From NCBI GenBank assembly GCA_961205875.1, contig OY540821.1, positions 5,208,001-5,272,000 of the forward strand: a stretch of DNA of 64,000 nt. Reading direction: 5' to 3'. This DNA is from Sialis fuliginosa (taxonomy: Eukaryota > Arthropoda > Insecta > Megaloptera > Sialidae). Numbering within the stretch: the first letter of the stretch is position 1; every line of letters starts with the position of its first letter. Of this stretch, positions 1-64,000 are shown piece after piece. The translations under genes and the position numbers were made by a program. The notes under the pieces are model-generated. The model made no database searches, was not told where the DNA came from, and saw nothing but the letters and a program-made list of their open reading frames with translations.

Positions 1-32
1 GAAAAACGGAGAAACTGTGGTTTCTAGTCACT

Positions 33-200
33 TAAACTAAAATATACACCTTAACCACAATAAAACAATGTCACTCGACACGTGTTTCGACTTCACAAGA
101 AGTCTGGAACTGTTAGGCTCCTGATGAGGACTTCTTGTGAAGTCGAAACACGTGTCGAGTGACATTGTTTTATTGTGGTTAAGGTGTATATTTTAGTTTA
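33..200 (+). repeat. Perfect long palindrome (72-bp arms, 24-bp loop)
   Basis: Bases 33-104 are the exact reverse complement of 129-200, with no mismatch over 72 bp, around a 24-base loop at 105-128. The arms carry the block CACAATAAAACAATGT and the ACACGTGT palindrome that recur in the units at 1158-2010. The perfect match implies a very recent origin or gene conversion between the arms. The right arm begins exactly at the first base of the stem II strand of the hammerhead-like fold annotated separately. The transcript would be a strong hairpin. It could be the inverted terminal-repeat arrangement of a retroelement or a foldback MITE; no coding sequence is inside. Confidence 0.9.
117..160 (+). 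ncRNA. Hammerhead-ribozyme-like motif (minimal stem III)
   Basis: All core elements are present in order. The conserved box CTGATGA is at 121-127. Stem II is GACTTC (129-134) with GAAGTC (139-144) around a TTGT loop. GAAA is at 145-148. A minimal stem III lies in ACACGTGT (148-155), and the cleavage triplet GTC ends at 156. Stem I is CTC (118-120) with GAG (157-159), plus a G.U pair (117/160). One extra G (128) lies between the box and stem II, which may weaken activity. A stem III of only 2-4 bp is typical of animal and Penelope-like-element hammerheads, which are thought to act as dimers. Activity is not shown; the motif assignment is by structure only. Confidence 0.6.
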
Positions 201-949
201 GGTAACATTATGACACACCAAAATAATGATAAAAAAATACCACATATTACAGGTACTTTTGGGGGGAAATGTCATTTTTATAAAAATAAAAAATATATAT
301 ATATATATATTTTGACTTTGATGAGCAATAACTCTGAACTGGAAACACGGCTAGCAATAACGCTAATACTGAAAAATAAGTTAGTTAATTACCTACGAAA
401 CTGACTCATTGTGGTTGCTCTAGTAATGTTACTTTGGAAGTTACGAGATATTCTTTGTTTGTAAGTACTACTCTGAAGGAAGTTTTTAAACATCCTGTAG
501 CTCAGAGAGTGTTGAAGATAGACCCCTCTTTTCCGTACTATTTTTTACTCACAATGAACCAAGGAATCAGCTCTTAAAATATCAGTATCCCAAACCGGAC
601 CATTCTGTATATAATTGAAATAAATCACCCGGTCGTTATTTTTGAATAAACCTTTCTTAATTAAGATATGCTTAAATAACATAATATATATGCAGTTTCC
701 ATATTCTGGATTTAAATCCAGGATTACAATTTTTCATTCGGGGGATTTTTTATAATTACAATTGTACCTCGTGTGCCAGCATATCTTGAATTTTTAATTA
801 TTTGCTGCGTAGGGAAAAAACACTCTCCTCGAGGAGGGGACAATAAAAATGGAATAATAAAAAAAAACACAACCGAATTTAATATTCTATTCACTGATAT
901 CAATTTTTTCCGTCGGGTATTTCTTTATTCCAGGACTAAAATTAAATGG
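201..949. other. AT-rich non-coding stretch
   Basis: A short (AT)n run lies at about 291-311. A few short open frames are present, none with recognisable protein features. No transposon end, RNA gene or conserved motif was recognised, apart from an ACATCCTGTAG block near 490 that resembles the ends of common insect repeats. Confidence 0.5.
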
Positions 950-2020
950 TTTTTAGGCTAATAATAAATTCATTAAAAACGAAAATAATGTGGCTTTACA
1001 CAATATCAAAATAAAACATACACGTAGTTTTTTTAGGGAGTGAAAAATATGTAATCAATATTTTCGGTTAACTTTAATTTCTGAAAAGAAGCACTTTTCG
1101 TGAGTAAATGTGTATGTCAGTTCTTGTAAAGGATTTCATATTAAATACGGAAAACATAAAGTTAAGACTACTGGAAAAACTGAAAATCGTGGTTTCTTAG
1201 TCACTTAACCTAACCTAACCTAACCTAACCTTAACCACAATAAAACAATGTTGCTAACAGTTACTCAGGAGGACTCCTTGTGAAGTCGAAACACGTGTCG
1301 AATGACATTTTTTACTGCGGATAAGGTGTATATATAAAGTTAAGACTACTGAAAAACCTGAAAATCGTGGTTTCTTAGTCACTTAAACTAACCTAACCTA
1401 ACCTAACCTTAACCTCAATAAAACAATGTTGCTAACAGTTACAGAGTCAGGAGGACTTCTTGTGAAGTCGAAACACGTGTAGAATGGCATTTTTTACTGT
1501 GGATAAGGTGTATATATAAAGTTAAGACTACTGGAAAAACTGAAAATCGTGGTTTCTTAGTCACTTAACCTAACCTAACCTAACCTAACCTAACCTTAAC
1601 CACAATAAAACAGTTTTTAGGCTAATAATAAATTCATTAAAAACGAAAATAATGTGGCTTTACACAATATCAAAAAAAACATACACGTAGTTTTTTTTAG
1701 GGAGTGAAAAATATGTATAATAAATATTTTCGGTTAACTTTAATTTCTGAAAAGAAGCACTTTTCGTGAGTAAAAGTGTATGTCAGTTCTTGTAAGGGAT
1801 TTCATATTAAATACGGAAAACATAAAGTTAAGACTACTGGAAAAACTGAAAATCGTGGTTTCTTAGTCACTTAAACTAACCTAACCTTAACCTCAATAAA
1901 ACAATGTTGCTAACAATTACAGACTCAGGAGGACTTTTTGTGAAGTCGAAACACGTGTCGAACGACATTTTTTACTACTGTGGATAAGGTGTATATTTTT
2001 AGTTTAAGTGATAAAGTTAA
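950..2020 (+). repeat. 664-bp segmental repeat containing telomere-repeat/half-palindrome units
   Basis: The block beginning TTTTAGGCTAATAATAAATT at 951 recurs at 1615, an offset of 664 bp, and similarity runs on through about 250 bp of unique-looking sequence. Inside are four units of about 180 bp starting near 1158, 1336, 1518 and 1826. Each has AAAGTTAAGACTACTGGAAA, then a (CCTAA)n tract, then CACAATAAAACAATGT or its derivative, then a degenerate copy of the right palindrome arm with GTGAAGTCGAAACACGTGT. In these units the CTGATGA box is replaced by a shorter CAGGAG, so the ribozyme core is broken. No ORF is present. The unit is best read as a decayed multimer of the 33-200 element. Confidence 0.85.
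1206..1237 (-). repeat. Short (TTAGG)n array, reads CCTAA on + strand
   Basis: Five consecutive AACCT units are followed by a TTAACC variant. The same tract recurs at about 1384-1412, 1565-1600 (the longest) and 1872-1890, always in the same place and orientation within the roughly 180-bp unit. TTAGG is the ancestral insect telomere repeat. Arrays this short are interstitial rather than a telomere. A fixed position in every unit suggests that the tract is part of the repeated element. Confidence 0.8.
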
Positions 2021-2539
2021 GAGTGAAACCATGCGAAAAATGTTATAAAAAAATAGTTTTTTGTGTTATTTTTAACAGAATTATCGATAATTTTAGCATA
2101 TTTTTAATCAATAAAATAAATAAATGCACAAAAATTTTATTTATACAAATTAAAAATTGCAGACTTTCAACGATATTTTTTTTTCAATAACGGCATCCGT
2201 TTGAAAATGACAGTTGATTAGTTTCAAGACCTTCCCGTGGGACACCCTGTATCTCACGAAGAGTAAAATATATGAGAATATGGAACATATACCTATTTTT
2301 ACATGACTTGCTATTACTTCATTTACGTTTTTACTTCAATGTTCCGAAGGAAATGGAAGTATTGTAATACCGTCAAAAAATCGTGTCCGAGATAATAACA
2401 GATTCTGATTGTACTACCTTCAAAACGTAAATAAAAGTTAATTTCCGCATGACGACTGTGCGTGTGTCTGTGTGTCTGTATGTAGAATTTTCTGTCGTTC
2501 ACGATAACTACTATAAAAATGCACCGATCAATTAATAAA

Positions 2540-2934
2540 AATACAAAAAAATTTCTCGTAACATGTGTCGTTCTTGAGATATCTTGAAAAAATAAATATT
2601 TTGGGGTGTCACCCCTCCCCCTTACACACGATTTTGATGATTTTGAAATGGGACCGTCCTCAAACCAAACCCAACCATCCGACCAAGTTTCAATAATATC
2701 TGTTCAGTGGTTCATGAGTTATGCGTGTGACAAGGATTCAGGGGACAGACGGACGGACGGACGGACGGACACACGGACACACGGACAGACAGACAGACAC
2801 GGAACGAAAAGTGTTTGTCTTGACGTGAAACGGATAAATAAATTTAAAATTTTGAAATTGGAGAACTTTTTTTTTGTCTCAATCTGAAACGATCACATAG
2901 CATCTCGTATCTTCGATATTGCGAGGAAGCAAAA
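2540..2934 (+). repeat. Rep-A copy 1 (3' half)
   Basis: This copy carries the Rep-A 3' half: the ACATGTGTCGTTCTTGAGAT block, the TTCATGAGTTATGCGTGTGA block, a (GGAC)n(GACA)n microsatellite, and the terminal TCTTCGATATTGCGAGGAAG. It lacks the 5' half. An open frame from 2606 to 2887 translates the microsatellite and is not a gene. The family is most fully seen at 34386-35186. Confidence 0.85.
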
Positions 2935-3163
2935 TATATATATTTAAAAAGATAGAAAGAACATGGAAGTCATTTATGGTTCTCCATATGGATATTTTTT
3001 TCGCGCTGTTTTCATGGAACCAATTAATTAAATAGATACATTTTTGTAGCCAATTTCATCCAACCAAATAATTAAACGGGATCACTGTGCATTTATTAAA
3101 TTTAGGACAAATATGATCTGAATAACTGTCTGTACTTGCATAATATTTTATTTAGAACCCCTG

Positions 3164-3450
3164 TTCTAACGAACGAGCAATAGAGTGATAAAGAGAGATA
3201 GGAATATAACTCGGGGAGCTAATTCCCAACACTTAAGAAAGAACAATTCAATTAATACATAAAATAGTCAACACAGTAGCAACGCCGTTGGTCCTAACGA
3301 CGCGTCAACGCTGGGGTTTTATACATAAATTCATGACCTGTGACGTCACATCCGGCGCGGCGACGGTGGCGCCGCCGTCGTCGTAACGGCGCAATCGGAA
3401 ATCACAAATTCTAGAGTAGTTCTTAATTATAGAAACACGAGTATACAGGC
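3164..3450. other. GC-rich block with TATA-like and CRE-like sites; possible solo LTR or promoter
   Basis: This is one of the few GC-rich patches. A TTTTATACAT box lies at about 3317. A perfect palindromic CRE TGACGTCA lies at 3341-3348. Next to it is a dense run of CGG/GCC/CGTCGTC up to about 3395. Candidate LTR termini TGTTCTAACG (3164) and TATACA (near 3445) exist, but no matching target duplication was found. It could be a solo LTR with its promoter or a cellular promoter; neither is proven. Confidence 0.35.
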
Positions 3451-3512
3451 TGGAGCAGAGAAAAGCTTGTTGAATTTACAGGGTGTAGGGTTTAACTATA
3501 TTTATTATTTAA

Positions 3513-4003
3513 TGGTACCACTTATGGTCGCTATAAGAGCAAGTTTTCGGTTTAATGGGCTTGTTTCTTGTAATTCTCATGAACTCATGTTACTAATAAA
3601 ACAAGTAACTCTTTATTTAATCAATTTAATTACCAAAGACCACAAATATAGTTTATTCTTTAAATTATAGCCTTTTATTTGTTTTTTCTCCAGTAATAGC
3701 AAAGGTAAAACCAGTAATGAGCACACAGTGATGAACACTTGCTAATGATTACTACGATACAAAAGATATAAAAGAAAGAATGATCAAATTTGAAACAATG
3801 TAAAGTAGTTGCTATATAATAATTAATAAATAAATTATACTAATAATTAGTTTAAATGTCCACCATTTTGACACCTATTGGCCGATTGTCATGAAATCAC
3901 GTTGTAAGACAGTTAAATGTATATAGATTAATATTCAGAAATGGTAGTAATCAAATACATAAAAATTTGTTATCCTTGCCAAGACTGTTGTCACTACCTT
4001 ATT
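3513..4003 (-). mobile_element. Rep-B copy 1
   Basis: This is a reverse-orientation copy of Rep-B. It keeps the subterminal GGTCGCTATAAGAGCAAG, the central ACCATTTTGACACCTATTGG block, and the other terminus, which ends CCTTGCCAAGACTG...ACCT followed by TA. An open frame across its left part (3467-3670) is incidental. Confidence 0.85.
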
Positions 4004-4207
4004 TGATTTTTATATTAAATATATAAAATTAGCATACAATTCGGAAACATCTGTTCCTTCCTCAGTTCAGGTTTTTTTAAAAAACAATCAGTGTACAATA
4101 TTTTCCTTATTTTTAAAATCGAGTATGTATGGTACATATGGAAATCAATGTTATTTTAGATGCATACAAATACTTAATGTTTTGTTCTGATATAAGACCG
4201 TCGACTT

Positions 4208-4330
4208 TTCTATGAGTTGTTAAAAAAACGTTTTAAAAAAAAAAAAAACCGACTTAAAAAAATTAGTGCATATTTGTCGGACTTATGCCCGAACATACAT
4301 AAAAAAAATATATTGTTGAATTGGAACCTC
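4208..4330. repeat. ACCGACTT repeat fragment (family K)
   Basis: The A-rich block with AACCGACTTAAAAAAATTAG and CGGACTTATGCCCGAACATA is shared with the larger copies at 20100-20510 and 51295-51600. Those copies add a TACTCCCGAGGTGATCTCAT block. It is an interspersed insect-type repeat of unknown class and is non-coding. Confidence 0.6.
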
Positions 4331-4764
4331 TTCTTTTTTTTAAATCGGTTAGGTTATTTTTAGATTTTGATTATTTTTTTACTGTACAAGCGTATGTGTG
4401 TACTCAAAAGTCAATGGTGGGTGGATGGGGGGGGGGGGGAAGTTCATCCATCCCCCCTACCTGAAATTCTCATTAAATAAATTATAACGTGAACAAAAAT
4501 AGTCTGTGGCTAGGCTATATTAGTTTTGATGATGTATATTTTTGGCCACAGCTGTGTGGAGGTTTTATAAAACCGGAAATTAAAATATTAGTTATAAAGT
4601 TATTTATATTTGGTAATTAAAAATGTCGATTCACTGCTTTTATGTATATGTTATAAGTCTTGCTTGCCGTAAAGGTAAAGTAAATAGTCAGATTGTTTTT
4701 TTTTAATTTAGAAAATAATTAAAATTGTTCTTGAAATATTAATTGGTGGTATTTAAGCGCGCAT

Positions 4765-5085
4765 TATCCATACTAATATTATAAATTGCGAAAGTGTGTC
4801 TGTCTGTCTCTCTGTCTGTTTGTTACTTTTCACGGCTAAACCGATCTTGATGAAATTTGGCAGTGAGATAGCTTGCATCCCGAGGACGGACATAGGCTAC
4901 TTTATATCTCGAAAATTCAACCCCTATTGAATTGCAAGGGGGTGGAAATTTTTTTTTTAAAGTAATTAATATTTTACTACCCGTTACATTTGAAGGGTTG
5001 TAAGTAGTTTTATTCGATCCGGCGGTAAAAATACTACGGGGGCGGGGAGATCACAAAAATAGGTATCATTTTAGTGACCATTTTT
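4765..5085 (+). mobile_element. Helitron-like fragment, same family as 57172
   Basis: It shares CATACTAATATTATAAATTG, the CTGTCTGTCTCTCTGTCTGT tract, CACGGCTAAACCGATCTTGA and the CCCGAGGACGGACATAGGC block with the element at 57172-57679. The Helitron 3' end (CGCGGGTAGCAGCTAG in the better copy) is missing here, so this is a 5' fragment. Confidence 0.75.
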
Positions 5086-5814
5086 TTAATTCGCTCTAAT
5101 ACATTTAAAGAACGCCGCAGGTGTCAGAAAACTATATTTCCTTGATCTGGGGAACATGTATTTATCAAAAAGCATCTATCTGCCAGATTTGCTATGAGTC
5201 ATTCAAGGTCAAAAACTTGACAACTTTGACAGCCTATCAAGGGTTAAAGCAACATATTTTATGACTGACAATCTACACTTAGTTAACAAATTTCATAACA
5301 AATTTTGCGGGCTGCTATGATACCAAAATTTTGTTTGCTGCCTCCTGATCTATAATGTTTATGCGCAATAACATTTTACGTCAAAGTTTAAAAAAAAACA
5401 ACGACCACGTGGAAAACGGAGAAAATATTTCACCTCGCCAGGACAATATTCGGACATGAATTCTATAGAAAACGTGTAACATATTTGGGAATCCAAATAA
5501 ACCAAAAGTACGGACCCCCCCCCTCGTCCGTGCTATAAACAAGATTTAACGGCCGTTTTAGTAGAGCAAATAACAGAATTGGTTGCAAGAAGTAATGAAT
5601 TGATAAATACAATACCAAATCGAATAAAATGTCTACGAAAGGAGCTATAGGTAAGAGATATTAAATAAAACGGCCAAGTGCGTGATAAAATTCCGTAGTC
5701 ATTACGATTTGTAAAAAAAGATTTATTTCAAAAAAAAAATTTTGAGAGTCATTGCGGACAACTTCAAGCAAAAAAAATTACAAAACAACCCAGTTAAAAA
5801 AATAGGATAACACT

Positions 5815-6220
5815 TTCAATTGCGTCTGCCCATCCCTTATCCCCACATTACGCTTCTGCCTTTGTTTTTCCGGTCATCTACAGATCAAAAACTGCCATCT
5901 CTCCAAAATTCATCAATGCTCAAATGGGGCCATTTTCAAAAAAAAAATTGCATCTTTGAGTGCATCTGCCTCCCCCTTATCCCCACCCTACGCGTCTGCC
6001 CATTGCACTTTCACTATCTAACTTTTCATAAACTGTGGTGATTTTATTAGTGCTCATATGAGGCAAAAATACACTTTTTATTTACAGGTTCACTAAGGAA
6101 TTAAACCCTTTTATCCCCGAATGTGGAAGTTGGGACTATTTTTCCCATGATGTACAACACATGAATAAACGATTTCCGTAAGTCTGCCTAGTGCTCAGAT
6201 GGGGCAGAAAAATATGTCAT
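5815..6220. repeat. Degenerate tandem repeat with CTCAAATGGGG units
   Basis: Three decayed units of roughly 130-180 bp share TGC(G/A)TCTGCC, CTTATCCCCAC(A/C)(T/C)TACGC, and a box of the type TGCTCA(A/G)ATGGGGC at about 5916, 6052 and 6192. An open frame of 73 codons at 5820-6041 runs through the repeat, has no signs of selection visible by eye, and is not called as a gene. Confidence 0.5.
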
Positions 6221-6516
6221 CAGCTCTTAAACTATTTTTACGACAGTGTTTGATATAATTTTCATTGGAATTTTAATTAAAAGCTATATTCTGGATTTTT
6301 TTCAGATTTTTTTAATTGACAGTTTAGAACGCTCTGATAACGACATTTAAAGGTAGATATAACGTGACTGAAGAGTTAAAATTCAAAAGTCATAACATTT
6401 TTTGTTGAATTTAACGAGACCTACATATTTAAAGACACCCCAATGCGATTTTTTAAATATACTTTAAAGTTTACGTTAAAACTGTACTAAAACTTGAAGG
6501 CAGTCATTCCTTTTCA

Positions 6517-7037
6517 AATAAGGTCTTGGCAAATTTTTAATTAAATGTACTGAATTAGAAATATGTGTAGATATTTGATTACTATCGTTTCTGAATATTA
6601 ATCTATATACATTTAACTGTCTTACAGCGTGATTTGATGACAATCGACCAATAGGTGTCAAAATGGTGGACATTTAAACTAATTAATAGTATAATTTATA
6701 TATTAATTATTATATGTATTATCATTGCAACTACTTTACATTGTTTCAAATTTGACGATTCTTTCTTTTATCTTTTGTGTCGTAGTACTTATCATTTTGT
6801 AAACATTAGTAAGTGTCCATCACTGCGTGCTCATTACTGGTTTTAGATTTGCCATTACTGGAGAAAAAACATGAACAAAATAAAAGGTTATAATTTAAAA
6901 AACAAACTATATTTGCGGACTTTTGTAATTAAATTGATTAAATAAAGAGTTACAACAATTACAAAAAACAAGCCCATCAATCCAAAAAAACCGAATACTT
7001 GCTCTTATAACGGCCATGACTGGTGCCATTACCTTAT
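6517..7037 (+). mobile_element. Rep-B copy 2
   Basis: This is a forward Rep-B copy with a shortened 5' end (ATAAGGTCTTGGC, lacking the GGCACCAG portion). The rest is nearly complete up to TGGTGCCATTACCTTAT. Short open frames on both strands at 6476-6846 fall within it and are not genes. Confidence 0.85.
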
Positions 7038-7637
7038 TTATTTTAAGATTCGAATAGGCTACGGATTTTACGAAGTAAAGATTTAATTAATTTTGACACA
7101 TGGTATTCAACAAAAAATTCAAAATTTGTCATAAGGTGAACCCAAAATAATTATCCAATTAAATTTCTTACAATACGTTTCTATAATAATAAAATTAATT
7201 AACACGATCACAAATTATGAAGTCCCAGATCAAAAACTTTAATATTTGCGACCGCAATTATTATTCATATTTAAAGGGTTTTCGGAAATTGTGAATTTTC
7301 CATCTGTTAATTAGCTGCGTATCGGCGGGAGGGGGTTACAAAGGGGGAAAGGGTGGGTTTAGGGTAACGGATATTGAAGCCGGTAGTAATTAATATGATT
7401 TATAGATAAACAGCAGTACGTTAATTCCTTGAAAACATTTAATTAAATTTACAAGTGATATCTGCAAACTCATTCAAAATTTTCAACAAAATTCAAAATT
7501 ATGTTCTACTTAAAAGTTTGTTGATTATAAGTTCTTCAATAGTACTAGAATATTTCTGTTAGTTGCGGGTGTTTGTACACTGGCAAAAATTTCCGATGCT
7601 AATTTACAAAACATGTGTTGGAAGTTTTATTCATATA

Positions 7638-8721
7638 GGGTCAACTGGGGTAAAAGTGAAACAAAATACAAATCTTTCATGTTTTTTGACAGTAGATACG
7701 CTTATGAATAACCATTTTAAAAACTTACGTTATTTGAACTGTACGATACAACACGGACTTTAAAAATGAAAAAAGTGTGTTTCATTTTTAACCTCTAATT
7801 TGGGAAAAAGTGAAACAGGCCTCTGATAGAAAATATTTCTCGAAAAAATAAAAGAAAAACTACAAAGGCAACTTTGATTAATCTTCTTTGTGGTATATCA
7901 ATGTGAAATTGTAACTTTAATTAATATCTGAGCTATAGAGAAAGTTATGTGCAAAGAATTAAAATTTAATTTACATGTTTTGACATCGACTAACAAGGAA
8001 ATCTGTAAGGGTGACACATCACTTATTAGGCGATTCATATTTTCAGGTCGCTTTAACACAAGGTTAGTAAAGTAATAGGTTGCCTCATAACTCTGGCGGA
8101 GAGTGGCATGAGAGGGGAGAACGCGTCATCGTGAGGAACTCTTTAACATTATAAATGGCTGTCAAACTATATTTACTCTTTATTTTAGTTAAGCTGATTT
8201 ATTGTAAGTTGTTTTTAAATATTTTCATTTGATATTGATAGTGTACTGAGTTTTAAATCTAAATTTTTATTATTTTATTATTATAAATTATAGTTTTAAA
8301 CAAGTGTTTTTTTATGTGTAACCAAGAAATGTATTTTCTTTAAGCATTGATTTCTGACATCATTTTAAAGTTTTTATGAAGAAATATTATATGTAATAAT
8401 TTGTGCTTCTGTAATAAACAATAATATTTACTTTTTTTAAATACAAATATCCAAAAATTCGAAATAATTTGAAAAAAAACTTAATATATAAAACAACGTT
8501 TAAAGGTTCCTCAGGGTGACGTCATCACACGCAGCCGCTGATTGGTCAAAAAGTTATAAGGCAACCTATACATATACTAACCTTGGCTTTAACAAACCTT
8601 TAATGATGATGTCAGTTTTTATAATTCTCCTATAAACAAATTAGTTTTTTAGTTGCAAGCTTGTTACACACACTTTTACCCCATTTTTTTTGGTGTTTCA
8701 AATATTTACCCCGCTCGACCC
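7638..8721. mobile_element. TA-flanked Tc1/mariner-type element with nested insertion
   Basis: The ends are imperfect inverted repeats. The left reads TA then GGGTCAACTGGGGTAAAAGT, and the right reads ...TTTACCCCGCTCGACCC then TA (8722-8723). The TA on each side fits mariner-type target duplication. The interior has no transposase ORF, and 8059-8585 is a second element inserted inside. A truncated second copy of the left end is at 54667-54785, which confirms a dispersed family. Confidence 0.75.
8059..8585. mobile_element. Nested MITE with 9-bp target duplication GCTTTAACA
   Basis: The termini are inverted repeats. CAAGGTTAGTAAAGTA followed by ATAGGTTGCCTCATAACT on the left pairs with AGTTATAAGGCAACCTAT...ACTAACCTTG on the right. 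GCTTTAACA occurs directly outside both ends (8050-8058 and 8586-8594). A CRE-like TGACGTCA lies inside at 8518-8525. The 527-bp element is non-coding. An 8-9-bp duplication suits hAT or Mutator-like elements; the superfamily is not settled. Confidence 0.85.
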
Positions 8722-8934
8722 TACAGTGAAGGTTTAAAATTTTTACAACAACGTGGTGTTGAAATTTGAAATACTATACTGTGTAAGAAATTACGATACT
8801 AACTGCACCATCTGGACCTATATATTATGTAGATACCAACTGTGTTGTTCGGTAGATATATATACGTATTGAAAGTGTAAATACACTGGTGTTGAGAGTT
8901 AACTTGCATCCAATTTTAGAATATTAGGTGTAGT

Positions 8935-9380
8935 AAATTTCCAAACTTGTGTAATAAACCAACAAGATGTATTGGAAACTTACTAAACTTAATGATGTAT
9001 ATTTTTTTTATATACAGATCTACTAAATTTACAAATAAAAAATTGTAAATTTCATAGCTAAATGAATTGCAAATTTACATATTCGTAAAGTAAATTTACC
9101 ACAACTTGTATCGTAGAGTATAAATATAGGAAATTTACAAACTTGTGTAGTAAACCAACAAGATGTATTAGAAAATTACTAAACCTAATGGTACAAAAAA
9201 ATGTCATGTAAATGTCTGCTAAATTTACAAATAAAAAAATGTGAATTTCATAGACAAATGTTGTAAATTTAAATATTCGTAAAATAAATTTACCACAACT
9301 TGTTTTGAAGTGTAAAAGTATAGGAAATTTCCAAGCTTGTGTAGTAAACTTACAAGATGTATTGTAAAAATACAAATTTT
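8935..9380. repeat. Tandem repeat, period about 195 bp
   Basis: The block AAATTTCCAAACTTGTGTA starts at 8935, 9131 and 9325, with the companion blocks CAACAAGATGTATT and TTTACCACAACTTGT in each unit. There are two full units and one partial unit. A minus-strand open frame (9058-9375) is a by-product of the repeat. Confidence 0.8.
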
Positions 9381-9522
9381 ATTAGAGATATACTAAACTG
9401 TGAGGTAATTTATTTTCCCAACACTGACTTTTGGAATTTTCCTTTACATTTGTATATAAGTTAAAATATTGTAAATTAACTATTTTTTTTCTCAGTGTAT
9501 ACATGTTTATAATTAACTTGCT

Positions 9523-9655
9523 ATTACCCGCGACTTCGTTCGCGTGGAATTTGTATTTTTTTTTCATCTAATCAATTTTTTCGTGATACTCGTACAAAGC
9601 TATTTCCCTACCAAGTATCATCATGATCAGACAGACAGATGAACGGACAGACCGA
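9523..9655 (-). mobile_element. Helitron-like 3'-end fragment
   Basis: It reads CTATTACCCGCGACTTCGTT followed by CGCGTGG, the reverse complement of a typical insect Helitron 3' region (CCACGCGAACGAAGTCGCGGG). It then runs into a GACAGACAGATGAACGGACA tract. Only the terminal part is recognisable. Confidence 0.6.
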
Positions 9656-10029
9656 AACTAGAAGGGTTCCTAGTTTTCTAGATTTAAAGGATTTCTACAT
9701 TTAAATGTATGTATATCCAAAATCAGGACATAAAATTTATCTACATGTTTGTTTCATGATGGCAATTTTACACATATAAGTATGTATATTTGACATAAAT
9801 GTGAAAAGTTGCAAGATTTCTATTCCCCTAAGATCTAAATATAATAATGTTTAAGTTGTTTTTCTTTTTCCTCAACCTTACACACGTCTAGACTATCTTG
9901 TGGACTTTCCATTCTTTATTAGAAAACAGTGGCGTGGGTAATAATAAATATTCCGGGCTAATAACAAAGTTGAATGCATATTTAAAATCTACTTCCTTAA
10001 TTTCGATTAATGGTTAAAAACACGTTTAT

Positions 10030-10460
10030 AGCAAAATGTCTGTTTGTATGTCCGACAACCAGGCTCAAGGATGATCGTATATTATAGTCGGACATCCGGT
10101 TTTACCGGAAATCGTAAAAATACAATAAAATACTTTTTTTGTTAGAAATTGAAAGGGTAGGTCATCCCAATTATAAATTTATGTCTGTCTGTCTGTTTGT
10201 CCGGAAAATAAACCGAATGATCTCAAATATGGTCTTTAATAATTACGCGATAGGCTTCCGGTTTTTATCAAAAAAAGATATAATTTTGCTTTTTACAGAT
10301 ACTTTTTTTCTTGAAATTAAAAATTTATATTTTTATATTGTATATGTCTGTCAGTCTGATAAACTAGTCGAATGATTCTAAAACTTGGTACATTTTTTCT
10401 TGCGTTAGCAAATTACTGTATGTCATTTTAATCTGACTTCCGGTTCTACTGGAAATATAT
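10030..10460. repeat. Degenerate tandem repeat with TTCCGGTTTTACCGG
   Basis: Three decayed units of about 160-180 bp carry the box (C/A)TTCCGGTT near 10098, 10255 and 10437, each with a TGTCTGTCTG tract and a GAATGAT(C/T)(C/T) box. The open frame 10139-10375 translates one unit and is not a gene. Confidence 0.6.
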
Positions 10461-10582
10461 TTTTTCACAACCAATATTTTACTGGAAATTAAAATAATTT
10501 ATTGATCTAGGTTTTTTATTTCAAATAAAATATTGAAAAAATCAATATCTACTAAGACTTGTTCTCAATATATTATTAAAAT

Positions 10583-11246
10583 AATAAGGTACTGGCACTA
10601 GTCTTGGCCGCTTTAAGAGCAAGGTATATTATTTTTAAGATTTATGGGCTTCTTTTTTGTAACTCTTATGAATTCATGTTACTAATAAAACAAGTACCTC
10701 TTTATTAAATCAATTAAATTGTCCACAAATATAATTTTTTTTTATTATAGCCTTAGCTCCTTACACCCCCCCCTGCTCCTGAATTATTTTTTTTTCAACA
10801 AAGTACATTTTTACTAGAAGGCATCATTTTACATGTTCAGTAAAAACATCAAGTTTCTAGCTTATATAATTTACGAGATCTTTTGCTTTGACTGAAAAGG
10901 ACGAACGGACGGACGACAAAGTGAGATTAACAGGATTTCTTCGGAACGCATAAAGATACAAAAATTATTTAAAAAATAATCGTAAAAATTTGAAACAATG
11001 TAAAGCAGATGCTATGAGAAAATAATTATTAATAAATAGATTACACTAATAATTATAATTTAAATGTTCACCATTTTTTACACCCATTGGCCGATTGTCA
11101 TCAAATTAAGTTGTTTTACAGTTAAGTGTCTATAGATTAATATTCAGTAGTAATCAAATATCAACAAATATTTCTAATTTAGTACATTTCATTAAACAAG
11201 AGTCCAACACTAGGGTATGATCCAAGACTAGTGCCAGTACCTTATT
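10583..11246 (-). mobile_element. Rep-B copy 3, termini best preserved
   Basis: The two ends are a near-perfect inverted repeat: AAGGTACTGGCACTAGTCTT on the left and its complement AAGACTAGTGCCAGTACCTT on the right, both bordered by TA. This copy defines Rep-B as a terminal-inverted-repeat DNA element with TA target preference, in the mariner-type sense. It is 664 bp long with no ORF, so it is non-autonomous. Confidence 0.88.
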
Positions 11247-11274
11247 GTTATTTCTTTCTTACATTATATGTACA

Positions 11275-11499
11275 CAGTGGCGTAGATAGCTTTTTGCGAT
11301 GGGGGGGGATATGATTAGAGCCGTAACTAGAAAGTCGGGGGCCCTGAGGCAAGAGGTAAAAAAAATCATTATAATTTAGAAACTTACTATTTTGTTCAAA
11401 CTAGAAAAGTTTAAAAAAATGTCTTGGACTTTTTTTTTCAAGTTGACTCATGGGGGGTGATTGATCACCTTAATCGCCCCCCCCCTATCTACGCCACTG
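11275..11499. mobile_element. hAT-type MITE with TIR CAGTGGCGTAGATA
   Basis: The inverted ends CAGTGGCGTAGATA and TATCTACGCCACTG match perfectly over 14 bp. The flanking octamers TATGTACA and TATCTACA differ at one base, as expected for an aged 8-bp target duplication. The interior holds G-runs next to the left end and C-runs next to the right. It is 225 bp and non-coding. A related element is at 62689-62853. Confidence 0.82.
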
Positions 11500-12168
11500 T
11501 ATCTACACCACTGTATATTAAAAAAAATCAATTAAAATAATATTTTTATTTCTTGATCACCTTGTATCTACACCACTGTGCTAGAAGAACAAATAAAGCA
11601 CTGTCAGTGCTTTAGTAACAATAATTTATAGCCAAATGAGAACGAAAAAACTGTATGTCGCATCATAATAAAGCTATTGAAGGCGAATGAAGAGAAAGCT
11701 TTGTGTATTGCGATCGCAATAATGTACAATAGACCATCTTAAACTATCTATTGTATAAGCTGCTTTTTATTATGCTTTTTATAAACAAATATCATTCATG
11801 CTTGTAAGAGTTATAAACTCTAACAATAAGAAGAAAAATTTATTTATTATAATATTTACCGTTATATTTACCCGCAATTTCACCCGTATTTATTTCGATA
11901 TAATTTTTATACATTTTATTTAGAATATCATTTTTCTACAACCGTTTAAAAAAGTAGGCTTTTTCATTGACATTTCAGTTTGTAAAGTAGTACTTTTGCG
12001 CTCACCGTGCGTAAAAAGTACTTTTCATAGTAACACATACATTTTTTTTACGATTAATGAATTTTATAAATACTATTGTATTATAATAATAAACAAATTA
12101 TTAAAATTTAAGCACTATATTAATTATTGTAATGAAAAAAATTAAATAAATTATAAACAAGACCTTAA

Positions 12169-12932
12169 GGATGTATGGCAGGTATCTAATTTCAACGAGA
12201 AATAGTTTAAATTTAAAGAAGTTACTCCTTTATAAATTAGTAAGTACCCACACAAAATTTTAATAGGTTTTACAACATAGTTTGAAAGTTATTATTTTTT
12301 TAAATTAACATGGGCTCTTATGGCAGAATGGTGTATTTACGGTTAGGTCCAATAAAACACATGGTTCAAGCATCGAGAAAAATCTAAAATTTTCACAACA
12401 CGTCACTTACATATTTAGCAACAAGTTTCATAAAAAAATTATATGCATACAGAACTAAATTGTGAGAGAAAAAATAATTATTGGTGAAAAATATATAAAA
12501 AAAAAATAGCGTACTGAAATGTAATGATTTGTTTTTATTACATATTTTTTCATATATGTAAGCATATGAAGTACTAATATTATTATTTTCATTACACACA
12601 TGTTCTAAATAGTGTTATTTAAAAATATTTTAATTTATGTCATTTATAACAATAAAATACTTTTTTTGTTCTTATATCTGACAGATGAATTCAGAATAAA
12701 ATTTTTTCGTATTATCAACACAAATATTAATTTTTTGGCTAAAATTCTAAAATTACAGTCAATAATGGGAAATAAGGTTTTAAACAAAAGTATTTTTATA
12801 GTTTATGTAGTATTTAAACCAATTTGACTTTCTTATAAGCATTTAAAGTGAATTATTGATAATTTTATTTTGATCATTCATTACATCTAGATTTACATTA
12901 TTTCTGACTCAGACTGTACGTGCCATACATCC
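12169..12932. mobile_element. TTAA-flanked element (piggyBac-type target)
   Basis: The left TTAA (12165-12168) is followed by GGATGTATGGCA, and TGCCATACATCC precedes the right TTAA (12933-12936). A TTAA duplication is diagnostic of piggyBac-type transposition, although the terminal bases are not the usual CCY. The 764-bp interior is A/T rich. The open frames at 12393-12599 and 12612-12827 are low-complexity and not called. A related copy begins at 43861. Confidence 0.75.
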
Positions 12933-13106
12933 TTAAGGTTTTTTCTTGGCACAATTCATGCTATTATGTGTATTTTTCATATACCAATTTAGATTTTGCA
13001 GATAGTAAATTTAAAATTAATATGTACCTATCATTAATCAGTTACAATATAGCCTTGATCTATTCTAGGGTCTTAGGCTTCCTATAGTCAAAGTTATATC
13101 AAAATA

Positions 13107-13443
13107 GATTTAATGATTATTTTATTTATTTATCAGGGATAGTTTTTTCTTTCACATTCTTTTATAGATTTAGTCACAAATGTGTTGCGAGTTGGGGGTT
13201 CTTTAATCAATTTAAAAAAGATTAAATAAAGGTTAGCTAGAAATAAAAAATATTTTTAATATTAATATTTTGGTTAAAGATTTAATGATTAATTTATTTA
13301 TTTATCAGGGATAGTTTTTTCTTTCACATTCTTTTATAGATTTAGTCACAGATGTGTTGCGAGTTGGGGGTACTTTAATCAATTTAAAAAAGATTAAATA
13401 AAGGTTAGTTAGAAATAAAAAATATTTTTTATATTAATATTTT
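13107..13443. repeat. Tandem duplication, 172-bp unit
   Basis: Unit 13107-13278 (AGATTTAATGATTA...TTATCAGGGATAGTTTTTTC...GTTGCGAGTTGGGGG) is repeated at 13279-13443 with only scattered changes. It is a recent local duplication, non-coding. Confidence 0.85.
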
Positions 13444-14017
13444 CTTCCTAAAAAAAAATCTACCGTTTGTGAAACTGGGTATAATTTTAGTAAAATTTAT
13501 ATGTTATAGAAATAAATAAAAACGTTTTTTTTTTCAAAAATAAAGAAACAAAATGTAATTAATTGAATAGTTTTTTGGACATATCACACAAAGATATTAA
13601 AAGAGAAAAATGAGGTTAAAGATCTATAATTTCTTAAGTGACCGGAAATCATAACTTTTCACTTTCAGAATTAGTTGTTCTCTTGTTAATTAACAATAAA
13701 TAAAAGACAACGCAAAAGTTATTACCAGTAATACAAACTTTTGTCGTATTTTCTCAGCTAAATGGGACGTACAAATGTTGATTTAACGGATTTACTTTTA
13801 AAATCCGATTGTATTCATTCATAAATAATAAATATAAATGTACTTTTGTGTACTTTGCTTATTATATTAATTCTTATTATTATATGTACAATTTAAATTC
13901 ATAATGAGCTTATATTAAGACCGATTTTCGGACCATATATCTCGATAATAGGAACAGGTATATTTGATATAAAATATGTATTATTAATATAATAATTAAT
14001 AGTGTCGTTAAATATAA

Positions 14018-14145
14018 ATAAAAACAACTTGTTTGTCTAAACGTCAAAATTTATAAGCCTGAAAATGAATCTGTGAATTCGAAAGCTTGAAATTACTTTT
14101 CTTAAATAAATTTTGAATTTTAGACAAATAAGTTGTTTTTATTAT
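14018..14145. repeat. Inverted repeat around a hammerhead-like core remnant
   Basis: Left arm 14018-14057 (AAACAACTTGTTTGTCTAAA...) is inverted at about 14101-14145. Between them lies CCTGAAAATGAATCTGTGAA then TTCGAAAGCTTG, the same arrangement as the better copy at 21832. The box is CTGAAAA rather than CTGANGA, so this copy cannot form the catalytic core. Confidence 0.55.
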
Positions 14146-14239
14146 TATTAGTATATATGTATATAAACAACAAAAACTTTGAATGGTTTTTTGTACGACA
14201 TATAATTTTGAAAATTTCACGATTTGTTTATTCGAAAAT

Positions 14240-14484
14240 TTTGACGTTTAAATGTCATTTTGATTTAGATTGAAATTGTCAAAAAATTAAAAATATGCGA
14301 AAAAATAATCAGGTGCGTTTTAAGAAATATTTGGAACTAATATTTTTTAGTAAAATTGTATAAAAATTAAATGGTTAACCAATTCCAGGTAATTTTTCTA
14401 AACACTATCGGTTTTTATTTAAATTGTTCAATAATTAACTATCTTTGGTGAATTTAGAACGAGGAAGCACTGTGCATTTACTTG
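14240..14484 (-). repeat. Rep-A copy 2 (5' end only)
   Basis: This reverse-orientation 5' segment of Rep-A ends in GAGGAAGCACTGTGCATTTA at the right. The 3' part with the microsatellite is absent. Confidence 0.8.
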
Positions 14485-14645
14485 GCAGATGTTTTTTGTG
14501 TATAATTTTCTTGTCAGCTGGAGTTCATTATCTTCTGACAGTCCATTCGTGTTGTTTCAATTATTTATTATTAAAATTTTATAAACTGTGTCATAGTTAT
14601 TGGGGTTGAGATTCAAAGCATCCAGGAGTAAAGCCCCTAGAAATA

Positions 14646-14835
14646 TAATAAAATAAGTTTATTTTTAACTAACTGGAATTTGTATTTATTTTTTCGGGAT
14701 ATATGTAACATATGTCCTTCCTCAGGATGCAAGCTATCACCCTACCAAATTTCATCAAGATCGGTTAAGCGGTTTAGCCGTGAAATGGTAACACACAGAC
14801 AGACAGACAGAATTACTTTTAATATTAGGTTTTTG
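14646..14835 (-). mobile_element. Helitron-like fragment, family of 57172
   Basis: It reads AGGATGCAAGCTATCACCCT and AAATTTCATCAAGATCGGTT, then a CAGACAGACAGACAG tract. This is the reverse complement of the GATCTTGATGAAATTTGGCA and CTGTCTGTCTG region of the 57172 and 4765 copies. Ends are not preserved. Confidence 0.6.
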
Positions 14836-15459
14836 CAAAAATAATGCTCGTTTTTTCTATGCCTAGATTTAGGTACTATTTTCTTTGAAAGTTGTTACCC
14901 AAATTACTAAGTGTTATATATCATTTTAAATGACTTCCTTTATTTCTTTGAACATTTTTCATAAAATTTCATTTTCACCTATTTTAAGGTGATAAAAAAA
15001 AGATGTCGAAAAAGAATTTTAGAAAAATTTATTTTTATTATGAGTTTAAGCCGCAGTGCAGCACAAATCCTAATTCACCTTCACAGACGTAGCTACCCTT
15101 AATTAAAAAAAATTACACTTTTTTTAAAACATCGTATCTAGAAATTTGGTGGATTTTTTTTGTTATCCTTTCGAAAAATAAAAGGCCCACATTTGGTCTT
15201 TCTTCACGAGTAAAATTAAAACAATACAATATCAGAAACTACCCTTAAGCAATGTTTGCTTCCAGTTTTAGAATTTTTTAATTTAAAATTAGATTACGAA
15301 ATGGCAATTTACTACATAGTTATTCATAACTTTGGCTTGGATTAATTGAATTGATATGAAACTTTTCTGATGGTGGGAAAGTAACTCTGTCGGTCAGAAA
15401 CATCAATAAACTTAATAAATCGAAATGAAAATTGTAAAACGGGTTAAAAGAAATGAATT

Positions 15460-15760
15460 TTCCGAATCCGCCCCTCGCAAAAGAACTGTTGACGACTGCA
15501 CAACACATAAAATGCTACATACATGCATACACATCCACGCACACGCACGATGTCTGTCTGCTCATACACGAGGTAGAAATGTAACGAACGAAAGTAAAAC
15601 GTAATAAAGTGTTCCGCTAACCCGCCATTTATCAAACGGGGGCAACGTGAATACAGCCGCAGTCGACAGGGTTTAACGGAAAGCAGCGGATTTTATACTG
15701 GTGGCAATAAATGTGGCGAGCAGAAAGAAAGGTCGTGTTTTGTTTTTATTTTTGCTTATG
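15460..15760. other. Less AT-rich, apparently single-copy stretch
   Basis: Base composition shifts toward GC, with CGCCCCTCGC, CCACGCACACGCACG and a CGGGGGCAACGTG...GCCGCAGTCGACAGGG stretch, and no match to the repeat families listed here. Short open frames on both strands (15444-15635 minus, 15701-15901 plus) show nothing recognisable. It could be a 5' exon, an enhancer or an old transposon. Confidence 0.3.
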
Positions 15761-16286
15761 TATCTTCGATTAAATACGGAGCGAATTGATCACCAACAAT
15801 TGAAAGTATCTAGACGGCCAGGAGTGGATTGGAAACAGTTGAAAAGTCAATCGTGTTTTATTTATTTTTATATCACAGTGCTCTTAGACAAGGAAAGATA
15901 AAGGATAAATAACACATTACCTAGCGTTGTTACAATATCGCACCACGAAAAATCGCTCCACAGATCATTGACAGATTCTAAAATAAATGTCAATTATTTT
16001 GAATTAAATTAATTAATTAATAATACATGTTTTATATTGTCTTTAAAAATATTTCAGTGATAATTGATTAACAGAGAAACGTCTATTTGGAACTATCATC
16101 TCTCATACATACTAATTTCAATTGTAATTTAAAGCATATTTACATATTATAAATTTTCAACTGACGCCTATGAGATAATATGCGGTTTTGACAATTAAAA
16201 AAAGATGGCCGCCGACAAATTTTGGTAACACTTTCATATACAGACTAGCATTGGTTGTTATGTATCCATAGTCTTACTTAATCTAA

Positions 16287-16600
16287 TGTCCGGTATTATA
16301 AAGGAGCTAGCAATACTTTCAAATGAGGTATTAAATCTGTACTAGTATCTATGGATTAGTTATGGAATTTAGAGCAGTGACACTTCAACTAATTGTAACA
16401 CAGTTGGCATCTTTTACCGTACAAAATAATTTTCATAATATCACCACTGTTTTAATACCGTTGGTATTTACCTACAACACGTGCGCGAAACTTGTCAAAG
16501 TCTTCAACAAACTCCAAAAGAACTGTCATTTAAGATTGATATCTCATTTGAAAGTGCTTGCTAGCTAGCAAATTTGCTAGCTCCTTTATAATATCGGACA
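16287..16600. mobile_element. MITE with TIR TGTCCGGTATTATAAAGGAG
   Basis: The left end TGTCCGGTATTATAAAGGAG then CTAGCAA is inverted at the right end with one change (CCGATATT). Similarity continues inward through TTTCAAATGAG. The open frame 16362-16568 lies wholly inside and is incidental. No clear target duplication could be read. Confidence 0.75.
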
Positions 16601-17666
16601 AAAGACAAATGTAATATTACTATATAGACCGGGAGCTAGAAGGAAGTGAGTGGACATATAATATGACAACCGGCAACTATGTTCAGATTCGTATACCTGA
16701 GACGTCAAAGAACTTAAAAAGTCAAGGTGCCAATCGGTACTTGGGAGCAATTTTTTTAAAAGCGCGAAAAAGCCCTACAAAAGGAAAAAAATGAATTTTT
16801 TAATCAATGTATTAAATAAATGTATTTTTAAATCAAAACTTTTTTTGTGTCATCATTAGTTCTTTCCGCTTAAAAAAGGTCCTTACACTCATAACTGTAA
16901 CTACTCATTTATTTGGTATAATTTTTTTAAAGTTCATAAAACCTTGAATTTGGGTGTTTTCAATCATGAAAATGTACACTTTAAAACTAATATTATATTT
17001 TTTTTAAATAATTTTAATTGCCCTCATAGAGTAGAGAAACGCGCTTAGTTGTTAATTAAAATAAAGGTGGGTGCCGGTAATAATTTTAAAATTGAAGTAT
17101 ACCATATTGTTAACATTCGTTTCAAGATTATAAAAAAAAAATTTAAATATGAATATATTAGTTTTAAAGTGTATCGAGAACTATTGAACTAAAAGAGTGA
17201 AGGGCATATGAACTAGTTCCTCTAGTTCTCGTGTGGGAGCGTTCTTTCGTTCGTGAACTACACAAGTCTAAATCCCACATAGAATAAAAAATTAATGATT
17301 TTCGGATTTTTTCCATTACTTGTGCTATGAAGCCTTTATTCGTGCCAAATTTCAAAATTCTAGGTCAACGGGGAGTACCCTATAGGTTTTGTTGATCAGT
17401 GAGTTAGTTTGTCAATATCAAAGCTCCCTTTGAAAGGCCGTATATTTTTATTGCATTGAATTAGAAAATTGAATTTTTAACAGGACTATTATTGGACTGT
17501 AGACTTTAGTATTTGATATTAATTTCAACTTGATACCTCTAACAGTTTCTGAAAAAATGGTCTTGACGATCAGACATGCAGATATACAGCTATAAAGAAT
17601 CAATTTTTTTAATTTCGAGGTACGGAATCCTAAAAATACTAAAAAGTGGAGTTATTGTATTAGACT

Positions 17667-17930
17667 TAGAGCTGAGCGCGGGCCGTGAATTTTTCGTGAC
17701 CCGCGGAGGCGCGAGCAATTTTCAAATCTTGAATCGTGAGAGTGCGTGATCGTGAGTCAAATTAAAACAACCGTGCGTGAGTACATTATTGCACGTAAAA
17801 AATATTAATTTTCATCATTTGAAAATTTAATTTACAACAATTAGATTAAATCGGGTCACGAGTGTGACCCGGCGTGCGTGATCGGACGTGAGTAAAAAAT
17901 TTTCTCTCGTTACTCACGCGCCCAGCTCTA
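17667..17930. mobile_element. hAT-type MITE, TIR TAGAGCTGRGCGCG (short copy)
   Basis: The ends TAGAGCTGAGCGCG and CGCGCCCAGCTCTA are inverted repeats. The interior is rich in GTGAGCGTG and CGTGATCGTGAG motifs. It is the same family as 39317-39961, with an internal deletion. Flanks ATTAGACT and ATAGGCTT are only weakly alike. Confidence 0.78.
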
Positions 17931-18430
17931 ATAGGCTTCTGAGCGACTTTAATTTTTGATTAATTTACTAATTTAATTATAAATTGGTTTGTTTAAATTC
18001 AATTATACATATAATGTATGAGACAAGATTGTGTACACGAAACCGAGAGAAGTTTCGTCTCAGCGTGTAGCCCTAAAATAAACCCAGAAAGCTCGTTTTT
18101 ATATGCTATAAATTATTCAAAGCTCAGCTATAGACAATTTTCTATATTAAATGACTATAATCATTGTGAAATATGGCTGAAGTTTTTCTTAAGGAACTCT
18201 TTGTGACCCTATAAATATAAATATATGTGTACATATATATTGATCGTTTAAAAAAAATCCGAAACCGTGATAATATATTTTTTGTGTATCGTATCAATTT
18301 GTCTTCAATATGAATTTGAGTGTTTTTTTTCCTTTGAAATATTATTATACATATAAAAGAAATTATTTTGGTAATTTGTTAATTTTTATGTAAAATTTGG
18401 AGAAATAATTTTTTTAAATATAAGAAACAA

Positions 18431-18798
18431 AAGTAAATGCACAGTGCTTCCTCGTGTAAAATTCACCGAAGGTAGTTAATTATTGAACAATTTAAATAAA
18501 AATCAATAAAGTGCTCAGATATATATTTAATTTTTTGACAATTTCAATCTAAATCTTTATTTATGCAAACGTCAAAATGACATTCAATATATGAAAGTAA
18601 ATATCAATTAAAAAAAAAAAAACGCGATTTTTAAAAGCAAATTGAAATAAATATTTGTAAGGGAATATTTTACAACAAACGTTGTAGACCTACCTATATT
18701 ATAAGAAATTGAATGCTCTACAAAAAATATGCTATAAAATTTTTACGTTACATGTATCGTTCTTGAGATATCTTGAAAAAATATATAATTGAGGTGTG
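18431..18798 (+). repeat. Rep-A copy 3 (5' half)
   Basis: It begins AAGTAAATGCACAGTGCTTC and runs through the TTGTTCAATAATTAAC-type and TTTACAACAAACGTTGTAGA blocks to ATCTTGAAAAAATATA, where it stops. The microsatellite half is missing. Confidence 0.85.
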
Positions 18799-19192
18799 CA
18801 ATATTTTTATTCAAAGGAAGTAATGAATGATTCTGTCTAATTTGTTAACTTTTGTTCTTACTTATTTTTTCATATTACGTGTAAACTTAAATCAGTCATT
18901 GGATAAAATTATTCATTGTTTAATATTCTTAAAGACTGCCAAAATATATTAAATTCATCTTTCTTTGACTTTTACAAAACACAAACGACAAAAACATGTC
19001 ACGACAGTACCGGATTAAGTTACAAATGAATCCGGTTTTCACCCTTATATTTTTTACATTACAGAAAAGATTATTAATTAAGTTTAATCTACTTTCTTCG
19101 CCAAGATCATTTTTTTTTAAATCTCTCTCTTCCACCTATTAGTTTTAATTGGGTTTCTTAATATTAATATAACATAGTACATTATATAATAG

Positions 19193-19827
19193 ATAAGGTA
19201 GTGGTACCTGTCTTGGCAAGGTCCCCAGTATTGGCAAATTTTTAATTAAATATACTGAATTAGAAATATGTGTTGATATCTGAATACTACCATTTCTGAA
19301 TATTAATCTACTATATACATTTAACTGTCTTACAGCGTGATTTGATGACAATTGGCCAATAGGTGTCAAAATGGTGGACATTTAAACTAATTATTAGTAT
19401 AATTTATTTATTAATTATTATATTATCACAGCAACTGCTTTACATTGTTTCAAATTTGACGATTCTTTCTTTTATATCTTTTGTGTCGTAGTACTTATCA
19501 TTTTGTAATCATTAGCAAGTGTCCATCACTGCGTGCTCATGAATGGTTTTAACTTTTCCATTACTAGAGAAAAAACATGAACAAAATAAAAGGCTGTAAT
19601 TTAAAAAACAAACTATATTTGCGGACTTTGGTAATTAAATTGATTAAATAAAGAGTTACTTGTTTTATTAGTAACATGAGTTCATGAGAATTACAAAAAA
19701 CAAGCCCATTAATCCAAAAAAACGAAAACTTGTTCTTATAGCGGCCATAACTGGTGCCTTCATTAATCCAAAAAAAAACACAGAAAACTTGCTCTAATAG
19801 CGGCCATAACTGGTGCCTTTACCTTAT
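19193..19827 (+). mobile_element. Rep-B copy 4 with duplicated 3' end
   Basis: This is a nearly full copy from TA then AGGTAGTGG to GGTGCCTTTACCT then TA. The last 60 bp (AAAACTTGCTCT...CGGCCATAACTGGTGCCTT) occurs twice in a row, an internal tandem duplication at the right end. Open frames inside are not genes. Confidence 0.88.
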
Positions 19828-20099
19828 ATATTTTTTAAATATTTAGGAGGTCTTTGTAGTTTTATTTGGAAAAAATTATATTATAATTGTATATTATATT
19901 TTTGAATAATTTTGAACCCCCTACTGCCTGTACTTCACCAGTTTATAGTTCATATTAGAGGAACTAAAATCAAATCTTTTTCAACGGGTGGCTCTTTACC
20001 TAAATAAAATCCTTTGATAAATAATATTATTTATAAAATATTATATATAAGAAAATCTCTAATAAATGTTGTTTTTTAACTAACTTCAATTTGACAGTT

Positions 20100-20510
20100 T
20101 TTTTTATGTATGTTCGGGTATAATTCCGACACATATGCACTTATTTGGACATTTTTTGTTTTGTTTGAAAGAGTATACTCCCGAGGTGATCTCATATAAA
20201 TTTTATCAGAATCTGACGATAGACTTCGAGATACGTCACTAAAAAGTGAAAAAAAAACTTAAAATAAATAAAACCGACTTCAAAAAAACCGTAAAAATAC
20301 TCAAGTGTGTAAAATAATTAAATTTAGCAGTTTTAGAAGTCGGTGCCAAGCCAATAGAAAACTTTAATTATAAAATAATAATAATAAATAATTATAATTT
20401 AATAATAAAAAAATAAAACCGACTTCAAAAACTGTTAAATTTTATTATTATATTCTTAGGGTTTTTTTTAAAGTCGGTTTGATTTATTTAAGAAAAAGTT
20501 TTTTTTACTA
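20100..20510. repeat. ACCGACTT/AAGTCGGT repeat (family K), fullest copy
   Basis: It contains TATGTATGTTCGGGTATAAT, TACTCCCGAGGTGATCTCAT, AAAACCGACTTCAAAAA (twice) and the inverted TTTAGAAGTCGGTGCCAAG. Mirror-image ACCGACTTC and GAAGTCGGT blocks suggest a foldback-type end. It is non-coding and shared with 51295-51600 and 4208-4330. Confidence 0.65.
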
Positions 20511-20705
20511 TATTTTAGGGTCATAAAAGATACCTGCCCAGTTAGTTTTTTTTTATTCAACTGGACCCCAATTTGATATTAATATATTTTATATAAAAAA
20601 TACTAAACATTCCGAAAAAATATCAAATTGAAATAAACTTATGTTTATAATTTATAACAAACAACAAACAAAAACTATGGTTATGACTTATGAAATACAA
20701 ATCCC

Positions 20706-20789
20706 CTAACCATAAAAACTGACTCTGATGATGATAGCATTGCTATTGAAACATGTGTAAGTCTGAACTCTTAAAATTTTTATGGTTAG
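20706..20789 (+). ncRNA. Second hammerhead-ribozyme-like motif between inverted repeats
   Basis: CTGATGA is at 20725-20731. Stem II is GATAGC (20733-20738) with GCTATT (20742-20747) around ATT. GAAA is at 20748-20751. A minimal stem III C/G pair surrounds ATGT, and the cleavage triplet GTA ends at 20759. Stem I is GACT (20721-20724) with AGTC (20760-20763). As at 121, one extra base (T20732) sits between the box and stem II. The fold is bracketed by a perfect 13-bp inverted repeat, CTAACCATAAAAA (20706-20718) and TTTTTATGGTTAG (20777-20789). The plan is the same as at 33-200 with unrelated sequence. Confidence 0.55.
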
Positions 20790-21605
20790 GTTATGTTACA
20801 AAATTATGTTGAAAAATCAAATTTTCCATGTTCAATGTCGATTTTCATGATTTTCCTTCAATTAAATATTTTATATATTCGAAAACATCACTCGAATAAT
20901 TAATAGCAAAAAACATCCCCCCTCCCAAAAAAAATAATTCCTTCATGCAACATTTATAATTCAAAAGAAAATTAATAAAAATTTAATAAGTAGGTAGTGA
21001 AGGGTACATCTAAATACATTTCAGTATTTGATGTAATCATAAATAGGTCCTTTGAAACCATTAAATGCAGCACTGTAGTGCATTATAAATTCAGATCAAT
21101 ATTGTTAATTTGAATTATTTCTTAGAGCACTTCGGTGTAGGGCACTGATGAACTAATTTAATTAATTATAAAATATTTAAATTATACTGTGAGAGAATTA
21201 ATTGTGAAATCCATTTACTTATATCTATTAGGGCGCCATTTCATCATCAATTTCTGTCAAATATCCTATAGCAAATTTATTAATTGTGATACAGTGTATT
21301 TGTTAATATATTGACAACCCTTTTGCTTATAATTAATCTATAACGATTTTGTGTCACAAATTTTTACAAATGGAGTTATATAAACTAAAAGGAAACGGAT
21401 GTTGTACATATATAACTGTACCAGTAAATGAAATGTCAGCAAAGTGTATATCGTATGTGTCTGTCAATGTTGACTAATATGAAAGAAACTATTTTCCTGA
21501 AATGGCAAATTTATTTTTATATCAATTAGTTACTATACGAACATGGAACTTGTAGATTTCTATTACTTTTCGCGGGTGAAAAAAAATTAAATATAATTAT
21601 GTATG

Positions 21606-21916
21606 ATAAAAACAAACTTGTTTGTTTAAACGTCAAAATTTATTTTAGAAAAGGTAATCGCAAGCTTTCGATTCACAGAATCATCGTCACATGAATATTA
21701 TTGAGATAACGACATCGTTCTCAAATTTAAATCTTTATTAATAGGTAGGTATATTTCTGAATTTTTATTTTAAAATATCAATATTTTACATTATATTAAT
21801 TGTATTTAATTGTTATTTATTATATTTTAGCCTGACGATGATTCTGTGAATCGAAAGCTTGCGATTACCTTTTCTAAACTAAATTTTGACGTTTAAACAA
21901 ACAAGTTTGTTTTTAT
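21606..21916. repeat. 84-bp inverted repeat with hammerhead-like remnant in arm
   Basis: Arms 21606-21689 and 21833-21916 match in inverted orientation with one mismatch, around a 143-base spacer. The right arm carries CTGACGA (21832-21838), stem II GATTC/GAATC around TGT, and GAAA. The base pairing A15.1 (GCTTGCG instead of a U before the cleavage base) is missing and no stem I is evident, so this is at best an inactive relative. The arms share TTTAAACGTCAAAATTTA with 14018-14145. The outer sequence TTTAACGTCACTACTATTAT recurs at 63222. Confidence 0.7.
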
Positions 21917-22478
21917 TTATATTTAACGTCACTACTATTATATTATATTAATTATGTATGTATATATTTTTAAAACAGCTCAATAAAACACGTGTTTTGG
22001 TATCTTATGTGAGTATTTGACAAAAATATCTGCCTTGGGAACCACGGGTCTTTCGTATACGTAATCCTAACAGTGAATAGTATACGTGATTCTTATTTTA
22101 TTATAAAAAGGGGCTAAATATTACGAACTCGTACAATGGTGAGTGGATTGTCGAAAATTTCTAATGTCATCCTTACGAAATTAAACAAAATAAAATTTCG
22201 TATCAAAATTTCATACGTCTATCACCTTAAATTGAAAATTTTACACTGTGATTCTCGGCATAATAATAAATAATAAACGCATAATATTAACAAATACCAA
22301 TCGGCAATATAATTGCTCGTTCTGGCCGGGCAATAAGCAATTTTAAAAATTTAAGTCAATAAAAAATACCGTGGTTACATAAGACAGTTTTAAATATATT
22401 TTGAAGTAAGTTTACTGGAAATATTATTCTCCGTGTTACTTTACCTTTATTGCCAATTTATCGCGCTCAGCCTGTATA

Positions 22479-23121
22479 CAGGGCCGGATTAAGCAAGCGC
22501 GGGGCCCGTAGCAAAAGTTATAAAGAGGCCCTTGGCAGTGGCGGGGGGGGGGGAAACTCGGGGAGTAAATCGATAGCTTCACCCACTCCCCCTGAAAAAA
22601 GTCAATAGGATTTTTTTTGCACATTAAGCGGGCGTCACCCCCTGTGAATTTTTAATGACACAAAAAATATCATCATGTTGAAATTTTAATTCAACAATTA
22701 GAAAGCACAAACTTTTAAATGTACTTTGGAACACGCAAATTAAATGAATTTTCGCGGAAATATAACTGTTTGAAAATTAGAATTTTTTGTTTTGCTTTTT
22801 TTTTAAATTATGCTTTAATTTTTTTGAGGTGTGTATAATAAAACACCACTTTTACAAACAAAATTTTCTTGATTTGATTTGAGCAAATTTAGAAAAATCA
22901 AAGATCGGAGATTCAAAAATCGATTTTTCGATTAAATCGAATCGAGATCGGAAACTCTAAATTTAAATTATTAATTATTGTAAATTTGGACACCCCGTAT
23001 CAACCATTGGACGGTAAGTGGTAAGTCCAATAAGATATATTTTTCCGCAAAGTCGCGGGGCCCCCAGAGACGCGGGGCCCGTAGAATTTGCTACTCCTGC
23101 TACGTTGTTAATCCGGCCCTG
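22479..23121. mobile_element. hAT-type MITE with perfect 8-bp duplication CCTGTATA
   Basis: The ends CAGGGCCGGATTAA and TTAATCCGGCCCTG are perfect 14-bp inverted repeats. Subterminal GCGGGGCCCGTAG is also inverted at the right end. CCTGTATA occurs at 22471-22478 and 23122-23129. The 643-bp interior has no transposase. The minus-strand open frame 22436-22624 crosses the left border and is not a gene. The perfect duplication points to a fairly recent insertion. Confidence 0.93.
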
Positions 23122-23452
23122 CCTGTATATACATAGTTTAATAATAACTAATTAAGTAGTACGAGTAAATTTAATAATGTATTTTATAATAAATTATACT
23201 GGGTGCCTTTTAATAGCATAGACTTTAATTTATCTAAGTACAAGCGACATACGTGCACAATTTGGGTAGGTTTATTTGGGATAAAGGGTTCTACATAAAC
23301 TATGCATATGCAAATTTCAGAATAATAACTGATGAGTATAAAATATTACTTCATCACTAAATAGTGTGGAAAAGGCAAATCATATAAATGAGACATTGTA
23401 AATTGTGCGTATACAGTGTGTCTCAGGATATGAACAAAAAAAAAGTAAATGC

Positions 23453-24213
23453 AGAGTGCTTCCTCGTGAAAAGTTCACTAAAGGTAGTTAATTATTGAAC
23501 AATTTAAATAAAAACCGATGCTCAGATAAATTGTTTAGAATTGATTAACCATTTAATTTTTATACAATTTTACTAAAAAATATTAGTTCGAAATTTTTCT
23601 AAAAACGCACCTGAATATTTTTAATTTTTTGACAATTTCAATCTAAATCTAAATTTATGCAAACGTCAAAATTACATTTAAAACGTCAAAATGACATTTA
23701 ATATGTCCAAGAAAATATCAATTTAGAAAAATAAAACACGAATTTTTAAAATAAATTGCGATAAATCTTTGTAAGGGAATATTTTACAACAAACGTTGTA
23801 GACACATATTATAGGAAATTTAATGCTCTACAAAAAATATCCTATAAAATTTTCACGTAACATGTGTCATTCTTGAGATATCTTGAAAAAAAAAATATTT
23901 TGAGATGTCACCCCTCCCCTTTACACACGATTTTGAAATGGGACAGTCCTCAAGCCAGACCCAACCATCCGACCAAGTTTCAACAGTATCGGTTCAGTGG
24001 TTCATGAGTTATGCGTGTGACAAGGATTCGGGGGACAGACGGACACACGGAAGGATGGACGGATGGACAGACTGACAGACACGGAACAAAAAGTGTTTGT
24101 CTTGACGTAAATCGGAAAGATCAATTTAAAATTTTGAAATCGGAGGACATTTTTTTTGTCTCAATCTGAAACGATCACAAAGCTTCTCGTATCTTCGATA
24201 TTGCGAGGAAGCA
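23453..24213 (+). repeat. Rep-A copy 4 (full length)
   Basis: It runs from AAGTAAATGCAGAGTGCTTC to GATATTGCGAGGAAGCAA with all blocks in order, including two units of the 20-bp AAAACGTCAAAATGACATTT repeat and the GGAC/GACA tract. Non-coding. Confidence 0.9.
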
Positions 24214-24788
24214 ATAGTCGAATTGGTGATCGAAAGTTTGTTTAGAATGCAATTTTGTATCCCTATACTGAATTTCAGAGCACCTAGAAACCAAGTATCA
24301 CCACGTACAGTTAAAAAAATCCTGTTTAAAGTTTCGAGATTTTTTTTTTCTTAAAATTCGACCGTATTATCATAATAGCTACATTTAAGTTATATTTTAT
24401 TTTTTCTCTAAGATAATTTAAATATATATTTTAGAGCAGTAGTGTAATAAAAGTGCATCAAGGTGCAACAAATTACACTGAACCGTTCCCACGCTAAAAG
24501 TGTACGACTTTTTTATTTAAATGTGAGAACATAAATTTTTCACAAGCTACTAAACATAGGGTATTTTTGTTGTGAAAATCTCGGCATTTCCATAATTTAT
24601 ACATGAAAATACAAATCTGTCGCACAGCTACAATATACAATATATCAAAATACATATATAACTGTACAGGTGTCTACAAAGTCATTGAACTAAATTTACA
24701 ATACTATCTATAATTGTTAACTAAATTGTTGTTTTCTTATACCCATATATATGAAATACGTATAAGTTGATTTTTTTCGAATTCCGGA

Positions 24789-25565
24789 TTTTGCTTTCTC
24801 GTAATATCGAAGATACGAGAAGCTTTGTGATCGTTTCAGATTGAGACAAAAAAAATGTTCTCCGATTTCAAAATTTTAAATTGATCTTTCCGTTTCACGT
24901 CAAGACAAACACCTTTCGTTCCGTGTCTGTCTGTCTGTGCGTCCGTCCATCTGTCCACTGAATCCTTGTCACACGCATAACTCATGAACCACTGAACCGA
25001 TATTATTGAAACTTGGTCGGATGGTTGGATCTGGCTTGAGGACGGTCACATTTCAAAATCGTGTGTAAGGGGTAGGGGTGACAACTCAAAATATTTATTT
25101 TTTCAAGATATCTCAAGAATGACACATGTTACGTGAAAATTTTATAGAATATTTTTTGTAGAACATTAAAATTCCTATAATATGGGTCTAAAACGTTTGT
25201 TGTAAAATATTCCCTTTATCTCAATTTATTTTAAAAATTCGTGTTTTGTTTTTCTAAATTGATATTTGCTTGGACATGTTAAATGTCATTTTGACGTTTT
25301 AAATGTCATTTTGGCGTTTTACATGTCATTATGACGTTTGCTTAAATTTTGATTTAGATTGAAACAAAAAATTAAAAATATACGAAAACATAATCAGGTG
25401 CGTTTTAAGAAAAATTTCGAACTAATATTTTTTAGTAAAATTGTATAAAAATTAAAAGGTTTACCAATTGTAAGCAATTTATCTGAGCATCGGTTTTTAT
25501 TTAAATTGTTCAATAATTAACTACCTTTAGTAAATTTTGGACGAGGAAGCACTGTGCATTTACTT
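24789..25565 (-). repeat. Rep-A copy 5 (full length)
   Basis: This is a full-length reverse copy, facing copy 4 in inverted orientation about 575 bp away. It runs from TTTTGCTTTCTCGTAATATC to GAGGAAGCACTGTGCATTTA, with three units of the 20-bp repeat. Together, copies 4 and 5 form a potential long hairpin of about 760-bp arms. Confidence 0.9.
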
Positions 25566-26735
25566 TGTAGATTTCTTTATAAAATTACCCTGAATCCATT
25601 CTGACTATTTTCGCCATGATTTCTGTGTCGGTCGGTCTGATAACGCTGGAACACAAATATGAAAAACTGTAGATGGGTGAAATTTTCTATTAAAGCTTAA
25701 TTTTTGTCTGGCAAGAAACGGTGTGAATTAAAGAAAAATTATCAATTTGAAAATTGTAGATAATATTATTTACTATAGCTTATGTTAATTTTTATTTATT
25801 TATTATATTTCAAATGGTTCATAACAGAGAAGAAATATCTGCCATGAGTGTCATGGGACTTTCTTATACGTATTACAGAGATTGAATAGTGTACGTGTTT
25901 GCCATAGATACCATGGGACTTTCTTATACGTAATAGTGAGAGTGAACAGTGAGTGATTCTAATTAATTAAGAAAATAAATCTTGTTTTTTCTTCACTATC
26001 AATATTACGTAAAAGAAAGTCCCGTACCTTCCATGGCAGATATTATTACTATAGTATAGACAGTGTTTATAAATTTGATGTATGAGCAATATACCATATC
26101 TCAAAATATATAGGTGATTATAAAGTCCTAGCACTGTACTTATTATAATTGTTCATTAACTTATATTATTATAGTATATAGAGGGTTTATAAATCTGGTC
26201 TAAAAAAATGTGGAATAACAATTTTTAAAGTATATTTTATGTGTAAAATTATAAAAACAATCCTTAGAAAACAGGATTAAATTATTTTTGTTAAGATGAA
26301 AAAAAAAACTATGTAAAAAATTGGATGGGATATTTTATATTTTAAAATACCCACCTTGAGGCTAAAATAAGTATATGCGACGTTTAGGGATTATATGATT
26401 ATAAAAACAATGCCGTTCTATACTTTAAATTTTAACACTTTTTACCCTTATACCTAGAAGTCGATTTATTTATTATTTAATTATTAAATAATATCTTGTA
26501 ATAATATAACGTATACCGGGTCTTCATTTGAAACCTTACCACCTGAATATAAATAAAACAAAATACCGAAAGTTAGCAAAAATTCTGTAATAATTTACCA
26601 AGTTTATTAAATCAAAACAAATATTTTTGTCTACTTTTTCTCTAAAGTTGATGATTTCCAAATTAAAAATTAAAAATTGGAGGCATAAAAAATGTATATT
26701 ATCTAAAACCATACCGCAATAAAAAAACATCTGCC
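25566..26735. other. AT-rich stretch, short local repeats only
   Basis: The box ATGGGACTTTCTTATACGTA occurs twice, near 25853 and 25913, and inverted near 26003 (TACGTAAAAGAAAGTCCCGT). Similar TTTCTTATAC(G/T) and AGAAAGT boxes occur near 22050, 42170 and 62901, suggesting another dispersed element. No gene or clear element borders were seen. Confidence 0.45.
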
Positions 26736-26852
26736 AAGTAAATGCACAGTGCTTCCTCGTGCTAAATTCACCAAAGATAATTAATTATTGAACAATTTAA
26801 ATAAAAACCGATGCTCAGATAAATTGTCTGGAATTGGTTAACCATTTATTTT
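26736..26852 (+). repeat. Rep-A copy 6 (5' tip)
   Basis: It carries only the first ~117 bp of Rep-A, from AAGTAAATGCACAGTGCTTC to TTGGTTAACCATTTA. The flank CATCTGCC before it is shared with copies 2 and 9, so the true 5' border may lie a few bases further out. Confidence 0.8.
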
Positions 26853-27274
26853 TACTTAAACTAAAATTTTCAGATTTTAATTTTTCAAATAAACAAACAA
26901 TATGAATAGCAATAAATAATAATTGCATGCTTAATGCACACCCTGTATATTTATAAATAGTTTTTATATCGAATCTTGACGGTGAATTTATAAAACGTAT
27001 GTATGTCTCCCCTCCCCCCGCCTTTACCCCCTTAATGTCCCGAATAAGTTATTTATCATATAAACATTATGATGCAGTTTTTCTCAACATATCAGATGGA
27101 AATCCTCTAAGCACTTCTTAATATCTTCAAACAAAAAAAAACTTTATACGTTTTCTTCGAAGTTTTTCTTTCATACTTTTCAACTGTTTTCAAATGTTTC
27201 GTTCAGGGCCGAACTGACTAACTCCACAAAATTAAAGAGTTGATACAATAAATATGTAGTTTGCGATGAGACTT

Positions 27275-27596
27275 ATAAGTTACTTGCACCAGTCTTGAAA
27301 AATACTCCAGTGTTGGACACGGTAATCGTAAAATGAACGGTTTCAGAGAAAAACGCGAAAAACTATGAAAAAATGTAACCCATCTGCCATTTTGTCAAGA
27401 TGGCGGTGGTAGCACAACTCGGATCAGCTCGGACTTTTTGTGGGATGATCAGGGACACTAGTAGAACGTTTCCACCAAAAATCATTTTGGTTCGAATTGG
27501 TTCTGGGTAAAAGTCTAATCTTACTGGACTAAAATATTTGTTGATATTTGTTTACTGTCATTACTGAATCATAATCTATATACACTTAACTATAAT
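27275..27596 (+). mobile_element. Rep-B-like copy interrupted by unrelated DNA
   Basis: The 5' end ATAAGTTACTTGCACCAGTC and the CAGTGTTGGAC block match the subtype at 50301. The inner block ATTTGTTGATATTTG...AATCATAATCTATA is found only after about 215 bp of unrelated sequence (27315-27530), which includes AAGATGGCGGTGG. The 3' half is missing. Confidence 0.6.
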
Positions 27597-27633
27597 AAAA
27601 TAGTATATTTTGAGTTTTGTGTCATAGTAGATA

Positions 27634-27877
27634 AGGTAAATGTACATAATTCCAGCTTAGTATATAATACGGTCTATTTTATTAAAAATTAATAAATAAA
27701 AATAATAATAAGATTTCATTGTCGTTACTTCGGATTTCGAAAAATAACCGAACATATGTAGAATCAATTTCAATTAATATCTTCTATAAAATCTCTTAAA
27801 GTTATCATATTTATAATTTTTTAATAAAATAGGCCGTAATTATGTAGGTACTAATCCATAATTATGTACATTTACCT
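27634..27877. mobile_element. Palindromic TA-flanked MITE
   Basis: TA then AGGTAAATGTACATAATT at the left is mirrored by AATTATGTACATTTACCT then TA (27878-27879) at the right. Similarity continues inward to ACGG(T/C)CTATTTTATTAAAA. It is 244 bp, AT-rich and non-coding. The pattern fits a mariner-type MITE. Confidence 0.85.
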
Positions 27878-27895
27878 TACTTATCATTTTTTATT

Positions 27896-28225
27896 ATCAA
27901 TTTTAATTTGTTAATAATAGGGGAAGGGGGTCTCGACGGTCTTAGGGCATTTGATAATCTTAAAGTTCATGGTGTAAGCTTTATTTTTAAAAAAGTTGGA
28001 GTCTGTAGGATCGCGCCAAGCTAAGATATTAACTATTCAACCTATTTGTTAATTTATCAATTTTAATTTGTGAATAATAGGGGAAGGGGGTCTCGACGGT
28101 CTTAGGGCATTTGATAATCTTAAAGTTCATGATGTAAGCTTTATTTAAAAAAAAAAGTTGGAGTCTGTAGGATCGCGCCAAGCTGAAATATTACTATTCA
28201 ACTTATTTGTTAATTTATCAATTTT
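27896..28225. repeat. Tandem duplication, 160-bp unit
   Basis: The unit TCAATTTTAATTTGT(T/G)AATAATAGG...GTCTCGACGGTCTTAGGGC...GTCTGTAGGATCGCGCCAAGC occurs at 27896-28055 and 28056-28215, with the start of a third. The few differences indicate a recent duplication. Confidence 0.85.
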
Positions 28226-28255
28226 AATCAACATTTTCGGTGATTTTTGAACATT

Positions 28256-28325
28256 TTTTTAGAGGGGAGCGGGCGGAGAAATAAATCTCGCTTAGGGCGC
28301 CAAACTTGCTAAGGCCGGCTCTGCG
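28256..28325. mobile_element. hAT-like right-end fragment
   Basis: It ends GGCGCCAAACTTGCTAAGG then CCGGCTCTG. The reverse complement, CAGAGCCGGCC, is a typical hAT terminus. No matching left terminus was found upstream, so the element is truncated or its left end has been overwritten by the tandem duplication. Confidence 0.5.
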
Positions 28326-28329
28326 TATA

Positions 28330-29234
28330 TCTCATGTTATTTTATATATAATTGGTTTGTTTCACTGTGTACCTTGTTTATCCCATTGTACCTCATTTTG
28401 CCCTATAGTATATAAATAATACATGACAAACACGCGGCCCGCGGCCCTCCAAAATAAAACATCTCAAAAATAAATTAATAAGACCATTGGATTTTTTCAA
28501 TTTTATTTAACTAATTTTAAAGTAAAGATTTTGATGCGCCCAGGGGTTATTTTAGTGTGTAGTTGTACCTTGTTTCTACAGTTCTAAAAATGAAATGTGC
28601 AGTTGTAAAAATCGATTTGTGTAGTTGAAAATTATAAATGTAGAGAGAAAAAAATGAAAAAGGTCATTACAAACAATAAAAGATACATATATTACAAAAA
28701 AGGTACATCTAATTAAAAAAGTACAAGTAGAAAGAAAAAAAAAGTCATTGCAATTGAAACATAAATATGCTACAAAAAAATCATCCAGTTGAAAAATTAC
28801 ATGTAGAAAACAAAACAAAAAATTAAGGAAAATGTGCAGTTGTAAAATTTTCTTAAAAGATAAGGTCATTTATCTTCAAAATTTAAAAAAACTTATATCA
28901 TTTCGAGTACATTTTGCACACGTGGTTTGGAAAAAAATCAACTTTATCATGTCATTTTCTATAAAACAAATATATTTTAACAAAACTTAAATCCCAAGCG
29001 CATAAAATTTTTAATTTATCTGAAAAAATTTGTCGAATGCGAGTCGAACTTCGAATATTCGTGTCCCGTATCGTAAATATTTTTCCCCTTTAAAAAGCAC
29101 CAACAATTTTAACTCAGGTATTTTATTGGCCCACCATTTATATGATTAAATTATAAAGTCAAAATGGAAATACATCAAAATGTTTGATCTCAACGAAATA
29201 CATAATTGTTTATACGGCTCGTGGTACATACATA
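28330..29234. other. AT-rich stretch with GTAGTTG-type reiteration
   Basis: At about 28570-28870 the motif (G/A)(T/C)AGTTGNAAAA recurs irregularly with AGAAAAAAA runs, giving a minus-strand open frame of 97 codons (28576-28869) that translates into phenylalanine-rich low complexity. It is not called as a gene. Nothing else was recognised. Confidence 0.45.
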
Positions 29235-29633
29235 CAGTGTATTCCAAGTTGATTAAGACATAGGAAATTTAACATGGGGACAATTAGAAATGTTGTAGTA
29301 GCCTTTGGTCAAATTTAACGTCCTGTGATTGGTGTATTTTGAAATGCCGCCTCGATACTAACTGATAAATTTTAAATTAATCAACAGTATTTTGTTTTCA
29401 ACAATAAAATACATTAATGAAATTAAAGAAAGCATCCTAGATAAAATTATAATAGCATTTTTTGGCAGATATAAATTTGAAAACAAAATACTAATTACTA
29501 TTTTATTAAATTTTGTGACGGCATTTCAAAATGCACCAATCACACATTGTTAAATTTGACCAAAGGTTACTACAACACTTCTAATTGCCCCCATGTTAAA
29601 TTTTCTATGACTTAATCAACTTGGAATACACTG
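29235..29633. mobile_element. Mariner-type MITE, about 100-bp inverted repeats
   Basis: TA then CAGTGTATTCCAAGTTGATT at the left is inverted at the right as AATCAACTTGGAATACACTG then TA. Similarity continues through AATTTAACATGGGG, TTTGGTCAAATTTAAC and GTGATTGGTG(T/C)ATTTTGAAATGCCG. At 399 bp the element is about half inverted repeat. Non-coding. Confidence 0.9.
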
Positions 29634-30004
29634 TATATACAAATCGAGTTTGGCACACTTGGTATAAACACATAAAATTAACAATAAAACTACACGCTTC
29701 TAGATGTGAGTAATTTTATCTCTTTGATATCCATCATGGAGAATTGTTTAATATTTATTTTGTTATTTGATATACGGGCTGCAAAAAATGTGTCTCATTT
29801 CGTAATAAATATCATGTTTATTCACGTATATATTTTTTATTACATGAATTATTAGTTTTATGTGTGAAGTTATTTACACCGCCTACTGAATGTTTTTATA
29901 ATTCATAAATTTTCAGAGGGACATAAATTTATTTATGATGAATGAATTTGAAAAATCTAAAAGAGCATTTTTGTTTGTTACATAGGACTGCTCGCTAAGA
30001 CGAG

Positions 30005-30698
30005 TTTTGCTTCCTCGCAATATCGATGATACGAGAAGCTTTGTGATCGTTTTACATTGAGACAAAAAAAAATGTTATCTGATTTCAAAATTTTATATTG
30101 ATCTTTCCGATTCACGTTAAGACAAACACTTTTCGTTCCGTGTCTGTCTGTCTGTCCGTCCGTCCGTCCGTCCGTCCGTGTGTCCGTCCGTCCGTCTGTC
30201 CCCTGAATCCTAGTCACACGCATAACCACTGAGCCGATATTGTTGAAATTTGGTCCCATTTCAAAATCGTGTGTAAGGGGGAAGGGTGACATTCCAAAAT
30301 ATTAATTTTTTCAAGATATCTCAAGAACGACACATGTTACGTGAAAATTTAGTATTTTTTGTAGAGCATTAAATTTCCTATAAAATGGGTCTACAACGTT
30401 TGTTGTAAAATATTCCCTTACAAAGATTTATCTCAATTTATTTTAAAAATTCGTGTTTTGTTTTTCTAAATTGATATTGCTTGGATATATTAAATGTCAT
30501 TTTGGCGTTTGCATAAATTTAGATTTATATTGGAATTGTCAAAAAATTAAAAATATACGAAAACATAATCAGGTGCGTTTTATTCGAACTAATATTTTTT
30601 AGTAAAATTGTATAAAAATTAAATGGTTAACCAATTCCAGGCAAATTATCTAAACACCTTTGGTGAATTTAGCACGAGGAAGCACTGTGCATTTATTT
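30005..30698 (-). repeat. Rep-A copy 7
   Basis: This reverse copy has both ends but small internal deletions: one unit of the 20-bp repeat remains, and part of the region before the 5' end is gone. The long open frame on the minus strand at 29978-30292 reads through its microsatellite and is not a gene. Confidence 0.88.
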
Positions 30699-30700
30699 GA

Positions 30701-30890
30701 GTGATTCAGGGGACAGACGGACACACACACGGACGGATGGACAGACAGACAGCCACGGAACGAAAAATGTTTGTCTTGACGTGAAACGGAAAGATCAATT
30801 TAAGATTTTGAAATCGGTGAACATTTTTTTTGTCTCAATCTGAAACGATTACAAAACTTCTCGTATCTTCGATATTGCGAGGAAGCAAAA
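30701..30890 (+). repeat. Rep-A copy 8 (3' tip)
   Basis: It starts inside the microsatellite region (GATTCAGGGGACAGACGGAC) and ends GATATTGCGAGGAAGCAAAA. It abuts the 5' end of copy 7 in opposite orientation, giving a head-to-middle pair. Confidence 0.85.
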
Positions 30891-31093
30891 TGTACCTAAT
30901 TGATTCTTTCAGATTTTCGAACTAATTTTCTTTTTTTTACGCGGTTTTCAACCTTTTTTAATTGATTGATTTGATTTAACACGGTTTTAAAAGAATATCG
31001 AACGTATCCCTTTTTTACAATGTCTTTATTAAAGCAATTTCTCATACGCGATTTACTGTAGAACATATCTAAAGCATTAAAAGAGGCTATACT

Positions 31094-31597
31094 CAGGGGG
31101 GCTCAATTTTTTTCGACTCCCTTTTCCCTTATATAAGACAAAATAATAATACCGTGTACCCCCCCCCCCCCCCCCCAAGAAAGTTGACGTAAGAAACTTT
31201 TTTCATTAACAATTTTTCCTTAATACAGACCTCACCTAATTAATTTGTATACTATATGATCGACTATTAAAATATCTACAACAATTCTGCAAATAAACTC
31301 CTTCATTACGTTTTATTGTGCTTTTATTTGTGTACAAAATAAATTTTTATATTTTATATATTTCACTTGCCTAAACGATTAACTTTCCAAAAACCTCCAT
31401 AATTCTAATAATTTTTCATAATGACAACATTATTTTACAAAATATACTCACTAACATATTGGCAACCTATAAAATAATCCGTTAAATCTTAATGTATAAA
31501 CTTAAATATTCATCATTTATTGGGGGGGCTCAGTCCCCCCGACGGTAATATTGGGGGGGGCTTGAGCCCCTTAAGCCCCATGGAGTCGGCGCCCCTT
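31094..31597 (-). mobile_element. hAT-type MITE, perfect 8-bp duplication GCTATACT
   Basis: The right end GGAGTCGGCGCCCCTT is the inverse of the left end of the sister copy at 40154. The left end here is CAGGGGGGCTCAATTTT. GCTATACT is found on both sides (31086-31093 and 31598-31605). It contains poly-C at 31159-31177 and poly-G tracts, and TCGGCGCC. Non-coding, 504 bp. Confidence 0.88.
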
Positions 31598-31699
31598 GCT
31601 ATACTGCATCTAAATTCGAATAAGAAATAAGACAAATAATTTTTTGAAAAATCGATGAACAAATAATAATTTTCACAGCTTGTACCCAGACATATAATC

Positions 31700-31900
31700 T
31701 GAACAGTCCACATTGTTTGGGTTCATATCCCGGCCCCCCCGTTGGGTTATTTATACGCAAAAAATACGGCACTAACGCTTGTGCAGTCTGTACTATAAAT
31801 CTACCGATTGCAGCGGAATGGTATGAGAAGGGGGCGAAAGGGGGTATTTCGGGCGAAGTGTTAAAATCTCGAATGACCTACATATGCATGCACCGATACA
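31700..31900. other. Moderately GC-rich unclassified block
   Basis: TTTGGGTTCATATCCCGGCC is followed by GATTGCAGCGGAATGGTATG and GGGGGCGAAAGGGGG. The first block vaguely resembles a pol III B box, but no A box at the right spacing was found. An 87-codon open frame (31717-31980) shows no recognisable domain. It could be the 5' part of an interspersed retroelement. Confidence 0.3.
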
Positions 31901-32122
31901 AATCTGTTTGTTTTTTTCTTATCAATGATATTAAAGTGTTTGCACAAAGTATACAGTTTGATCGCATATTCACAGGATGAACGTAAAAACCTCACGGTGC
32001 ATTGTTATATGTGTGAGAGTAGGAGGGGGTGGGGTGGGGAAGGATCTTTAAGAGTCGCCTTATGAAGTAGATAGATAAATTTTTTAAAGTAATGTTTTTT
32101 TTTTATAGATTTTTCTGATATA

Positions 32123-32837
32123 TCTATATATATATAAATGAATGTTCGTTTGTGTGTGGCTTATAGACTCCGAAATTACTGAACCGATTTCAATGCGGTT
32201 TTCACCAATAGTTAGATGATTTTTGTGAGCAGTATCGGGGCTAATAATATTTTATGAAAATCTAAGATTTAACATCAAAAGATTAAAGAGATTCTTTTGC
32301 ATAGCGTCTTTTGTTTCTATGATGTCAGAGCTTAGAACTGTCATTTATATAAAAACACAGTAGCCATGGAATATATGACGCTAAAAACAATTACTATATG
32401 TGAATGTCAGTTTAAATCATGATACCTACAAATAGGTATATATCTTTCCACCATGAGTTTGAATGAAAAAATATGCATTTTACAATATAAATAAACGGAT
32501 TTTTATAAATTACAATAAAGAACTTCCAAGAAAGGTAACCTATTTATTTATTTTTGATTTTCATACAAATTCTAAGATAAGACCTGGTGTTTCCTGGGAG
32601 AAAAAATATTTTTACACGATTTTTTCAATAACTACTGAATGGATTTTATTCCGGTTTTCACTAATGGATAGGTTAAGTTTAGGTGTATAATTTGTGGATA
32701 TTTTGGGTAAATTTCATGAAGCCGGAAAAAACAATTCGTGGTGAACCGTGTGTTGTTAGCATGTTGGGTGGACATGTCGGGTGGGCATGATTACTTTATG
32801 TTTAATTAAATTAATATCCACCGGGCCAATGCGCTAG
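32123..32837 (+). mobile_element. Helitron, A|TC...CTAG|T
   Basis: It starts TCTATATATATATAAATG after an A and ends GGGCCAATGCGCTAG before a T, the hallmark of rolling-circle Helitron insertion between A and T. It has no inverted repeats and no target duplication. Inside are two copies of the phrase CTGAA(C/T)(C/G)GATTT...CGGTTTTCAC at about 32180 and 32636. No Rep/helicase ORF is present, so it is non-autonomous (715 bp). Confidence 0.75.
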
Positions 32838-32912
32838 TAATAATATAAAACTGCGAAATATCGAATGCTTATAGTCTGTTTCATTTAAGATTGCAGTGGT
32901 TGGCGAGGATTA

Positions 32913-33585
32913 AGGCAGCCACACAAGTAACGATATACTTGCGCAAGTTTAGACTTGCGCAAGTATATCGATTCGTGTGTGGGATGATTTTTGTGCAAAT
33001 TTCTAAACTTTGTACAAGTTTTAAAAAGTATTCGATTTTCGATTCCGAAACTTGTACGGTTACTTTCACTTGTGCAGTAGATTGCGCAAAAATCTTCCAA
33101 CACACGTTACTGTATACTTGCGCAAGCAGGCCCGGATTTACCATGCAGGCAGAGTAGGCAGCTGCCTAGGGCGGCAAGAATTGAAGGGCGGCAAAATTTG
33201 GTGGAAACTTTGAAAACTTGTTATATTCGTGGGAATTGAATTTGATTTTGATTCCTTTATCGATGAGTTTGCCATCCGAAAATCGAGAAGTAAAAATTTT
33301 AACCCATAAGCAATAATTTCTCTATACATGTAACTCAAGCAGGACTAAAAAAAAGGTCTTTCAGTGTTTCCTAATGTAACTATATAAAAATTTATAAAAT
33401 TTGAAACCGACGCGACCAAAAAAAAAAAGGTCCTGAGTTTTATTAAAAAAAAGTTTTATTAAACTGTTAGTTTCGAGGGGAGGGGCGGCAATTCTCGTAA
33501 CTGCCTAGATGTGGCAAAGTTCTAAATCCGGGCCTGTGCGCAAGTCTAAACTTGCGCAATTATATCGTTGCGTGTGTGGCTGCCT
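32913..33585. mobile_element. PIF/Harbinger-type MITE with TTA duplication
   Basis: AGGCAGCCACACA at the left is inverted at the right, with TTA on each side (32910-32912 and 33586-33588). About 50 bp of inverted similarity includes ACGATATA and TTGCGCAAGTTTAGACTTGC. Each terminus is itself a near-palindrome built on TTGCGCAAG, so single ends fold back. Overlapping short open frames on both strands (32881-33157) mirror the palindrome and are not genes. The hAT MITE at 33127 is inserted within it. Confidence 0.88.
33127..33536. mobile_element. Nested hAT-type MITE, duplication TGCGCAAG
   Basis: The ends CAGGCCCGGATTTA and TAAATCCGGGCCTG are perfect inverted repeats. GGGCGGCAA boxes lie just inside both ends. 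TGCGCAAG is duplicated at 33119-33126 and 33537-33544. It is inserted in the PIF/Harbinger-type MITE and therefore younger. It is 410 bp and non-coding. Confidence 0.93.
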
Positions 33586-33850
33586 TTAGATGGTATGATT
33601 CATACAGGCACTATTCTATGAATAATTTTTTTTAATATGTATATGAAAAGTTTAAATGAAACCCTTTAGGTCCACACAATCATCTTCCCAACACGGTATG
33701 ATTATAAATACTTGAATACTGATTATTTATTGTTTCCATATAGTTTATGTGAATATTTTTTTAATATGTATATGAAAGTCACTGACTGTCTTATCAAGTT
33801 GAAAATTTATTCTACACAATTATTTACTACATAATATTATTCAATACTTC

Positions 33851-34060
33851 ACAGTTTAGGCAGCGGAAAGAGTGCGTTGCCGGCAAACTTTTTTCCGACT
33901 TGATTTACTATAGTTGTCACTGCTTATTCCTTATGTTACCTAACGTAACAAAATATGTACTAAAACCTGATCAATGAATTTAAAAAAAAAACACGTAAAT
34001 CATAAATCATTTCAGTAATGATAAGCGCACTAACGGACAGACAGACAGATAGACGTTGCA
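33851..34060 (-). mobile_element. Helitron fragment, family of 42895/44854
   Basis: It contains the inverted forms of GGTAGCATAAG, GTTACGTTAGGT and GACGATAATAGTAAA as TTATGTTACCTAACGTAAC and GCCGGCAAACTTTTTTCCGA. It then ends in a GACAGACAGACAGATAGACG tract. Both Helitron termini are missing. Confidence 0.65.
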
Positions 34061-34385
34061 GTTTATAATATGAAAGGATAAGAAATCGGTTTTTTGATAA
34101 AAATATCTATTTGACTATTTCCAAGATGTCTATCTGTATTTCTGTATATGTTCTAAACAAAAACAACAAAACGTTGAAGGGTGAAATTTAATCTAAAGAA
34201 ACATCCTAATTTTCATGAAGATCAATAAACCGGAAACGGATGCTTACTAGACTGTTTTATTTTATTAACTTTTTCTAATTAAATATTTTTGAAGTGATTC
34301 GTAGAAAAAAAATTCTAGCAAAAGTTATTATCTATTTTCCAAATTGTATAATTGAAGGCTTCAGTAAATAATATAATCATCTGCC

Positions 34386-35186
34386 AAGTAAATGCACAGT
34401 GCTTCCTCGTGCTAAATTCACCAAAGTAGTTAATTATTGAACAATTAAAATAAAAACCGATTGTGTTTAGATAAATTGCCTGGAATTGGTTAACCATTTA
34501 ATTTTTATACAATTTTACTAAATATTAGTTCAAATTTTTTCTTAAAGCACACTTGAATATTTTTTCATATATTTTTAATTTTTTAACAATTTCAATCTGA
34601 ATCTAAATTTATGCAAATGTCAAAATGACATTTAAAACGTCAAAATGACATTTAAAACGCCAAAATGACATTTAAAACGTCAAAATGATATTTAATATAT
34701 CCAAGCAAATATCAATTTAGAAAAACAAAATACGAATTTTTAAAATAAATTGAGATAATACTTTGTAAGGGAATATTTTACAGCAAACATTGTAGACCCA
34801 TATTATAGGAAATTTAATGCTCTGCGAAAAATATTCTATAAAATTTTCACGTTACATGTGTCGTTCTTGAAATATCTTGAAATACATTTTGGGATGTCAC
34901 CCCACCCCCTTATACATATTTGAAATGAGACCGTCCTCAAACCAGACCCAAGCGTCCGAACAAGTTTCAATAATATCGGTTCAGTGATTCATGAGTTATG
35001 CGTGTGACAAGGATTCAGTGGACAAACGGACGGACGGACAGACAGACAGACACGGAACGAATGGTGTTTGTCTTGACGTGAAACGGAAAGATCAATTTTA
35101 AATTTTGAAATCGGAGAACATTTTTTTGTCTCAATCTAAAATGATCACAAAGTTTCTCGTATCTTCGATATTGCGAGGAAGCAAAA
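34386..35186 (+). repeat. Rep-A copy 9 (full length, reference copy)
   Basis: It begins AAGTAAATGCACAGTGCTTC and ends GATATTGCGAGGAAGCAAAA. GCTTCCTCG near the start and CGAGGAAGC near the end are inverted repeats, but about 14 conserved bases lie outside the left one, so they are subterminal. The 3' end can also fold on itself (GCTTCTCG-like with CGAGGAAGC). At 34617-34696 the 20-bp repeat is present about four times. No ORF is present. The class is unresolved: a TIR element with an extra tip or a Helitron-like element with a 3' hairpin. Confidence 0.9.
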
Positions 35187-35519
35187 ATGACAAATCAAAT
35201 ATCAATGTAGAGAATTTTTTAAAGTTTGATCATTTACTTTATAATTAAAATTAGTAAAATTTTAATCAGTAAAGCGTAAAGAATGTAAAAGAAAGCTTTG
35301 AATAATACCCTTGTATTTATAAAAAAAAAACTGACATGGGTTCCACGGGATTTATGTATGCTGTACTGAGTGTACGTGTTTCTAATTATATAAAAACAAA
35401 TATTTCTGGCTAACTGATAAAACAGAAAAAAATTAATGCGACATAAATTATAGAAAATAACGTTATCTACAACTTTTTTTTATAAACATTTTTCTTCTTA
35501 ATTTTAACCCTACATTGCA

Positions 35520-35990
35520 TACAGTGATATATTAATATAGGAGCCAGCTGCAGTTGCTTTTAAGTACTCACTCAGACAAAGCTCGGACGATGAGTCCGGT
35601 CCACCAGCTTGTAGGGATTTAATAGATAGGGCCCACGAAAAATACGCACAAAAAAAATCACGTAACAACCATTTGAATGAGACGGTTGCTTATAGAAGAC
35701 CCCAATTAAAGATGTTTTGGATATACGGCAGAAATTTTTACGTAGGGGTTTAATCACAAGGGCCCCTCAAAATTTTGACCCAAAAAAATCAGATAACAAC
35801 CGGACCTGACCTGGTGCAAAATGTTTATTTGGACGTATACTTACATAAAAACATAATGGTAGAATTTTTTATGTAGGGACTTCGGTGCTATAAGGCCTAC
35901 AAATGGTCAGAATTGGGCCCTAATCTTAAAAATACTGTAAAATCTAAAATTCCGAATGAAAATTTCTGCCGCGCGGTGTATACCTTTGTT
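35520..35990. other. Unclassified block with repeated TAGGGGCCC-type phrases
   Basis: The phrases AAATCA(C/G)(G/A)TAACAACC, (A/T)TTTTTACGTAGGG(G/A) and AAGGGCCCCTC recur two or three times between 35600 and 35900 at about 120-bp spacing. They look like decayed tandem units. The minus-strand open frame 35572-35757 is not recognisable as protein. Confidence 0.4.
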
Positions 35991-36731
35991 ATGAACTATA
36001 AAATAGATATATACCCATGACAGAAGTTTTTATCCATACCATTCTCCACAGTCCTCCCAACATTACATTAATCATAAAATAAAAAATTTTAAAAATTAAA
36101 AAATTAAAATTAAAACTTCCCCTTGGGCGGGGCTGGTGGGGAAGCAGAATAAATTCCGGGATGGTAAAAATGGACACTTCCATTAAAATTTGTCTGTAAG
36201 AAAAAATAGAAAAAAAGATATACTTTTATATATAGACATAAATCTTTTAAAAAATCATCCACCAAGTACGTGTTAAACTGTAAATAATTTTAATGCGCCT
36301 GTTTAATGTTCCCATACAGACATTTCTGGTTAGGTGCTGGCTACAGAATTATGTAAAATAACTTGTATATAAAGATAATACATGTGCTCTATGCCGCAGC
36401 ATCTTGTTATAATTCTTGACGACTACATAGCCATAAATTTCCCCAGCCGTTTCTGGATTGAATAACAAAATGCCTCGTATAAATGTATCTTTAAAATTCA
36501 ACTTTTAAAAGCAGCTCTATTGTAAATGCAGTTTTTAAAGTATAAACTTCAGCACGCTATATATTTATATCACCGCCCACCCCCCTTCCCCCCTCCACCG
36601 ACTTGTCACAATCTTGTGAATTCCCCTCCCTATCGTCACAATATTACGCCCCCCTCTCCTCCTAATTAATATTTGTTAGTTTTGATTTTGATTTCATTTT
36701 TTTTAATTATTAATTTTTCAATCTGTTTTAA

Positions 36732-37439
36732 GGGAGAAAGCCACTGTGGCGAAAAAAACGCTTTTTTTGCTGCATTTTTAAAAAGTATATACATATTGTA
36801 TTCTAAAATAAGTAAAAAAAAGTTTAAATTCCGAAAATTGCCGGAGTTACAGTCAATTTAGTGAGAGCAGATAGAGCGGCCGGTTATGACTCTCGGAAAA
36901 CTTTAAACGCGTTTATTACGAAATAAATTTTTTCGACCTTATCCCATTAATTTCTTAAAGACTAATGAACCGCTTAAAAACTTTTTTTTTATTTTCGTAA
37001 TTGCAGTAGCCAAATCTGTACGTAACCGTTTTTAAAAAATTTTATAATTACTATTTTTAAGACCGCTTGAATTACAAAAAAGGTGTTAAAAATGAAAAAA
37101 AATTTCAAACCGTCGCCATTTTGTGAAAAAATAAATTTAAAAAAAAAACGGCTACACTGAACCATAGCTACATTCATATAGATATTGATAAAAAAAATTT
37201 TTTTCGATAACCCATACCAAAATTTCGATGGGCAATGTAAAAAAAAATTTTTTTGTCGTCACATCGAGGCTCATAACTTTATAAATTTTTATATATTTTT
37301 AAATAAAAATTAGTATTGAATAAGTTGAATACACTATTAATAAAATGCCCATTACCCGAACCTATAAAAGTTAGTTATACCTGTGAAAAAAATTCCCAAA
37401 CATTGACAATTTTTGGACCCGTCACAATAGCTTTCTCTC
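36732..37439. mobile_element. TTAA-flanked element with 25-bp inverted repeats
   Basis: TTAA (36728-36731) then GGGAGAAAGCCACTGTGGCG at the left, and CGTCACAATAGCTTTCTCTC then TTAA (37440-37443) at the right, are imperfect inverted repeats. TTAA duplication indicates piggyBac-type insertion. The short open frames at 36673-36861 and 36989-37177 are low complexity. Non-coding, 708 bp. Confidence 0.8.
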
Positions 37440-37440
37440 T

Positions 37441-39130
37441 TAACATAATGACTCGTAACTAGGCTCAAATTGTTCCTGAAGTTCCAAAGAATAATAATGA
37501 ACCATAATTTAAAAAAATATTAATAGCTTAACCAATAGAAATCGCTAATGTTTAATGGTAAGTAACGTAAATTTTTGAAAAACTATCTTTTTACTAAAAT
37601 TTAAATAAAAACATCAGGGTTTAATATTTTTTAGTGAAACCAAGGTAGATACCTTCTATTTGTACATACAAACAAAATGAGACCCCCCAAAATAATATTC
37701 AATTATTAGAACGGGTGCAAGTGCACTTAGAAATACACTGAATTTTTGTTGTATACAATTTAAAAAAATTACATTCTTCCAAACAAAATAATAGATTCAG
37801 TCCAGTAAAGGAAGCATTTTAGCAGGAAATTAAGAGGGCAAGCAATTTTATGATTGATTCTTATAGATTTTAAACCGGAGAATTCGAAAAAAATAACCCG
37901 GACTAGCGAAAAGTGGTGCAACACCCTTAAAAATGGGGTTTAAGGGTGAAAACCCCATTTCCAACCGTTTTTTTCAATTTATCACAAAATCTAAAGCGAC
38001 GATGGTATATTTTTATCATTGATATATGTTCAGAACACTTAGATGAATCGATTGTGACCACATATACTAAATTTGGCCAAAAATTACCTCTTCCAAAGGG
38101 CTTAAAAGACGTAAAAACGCACTTACCCTTAAACATTAGCGATTTTCATTGGTTAAACTACTAATATTTTTTTAAATTATGATTGGTCATTATTCTTTGG
38201 AACTTCAGGAACAATTTGAGCCTAGTTACGAGTCATTTGGATGATTTTAACAAAAGTTATTAATTTTTAAACTATTTTCCCCGAAAAGATACATTTTTAC
38301 GTCTTTTAAGCCCTTTGAAAGACGTAATGTTTGGTCAAATTTAGTATATATGGTCACAATCGATTCGTCTAAGTGTCCTGAACATATATCAATCATAAAA
38401 ATATACCATCGTTGCTTTAGATTTTGTGATAATTTGTAAAAACGGTTGGAAATGGGCTTTTCACCTTTAAACCCCATTTTAAGGGTGTTGCACAACTTTC
38501 CGCTAGTCCGGGTTATTTTTTTTGAATTCTTCGGTTTAAAATCTATAAGAATCAATTCGTTTCACTAAAAAATATTTAACCCTGGTGTTTTTATTTAAAT
38601 TTTAGTAAAAATGTAGTTTTTCAAAAAATTACATTACTTACCATTAAACATTGGCGATTTTTATTGGTTAAACGATTAATATTTTTTTAAATTATGGTTG
38701 GTCATTATTCTTTGGAACTTCAGGAACAATTTGACGCTAATTACGAGTCATTTGGAAGATTTTAACAAAAGTTATTAATTTTTAAACTATTTTCCCGAAA
38801 AGATGCATTTTTCTGTCTTTTAAGCCCTCTGAAAGAGGTAATTTTTGGTCAAATTTAGTATATGTGGTCACAATCGATTTGTCTGAGTGTCCTGAACATA
38901 TATCAATGATAAAAATATACCATCGTCGCTTTAGATTTTGTGATAAATTGAAAAAACGGTTGGAAATGGGGTTTTCACCCTTAAACCCCATTTTTAAGGG
39001 TGTTGCACCACTTTTCGCTTGTCCGGGTTATTTTTTTCGAATTCTCCGGTTCAAAATCTATAAGAATCAATCATAAAATTGCTTGCCCTCTTAATTTCCC
39101 TTTTTCTAACTTTTCACTGCTTCCTTGACT
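37441..39130. repeat. Complex foldback element, about 1.7 kb
   Basis: Block b (37801-38135, with CACCCTTAAAAATGGGGTTT and CAATCGATT...GTGACCA) is inverted at about 38285-38560 and again at about 38800-39130. Block c (GGAACTTCAGGAACAATTTG region, about 38140-38240) is repeated directly near 38640-38755 and inverted at 37441-37640. The outer ends CCAGTAAAGGAAGC and GCTTCCTTGACTGG are inverted repeats. Mirror-image open frames of 69-102 codons (37927-39076) are the same repeat read in different copies, not genes. Confidence 0.85.
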
Positions 39131-39316
39131 GGGCTATAATGTGTAAAATTTATTTCATAAATGTGAAGATAGAGATATAACCCAAACAATACTCTATTTT
39201 TTTTGAACTAACGTTGAAATTAAGACAACCATAGACCCATTATACACTTCTTTTTTTGGTGAAGACTCGATTTTCAAATCATGCTATAATTAGAAAACTA
39301 TGACAGACAGACAGAC

Positions 39317-39961
39317 TAGAGCTGGGCGCGGGCCGTGAATTTTTCTGGTCACGTCGGATCACGGATGTGACCCGCGTGAGCGTGAGCGATTTTCAAATTT
39401 TGAATCGTAAGCGTGTGATTCCGTGAGTATATTTTGAAGATAATTGTTTTTATAAACTTATTTGATCTTTTTTTTAATATCTGAACTAATAATGCGTAAA
39501 TATAATATTGTTTTAAAACGAATTTTGACATTATAAAATAAAGTATAAACAAATAAATGATTTTTAGAAGCACTTTCATATGGTCAGTATTGCCAACTAT
39601 ATCAGAACACCAAAAAAAAAATTTTATTACATTGTAACTTTATTTTCTTAATGTTTTGTTTGCTATTACTGTACTAGAATGTAATTTAGAAGAAAATAAT
39701 ATGAATATAAAATATACTACACAATATATTGCATGTAAAAACATTAATTTTCATCATTTCAAAATTTAATTTACAACAATTAGATTAAATCGGGTTACGA
39801 GCGTGACCCGCCGTGCGCGATCGAGCGTGAGTAAAAAAATAGAATTCGTGAGCGTGCGTGATGCTGAATACTGTAACCGTGAGTGAGCGGGTGTGACTAA
39901 AAATGTTTCTTTCGTGAACGTGCGTGATCGTGAGCAAAAATTACTCACGCGCCCAGCTCTA
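39317..39961. mobile_element. hAT-type MITE, TIR TAGAGCTGGGCGCG, duplication AGACAGAC
   Basis: The ends TAGAGCTGGGCGCG and CGCGCCCAGCTCTA are perfect inverted repeats. AGACAGAC lies on both sides (39309-39316, 39962-39969), although the left one sits in a GACA microsatellite, which lowers its weight. The interior carries many GTGAGCGTG/CGTGATCGTG motifs. The sister copy is at 17667. Non-coding. Confidence 0.86.
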
Positions 39962-40153
39962 AGACAGACGTAATGACACAATGTTGACTCTACAAATGTT
40001 ATGAATCTTTTTGTAAACAAACCATTCTCAAAAATGTATCCAATAAAAAATATTTTAACAAAAAAATACCGGAGTATAGTAAATGTATAAGTAAAAGCAA
40101 AATTCATAGTGAAAATATGGAATGTAAAGATTTTCCGTCAGTGTGGTAGTAAC

Positions 40154-40649
40154 CAGGGGCGCCGACTCCATGGGGCTTAAGGGGCTCAAGCCCCCCCCCC
40201 CCAATATTACCGTCGTATTTAAGTTTATACATTAAGATTTAACGGATTATTTTATAGGTTGCCAATATGTTGGTGAGTATATTTTGTAAAATAATGTTGT
40301 CATTATAAAAAATTCTTAAAACTATGGAGATTTTTGGAAAGTTAATCGTTTAGGCAAGTGAAATATATAAAATATAAAAATTTGTTTTGTACACAAATAA
40401 AGGCACAGTAAAACGTAATGAAGGAATTTATTTGCAGAATTATTGTAGATATTTTAATAGTCGATCATATAGTATATAAATTAATTAGGTCAGGTCTGTA
40501 TTAAGGAAAAATTGTTAATGAAAAAATCTTCTTACGTCAACTTTGTTTGGGGGGGGTACACAGTATTATTATTTTGTCTTATATAAGGGAAAGGGAAGTC
40601 CAAAAAAATTGAGCCCCCCCCCAATATTTTTAACAAGTCGGCGCCCCTG
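40154..40649 (+). mobile_element. hAT-type MITE, sister of 31094
   Basis: The ends CAGGGGCGCCGACT and AGTCGGCGCCCCTG are perfect inverted repeats. The flanking octamers GTAGTAAC (40146-40153) and GTAGAAAC (40650-40657) differ at one base. It is collinear with the inverted copy at 31094-31597 throughout, including the C-tracts beside the ends. Confidence 0.9.
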
Positions 40650-40993
40650 GTAGAAACCATATTCCTGAGCGGCATAATACAAACAGTTACAACATTTATT
40701 AAACCTCAGAAGTGCGTTTCTTGTACAGAGAACACGAATATATTGAAATATGTGCCTCGGAGGCTACCCGATTTTAATATTGTTGAAGCGTTATAAAATG
40801 TGTTCGAAATTAAAATATTTTGTGTATAAAATAATTAATTAAATCTGTCTGCATGATTTTTAGAAGTACTTCAAAATAAAGTTCTTCGAATTTAACAACG
40901 TGATAATTGAATGTGAACTTCCAAATATACAGGATGTAGGGGAGAGTGGGGTAATTAAGTCAAATAAATTAAAACCTGTGTAAGAAACCAATA

Positions 40994-41600
40994 TACAGGG
41001 TGGAGCATATTTGAAAAAAATGTTTCAACCAAAAAATATTTGGTTGTAAGGGGGTAATCGAACGTGGCCTTCAAGGATCAACATCATTTTTTAAATAGGA
41101 ACCTATAGTTTTTATTTAGTAATCTTTATCTACATAAAAAAACACGAATCTTTCATTGAAAACTTTTTTTTGAACAACCTAAGCTTTCTAAGATATCTAA
41201 CAAAATAATTCGAGATTTTGAACTTTCAAGAATTTTTTACTCAGAAACCATAAACTTTAGAAAAAAAGTACAAAATACAAAAAATATTTATTTTGGTCTA
41301 ATAAAGCCAAGAGAATTATTTTTTTAAATTTAAAAAACTTTTTAATTTTTTTTCTATTTATTTAACCTAGCAAAAACAAAAAAATATGAAATGTTAAAAA
41401 AAAATTCTAGAATAATTCTTCTAGCTGGGTACTTGTAAAAGATTATGTGATACAAAATACTAAAAAATATACTTTATTCATTTATCATAGAATCAACCGT
41501 TTTCGAGAAATATCGATAAAAGAAAATATTGTAGAATTTTACATAATACAGATGCTTCAAATTACACAAAATAAGTTTATATAAATGTTGGAAAAAAATA
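40994..41600 (+). repeat. Interspersed repeat with TACAGGGTG end
   Basis: It starts TACAGGGTGGAGCATATTTG. The inner part TTGTAGAATTTTACATAATA then CAGATGCTTCAAA and GTTTTCGAGAAATATCGATA matches, in inverted orientation, the segment 58380-58736, which ends CACCCTGTATA. The two are opposite parts of one family. Non-coding. Confidence 0.6.
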
Positions 41601-42438
41601 TATGGGGAATAAATTATAAATAATAACTAGAGATTGGAAAAATAGTAATAATACATTTATTGTAATTTTTATTACATATCTCCACCGTTTTCAGAACCCT
41701 GGTTTGATTGAACACAATTTGAAATCAACTATTTGCAACTAACTTTCCAACTGTTTTAAAACTATTTGCGACACTTTTTACTGCTTCGTTTGCACTAATT
41801 ATTATTAAATCGTAAAAAAAACTATTTACCAACTATTATCCTAAAAAAATTCAACAAGCAACTATTTTATTGAAAATAACAACTATTTTTCCAATCTCTA
41901 ATAATAACATACTCGACATTTTTCTTTTTCTGAAAAAATGTTTTGATATTTAAAAAAAGATTCGAAAATTCAAAAATTGACAAGAATAAACATCCGTTTC
42001 CGGTTTAGTAACTACGTTCAATAAAATTCATTTGATACATAAATTATAAAATATTATTATCTATAGTTTATGTCCCATTCATTATATTCTATCTTTTATT
42101 AGTTTATCAGAGATACATGTTTTAATAAAATAAGAATCACGTACACAGTTCACTGCCAGTATTATGTATAAGAAAGTTCTGTCGCTTCCATGACAGATAT
42201 TTTACTATCAATATTCTGCACAAAGTAGGTACTTACATATAAAAAATCATATTTGGATTTATTTTTCATACGAGAGCTATGTCAAACCATTGACTTTGAG
42301 CTAAAGATACTTGAAATACTTAAGCGGTTGCCGTGTAGAACGCATTCCTTACCCCTTTGTCTACGGTCCTCAACATTTTTATTAGATGCAATACAGAAAT
42401 AGTTTGGCCAGGAGTGATTTCATGCGCTTAAATGTATA

Positions 42439-42768
42439 TTTTGCTTCCTCGCAATATCGAAGATACGAGAAGCTATGTGATCGTTTCAGATTGAGACAAA
42501 CAAATGTTTTCCGATTTCATAATTTTAAATTGATTTATCCGTTTCACGTCAAGGCACACACTTTTCGTTCCGTGTCTGTCTGTCTGTCCGTACGTGTATC
42601 CGTCCGTCTGTCCCGATATTATTGAAACTTATTTGGATGGTTGCGTCTGGCTTGAGGACGGTTACATTTCAAAATCATCAAAATCGTGTGTAAGGGGGAG
42701 GAGTGACACCCCAAAATATTTATTTTTTCAAGATATCACAAGAACGACACATACGTGAAAATTTTAAA
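42439..42768 (-). repeat. Rep-A copy 10 (3' half)
   Basis: This reverse 3' half runs from TTTTGCTTCCTCGCAATATC through a CTGTCTGTCTGTCCGT tract to GAACGACAC. It carries a short deletion in the ATGAGTTATGCG block. The plus-strand open frame 42386-42625 crosses it and is not a gene. Confidence 0.85.
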
Positions 42769-42894
42769 ATTGTTCAATAATAATATTGTATAATTATATT
42801 GTAGGTGTATGGGGCGCCTAACGCGCATATGTCAAGGTTATCACATGCACGATTTCATTTGCTACATCTGTTAGTGGTTGTCATTTATATTTAA

Positions 42895-43619
42895 CTAGCT
42901 GGACCCGCGCGGCTTCGCTCGCGTGGACTACGAAATTATTGTTTAGGATTTAAAAAATATATAGTTGAATTAAGTACAAACACGATTAGTTATTATTGTA
43001 ATAAAAACCAAACAGCACTTAAATTACCTACCTAACAAAAACGAATCAGAACAAAAAGTAAAAATAAATTTTGTTCTATTTAAATTTAAAAGTTAATTAT
43101 TGACAACAAAATAAACAATTGACAATCAGCATGCTCCCTCCTTACCGCACGCCGCGACACGGGTTCTCATCGCGCGAATAATATGTTCCCGTATATATAT
43201 TTCGATATTTTCTAAACTATACGACCAAATTCGATGCATTAAAGGGCAAATTATATCTACATTAAGTACTTATGACGATGAAATAAGTCCACGTAAAAAA
43301 AACCAAATATTTTTAATTTTCTTTGTAACATAAAAGCAATCATTGTGGCTTAGATATAAAAGTTAGACATATGGTGTCGCTGATCTTTTGATTCTACACA
43401 ATTCTTTAATACATTATTTTGTTCAATATTAAACGGTACTGCAAAATAGCGCGCCGACAAAAAATGTTGCCGACTTGATTTGCTATTATCGTCACTGCTT
43501 AGTTGTTATGTTACCTAACGTAACAAAATATAGCCTTTAACCTGGCCAGAGAAAGGACCTATGAATTAATAATCTGATCTCGAATGATAAACGCACTAAC
43601 AGACAGACAGAGAGACGTT
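42895..43619 (-). mobile_element. Helitron (reverse), 3' end at 42895
   Basis: The reverse complement ends CCGCGCGGGTCCAGCTAG before a T, preceded by CACGCGAGCGAAG, a typical Helitron 3' end. It contains GTTACGTTAGGT and a CAGACAGACAGAGAGACG tract at its 5' side. It is the same family as 44854-45665, in the opposite orientation. The 5' TC end is lost where the next element begins. Confidence 0.78.
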
Positions 43620-44357
43620 AAGCTCCTTATTCGCGCTTCCTTCATTCGCGTTTTCACTATTCGCGAATTAAAAAAATGCGACCCAATTCCTATATTCGCG
43701 GCTAAAGATTTCTTTATTCGCGGATCTAATCAGTACATACATAATAATAAAAAGGATTCCAATAGGTATCCAACCCAATATCCTTTGTAAACGCCGTCAA
43801 ATGGCCTAATAAAAAAGTAAAATAGACCTTATTACAACTTTGCCTAAAGTATGTTGTTAAGGATGTATGGGATGTATTTCAAAATGCTACCAAATATATG
43901 AAAATTGGTTGGAATGTTCCCAATAGCATTCTTATGCAATAGACAAAATATTAAATTGATTCACTAAGCCCTTTAGGAAATATATTGATTTAAATTTAAC
44001 ATGTGTTCTTATGGGAAACTGATATTTTTCGGCATTTTTTAGGTAAAACACATTGATAAAAAGCTACCGATTTTCTAATTTTTTATCAGTCTGAATTGAA
44101 GGAGCTTTTAAAAACTGCCAAGCAAGAAAAAATGACAAAATTCTTTAAACCATTACCTAAGCCTGAAGATAATAATTAATCAATATGGTCAAAAACTTCA
44201 ATTAAATTATTTTTTTTATATTGTATTTGTTTATTTATTTTGTCACCTAGGAACGTATCCCCTATAATCCCATATAAATGACCATTCCGTATTCACGGTT
44301 TCTGTATTCGCGGCATATTTATGGAACATACACCCCGCGAATAAAGAGCTTTTACTG
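43619..44357. mobile_element. pogo/Tigger-type MITE, interrupted
   Basis: The right end CGCGAATAAAGAGCTTTTAC then TG then TA reads inversely as CAGTAAAAGCTCTTTATTCG, the pogo/Tigger terminus. The left end AAGCTCCTTATTCGCG lacks its first bases. Several ATTCGCG and GTATTC(A/G)CGG boxes are found near both ends. The middle is occupied by the TTAA-flanked element beginning at 43861. Confidence 0.75.
43861..44200 (+). mobile_element. Nested TTAA element, relative of 12169
   Basis: TTAA (43857-43860) then GGATGTATGGGATG, with the inner phrase TTAACATG(T/G)G(T/C)TCTTATGG, matches the 12169-12932 element. The right terminus could not be placed, so the end coordinate is approximate. Confidence 0.55.
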
Positions 44358-44853
44358 TATATTAAGGATACTTAGCAGATAACGTTAGCTAGAATTAATT
44401 TGCTTTTGCACTCAAGCAAATTCTTTATAATACCAGGCATAAGAGAAGTTAATTCTTTTAAAAACATCATATGTATAATATGTACATTACTAACAGCTAC
44501 AATTTGAATCTTACAAATTAAACGTCTGTCTTGTTACACATAAATACATATGACATTGACAATTGTACTGAATACACTATAGACGTACTTATAAATAATT
44601 CATGTACAATGTACGAATGTTCACACATATTAGGATATTCCGGAAACTCGAAGACGTGTTTAAATCGTACTCCCATCAACAGCCTACATCCCCTTTCCAC
44701 AAAGGTAAACAAAAGACACTGTATTAAGTCGTAAATATGTTATCTTCGCAGTGGCGTACTTAAAAACTATTCAAATAATCACAATTATTATTATACTGAC
44801 ATTATTGATTCGACTTACGTTTTGTTGCATATTACAATGCTCTTGTACATATA

Positions 44854-45665
44854 TCTATATCCTTAATATATATAAAGCTCAACGTCTCTCTGTCTGTCTG
44901 TCTGTCCGTTCGTGCGCTTATCACTCGAGAACCACTTATCCGATTTACGTGGTTTCTTTTTTAATTCTCTGGCCAGGTTATAGACTATATTTTGTTACGT
45001 TAGGTAGCATAAGAACTAAACAGTGACGATAATAGTAAAGCAAGTTAAAAAAAAAAGTTTGCGTCCAGAGTGCTCTTTTGCAGTGCGCTGCCTAAACCGT
45101 TCAATATTGAACAAAATAATGTATCTAAGAATTGTGTAGAATCAAAAGATCTACAATAAAGTCAGCGACACTATATGTCTAACTTTTATATTTAAGTCAC
45201 AATGACTGCTTTTATGTTACAAAGAATATTTAAAATATTTTAGTTCTGTTTACGTGGACTTATGTATGACCTGCAACACATTAATCCTTAACGAAATAAA
45301 TGATTTCGTCATCATAAGTACTTAATGTAGATATAATTTGCCCTTTACAGAATCCAATTTGGTCTTTTGGTTTAGGAAATAACGTGAAATATACTTACAA
45401 TAACATATTATTCGCGCGAACTTCGATGAAGTGTAGCTAGAAGAGAAAAGATTCTACGCTCGGCCGGCAGTTGTTTATTTTGTTTTCAATTATTAACTTT
45501 TAAATTTAAACAGAACAAAAGTTATTTCTAATTTTGTTCTGATTTGTTTTTTTTAGGTACTTTAGGTTTTGATTAGTTATTATTACGATAATATTTAATC
45601 GTGTTTGTACTTAATTCAACTATATTTTTCAAAAATCCTAAACAATAATTCCGTAATCCAAGTAT
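44854..45665 (+). mobile_element. Helitron, family of 42895
   Basis: It starts TCTATATCCTTAATATATAT after an A, then has AAAGCTCAACGTCTCTCTGT and a CTGTCTGTCTGTC tract. It is collinear with the reverse copy at 42895-43619 through GTTACGTTAGGTAGCAT and AATCCTAAACAATAATTCCG. It stops just before the GC-rich 3' hairpin. The plus-strand open frame 44751-45026 crosses its 5' end and is not a gene. Confidence 0.72.
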
Positions 45666-46322
45666 ATTATAAAACGCAAGGCCTGGAACTTGATTTTTTA
45701 ATATATTGTGTAAAGAGGGTACTTTAAGAGGTAGCGTAGTTCTTTTGGGGATAGTTTTATGTTTGAATCGTCAATATTATTGATAATTAAATAATTCCTA
45801 CTATTTAACATATATTTTATATTGTTTTATAATTTTTGATAATTTCATTCTACATGTTTCAATTACTTTGACCCCTTATATCTTTGAAACCATTCATATG
45901 CTCATTTTAATTTTTTGTGATTAATATCTCATCATAAGTCATCATTAGATCACAAATTCATTGAATATTTTCGGACCCCCAAACGTGAGATTTTTAAGGG
46001 TCACTCTTTTTAATGATTTTTGATACAAACATAAAAATTAAAAAATGTATTTAGTGCAAAATAACCCCATACATGCACCGCCACTGATGTAATACACATA
46101 TCCACAACTCTGTGATTCAAAAGCCAGATAGTAAAATGAGTGAGTTAGGATAATCTGACGGTTATTAATTATAGAATATCAACAGTAAAATCCTATTAAT
46201 TAAGTCTAATTTATTGTATAATATTCGGTTTAGTTTAGTATCATACCCATTGTATGCAGATTTCACAATAAGATGTTCTGTCAACTCATTTAATATAATC
46301 ATATCAAAGGATCGGAATATTT
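45666..46322. other. AT-rich stretch without recognisable features
   Basis: No inverted-repeat ends, RNA gene, tandem structure or credible reading frame was recognised here. Confidence 0.5.
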
Positions 46323-47690
46323 CTAGAGGAAAAATGGTCTATATTAAATGGTTTATATATATAATTAATATATATAAGAGATTATTTTAAAGATTGAAAT
46401 CTCTACTTTTGAGGTTTTTTTTCTAATTTTCACTTCATTTTTCGCAATATTATGAGATTTTAAACAAAAAAATAAAATTTCTAGAGGAAAAATGGTCAAT
46501 TTTAAATGGTTTATATATATAATTAATATATATAAGAGATTATTTTAAAGATTGAAATCTCTACTTTTGAGGTTTTTTTTCTTCTAATTTTCACTTTATT
46601 TTTGGCAATATTATGAGATTTTAAACAAAAAAATAAAATTTCTAGAGGAAAAATGGTCAATTTTCAATGTTTTCTAATTATCGTAAAAATGGTCGTAAAT
46701 AAATAAATAAAAAATCATTTTAATGACTGAAGTCTCTAATTTTTAGTTGCTTTTTTCTAATTTTTACTTTAATTCATTTTTCGCTATATTATAAGATTTT
46801 AAACAAAAAAATAAAATTTCTAGAGGAAAAATGGTCAATTTTAAATGGTTTATATATATAATTAATATATATAAGAGATTATTTTAAAGATTGAAATCTC
46901 TACTTTTGAGGTTTTTTTTCTTCTAATTTTCACTTTATTTTTGGCAATATTATGAGATTTTAAACAAAAAAATAAAATTTCTAGAGGAAAAATGGTCAAT
47001 TTTCAATGTTTTCTAATTATCGTAAAAATGGTCGTAAATAAATAAATAAAAAATCATTTTAATGACTGAAGTCTCTAATTTTTAGTTGCTTTTTTCTAAT
47101 TTTTACTTTAATTCATTTTTCGCTATATTATAAGATTTTAAACAAAAAAAAAAAATTTCTAGAGGAAAAATGGTGAATTTTCAATGTTCTCTAATTATCG
47201 TAAAAATGGTCGTAAATAAATATATAAAAGATTATTTTAATAACTGAAGTCTCTTATTTTTATTTTTTTATTTTTTATTTTCACTTTAATTCATTTTTCG
47301 CAATATTATGAGATTTTAAACAAAAAATTAAACTAGAGGAAAAATTGATCAATTTTCAAAGTTCTCTAACTATCGTAAAAATGGTCGTAAATAAATATAT
47401 AAAAGATTATTTTATAACTGAAGTCTCTTATTTTTAGTTGTTTTTTTTCTAATTTTCAATTTAATTCATTTTTCACAATATTATGAGATTTTAAACAAAA
47501 AAATAAAACTCGAGGAAAAACTGATCAATTTTGAAAGTTCTCTAACTATCGTAAAAATGGTCGTAAATAAATATATAAGAGATCATTTTAAAGATTGAAG
47601 TCTTTATTTTTTAGTGGTTTTTGTAAATGTTACTTCAATTCATTTTTCGCAAAATTATAAAGGAATGAAAAAGTTCAAAATTTGTGCATC
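46323..47690. repeat. Satellite-like tandem array, 158-178-bp units
   Basis: Eight units begin CTAGAGGAAAAATGGT or CTCGAGGAAAAA, at 46323, 46481, 46642, 46820, 46981, 47159, 47333 and about 47510. Type A units (158-161 bp) carry TTATATATATAATTAATATA. Type B units (174-178 bp) carry TCGTAAAAATGGTCGTAAAT. The order is A A B A B B B B. Segment 46481-46819 (A+B, 339 bp) and 46820-47158 differ at only one base by eye, a very recent higher-order duplication. The last units are the most diverged. Confidence 0.92.
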
Positions 47691-48299
47691 AGGTTTAAAT
47701 TTTTTTTAAAAAGTACTTCGAAATGTGTAGTTTCAGCTTTAAAATGAATTTTTAAATTTAATCTTCGATTATTTTTCGTGGGAAAAATCAGAGATCAAAT
47801 TAAAGAAACTGAAACTACAGGCTCACAAATGGCATAATATGTTTTGTCTACAAAAATATTAACCCCATTATTAATTGTTATTAATTTTGCTTTATACAAC
47901 CCAAATTCAGTCCTTGTAAATACCCACGAAACTGTGTTCAATAAGACGTAACTTTCACCCCCAAACCCAAGAACTAACATTAACTTTTTATAAACGATCT
48001 CATTCTGCAGCAAGAAATTCTTTTTAAAAAGAAATCTACAGATAACAAAATGTTATTTCAAAACAAAATATTCAAGTAATTTATAAAAACTTTTTTATCC
48101 CTTCTTATTCCGCTTCTTCTCTTTCACATACAACTTGATCCTATGTATTTTATTGGAGCTATCAAGAAAAAACACACATACATACATCTACAATCTTAAA
48201 CCAGTGGTCTTCAAAATGGGGTACTAATACTCAGATTGTAAACTTTAATCATAATGTGTAATTAACAAAAAAAATTTGTTAGTTTATAATAACTAATTA

Positions 48300-48805
48300 G
48301 GCGGCTATTACACTATCAAAGAAATATGATAAAATTTCTTTGATCAAAGAAATATGACAGTGTAATAAGTCAACTTTTATAATATTTACCTTCATAATAT
48401 TTATATGATCATAGTTAATGACAGTCTCTTATATTTGATCAAAGTTTTTTGACAGATAAATCAAAATGGCGACTACCAAGTTATCACTGACAGTTACAGT
48501 TACATAATTATTAATATATGAATATCAACAAAATCCAGTATTATATGATAATCTTCTTATTGATTATAAAAACCACAATACACGGTTGTAAATTCAAACC
48601 TCGATCGCGTCAATTGACGAACATCCACGCACTGATATTCAAAAGGCACCAAAAAAGAAGAAAATATCCCTAGATAATATTGAGAAAATATTATCAAATA
48701 TTTTATGTAGTGTGATAAAACAAAATCTCGTATTTTATCAAAGAAATATGATCAAATCTTTGTCAAAGATCTTTGATATATTTATTTGATAGTGTAATAG
48801 CCGCC
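48300..48805. mobile_element. PIF/Harbinger-type MITE, TTA duplication
   Basis: GGCGGCTATTACACTATCAA at the left is inverted at the right, with TTA outside both ends (48297-48299, 48806-48808). Multiple ATCAAAGAAATATGAT and TTTGATCAAAG boxes lie in the subterminal 80 bp of each end. The interior includes AAAATGGCGACTACCAAG. It is 506 bp, with no transposase. Confidence 0.92.
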
Positions 48806-48829
48806 TTAGAAAGAAGTTAATTGGTATTT

Positions 48830-49610
48830 TGACGAGTATGCCGTTATCTACATAAGGTCAACAGGGGGGAAGATGGTACAGACATCTTAAATATCTTTAA
48901 TATCGTTTATATTAATTATTATGCCACACTCTATTCATAGAGCAATAAATAATACGTCAATAAAAAGCTTATACAGTCTTATTTATAATAAAATGAAATT
49001 TAACCCTCCTTTCCTCAACCCTTAAATACAGAAGCATAACAAAATTTCAGGTAATTTTCAAGGATTTTGTACAAATAGCCGACCTTCAATATTTCGCTTT
49101 TTATCACAGATTAAGGGTTGTAATTGGTCTCATTCGATCCTGCTAAGAAAATCCTTGAGTCGAGATCTTTACGATTATTATTATTAGTTGCCGCACAGTT
49201 GCTACTATTCCCCTAGTTTCTATTTTTGTGATTTCACAAATAAAGATGAATAATTCTTCAATTTTGATAGCCACTGGTATATGTTATTTCCTACTTTTTA
49301 TTGTGAAACAAGGATTTGTTGTAAATAACTAGAAGCGAGGTGAATAGGACAAATACGTCTGTTATTTTGATCTACTAAAATGCAATAAGAAAATGGTGTT
49401 ATAAAGGGAACATTTTGACACTCACTGATGAAAGATTTAAGAGATACTGACAAGTGTTATTTGTATATGTCTTCTGATGATTTTCCTCAAAGCTGTCGTG
49501 TATTTTGTTTACAAATTCTCACACAAATGTAAATAATAATAAAAATGTAATTTGTCGATTCAGACAGGCCGGTATTATAAATAATTTTCGTGGCGAAAAA
49601 AAACATCTAA
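48830..49610. other. Non-repetitive AT-rich stretch
   Basis: It contains GTCAACAGGGGGGAAGATGG near 48858 and otherwise mixed AT-rich sequence. No element end, RNA gene or protein-like frame was recognised. Confidence 0.45.
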
Positions 49611-49612
49611 CA

Positions 49613-50300
49613 AGTAAATGCACAGTGCTTCCTCGTGCAAAATTCACCAAAGGTATAGTTAATTATTGAACAATTTAAATAAAAACCGATGCTCAGATAA
49701 AATGCTTAGAATTATTGGTTAACCATTTAATTTTTATAAAATTTTACTAAAAAATATTAGTTCGAAATTTTTCTTAAAATGCACCTGATTATTTTTTCGT
49801 ATATTTTTAATTTTTTGACAATTTCAATCTAAATCTAAATTTATGCAAACGTCAAAAGGACATTTAATATATCCAAGAAAATATCAATTTAGAAAAACAA
49901 AACACGAAATTTTAAAATAAATTCAGATAAATCTTTGTAAGGTAATATTTTACAACAGACGTTGTAGACCCATATTATAGGAAATGTAATGCTCTACAAA
50001 AAATATTCTTTAAAATCCTCACGTAACATCTGTCGTTCTTGAGATATCTCGAAAAAATAAATATTTTGGGATGTCACCCCTCCCCCTTACACACGATTTT
50101 GATGATGGGACCGTCCTCAAGCCAAACCCAACCATCCGACCAAGTTTCAACAATATCGGTTCAGTGGTTTATGAGTTATGCGTGTGACAAGGATTCAGGA
50201 GACGGACACATGGACACACACACGGACGGACGGACGGACAGACAAACACGGAACGAAAAGTGTTTGTCTTGACGTGAAACGGAAAGATCAATTTAAAATT
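49613..50300 (+). repeat. Rep-A copy 11, cut by Rep-B copy 6
   Basis: It starts AAGTAAATGCACAGTGCTTC and is collinear with the full copies to GAAAGATCAATTTAAAATT, where it switches at base 50301 to the Rep-B 5' end. About 70 bp of its 3' end is missing. Two overlapping open frames (50039-50390) read its microsatellite and are not genes. Confidence 0.88.
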
Positions 50301-50445
50301 AAGATACTGGCACCAGTCTTGGATAATACCTCAGTGTTGGACTCTTGTTTAATTAAATGTACTAAATTAGAAATATTTGTTCATATTTGATTACGTACTG
50401 CCATTACTGAATCATAATCTATAAACATTGTCATACTGACATATT
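50301..50445 (+). mobile_element. Rep-B copy 6 (5' end)
   Basis: AAGATACTGGCACCAGTCTT, CAGTGTTGGACTC and the AAATGTACTAAATTAGAAAT blocks match the Rep-B 5' end of the subtype at 27275. It stops after AATCATAATCTATAAACATT. It directly replaces the 3' end of Rep-A copy 11. Confidence 0.8.
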
Positions 50446-51294
50446 CTTGAAAACGAGTCAAAATTTAGTGCAAAATATTACAATTTATGATCGAGTGTAC
50501 AATCATCTACAGGATGATTTTAGTTGTAAATCACTCTGTATATTTACCATTTAATAACAATAAATCTTTTTACTCTTGGATTTTTTTATGATCAATAAAA
50601 TAACACACATGCGCATAAAATAGAAATATTTTTAATCAATCACTAGTCAGTAATAATTATACAAAAACTTAAAATTTCCATACATCCATATCTGTCAATA
50701 GAAATTATACATTTCAATTATTTCAATAGAAATTAATTTCATTGTCATCATCATCATGAACGTTTTGCTCGTCCCTTCAAAGAGCTTGTTTAGTATGATT
50801 GTTTATTTTATATAGAAAGAGAAACACGAGTAAGGGAGAAGTTTGCTAAAGGAGAGAGAGGTAACGAACACAATTTAATCCCCAGTATATCTGTTAATCA
50901 TTGTACACCAGATTGAAAGTAAATTGTGTTTTAATAAAACATTGTTGTAAAATAAACAGAATAATCTTCATCTAAGAACATTGAAAAACAATTGTATCAA
51001 AAGAAACAAAACATTATTGTTCAATTTGTTTTATTTCTTAATTAAATCTTATATTGAAATTTATTGTCGATTGTGAAATATTCAACCACATTTATTTGAT
51101 ACTTAAAAAAAGTATAAACAAACATAACTTGGTCATAAAATGCACTCACTTATACTCATAGGTAGCATAAGTTCCTTGAAATTTGATTTAAAACTACTAT
51201 AGTAAAAATTTTATAAAAAATAAAATTTTTTTCAAACACGTACTATTTTTCGATTTTTTTCAAAAATCTAAAACTTCTTGTGTCTGATGTAAAA

Positions 51295-51600
51295 CGATTT
51301 TTTATTTGTTTGAAAGAATATACTCCCGAGGTGATCTCATATAATTTTTTTTAGAATCTGACCATGCACTTTGAAGCCACTCAAAAGGAAAAAATAAAAA
51401 ACTTTTTAAGAAAAAAATAAAACGGACTTCAAATAATTCTAGAAATACTGAAAGGCTTATAATTATAATTAAATTTAACAGTTTTTGAAGTGCCAAACAA
51501 ATAAAAAACTTTTTAAGGAAGAAAAAAAAATTGTTAAATACTGAGTTTTTAGGGTTTATTTTTTATATTCAGTTTTATTTTTTTCTTAAAATGCGTAAAA
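51295..51600. repeat. ACCGACTT-type repeat (family K)
   Basis: GAATATACTCCCGAGGTGAT, then AAACGGACTTCAAATAATTC and AGTTTTTGAAGTGCC, parallel the order in 20100-20510. It is non-coding; the minus-strand open frame 51302-51496 is incidental. Confidence 0.6.
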
Positions 51601-52937
51601 CTAATTCAGACATAACACAGCAATGAATATAATCAATACCAATAATTCTATTGGCCCCCAACAGCACCATCAATGCCCACCCATTCTCATAGCCTTCTAG
51701 ATCAACACACATTGGATTTAGGTCACAAAGCACCATTATTTTGTACAAATACGAATTATTTTGTACATATACGAATTCTGTGTTGAAATAACTTCAGCAC
51801 TCTTCGTTTGAATATGTGAAGCACGCCCGAAAAAAAAACATACATATGTTATTCTGCGAATATTTGAGTTCAACAGTGATTTTTCGTCGTTCTTGAATTA
51901 TAAGAAAATGTTTGTACTTATTGTTATTATTCAATATTCAATACACATTTTGAATAAACGCAGTTTATATTACACAAATGCTAGTTTTTGCATATTCTAC
52001 GTCCTTTGAACTCCTTCTAGCTACTGATATTTTTCATGGAACCCTTATTTTTGCAAAACGCAAATAAAAAATATTTGTACTATTTTATTTTTTACCTCCA
52101 GCGCTGGTGAAAATTAATGCTTATAAGGTTGTATTTTAGGGACTATACTGTTCAAAATAAGACAAAATATTAATGATATATTATTGGTCACTTAAAAGTA
52201 TGAAAAAAATGGTTAACAATCAAAGTCATGAAAGGGTCTTGTAGGAAATTTATTCAAGTTTTTAAAACTGCCCTTAAATTTACTGTTTAATCATTAGTTG
52301 CTGATATATTGATGATCGAAGACAAAATAATCATTTTTCATTTAAAGTCAGATATCTCGGCAAAAAAAATTGAGAGAGACCAAAAAAAAATAAATTAAAG
52401 CTGAATAAACAAGTTAACTGACCAATACATTGGTTTAACTGAAAAAAAATTTAAAAAATTGGAAAATTTTTGTGTCCCACTATTTCTTTTGATTGCGCGA
52501 TAACCGTAACTCAAAAAAAATTATGCTAAAAAATCTCAAAACTAGAAACATGAAGCTTTAAAATTATTATTTATTTATTTCGATACGACCATTTTTCACA
52601 AAGATACAGCACTTCAAAAAACACCCCAAAAAAAAGTTTAATTTCTTGTTCCTTTAATTGTTTGGATGAGTGTATATTTATAATCTACGGATTGTTCGAG
52701 CTTCTTTCGTTGCCTATATCGCGCGAATCCTGGCATATTTTAATCGGTTGCGCGGCCTCATTTATCGTAGAACTTTGTTATTAAAAAGATTTTTTAGTAT
52801 TTTTTTAAATGTTCATGAAAGTATAGAGAATAATAAAAAATAATAAAAATTAAAACATTTTTTTTTTAATTTTGGAGGTATGTAACCCCTTAAAATAAAA
52901 TTGAATTTTATTCCAATATACAGATTTATGTATTAAC

Positions 52938-52940
<3 letters not shown>
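51600..52940. other. AT-rich stretch, nothing recognised
   Basis: Mixed AT-rich sequence including homopolymer A runs near 52380-52450 and 52620. No transposon termini, RNA genes or credible frames were recognised. Confidence 0.4.

Positions 52941-52943
<3 letters not shown>

Positions 52944-52973
<30 letters not shown>
52944..52973 (+). repeat. (A)30 tract
   Basis: An uninterrupted run of 30 A is preceded by ATTTATGTATTAACTAAATT. It could mark the 3' end of a retroposed sequence or be a simple homopolymer; no retroelement body was identified upstream. Confidence 0.7.
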
Positions 52974-52977
<4 letters not shown>

Positions 52978-53473
52978 GAAAAATGAGACTCAAATTCTAG
53001 ATTGACTCTTTTATATTCTTTGTCTTGTCGTATCTTGTCTGGCCGATGTGAATTCAGCCTAACCGTTGTGTGGAATATGCTTAATCTCACAGTGATTCAA
53101 AGACACAAACTTTCACGTTTTATTGCTCATAAAAATTACACTTTTTCATCGGCGCTAATTAGAGCCTTCAGGATGCTGTTTCTGATACGCCTTAATGACG
53201 TCATAAATCTCTACGTTATGAAATTTTATGTCCTCAAATCAGTTATCTCCGCAGATAATATTTATTAACATCAACTGCGGTATTTTTTAATTATATTTAA
53301 TGAACTGATGATACTTAGTATGAGTTAATGCATCCCGAGAAAAATTATCGTAATAGGAAACTTCCTACAACGAATAACAATTTTTTTATTTCAATCACTA
53401 GAAATTTAATTAAATTCGTTGAATGTGAGAATTTAAAATATATACATATATATATAAAAATTCACATGAAATC

Positions 53474-53502
53474 GAGACGAGACTGATTATGTCTCGTCTC
53501 GT
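53474..53502. repeat. Perfect short hairpin
   Basis: CGAGACGAGAC and GTCTCGTCTCG form an 11-bp perfect stem around TGATTAT. It is isolated, with no T-run typical of a bacterial terminator, and its role is unknown. Confidence 0.75.
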
Positions 53503-53602
53503 GTGCAACGCTATTATAATGGGGTTATAAATTCTTTAAGTTATATTACAAAACTTGCTCTTATAGCGGCGATAACTGGTTATCTCTTGAATAATCTATC
53601 TA

Positions 53603-54263
53603 GTCCAGGCAACGTAAAATTTTTTACGTAAAATTTAGAAAAATGTATGAGGTGCCAAATTTAAACAGTGATTAGAACATGTCCAGATGTATATTTCCTG
53701 AAAACTCCCTAGCAAAATTTTCTCCGGAACACTCTCAACCAAGGGCCAAAACACAAGACTCGAATCCAAGTATAAATGTATGAACATATTTACCGTAACG
53801 TATTTAGATATTGCAATGCTTTCGTAAAATTACTATATCTAGTGAACTAAAAGTCCGATTTACCCCATTTTTAATTTTTTTTAAAAGTACCACAGTCAAT
53901 TATGACACATTATTGGTTTAAATAACTTTATACCTATCAAAAAGGCTGTCGAACTCAAAATTTTACATTTTTAAAGTAAAAGTTTTAGTTTGACAACCAT
54001 TTTGAAAGGTATACAATTATTTTTGGTTAAAATAATAATAAAAAAGGTTGTAGATAATTTAATTATCTGTTTAAAATGTGAAAGATGGGGTTGATTGAAC
54101 AAAATCCTTGTAAAACAAAACTTTGGGCCCTTGGTTGAGGGTGTTCCGGAGCAAATTTTGCTAGGGAGTTTTCAGGAAATATACATCTGGACAATTTCTA
54201 ATCACTGTTTAAATTTTGCACCTCATACATTTTCCTTGTATTTTTTAAATTTATTTCCTGGGC
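53603..54263. mobile_element. TA-flanked palindromic MITE, about 118-bp matching arms
   Basis: The arms near 53643-53760 and 54110-54235 match closely in inverted orientation (ATGTATGAGGTGC, TCCAGATGTATATTTCCTGA, CTCCCTAGCAAAATTT, CCGGAACA, CAACCAAGGGCC). Weaker inverted similarity reaches the ends, TA then G(T/C)CCAGG(C/A)AA, and also continues toward the centre (ATACCTATCAAAAAGG with CATTTTGAAAGGTAT). The 661-bp element is nearly a whole palindrome. The open frame 54095-54316 is its arm and not a gene. Confidence 0.85.
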
Positions 54264-54666
54264 TAAACGTATTTTTCGAACAACCGATACTTTCAATTAC
54301 GTTTAAATTCTATTAAAGTATTCTATATTGATTTCTGATAACAATAAAACGTAAAAACTGATAAACAAAAACACAGTCGAGACGAATGTTCAATTTATTT
54401 TACTGAGAATGAATTATAGAAAAAAATACGAGTACAAAAAATTACCATAATGTTGATTGATATTAAACTGACAGATTTTTCTTTAACTGCCTTCGAATTA
54501 ACGGCAATAAATTAGATTACCGTTTTCTAAAACGCTAGCCAGAACATTCATATTAATGAATGTTTTGGTAATGATTATTGATTACAAGAAAATAAGACAA
54601 GTGCAAGCTATATTTGCACAATTAATGTCCGTGCCGATGCCTTTGATTTTTACTTTTTTATACATA

Positions 54667-54785
54667 GGGTCAACTGGGGTAAAAGTGAAACAAAATACAA
54701 ATCTTTCATGTTTTTTGACAGTTAACAAACAAATTCATACTTTAATTTTTTCTACTAGATGCGCTTATGAATAACCATTTTAAAT
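54667..54785. mobile_element. Left-end fragment of the 7638 element
   Basis: It is nearly identical to the start of the 7638 element: GGGTCAACTGGGGTAAAAGT, then CAAATCTTTCATGTTTTTTG and CGCTTATGAATAACCATTTT. It has an extra about 30-bp segment after TTGACAGT. The right end is absent. Confidence 0.8.
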
Positions 54786-54993
54786 ACTCATTAGGAAAAA
54801 AATTGCTCCTAAAAATGCCTAATGAGTATTAGGTTGGTGAAATTTGTACTAAATGAGCAATATCATGTATTTATATAATATTTTATAAATCGTACAGAGT
54901 TGATGTTCTAATAAAATACAAGTTAACTATCCTTGGTTAGGGCAATTTATTGGGGCGAAATCGAGTTGATTTGTTTTGGGTTGGTTAGTGTTC

Positions 54994-55016
54994 GTTAGGT
55001 TAGGTTAGGTTAGGTC
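54994..55016 (+). repeat. Interstitial (TTAGG)n
   Basis: Four TTAGG units in the G-rich orientation lie on the + strand. They are isolated and not linked to the 1158-2010 type of unit. Confidence 0.8.
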
Positions 55017-55099
55017 TATTCTAACACATCAACACGTGATATTTAATAGTTGTGACGTCGATAACGGCTTAATTTATTTGAGAGGAGGTGTAATGGACC

Positions 55100-55182
55100 C
55101 CCCCCCAAAGAAAAATTAAAAGTTATAAAATGAGAGCAAATTCAATAATACAATTATTTTCTTTTATTGGGGGGGGGGGGGG
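55100..55182. repeat. Paired C-run and G-run
   Basis: GGACCCCCCCCC and GGGGGGGGGGGGGGAGTAATGG flank an AAAATTAAAAGTTATAAAAT stretch, with a second CCCCCCAT run following. The mirrored poly-C/poly-G layout resembles the subterminal tracts of the hAT MITEs at 11275 and 62689, but TIRs were not found. Confidence 0.4.
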
Positions 55183-55883
55183 AGTAATGGAACATCCCCC
55201 CATCAAAAAAATATAAAATTAAAACAAATTCAATTATACAATAATAATGAATACAAATATTATTGCACAAAACAAAATTTTAATGCTCAAAGTATATAAA
55301 ATATTTTACGCTTAAATACTACTCTTATTAATTCAAGTGACGCACTAAACGTGTTCATAATTTAATATCTGTTATTCATTCCACATAAAGATCTGCTTTT
55401 GTAGCGCACTAAATGTGTTAATATTTAAATAGCTGTTGTTGATTCCACAGAAAGATCAGCGTTACTGTGTTGCATTGAACGTGTTAATATATCATAGCAA
55501 GCGCGACGACATAAAAAAGACATGATTAATCACTGTATGGAAATGCGATATTTTAATATCATTAATAATTCTGAAACATTCATTTTTCTAGTTTATATTT
55601 TGCTCGAATGCATACAGTATATATATTCTTTGATGTAGATGTTTATAAACGATGATGTTTATTTATTAATGTACAGACTGTTCCACAAAATCAAACAGTT
55701 TTAATCAATCAATTTTCTGCATCTCTTTGTCTAAATTATTTGATATATTATATTTTGTAGTAACACAATGTCATGTTTTTAAGATTTAACGGTTCCGTAG
55801 AAAACTAGGAAACCTTATAGATTCGCTCTGTCCGTCTGTCTGTCTGTATGTCACAACCCTCCCATTCTCTCATTTATCGGAAA

Positions 55884-56050
55884 TATTGTTTAGGATTTTT
55901 TAAAACATAATATGTATTGTAACAATAACAAATCAACTCCTAAATTACCTAACAAAATCGAATCAGAACAAAAAATACAAATAATTTTTGTTCTGTTTAA
56001 ATTTAAAAGTTAATTATTGAAAACAAAATAAACAATTGACGATCAAAAGA
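55884..56050 (-). mobile_element. Helitron fragment, family of 42895
   Basis: GGAAATATTGTTTAGGATTT and AAATTACCTAACAAAATCGA then ATCAGAACAAAAAATA, followed by AACAAAATAAACAATTGACG, parallel the part of 42895-43130 next to its 3' hairpin. Termini are absent. Confidence 0.7.
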
Positions 56051-56886
56051 CAATGGCCGAGCCGAAGAAGTCCGAATGGCGGCCTAGCGCATGCGAATCG
56101 TTCTCTCTACCCCGCTCCAACGCGGCACAAAATTTGGGAACGAGTTTTTGGTGAGACTACCAACGACAAATAATAAAGTCAATAATAACATTTCAAATTT
56201 TGAAAAAATAAGGAGGGGAGTCATAGAATTATATATTTTTATTTTCATATCTATACAAGTGGAGTAGCATACTGTAGATCTCAATTAGTAGAATATTACT
56301 CTATTTTTATATTTTTTTCTAATTCAAAAATGCTCCAAACAGTCCACGTAATATATACTTGACCGAATTTTTTTATATTTTTTATTAAATAGTACTTTGA
56401 TGTAAATATCCATTCTGAATATATCCACCATGGTGTGTGTCTGTCTACAAAAATGTTCGTTAATGGTTATTTATTAAAAAATAAAATAAATTATACAAAA
56501 CCCAATCTTTAGCTCTCCCCTGCACCTTCACCATAATGGAAAAAGCATTTTGAACCGGAAACTAAACAATTATGTAGTAACTCAAGACAACAAAACGTAG
56601 AATATTCGTCTGGGAAAAAGACATCTTTTTTTAAGACGGTCTCACAACCGGAAACGGATGTTTTTAAATTTTTTTGAATTATTTTATTTTTTACCTAATT
56701 TATATTCTATTCGTTTTTTTCCTAACAATTACGAAATAATCGATTTAAAAAAAATAGTCCATAATAAAAAGAATTGTTCATAAAAAAAGTTATAGAGAAT
56801 GTTATTTTCTTTAATTTATGTTCCATTAATTTTTTCTGTTTTTTATCAGTTATCCAGGATGATTTGTTTTATATATTTATATATAA

Positions 56887-57170
56887 CTAACGCATTAGAC
56901 CCGGTGTTACTCGGGGTTATAAATTTAATCAGTAATAAACCTACTAAACATTATTTTCACTTATCACTAACTGTAAACGCAGCGCAAGCGAATTTACCTC
57001 TCCGACAACAGTTATTTTTTTACACAAACTATTCACTTTAGTCAAATAATCCACAAATTATACACCTTAACCTTCCTCGCAAAACACTCTATCCGTGAAA
57101 ACCGGAATAAAATCCGTTCAGTAGTTACTGATAAAATCGTGCACAGATAGACGTGACGATAATACTATGT
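56887..57170 (-). mobile_element. Helitron-like fragment (reverse) abutting 57172
   Basis: AACTAACGCATTAGACCCGG then TGTTACTCGGGG is an inverted 3' end related to the end of the 59384 copy. AACCGGAATAAAATCCGTTC and AGTAGTTACTGATAAAATCG are shared with 32580-32660 and 59415-59450. It directly adjoins the 5' end of the next Helitron. Confidence 0.6.
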
Positions 57171-57171
57171 A

Positions 57172-57679
57172 TCTATATCCATACTAATATTATAAATGCG
57201 AAAGTGTGTTTGTCTGTCTCTCTGTCTGTTTGTTACCTTTTCACGGCTAAACCGCTGAACCGATCTTGATGAAACTTGGCAGTGAGATAGATTGCACCCC
57301 GAGGACGGACATAGGCTACTTTGTATCTCAAAAATTCAACCCCTAAGGAATTGCAAAAGGGTTGAAAATTTTGTATGGGGATTTTTTTTTAAGTAATAAA
57401 GATTTCATCCCCTGGCACATATGAAGGGTTGTAATTAGTTTTATTCGATCCGGCGAGACAAATACCATACGGTGGGGTTTTAGAAGGAAAAACAACCCCC
57501 TATCTCGCTTAGCAGTCGAGATATTTACGATTTTGCATAATGAATGAAACCAAAATATAGAAAAAAATTATATTTTACATATGAATGGTTGTAATTAGTT
57601 TCATTCGATCCGGTGGAAAAAATATCATGGGGATGGGGGTTTCGAAATCCACGCGAACGAAGCCGCGGGTAGCAGCTAG
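57172..57679 (+). mobile_element. Helitron, A|TC...CTAG|T, complete ends
   Basis: It starts TCTATATCCATACTAATATT after A57171 and ends GCCGCGGGTAGCAGCTAG before T57680. Just inside the 3' end, CCACGCGAACGAAGCCGCGG can form a short GC hairpin. It contains the CTGTCTGTCTCTCTG tract and two GGTTGTAATTAGTTT(T/C)ATTCGATCCGG boxes (57428 and 57588). Non-autonomous, 508 bp. Minus-strand open frame 57525-57830 is incidental. Confidence 0.85.
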
Positions 57680-58379
57680 TTATGTATAAATTACAAATTT
57701 TAAAGCAACCTACATTATTACTAGTAATATTATTACGTTTATTTTTATTTTTTACAATAATTAAGTAGATACACAAAGGATAAAAATTGGTTTTAATTTT
57801 ATTGACAACATCTACAAATTTTATCAACAATCAAGAGTGAAACAATTAAATTTGAATTAAAAAGGGTAATACACTTTGTTAAATTATTCAATTATTTAAT
57901 TTAAAATCAAATACTACAAACGTACAGTTTCATTAATTGTTAATTAATTGGAGACAGGAGAAAATCTATGGGAAATTGTAAGAGTGAAAAAATCTCAATT
58001 ATAAATTAATTAAGAACAAAAATGCACTGGAGATTTCACCCGACCACCCCCTCCCCCATTTTTCCTCTTTTTCCACAAGAATATGCATTCTTTTGTTGTT
58101 AATCGTTGGAGTATGGATCACTAGATAAATTTCTATTTTCAGTAGAACGATTTGGCATAAAGATGGAATTATCATGATTTTGCTGACTGTAAAGTTTTTT
58201 TTATTGAATTTTTATCATGGAAAGATTTGGTAAGTTCCTTTTTTTTGTTAGACTGAAATTCTTTAAAATTATTTTTAATTGATTTTAAATATACTGAACT
58301 GATTTGGATGCTGATTTGAATATCTGAAAATAATTATTATTTACAAAAATATGTTCTCCTTTGATTTTTAAAATAAATA

Positions 58380-58736
58380 TTGCAAGTAGCATATCGTTGG
58401 AGAACAGAGTGAAAAACACGTTAAAATATGCCATTTTATTTTAATGAAGACATTTGAAGCATCCGTATTAAGTAAAATTCTGCAGTACTTTATTTTTTCG
58501 ATATTTCTCGAAAAACGGTTGATCTTATGATAAATGAACAAAGTATATTTTTGTATATTTTGTGTCATATAATATTCTACAAGGACCCAACTCAGGAAAA
58601 AATTAAAGAACAAAAAAATACTTGATAAAAACTGGCGGGCCTACTCAGGTTCACATAAAGTTTTTGGCTTAGAATTACATCCTCGATCTACTGTAATTTG
58701 TTTTTACACTAGTTGTAAATCACCCTGTATACTATA
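58380..58736 (-). repeat. Interspersed repeat ending CACCCTGTATA
   Basis: The inverse of the family at 40994-41600 (TTTGAAGCATCCGTATTAAG, CGATATTTCTCGAAAAACGG), completed by AGTTGTAAATCACCCTGTAT. A small fragment of the same end lies at 50508-50541. Confidence 0.6.
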
Positions 58737-58740
58737 TAAT

Positions 58741-58843
58741 CTATTTCATTTAAGAATGCAGAGGTTACCGTGGTTTTTGACGGTAAAATGCAAGATTCGT
58801 ACCGTCAAAAACCCGACAACCACTGCACTCTTAAATGAAATAG
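58741..58843. repeat. 103-bp near-perfect hairpin
   Basis: CTATTTCATTTAAGA(A/G)TGCAG and TTTTTGACGGTA are inverted across a central spacer of about 13 bases, giving 45-bp arms with only a few mismatches. The outer arm TTTCATTTAAGA(T)TGCAGTGGTTG also occurs at 32880-32902, directly beside the PIF/Harbinger-type MITE, so this is a dispersed element. A plus-strand open frame (58756-58995) starts inside and is not a gene. Confidence 0.85.
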
Positions 58844-59383
58844 AGTATAGTACATGGTACGTAGTTTTGCTCACGGGCATTCGCGATTTCACTAATTTAA
58901 TTTTTTATCAATTAAGGCTTTTTTGTGCCCAAAAAAGATATCTATTATTTCATAGTTATTTATTAAAAGATTTATTTGTCGTTTATATTACCTAGAAAAA
59001 ATATATGATATTAATATATTATCTGATTCCTTTCTGGTACTAATTCATCTTTAATATTATGTATATATGCGGTCCCATATTCAGGTACCTCTGTGATTCT
59101 GCTAAAGATCTATGCCGCCATTAAAAATGATTGATGACGAACTATTCTGACCGTTCAGGTTTTCAATACCGTTCAAAGTACTTGGGACGTTTTTTCTATT
59201 TCACTTTATAGATATCTTGAATGTGATTCGTGTAATAGACATATGTCTCAATATCGACAAGTGCATAGAGCAGGGATGCCAAATTTATAAATAAACTCAA
59301 AACCCCTTCTACAGCTTGCAAGAATTTTATCAAGATTTGATATTTGGGAGGGGTTTTTATGCCGATATAAAATAAAGTATCTC

Positions 59384-59817
59384 GCCGCGTCTGTCTGTCT
59401 GTGCACAATTTTCTCAGTAATTACTGAACGGATTTTATTCCGGTTTTCACTAATGAATTGTGTTTCACGAGAAAGATTTATGTGTATAATTTTTGATGTT
59501 TTATATGTATATACAGTTCCATATTTTAAAACGCTTGCCATTTTTTTTGTACTGCTCAAAAATGTCTAATTTTTCACAGAAAACTTTATCAACTAATACT
59601 TCATAGTGTTTATATAGTTTTAAGAATAAACTTAAAAATTCCCTCGACTCCCCAAGCGTTTGAAAAAAAACTAACCGTATTTTCAACTTTTTTTAATAAA
59701 TCATTTATTTATAACAAATTGGGTTAGTTAGCGATAAGTGAAAACAATGTTTAATAGGTTTATTACTGATTGAATTTATATCCCCGGGTATCGCCGGGTC
59801 CATTGTGCTATATAATT
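59384..59817 (+). mobile_element. Helitron-like element, eroded
   Basis: A CGCGTCTGTCTGTCTGTGCA tract is followed by AATTACTGAACGGATTTTAT then TCCGGTTTTCACTAATG, ending near CCCCGGGTATCGCCGGGTCC. The 3' side CCGGGTATCGCCGGG is hairpin-like. It is related to 56887-57170 and 32123-32837. Overlapping minus-strand frames (59196-59686) are not genes. Confidence 0.6.
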
Positions 59818-59950
59818 ATATTAGTGTGTTAAAATAAAATGGTATAATTTTAGCGTGTTTTGATATTTATTAACTACATACAAAATCGTAAGTATCTCGG
59901 CTCTTATACGAGATAGGTCGAAGAAATAATTTTAATATAAAATAGACAGT

Positions 59951-60506
59951 ATAAGGTAAATTCACCAGTTGTGGTCGCTATAAGAGCATTTTTTTGTTTT
60001 TTGAATTAATGGGCTTATTTATTTTATTTTCTTATGAACTCGTGTTACTAATAAAACAAGTAACTCTTTATTTAATCAATTTAATTACCAAAGTCCGCAA
60101 ATATAGTTTGTTTTTTTAATTATAGCCCTTTATTTTGTTCATGTTTTTTCTCCAGTAATAAAACCAGTTATGAGAACGCAGTGATGGACACTTGCAAATG
60201 ATTACAAAATGATAAGTACTACAACACAAAAGATACAAAAGAAAGAATTGTCTTTGAAACAATGTAAAGCAGTTGCTATGATAATATTATTATGTATAAT
60301 AATTAATAAATTATACTAATAATTAGTTTAAATGTAAACAATTTTGACAACTATTGGCCGATTGTCATCAAATCACACTGTAAGACAGTTAAATGTATAT
60401 AGATTAATATTCAGAAATGGTAGTAATCAAATATCAACACATATTTCTAATACATTACATTTGTCATTACTGGGGTCCTTGCCAAGAATGGTGCCACTAC
60501 ATTAGG
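59951..60506 (-). mobile_element. Rep-B copy 8
   Basis: A reverse, nearly complete copy from TA then AGGTAAATTCACCAG to TCCTTGCCAAGAATGGTGCC then ACTACATTA. It has the same internal order as copies 4 and 9. Confidence 0.87.
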
Positions 60507-60854
60507 CATTTTACAATTATTATTTCCGGAGATAAAAACTTTCATAGTATGACATATTTTCTTTGCATTCTTGCTCCCGATGTTACCCCCTAATATTCCT
60601 TCTATACGTCAAAAATAAAAATAACAATTATTTTTGGATAGATTCAATTAAATCTATTAATGGATTCTTAATAGGCATGATTCCAGTAACAAAGTATCAC
60701 TGAAATTATGATTTTAAATAATGAAATAAGTTAAAAAGATTATAAAAAATGTATTTATTTTTATATTAAAAGCGAGATTAATATGATTTTTGTTAAAATA
60801 AAAACACAAAATACAGCAATCCGCCATGTTTTATAAAACACTAGTCAAAGTGGA

Positions 60855-60862
60855 TGACGTCA
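60855..60862. promoter_or_regulatory. CRE-like palindrome TGACGTCA
   Basis: A perfect 8-bp cAMP-response-element core, followed by CGGCTACGTAAACGTCA, lies 113 bp before the ATG at 60975. It fits a promoter for the downstream exon-like ORF, but the same octamer also occurs inside the MITE at 8518 and at 3341, so it may simply be transposon sequence. Confidence 0.4.
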
Positions 60863-60974
60863 CGGCTACGTAAACGTCATTTTGTTTCATTAATATCTGC
60901 ACTTATTTTGTGGTTTTAAATTATCAATTTGCTCAGTTTTGTGTTACCAAAAGTAAAACCGTGAAACATTAGCG

Positions 60975-61133
60975 ATGGAACAAGGATTTATTATAGTTGA
61001 CAAGGAGTTTTTACATACACCTGCGAGCGTTTTGGCGTCAAATTCAAAATTAGTTTTAAAAGGATCAATTTTTGTGATTAAACCTTTATTTTCTGCAGAA
61101 ATAAGCATTTTTTTGGAAATAATTGACACGTAA
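60975..61133 (+). CDS. Possible small first exon or short ORF, 52 residues
   Basis: ATG to TAA encodes 52 residues beginning MEQGFIIVDKEF, with a mixed hydrophobic and charged composition unlike the low-complexity frames elsewhere. GTAAGAT overlaps the stop (the TAA lies within a good donor consensus), so it could be a first exon spliced at 61129/61130 rather than a complete ORF. A CRE-like site lies upstream. A hAT-like end (CACACCCCTG at 61266-61275) lies downstream, so it may be the 5' exon of a transposase gene. No family was recognised. It is too short to prove coding. Confidence 0.3.
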   Translation: MEQGFIIVDKEFLHTPASVLASNSKLVLKGSIFVIKPLFSAEISIFLEIIDT

Positions 61134-61501
61134 GATCATCATAAAATAGTTTTTAAAAATTAGGCATCATGTCTATTCTGACCCAACATCCGATACCCTC
61201 GAACGTAACTTTGTATTTGAATATAATGATACCTCTTACATTATCTATCGCGCCATCTACTTTACACACCCCTGGTATTAGAGTATATTATGTTGGTATA
61301 TATATATTTTATCGATAGATTCGATTTTAAATTGATGTTCAAAATAAGTTTGAATGTATTTTATAGATATCTGCGGTAACTGTACTTTGTCGTACGCAAT
61401 ATTTTGATTTCGAGAAAGTTAAGGGGGAAGAATTTTGGGAATTATTATCTCAAAAACTATTTGTTTGATTTCATCCAGGTTTGTCTTATTCTAAAGTATA
61501 T

Positions 61502-61926
61502 ATATTGTAGTATCTTTATAATTTTTTTTATGAATATATATCGACTGGGAGCGCTGCTGTTGTGGCCAGCATAAAACATGTCCCTCAATGCGGTTTCCAG
61601 GATTACTGGCAGTCGATTGATCTGAAAGAGAAACTCAATTGTTTTTTTTTATCAAGCCAGAAGGGTCGGAAATTGTGGTTGAAAAATTATTGTTGCGTTC
61701 AATCAGATGCCATTTCATGTAAACAATTTTTTTTCAAATAATCCTACGTACCGAAAGAAATCATACATTAACTTCTAAGAATCTCTTTGAAATTTTTGTT
61801 TCAGATCAACCAACTGCCAGTAATACTGGGAACCGCATCGAGGGACATGTTTTACGCCGGTCACGACAGCAATGCTCCCAGTCAATATATATTCATAAAA
61901 AAATTTGTAAACATACCTCAATATTC
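61502..61926. repeat. Inverted repeat of GC-richer sequence (127-bp arms)
   Basis: Arm 61502-61628 is inverted at 61799-61926 with high but imperfect identity (core ACATGTCCCTC(A/G)ATGCGGTT). Most differences are C/T or G/A, several at CpG. The spacer is about 170 bp and unrelated. The arms are noticeably more GC-rich than their surroundings. The right arm is open in one frame (61787-61996), but changes fall at all codon positions and there is no recognisable domain. It could be a MITE or a duplicated gene fragment. Confidence 0.8.
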
Positions 61927-62067
61927 AGGGTGGTCCAGTTTGGGATACAGATATTATCACTGCTTTAAATTCCTGAGAAAATTTATAACGATTTGAAACC
62001 TCACAGCTAAAGTTTTGCTTTTGCTTTAGAGAAAATTATTTATAATACCCGACATAAGAATATATAT

Positions 62068-62625
62068 GATAGTGGCACCAGTCTTGGCAAGGACCCCAGT
62101 AATGGCAAATTTTTAATTAAATGTACTGAATGTGTTGATATTTGATTACTATACCATTTCTGAATATTAATCTATATACATTTAACTGTCTTACAGCGTG
62201 ATTTGATGACCTGAGGCCAATAGGTGTCAAAATGGTGGACATTTAAACTAATTATTAGTATAATTTATTAATTATTATATTATCATAGCAACTGTTTTAC
62301 ACTGTTTCAAATTTGACGATTCTTTCTTTTATATCTTTTATGTCGTAGTACTTATCATTTTGTAATCATTAGCAAGTGTCCATCACTGCGTGCTCATAAC
62401 AGATTTTACATTTGCCATTACTGGAGAAAAAATAAACAAAATAAAAGGCTATAATTAAAAAAAAAAACTATATTTGCGGACTTTGGTAATTAAATTGATT
62501 AAATAAAGAGTTACTTGTTTTATTAGTAACATGAGTTCATGAGAATTACAAAAAACAAGCCCATTTATCAAAAAAAAACGAAAACTTGCACTTATAGCAG
62601 CCATAACTGGTGCCTTTACCTTACT
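62068..62625 (+). mobile_element. Rep-B copy 9
   Basis: A nearly complete forward copy from AGTGGCACCAGTCTTGGCAA to CTGGTGCCTTTACCTTA. It sits about 370 bp upstream of the GPCR exon, in its upstream intron. The minus-strand frame 62455-62649 is incidental. Confidence 0.88.
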
Positions 62626-62688
62626 AAAAACTATAACTCCTATTAACATAACTTCATGGACTCATATAGCGGAATACTGGCTGAGAAC

Positions 62689-62853
62689 CAGTGGTGTAGT
62701 AAAAAATCTTTTCGGGGGGGGGGATAAATACATATGAGTTAAATTTTTTGAAGGTATTTTGAACTGATGTTTTCTCAAAACATACGTTTTTTAAGAACAG
62801 TGAATATTTCGGGAGGGGGGGGATTGACCCCCCCCCCCGTTACTTCGCCACTG
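62689..62853. mobile_element. Small hAT-like MITE, relative of 11275
   Basis: The ends CAGTGGTGTAGTAA and TTACTTCGCCACTG are imperfect inverted repeats. A long G-run is near the left and a C-run near the right, as in 11275-11499. Flanking octamers CTGAGAAC and TTGAGAAG share six of eight bases. It is 165 bp and lies in the intron just upstream of the GPCR exon. Confidence 0.65.
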
Positions 62854-62994
62854 TTGAGAAGTACTGGTTTATAAAATAAAACACTTGCCACATATTTGCG
62901 TGACTTTCTTATACTTATAAGGCGAGTAAGTGTTTAGTGTAAGAAACAAAACTTTTTAATTTTCTATATATTAAAAATTAATGTTTTGTTCCAG

Positions 62995-63111
62995 GCCCTT
63001 CTGAGAGGCGCTTTAAGCCAACAATCAGCTGTGATATTGATCTGCATGGCGATGGACCGTTACCTGTGCATGCTGCATCCAACTAGATATCACAAACACT
63101 CTAGTAAAAAG
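62995..63111 (+). CDS. Internal exon of a rhodopsin-family (class A) GPCR
   Basis: The exon is bounded by a TTTTGTTCCAG acceptor and an AAG/GTAAGT donor, and is exactly 39 codons long, open in phase 0. It encodes ALLRGALSQQS, then AVILICMAMDRYLCML, then HPTRYHKHSSKK. This is the cytoplasmic half of transmembrane helix 3, the DRY G-protein-coupling motif, and the basic start of intracellular loop 2, with the family-typical P after the motif. The receptor would sit in the plasma membrane and signal through heterotrimeric G proteins. The ligand cannot be inferred; it looks most like an orphan or amine-type insect receptor. Helices 1-2 must lie upstream and helices 4-7 beyond 64000; neither was found here, so introns are large and full of transposons. 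Confidence 0.85.
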
Positions 63112-63494
63112 GTAAGTCACACTACTTGTATCACTTATTAGTAGCTAATTACTTAGAGGTAATTATTAGAGATGTACCGTAATTCCGGCCGGAACTCACG
63201 ATGTAGATTTAAAGTGAATATTTTAACGTCACTACTATTATATTATTATTATTTTTATATTATATTATTATTGACACTATAAATGTAATTACATTCGTTC
63301 GAAAAGAACGTATGCTATACAAATAATTTAACGAAATTGTAGCGTTATACAAATAGTTTTACGAAGCTGTAAAAATTGTAGAATATATAGAAAACACAAT
63401 TTTTATAATTTAATGTATTTTCTAAAAGAAATACCATATAGAAAAATGTTATATTAATTTAAGATAATAATCTATGTATTTTTATTTAAACAGG

Positions 63495-63625
63495 GTGTCC
63501 ACTTTCTGGAAAGTCAGGGAAAAGTCAGGGAAGCCTAAAGTGGTCAGGGAAAGTCAGGGAATTTATTTAAAATTCTGAAAAGTCAGGGAATTTATTAATT
63601 TTTTTAGAAAGTCAGGGAAAAATTG
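63495..63625. repeat. GTCAGGGAA-reiterated repeat after an ACAGGGTG end
   Basis: AACAGGGTGTCCACTTTCTGG is followed by at least six copies of (A)GTCAGGGAA at irregular 10-35-base spacing up to about 63618. The ACAGGGTG start resembles other dispersed repeat ends in the window. It lies in the intron after the GPCR exon. Non-coding; class unknown. Confidence 0.65.
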
Positions 63626-64000
63626 AATAAATTTAAGTTGACGAGCAAAAAAAGAAAAAGGTCATTGAATTGAAAATAAGTAACAAGTGTAAAATTTTCA
63701 AGTTATGACAAAAAATAAAGGTCTTCAAATTTTATTTCTGCACATTCTTGCCCAAACTTTTTTCGATAGTTTTTTTAATTCGTAACGAATAATAATGTAT
63801 TATAATATTTCGTGCGCTACTGATATAAAACAACATACCTATATACACATCTTTTTTGAATTTCTTCATTTCTTTTCTTTCTCTCAACGACAATATTATT
63901 GTTTGTATTAAATGTATTCGTTGTTACAATTCGAAAAAAAGAAAACAATACTCTCTAAAATTGACACAGTTTGATTTCTTTTATACAAAGGAAAAACAAA

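Follow-up and report, generated by a model that had tools for sequence, protein, structure and literature searches.

A palindrome with a hammerhead motif that is very probably a head-to-head mini-insertion of a Penelope-like retrotransposon

The window analysed here, a 64-kb stretch of DNA (C13:5208001-5272000 of a 392-Mb genome in 20 contigs), is low in GC, has no open reading frame of 150 amino acids, and contains runs of CCTAA, the insect telomere repeat, features that together suggest an insect. At its left edge lies a short insertion in which a target-site duplication, a tail, an inverted pLTR piece, and a direct pLTR piece follow one another in that order, with a hammerhead (HHR) motif in the direct piece (Table 1). 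The left copy of the duplication, GGTAACATTAT, falls just outside the window; the insertion with its flanks makes up locus L018, of which position 2001 is window position 1. Across a loop at 105-128, the arms at 33-104 and 129-200 pair at all 72 positions, which bears out the perfect 72-bp palindrome described in a first-pass annotation of this DNA, and a wider inverted-repeat call extends the arms to 27-104/129-206 at 97%. The inverted and direct pLTR pieces share the bases AGTC at 101-104, a microhomology. We conclude with high confidence that the feature is a mini-insertion of an EN-containing Penelope-like retrotransposon (PLE), made of two cDNAs joined head-to-head via this 4-nt microhomology.

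Table 1. Features of the window. Ruler positions refer to a pLTR ruler: 65, start-site-like A; 85, HHR core; 120, last base before the predicted cut; 165, end of the pLTR; 202, end of the tail.
Feature	Position	Strand	Basis
PLE tail, ~36 nt (~5 nt left of the window), outer end of the inverted arm	1..31	-	L018 minus arm = ruler 93-201
Inverted pLTR piece, tail-bearing, stops at stem II	32..104	-	72/72 complementarity, ruler positions
Direct pLTR piece, start-site-like A101 to pLTR end	101..200	+	ruler 65-164 at 100%
Type I hammerhead (HHR) motif	111..164	+	sequence, RF00163 alignment, paired changes between families
Target-site duplication, right copy GGTAACATTAT (13 nt counting TA 199-200)	201..211	+	L018
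Older decayed two-armed minis, family-1-like PLE	1168..2011	minus arms 1168-1251, 1346-1429, 1528-1612, 1834-1907; plus arms 1264-1344, 1451-1537, 1924-2011	blastn of pLTR ruler
Family-2 PLE mini-insertion	20652..20790	minus arm (tail-bearing) 20652-20721, plus arm 20721-20790	blastn with L053 pLTR, 95.7% over 70 nt on each strand

The hammerhead can be read directly from the letters of 111-164, where the boxes and stems that the first-pass annotation had listed do occur in order. The core CTGATGA (121-127) is followed by an extra G128, stem II (129-134/139-144, loop TTGT), and GAAA (145-148); stem III consists only of A148-U155 and C149-G154 around an ACGT loop, stem I of 118-120/157-159 plus 111-115/160-164 across a GG bulge, and the predicted cut falls after C156. 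The CUGANGA, GAAA, and NUH boxes thus lie in order at 121-156, and they do likewise in both PLE families described below. The covariance-model search that had been proposed as a check formally gave the outcome named there as refuting, no hit above threshold: RF00163 (Rfam Hammerhead_1) aligns to 118-159, yet at 17.7 bits, below its gathering score of 34, with an E-value of 0.034 when 81 nt are searched and of 0.94 when 2.2 kb are searched. Over the 64-kb window, the family-2 copy included, no Rfam family reaches gathering. Rfam microRNA families that outranked the hammerhead were rejected; they follow the long hairpin and score far under their own cut-offs. An HHR descriptor, written after the motif was seen (no fewer than 6 bp in stem II and no more than one extra base), matches the window twice, at 121 and 20725, and matches 4832 first-order Markov windows three times in total; relaxed to a stem II of at least 4 bp, it matches 65 times in 4832 such windows.

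The same sequence is widespread in the genome, where it accompanies PLE coding sequence. At other places in it, the 80-bp segment that begins with CTGATGA is matched at least 57 times, a lower bound on copy number with 40 of 209 candidates scored, and 43 of the 57 listed, among which the window's own copy is not counted, are identical over the 80 bp; copies that keep CTGANGA and GAAA together, on which the first-pass annotation had made its reading depend, are therefore present. Many of these matches form inverted pairs at very different spacing. Retrieved copies have their parts in one order, beginning and ending with the duplication: a tail of ~36 nt comes first, then the inverted arm, then the direct arm. 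At two loci, L010 and L011, the GIY-YIG end of a Penelope-like protein is encoded between the same inverted arms, the HHR core in L011 beginning 55 nt past the end of the GIY-YIG match. The Pfam GIY-YIG model matches L011, L010, and L053 with E-values of 0.0023-0.0032 and 18 bits against a cut-off of 22.6, with the GIY and YIG residues present; at a threshold of E 0.01 it reports nothing for the frame of L052, a locus that nevertheless has 90% identity to the L011 domain. RVT_1 is recognised in the long frames of both families (E 2.7e-13 in family 2, L053; E 6.2e-15 in family 1, L052). With 150 of 1044 candidates scored, the GIY-YIG search protein has at least 152 matches in the genome. The pLTRs stand in inverted or direct order with one tail, the arrangement by which PLEs are recognised, with a direct tandem in L053, and 31 of 38 loci are flanked by exact duplications of at least 8 nt, with a length of 11-14 nt in 29 cases, as against 6 of 148 control placements.

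Searches in other directions were negative in the collections covered: the family-2 protein has no match in the PDB at 0.001, a 19-mer from the region none in viral contigs, window 1-240 none in phages, and window 1-2100 none in plasmids. The one exact match of that 19-mer, in a bacterial MAG, lies within a GC-rich repeated stretch and was taken as chance. As a separate observation, five equal-scoring PLE protein matches at C10:3223621-3253527, spaced by ~7.37 kb, look like a tandem array of a larger unit; locus L062 is the 3 kb around the first of them.

A second PLE family has left a mini-insertion in the same window (Table 1). Its protein is 53% identical to that of family 1 over 794 aa, and at L053 (C9:1291500-1300500) family-2 PLEs stand in direct tandem and are accompanied by an inverted copy. 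This locus has open frames of 815 and 711 aa and contains one and the same hammerhead sequence three times, two of these hammerheads being on the same strand at a distance of 2.6 kb. The start codon (ATG) of the PLE protein there follows the beginning of the HHR core by ~120 nt, which places the HHR in the leader. The family-2 hammerhead reads CTGATGA-T-GATAGC-ATT-GCTATT-GAAA-CACGTG-TA, with AGACT/AGTCT as stem I. The motif of the window copy, CTGATGA-T-GATAGC ATT GCTATT-GAAACATGTGTA, has its core at 20725-20731, an extra T, stem II at 20733-20738/20742-20747, and GAAA at 20748-20751, and its cut is predicted after A20759. The best blastn match between the two pLTRs is GAAACACGTGT (E 0.033); TATAAATA (E 1.4) and CTGATGATGA (E 4.8) are further matches with their order preserved, although neither alone exceeds chance. 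Farther along the window, a head-to-head inverted pair was seen by eye at ~21613-21690 and 21832-21915; the segment 21832-21856 reads CTGACGA-T-GATTC TGT GAATC-GAAA, without a clear stem III or cleavage triplet, and is possibly a third, diverged relative.

Comparison of the two families gives 6 of 12 pairs changed on both sides, all in stems I and II, across 23 rows. The rows were picked by a pattern that fixes the core and the stem III C-G and asks nothing of stems I and II, and they represent 23 of 25 distinct sequences, leaving out the L013 minus copy, which has a junction as its 5' flank, and, because of a shortened stem II, the L064 copy. Paired cells make up 95.7% in the true alignment and at most 38.8% when partners are slid; the observed count of two-sided pairs is reached in 5 of 500 shuffles and that of further pair types in 140 of 500. 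Stem III is invariant across these rows, its C-G being fixed by the pattern, and is therefore uninformative. In essence, the paired changes amount to one split between two families.

Judged on these sequences, the HHR is most probably a genuine one whose stem III is weak. Its placement in the pLTRs of PLEs speaks for it, as does the second family, which keeps the core but has two-sided changes in stems I and II. The descriptor matches 25 of 30 loci chosen by protein, a set that stands for 26 places; of the five misses, L029 and L049 still have the boxes but differ at a base of stem II. In another 14 loci, most of them more distantly related, 8 give a full descriptor match with all boxes. The overall figure of 105 motif occurrences counts overlapping loci more than once. 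Counting against the HHR, slower change of the core was not seen within family 1, with 22/555 changed at the 15 core positions and 172/3552 at the rest (p 0.45).

Folding predictions for single copies are unfavourable. In the family-1 monomer, the HHR fold is predicted at -9.0 kcal/mol against a minimum of -17.5 kcal/mol, with an ensemble share of 1.3e-6, and in family 2 the corresponding values are -5.6 and -12.3 kcal/mol and 2e-5; such a weak monomer fold is expected for a stem III of this kind. Both families also carry an extra base between A9 and stem II, G in family 1 and T in family 2, so the G that had been noted as a deviation characterises the family and is no flaw of the window copy, though, as the first-pass annotation had suggested, a G there may slow cleavage. 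The CChMVd ribozyme has an extra A at the position after A9, and the part of the literature on it considered here reports that C or G there is strongly detrimental and that U raises the trans-cleaving rate 3-4-fold (PMC3705267). By analogy, family 1 may be slow and family 2 faster in cleavage, depending on the extra base.

The same observations could mean that the family-1 motif is an inactive relic, a hammerhead homologue that does not cut owing to the extra G and to misfolding. The CChMVd result for G (PMC3705267), the unfavourable folding of the monomer, and the absence of a cut-site footprint among the junction ends described below would all fit such a loss. However, the core boxes are identical in two families only 53% alike in protein, and the Anolis PLE hammerhead is likewise silent alone and, in the sections of the report consulted, cut only once its protein was added (PMC11167929). 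We regard a relic as rather unlikely, if the most serious of the alternatives, and favour a genuine hammerhead.

A working sequence of events can be proposed. The HHR would lie at about +21 to +56 of the transcript, and if the element is intact and in tandem, one transcript would contain two HHRs, the first near its beginning and the second in the following pLTR. In family 1, cleavage in an intact element would take off ~56 nt of leader. It would probably proceed as a dimer via the self-complementary ACACGUGU of stem III, or with the help of the element's protein. A mini-insertion would begin with both cDNAs being copied from the 5' part of the element RNA, comprising start site, hammerhead, pLTR, and tail. 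Priming would occur from the two sides of a staggered cut, one cDNA starting at the far edge of the tail and the other at the near edge, and each would run to the RNA 5' end or stop early before the two are joined. Head-to-head joining would then produce a palindrome flanked by an 11-13 bp duplication.

The ends at which such cDNAs stopped can be read from the junctions. From 38 DNA-found loci (L002-L021, L066-L083), we kept 28 junctions whose arms lie at most 25 nt apart. Inner ends fall at ruler 62-67, around the start-site A at 65, in 28 of 56 cases, a share inflated by the DNA query, which required ruler 85-164 in one arm so that the longer arm must start early; such starts are found in 22 of 28 longer arms and in 6 of 28 shorter arms. 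Inner ends within 2 nt of the HHR cut (ruler 119-123) number 2 of 56. Both are on shorter arms, 20 of which start at 68-180, giving 0.88 expected per 5-nt stretch, and 2 of 28 shorter arms at the cut is about what chance would give. By a length threshold, the tail is on exactly one arm in 24 of 28 junctions and on both arms in none; on inspection of the other four, L002 and L014 have the tail on one side and L072 and L073 have none, the no-tail entry for L014 being an artefact of a row that used an inner fragment. TATA precedes the A by 31 nt in family 1 (23 of 29 arms) and by 33 nt in family 2 (9 of 10 copies), and from this geometry we infer that the inner ends at ruler 62-67 mark a TATA/initiator start site.

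That many inner ends lie at the start site and few near the cut suggests uncleaved RNA as the insertion template. The genomic lack of a sign for insertion of cleaved RNA agrees with the in vitro result for the Anolis PLE, in which, in the experiments described in the portion of that paper used here, HHR mutants do not alter insertion (PMC11167929). We tentatively propose, at somewhat less than even confidence, that the mini-insertions are an in vivo record of the template, in which two cDNAs, one from each tail edge, often extend to the 5' terminus of uncleaved RNA before meeting head-to-head. The HHR would then not be used to make the template and would instead limit the pool of intact RNA available for insertion, its speed being set by the additional base that follows A9 (G or U). 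A young family with dozens of near-identical short insertions makes it possible to ask from genome sequence alone whether the template was cleaved or uncleaved.

Older insertions lie nearby. The stretch 935-2022 is a duplicated block with a shift of ~664 bp, holding decayed two-armed PLE minis and CCTAA runs of variable length, and its last unit is flanked by ATAAAGTTAAGA at 1822-1833 and 2011-2022. CTGATGA is absent from 1156-2022. Where the arms meet, units B, C, and D have CTCAGGA or GTCAGGA. The inner end of an inverted arm directly precedes this heptamer, matching at 14 of 16 bases in units D and C and at 11 of 16 in B; the direct arm aligns to the ruler from position 85 onward in B and D and from 90 onward in C. 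The heptamer is either a core with two changes or junction filler. The 182-bp tandem array at 1156-1596 within this block might point to a metazoan retrozyme, in which tandem repeats of 170-400 nt carry a type I HHR and spread by circular RNA, and the weak stem III with its palindromic loop recalls amphibian retrozymes as they appear in the relevant passages of PMC7229834. But the array units are two-armed PLE minis without CTGATGA and not tandem units each with an HHR, the arms end at the start site and not at the HHR cut, and PLE coding sequence is located between the arms. The array was dropped as a retrozyme candidate, and we consider a retrozyme origin improbable.

The insertion anatomy also accounts for the place where palindrome and ribozyme meet. 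In the window copy, the arm boundary does coincide with the first base of stem II, as first described; palindrome and ribozyme meet there because the two pieces were joined at the shared AGTC. The first-pass annotation had taken palindrome and ribozyme as one unit and had suggested that folding could alternate between them. A structural switch of this kind, in which the two co-evolved and the RNA toggles between hammerhead and hairpin, has the coincidence at stem II in its favour and is nevertheless very improbable: inner ends scatter over ruler 38 to 179 among the 28 junctions, with 93 seen once only, in the window copy, the shared AGTC explains the break point, and the 72-bp hairpin, predicted at -136.1 kcal/mol, would dominate and leaves no credible toggle. 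In the window copy, this modelled hairpin would trap the ribozyme and prevent the HHR from folding, and the copy is most likely inert. What survives of the hammerhead-plus-palindrome reading is the hammerhead, through its pLTR placement and the paired changes between two families; the joint origin does not. In one window, palindrome and ribozyme may look jointly designed, yet the way in which such insertions are copied can account for this. Chance resemblance to a hammerhead in the terminal inverted repeats of a foldback or MITE DNA transposon would agree with the perfect inverted arms and the many near-identical copies, but is scarcely credible: the target-site duplications vary in sequence and length, the tail sits on one arm, L010 and L011 encode the PLE GIY-YIG between these very arms, family 2 has copies in direct tandem, and the descriptor is matched by chance 3 times in 4832 windows, yet the motif is present in two PLE families.

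A head-to-head PLE mini-insertion places this locus among known systems. HHRs in the pLTRs of PLEs have been described before (Cervera & de la Pena 2014; Lunse et al. 2017, as told in PMC7761336 and PMC11167929). Many animals have elements of this kind, and what is new here is the junction count, the promoter geometry, and the second family in the same window (20652-20790). A literature search for hammerhead together with Penelope in Lepidoptera found none. The HHRs of PLE pLTRs, so far as the sections of PMC7761336 drawn on here describe them, are like ours in being type I, in lying in the pLTR, in having a weak stem III, and in possibly acting as dimers when in tandem; they usually lack the non-conserved part of helix III, whereas two pairs and an ACGU loop remain here, and the present motifs differ from them in the extra G or T after A9. 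An amphibian type I HHR with a one-pair stem III and a palindromic tetraloop, as given in part of PMC7229834, has the same stem III design and the same expectation of dimer action, but sits in tandem retrozyme repeats and not in the pLTRs of PLEs.

The closest parallels are with PLEs whose insertions have been described in detail. The general anatomy of inverted pLTRs, a 30-40 bp tail on one of them, short duplications, and junction palindromes is set out in portions of PMC3846280 and PMC11167929. PAc (Poseidon from Anolis carolinensis) has RT and GIY-YIG in one protein, as here, and, in the extracts of PMC11167929 that we compared, resembles our elements in a tail that is the stretch between two RT start sites, in an HHR near the start of the coding region, and in cutting and extension of both target strands, which is an in vitro result for PAc and would be the case here. 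The PAc ORF begins at stem II, whereas in family 2 the ATG follows the core as described above and the HHR is in the leader. The Penelope families of Adineta vaga share with ours the inverted pLTRs, a tail (31 bp) on one of them, duplications (8-10 bp), palindromes at the inverted junction, and a TATA and an initiator-like sequence in the pLTR; the word hammerhead is not mentioned in the excerpted text of that paper (PMC3846280). For its palindromes, the same text favours self-priming, whereas the junctions described here fit two cDNAs meeting at the 5' end of the RNA.
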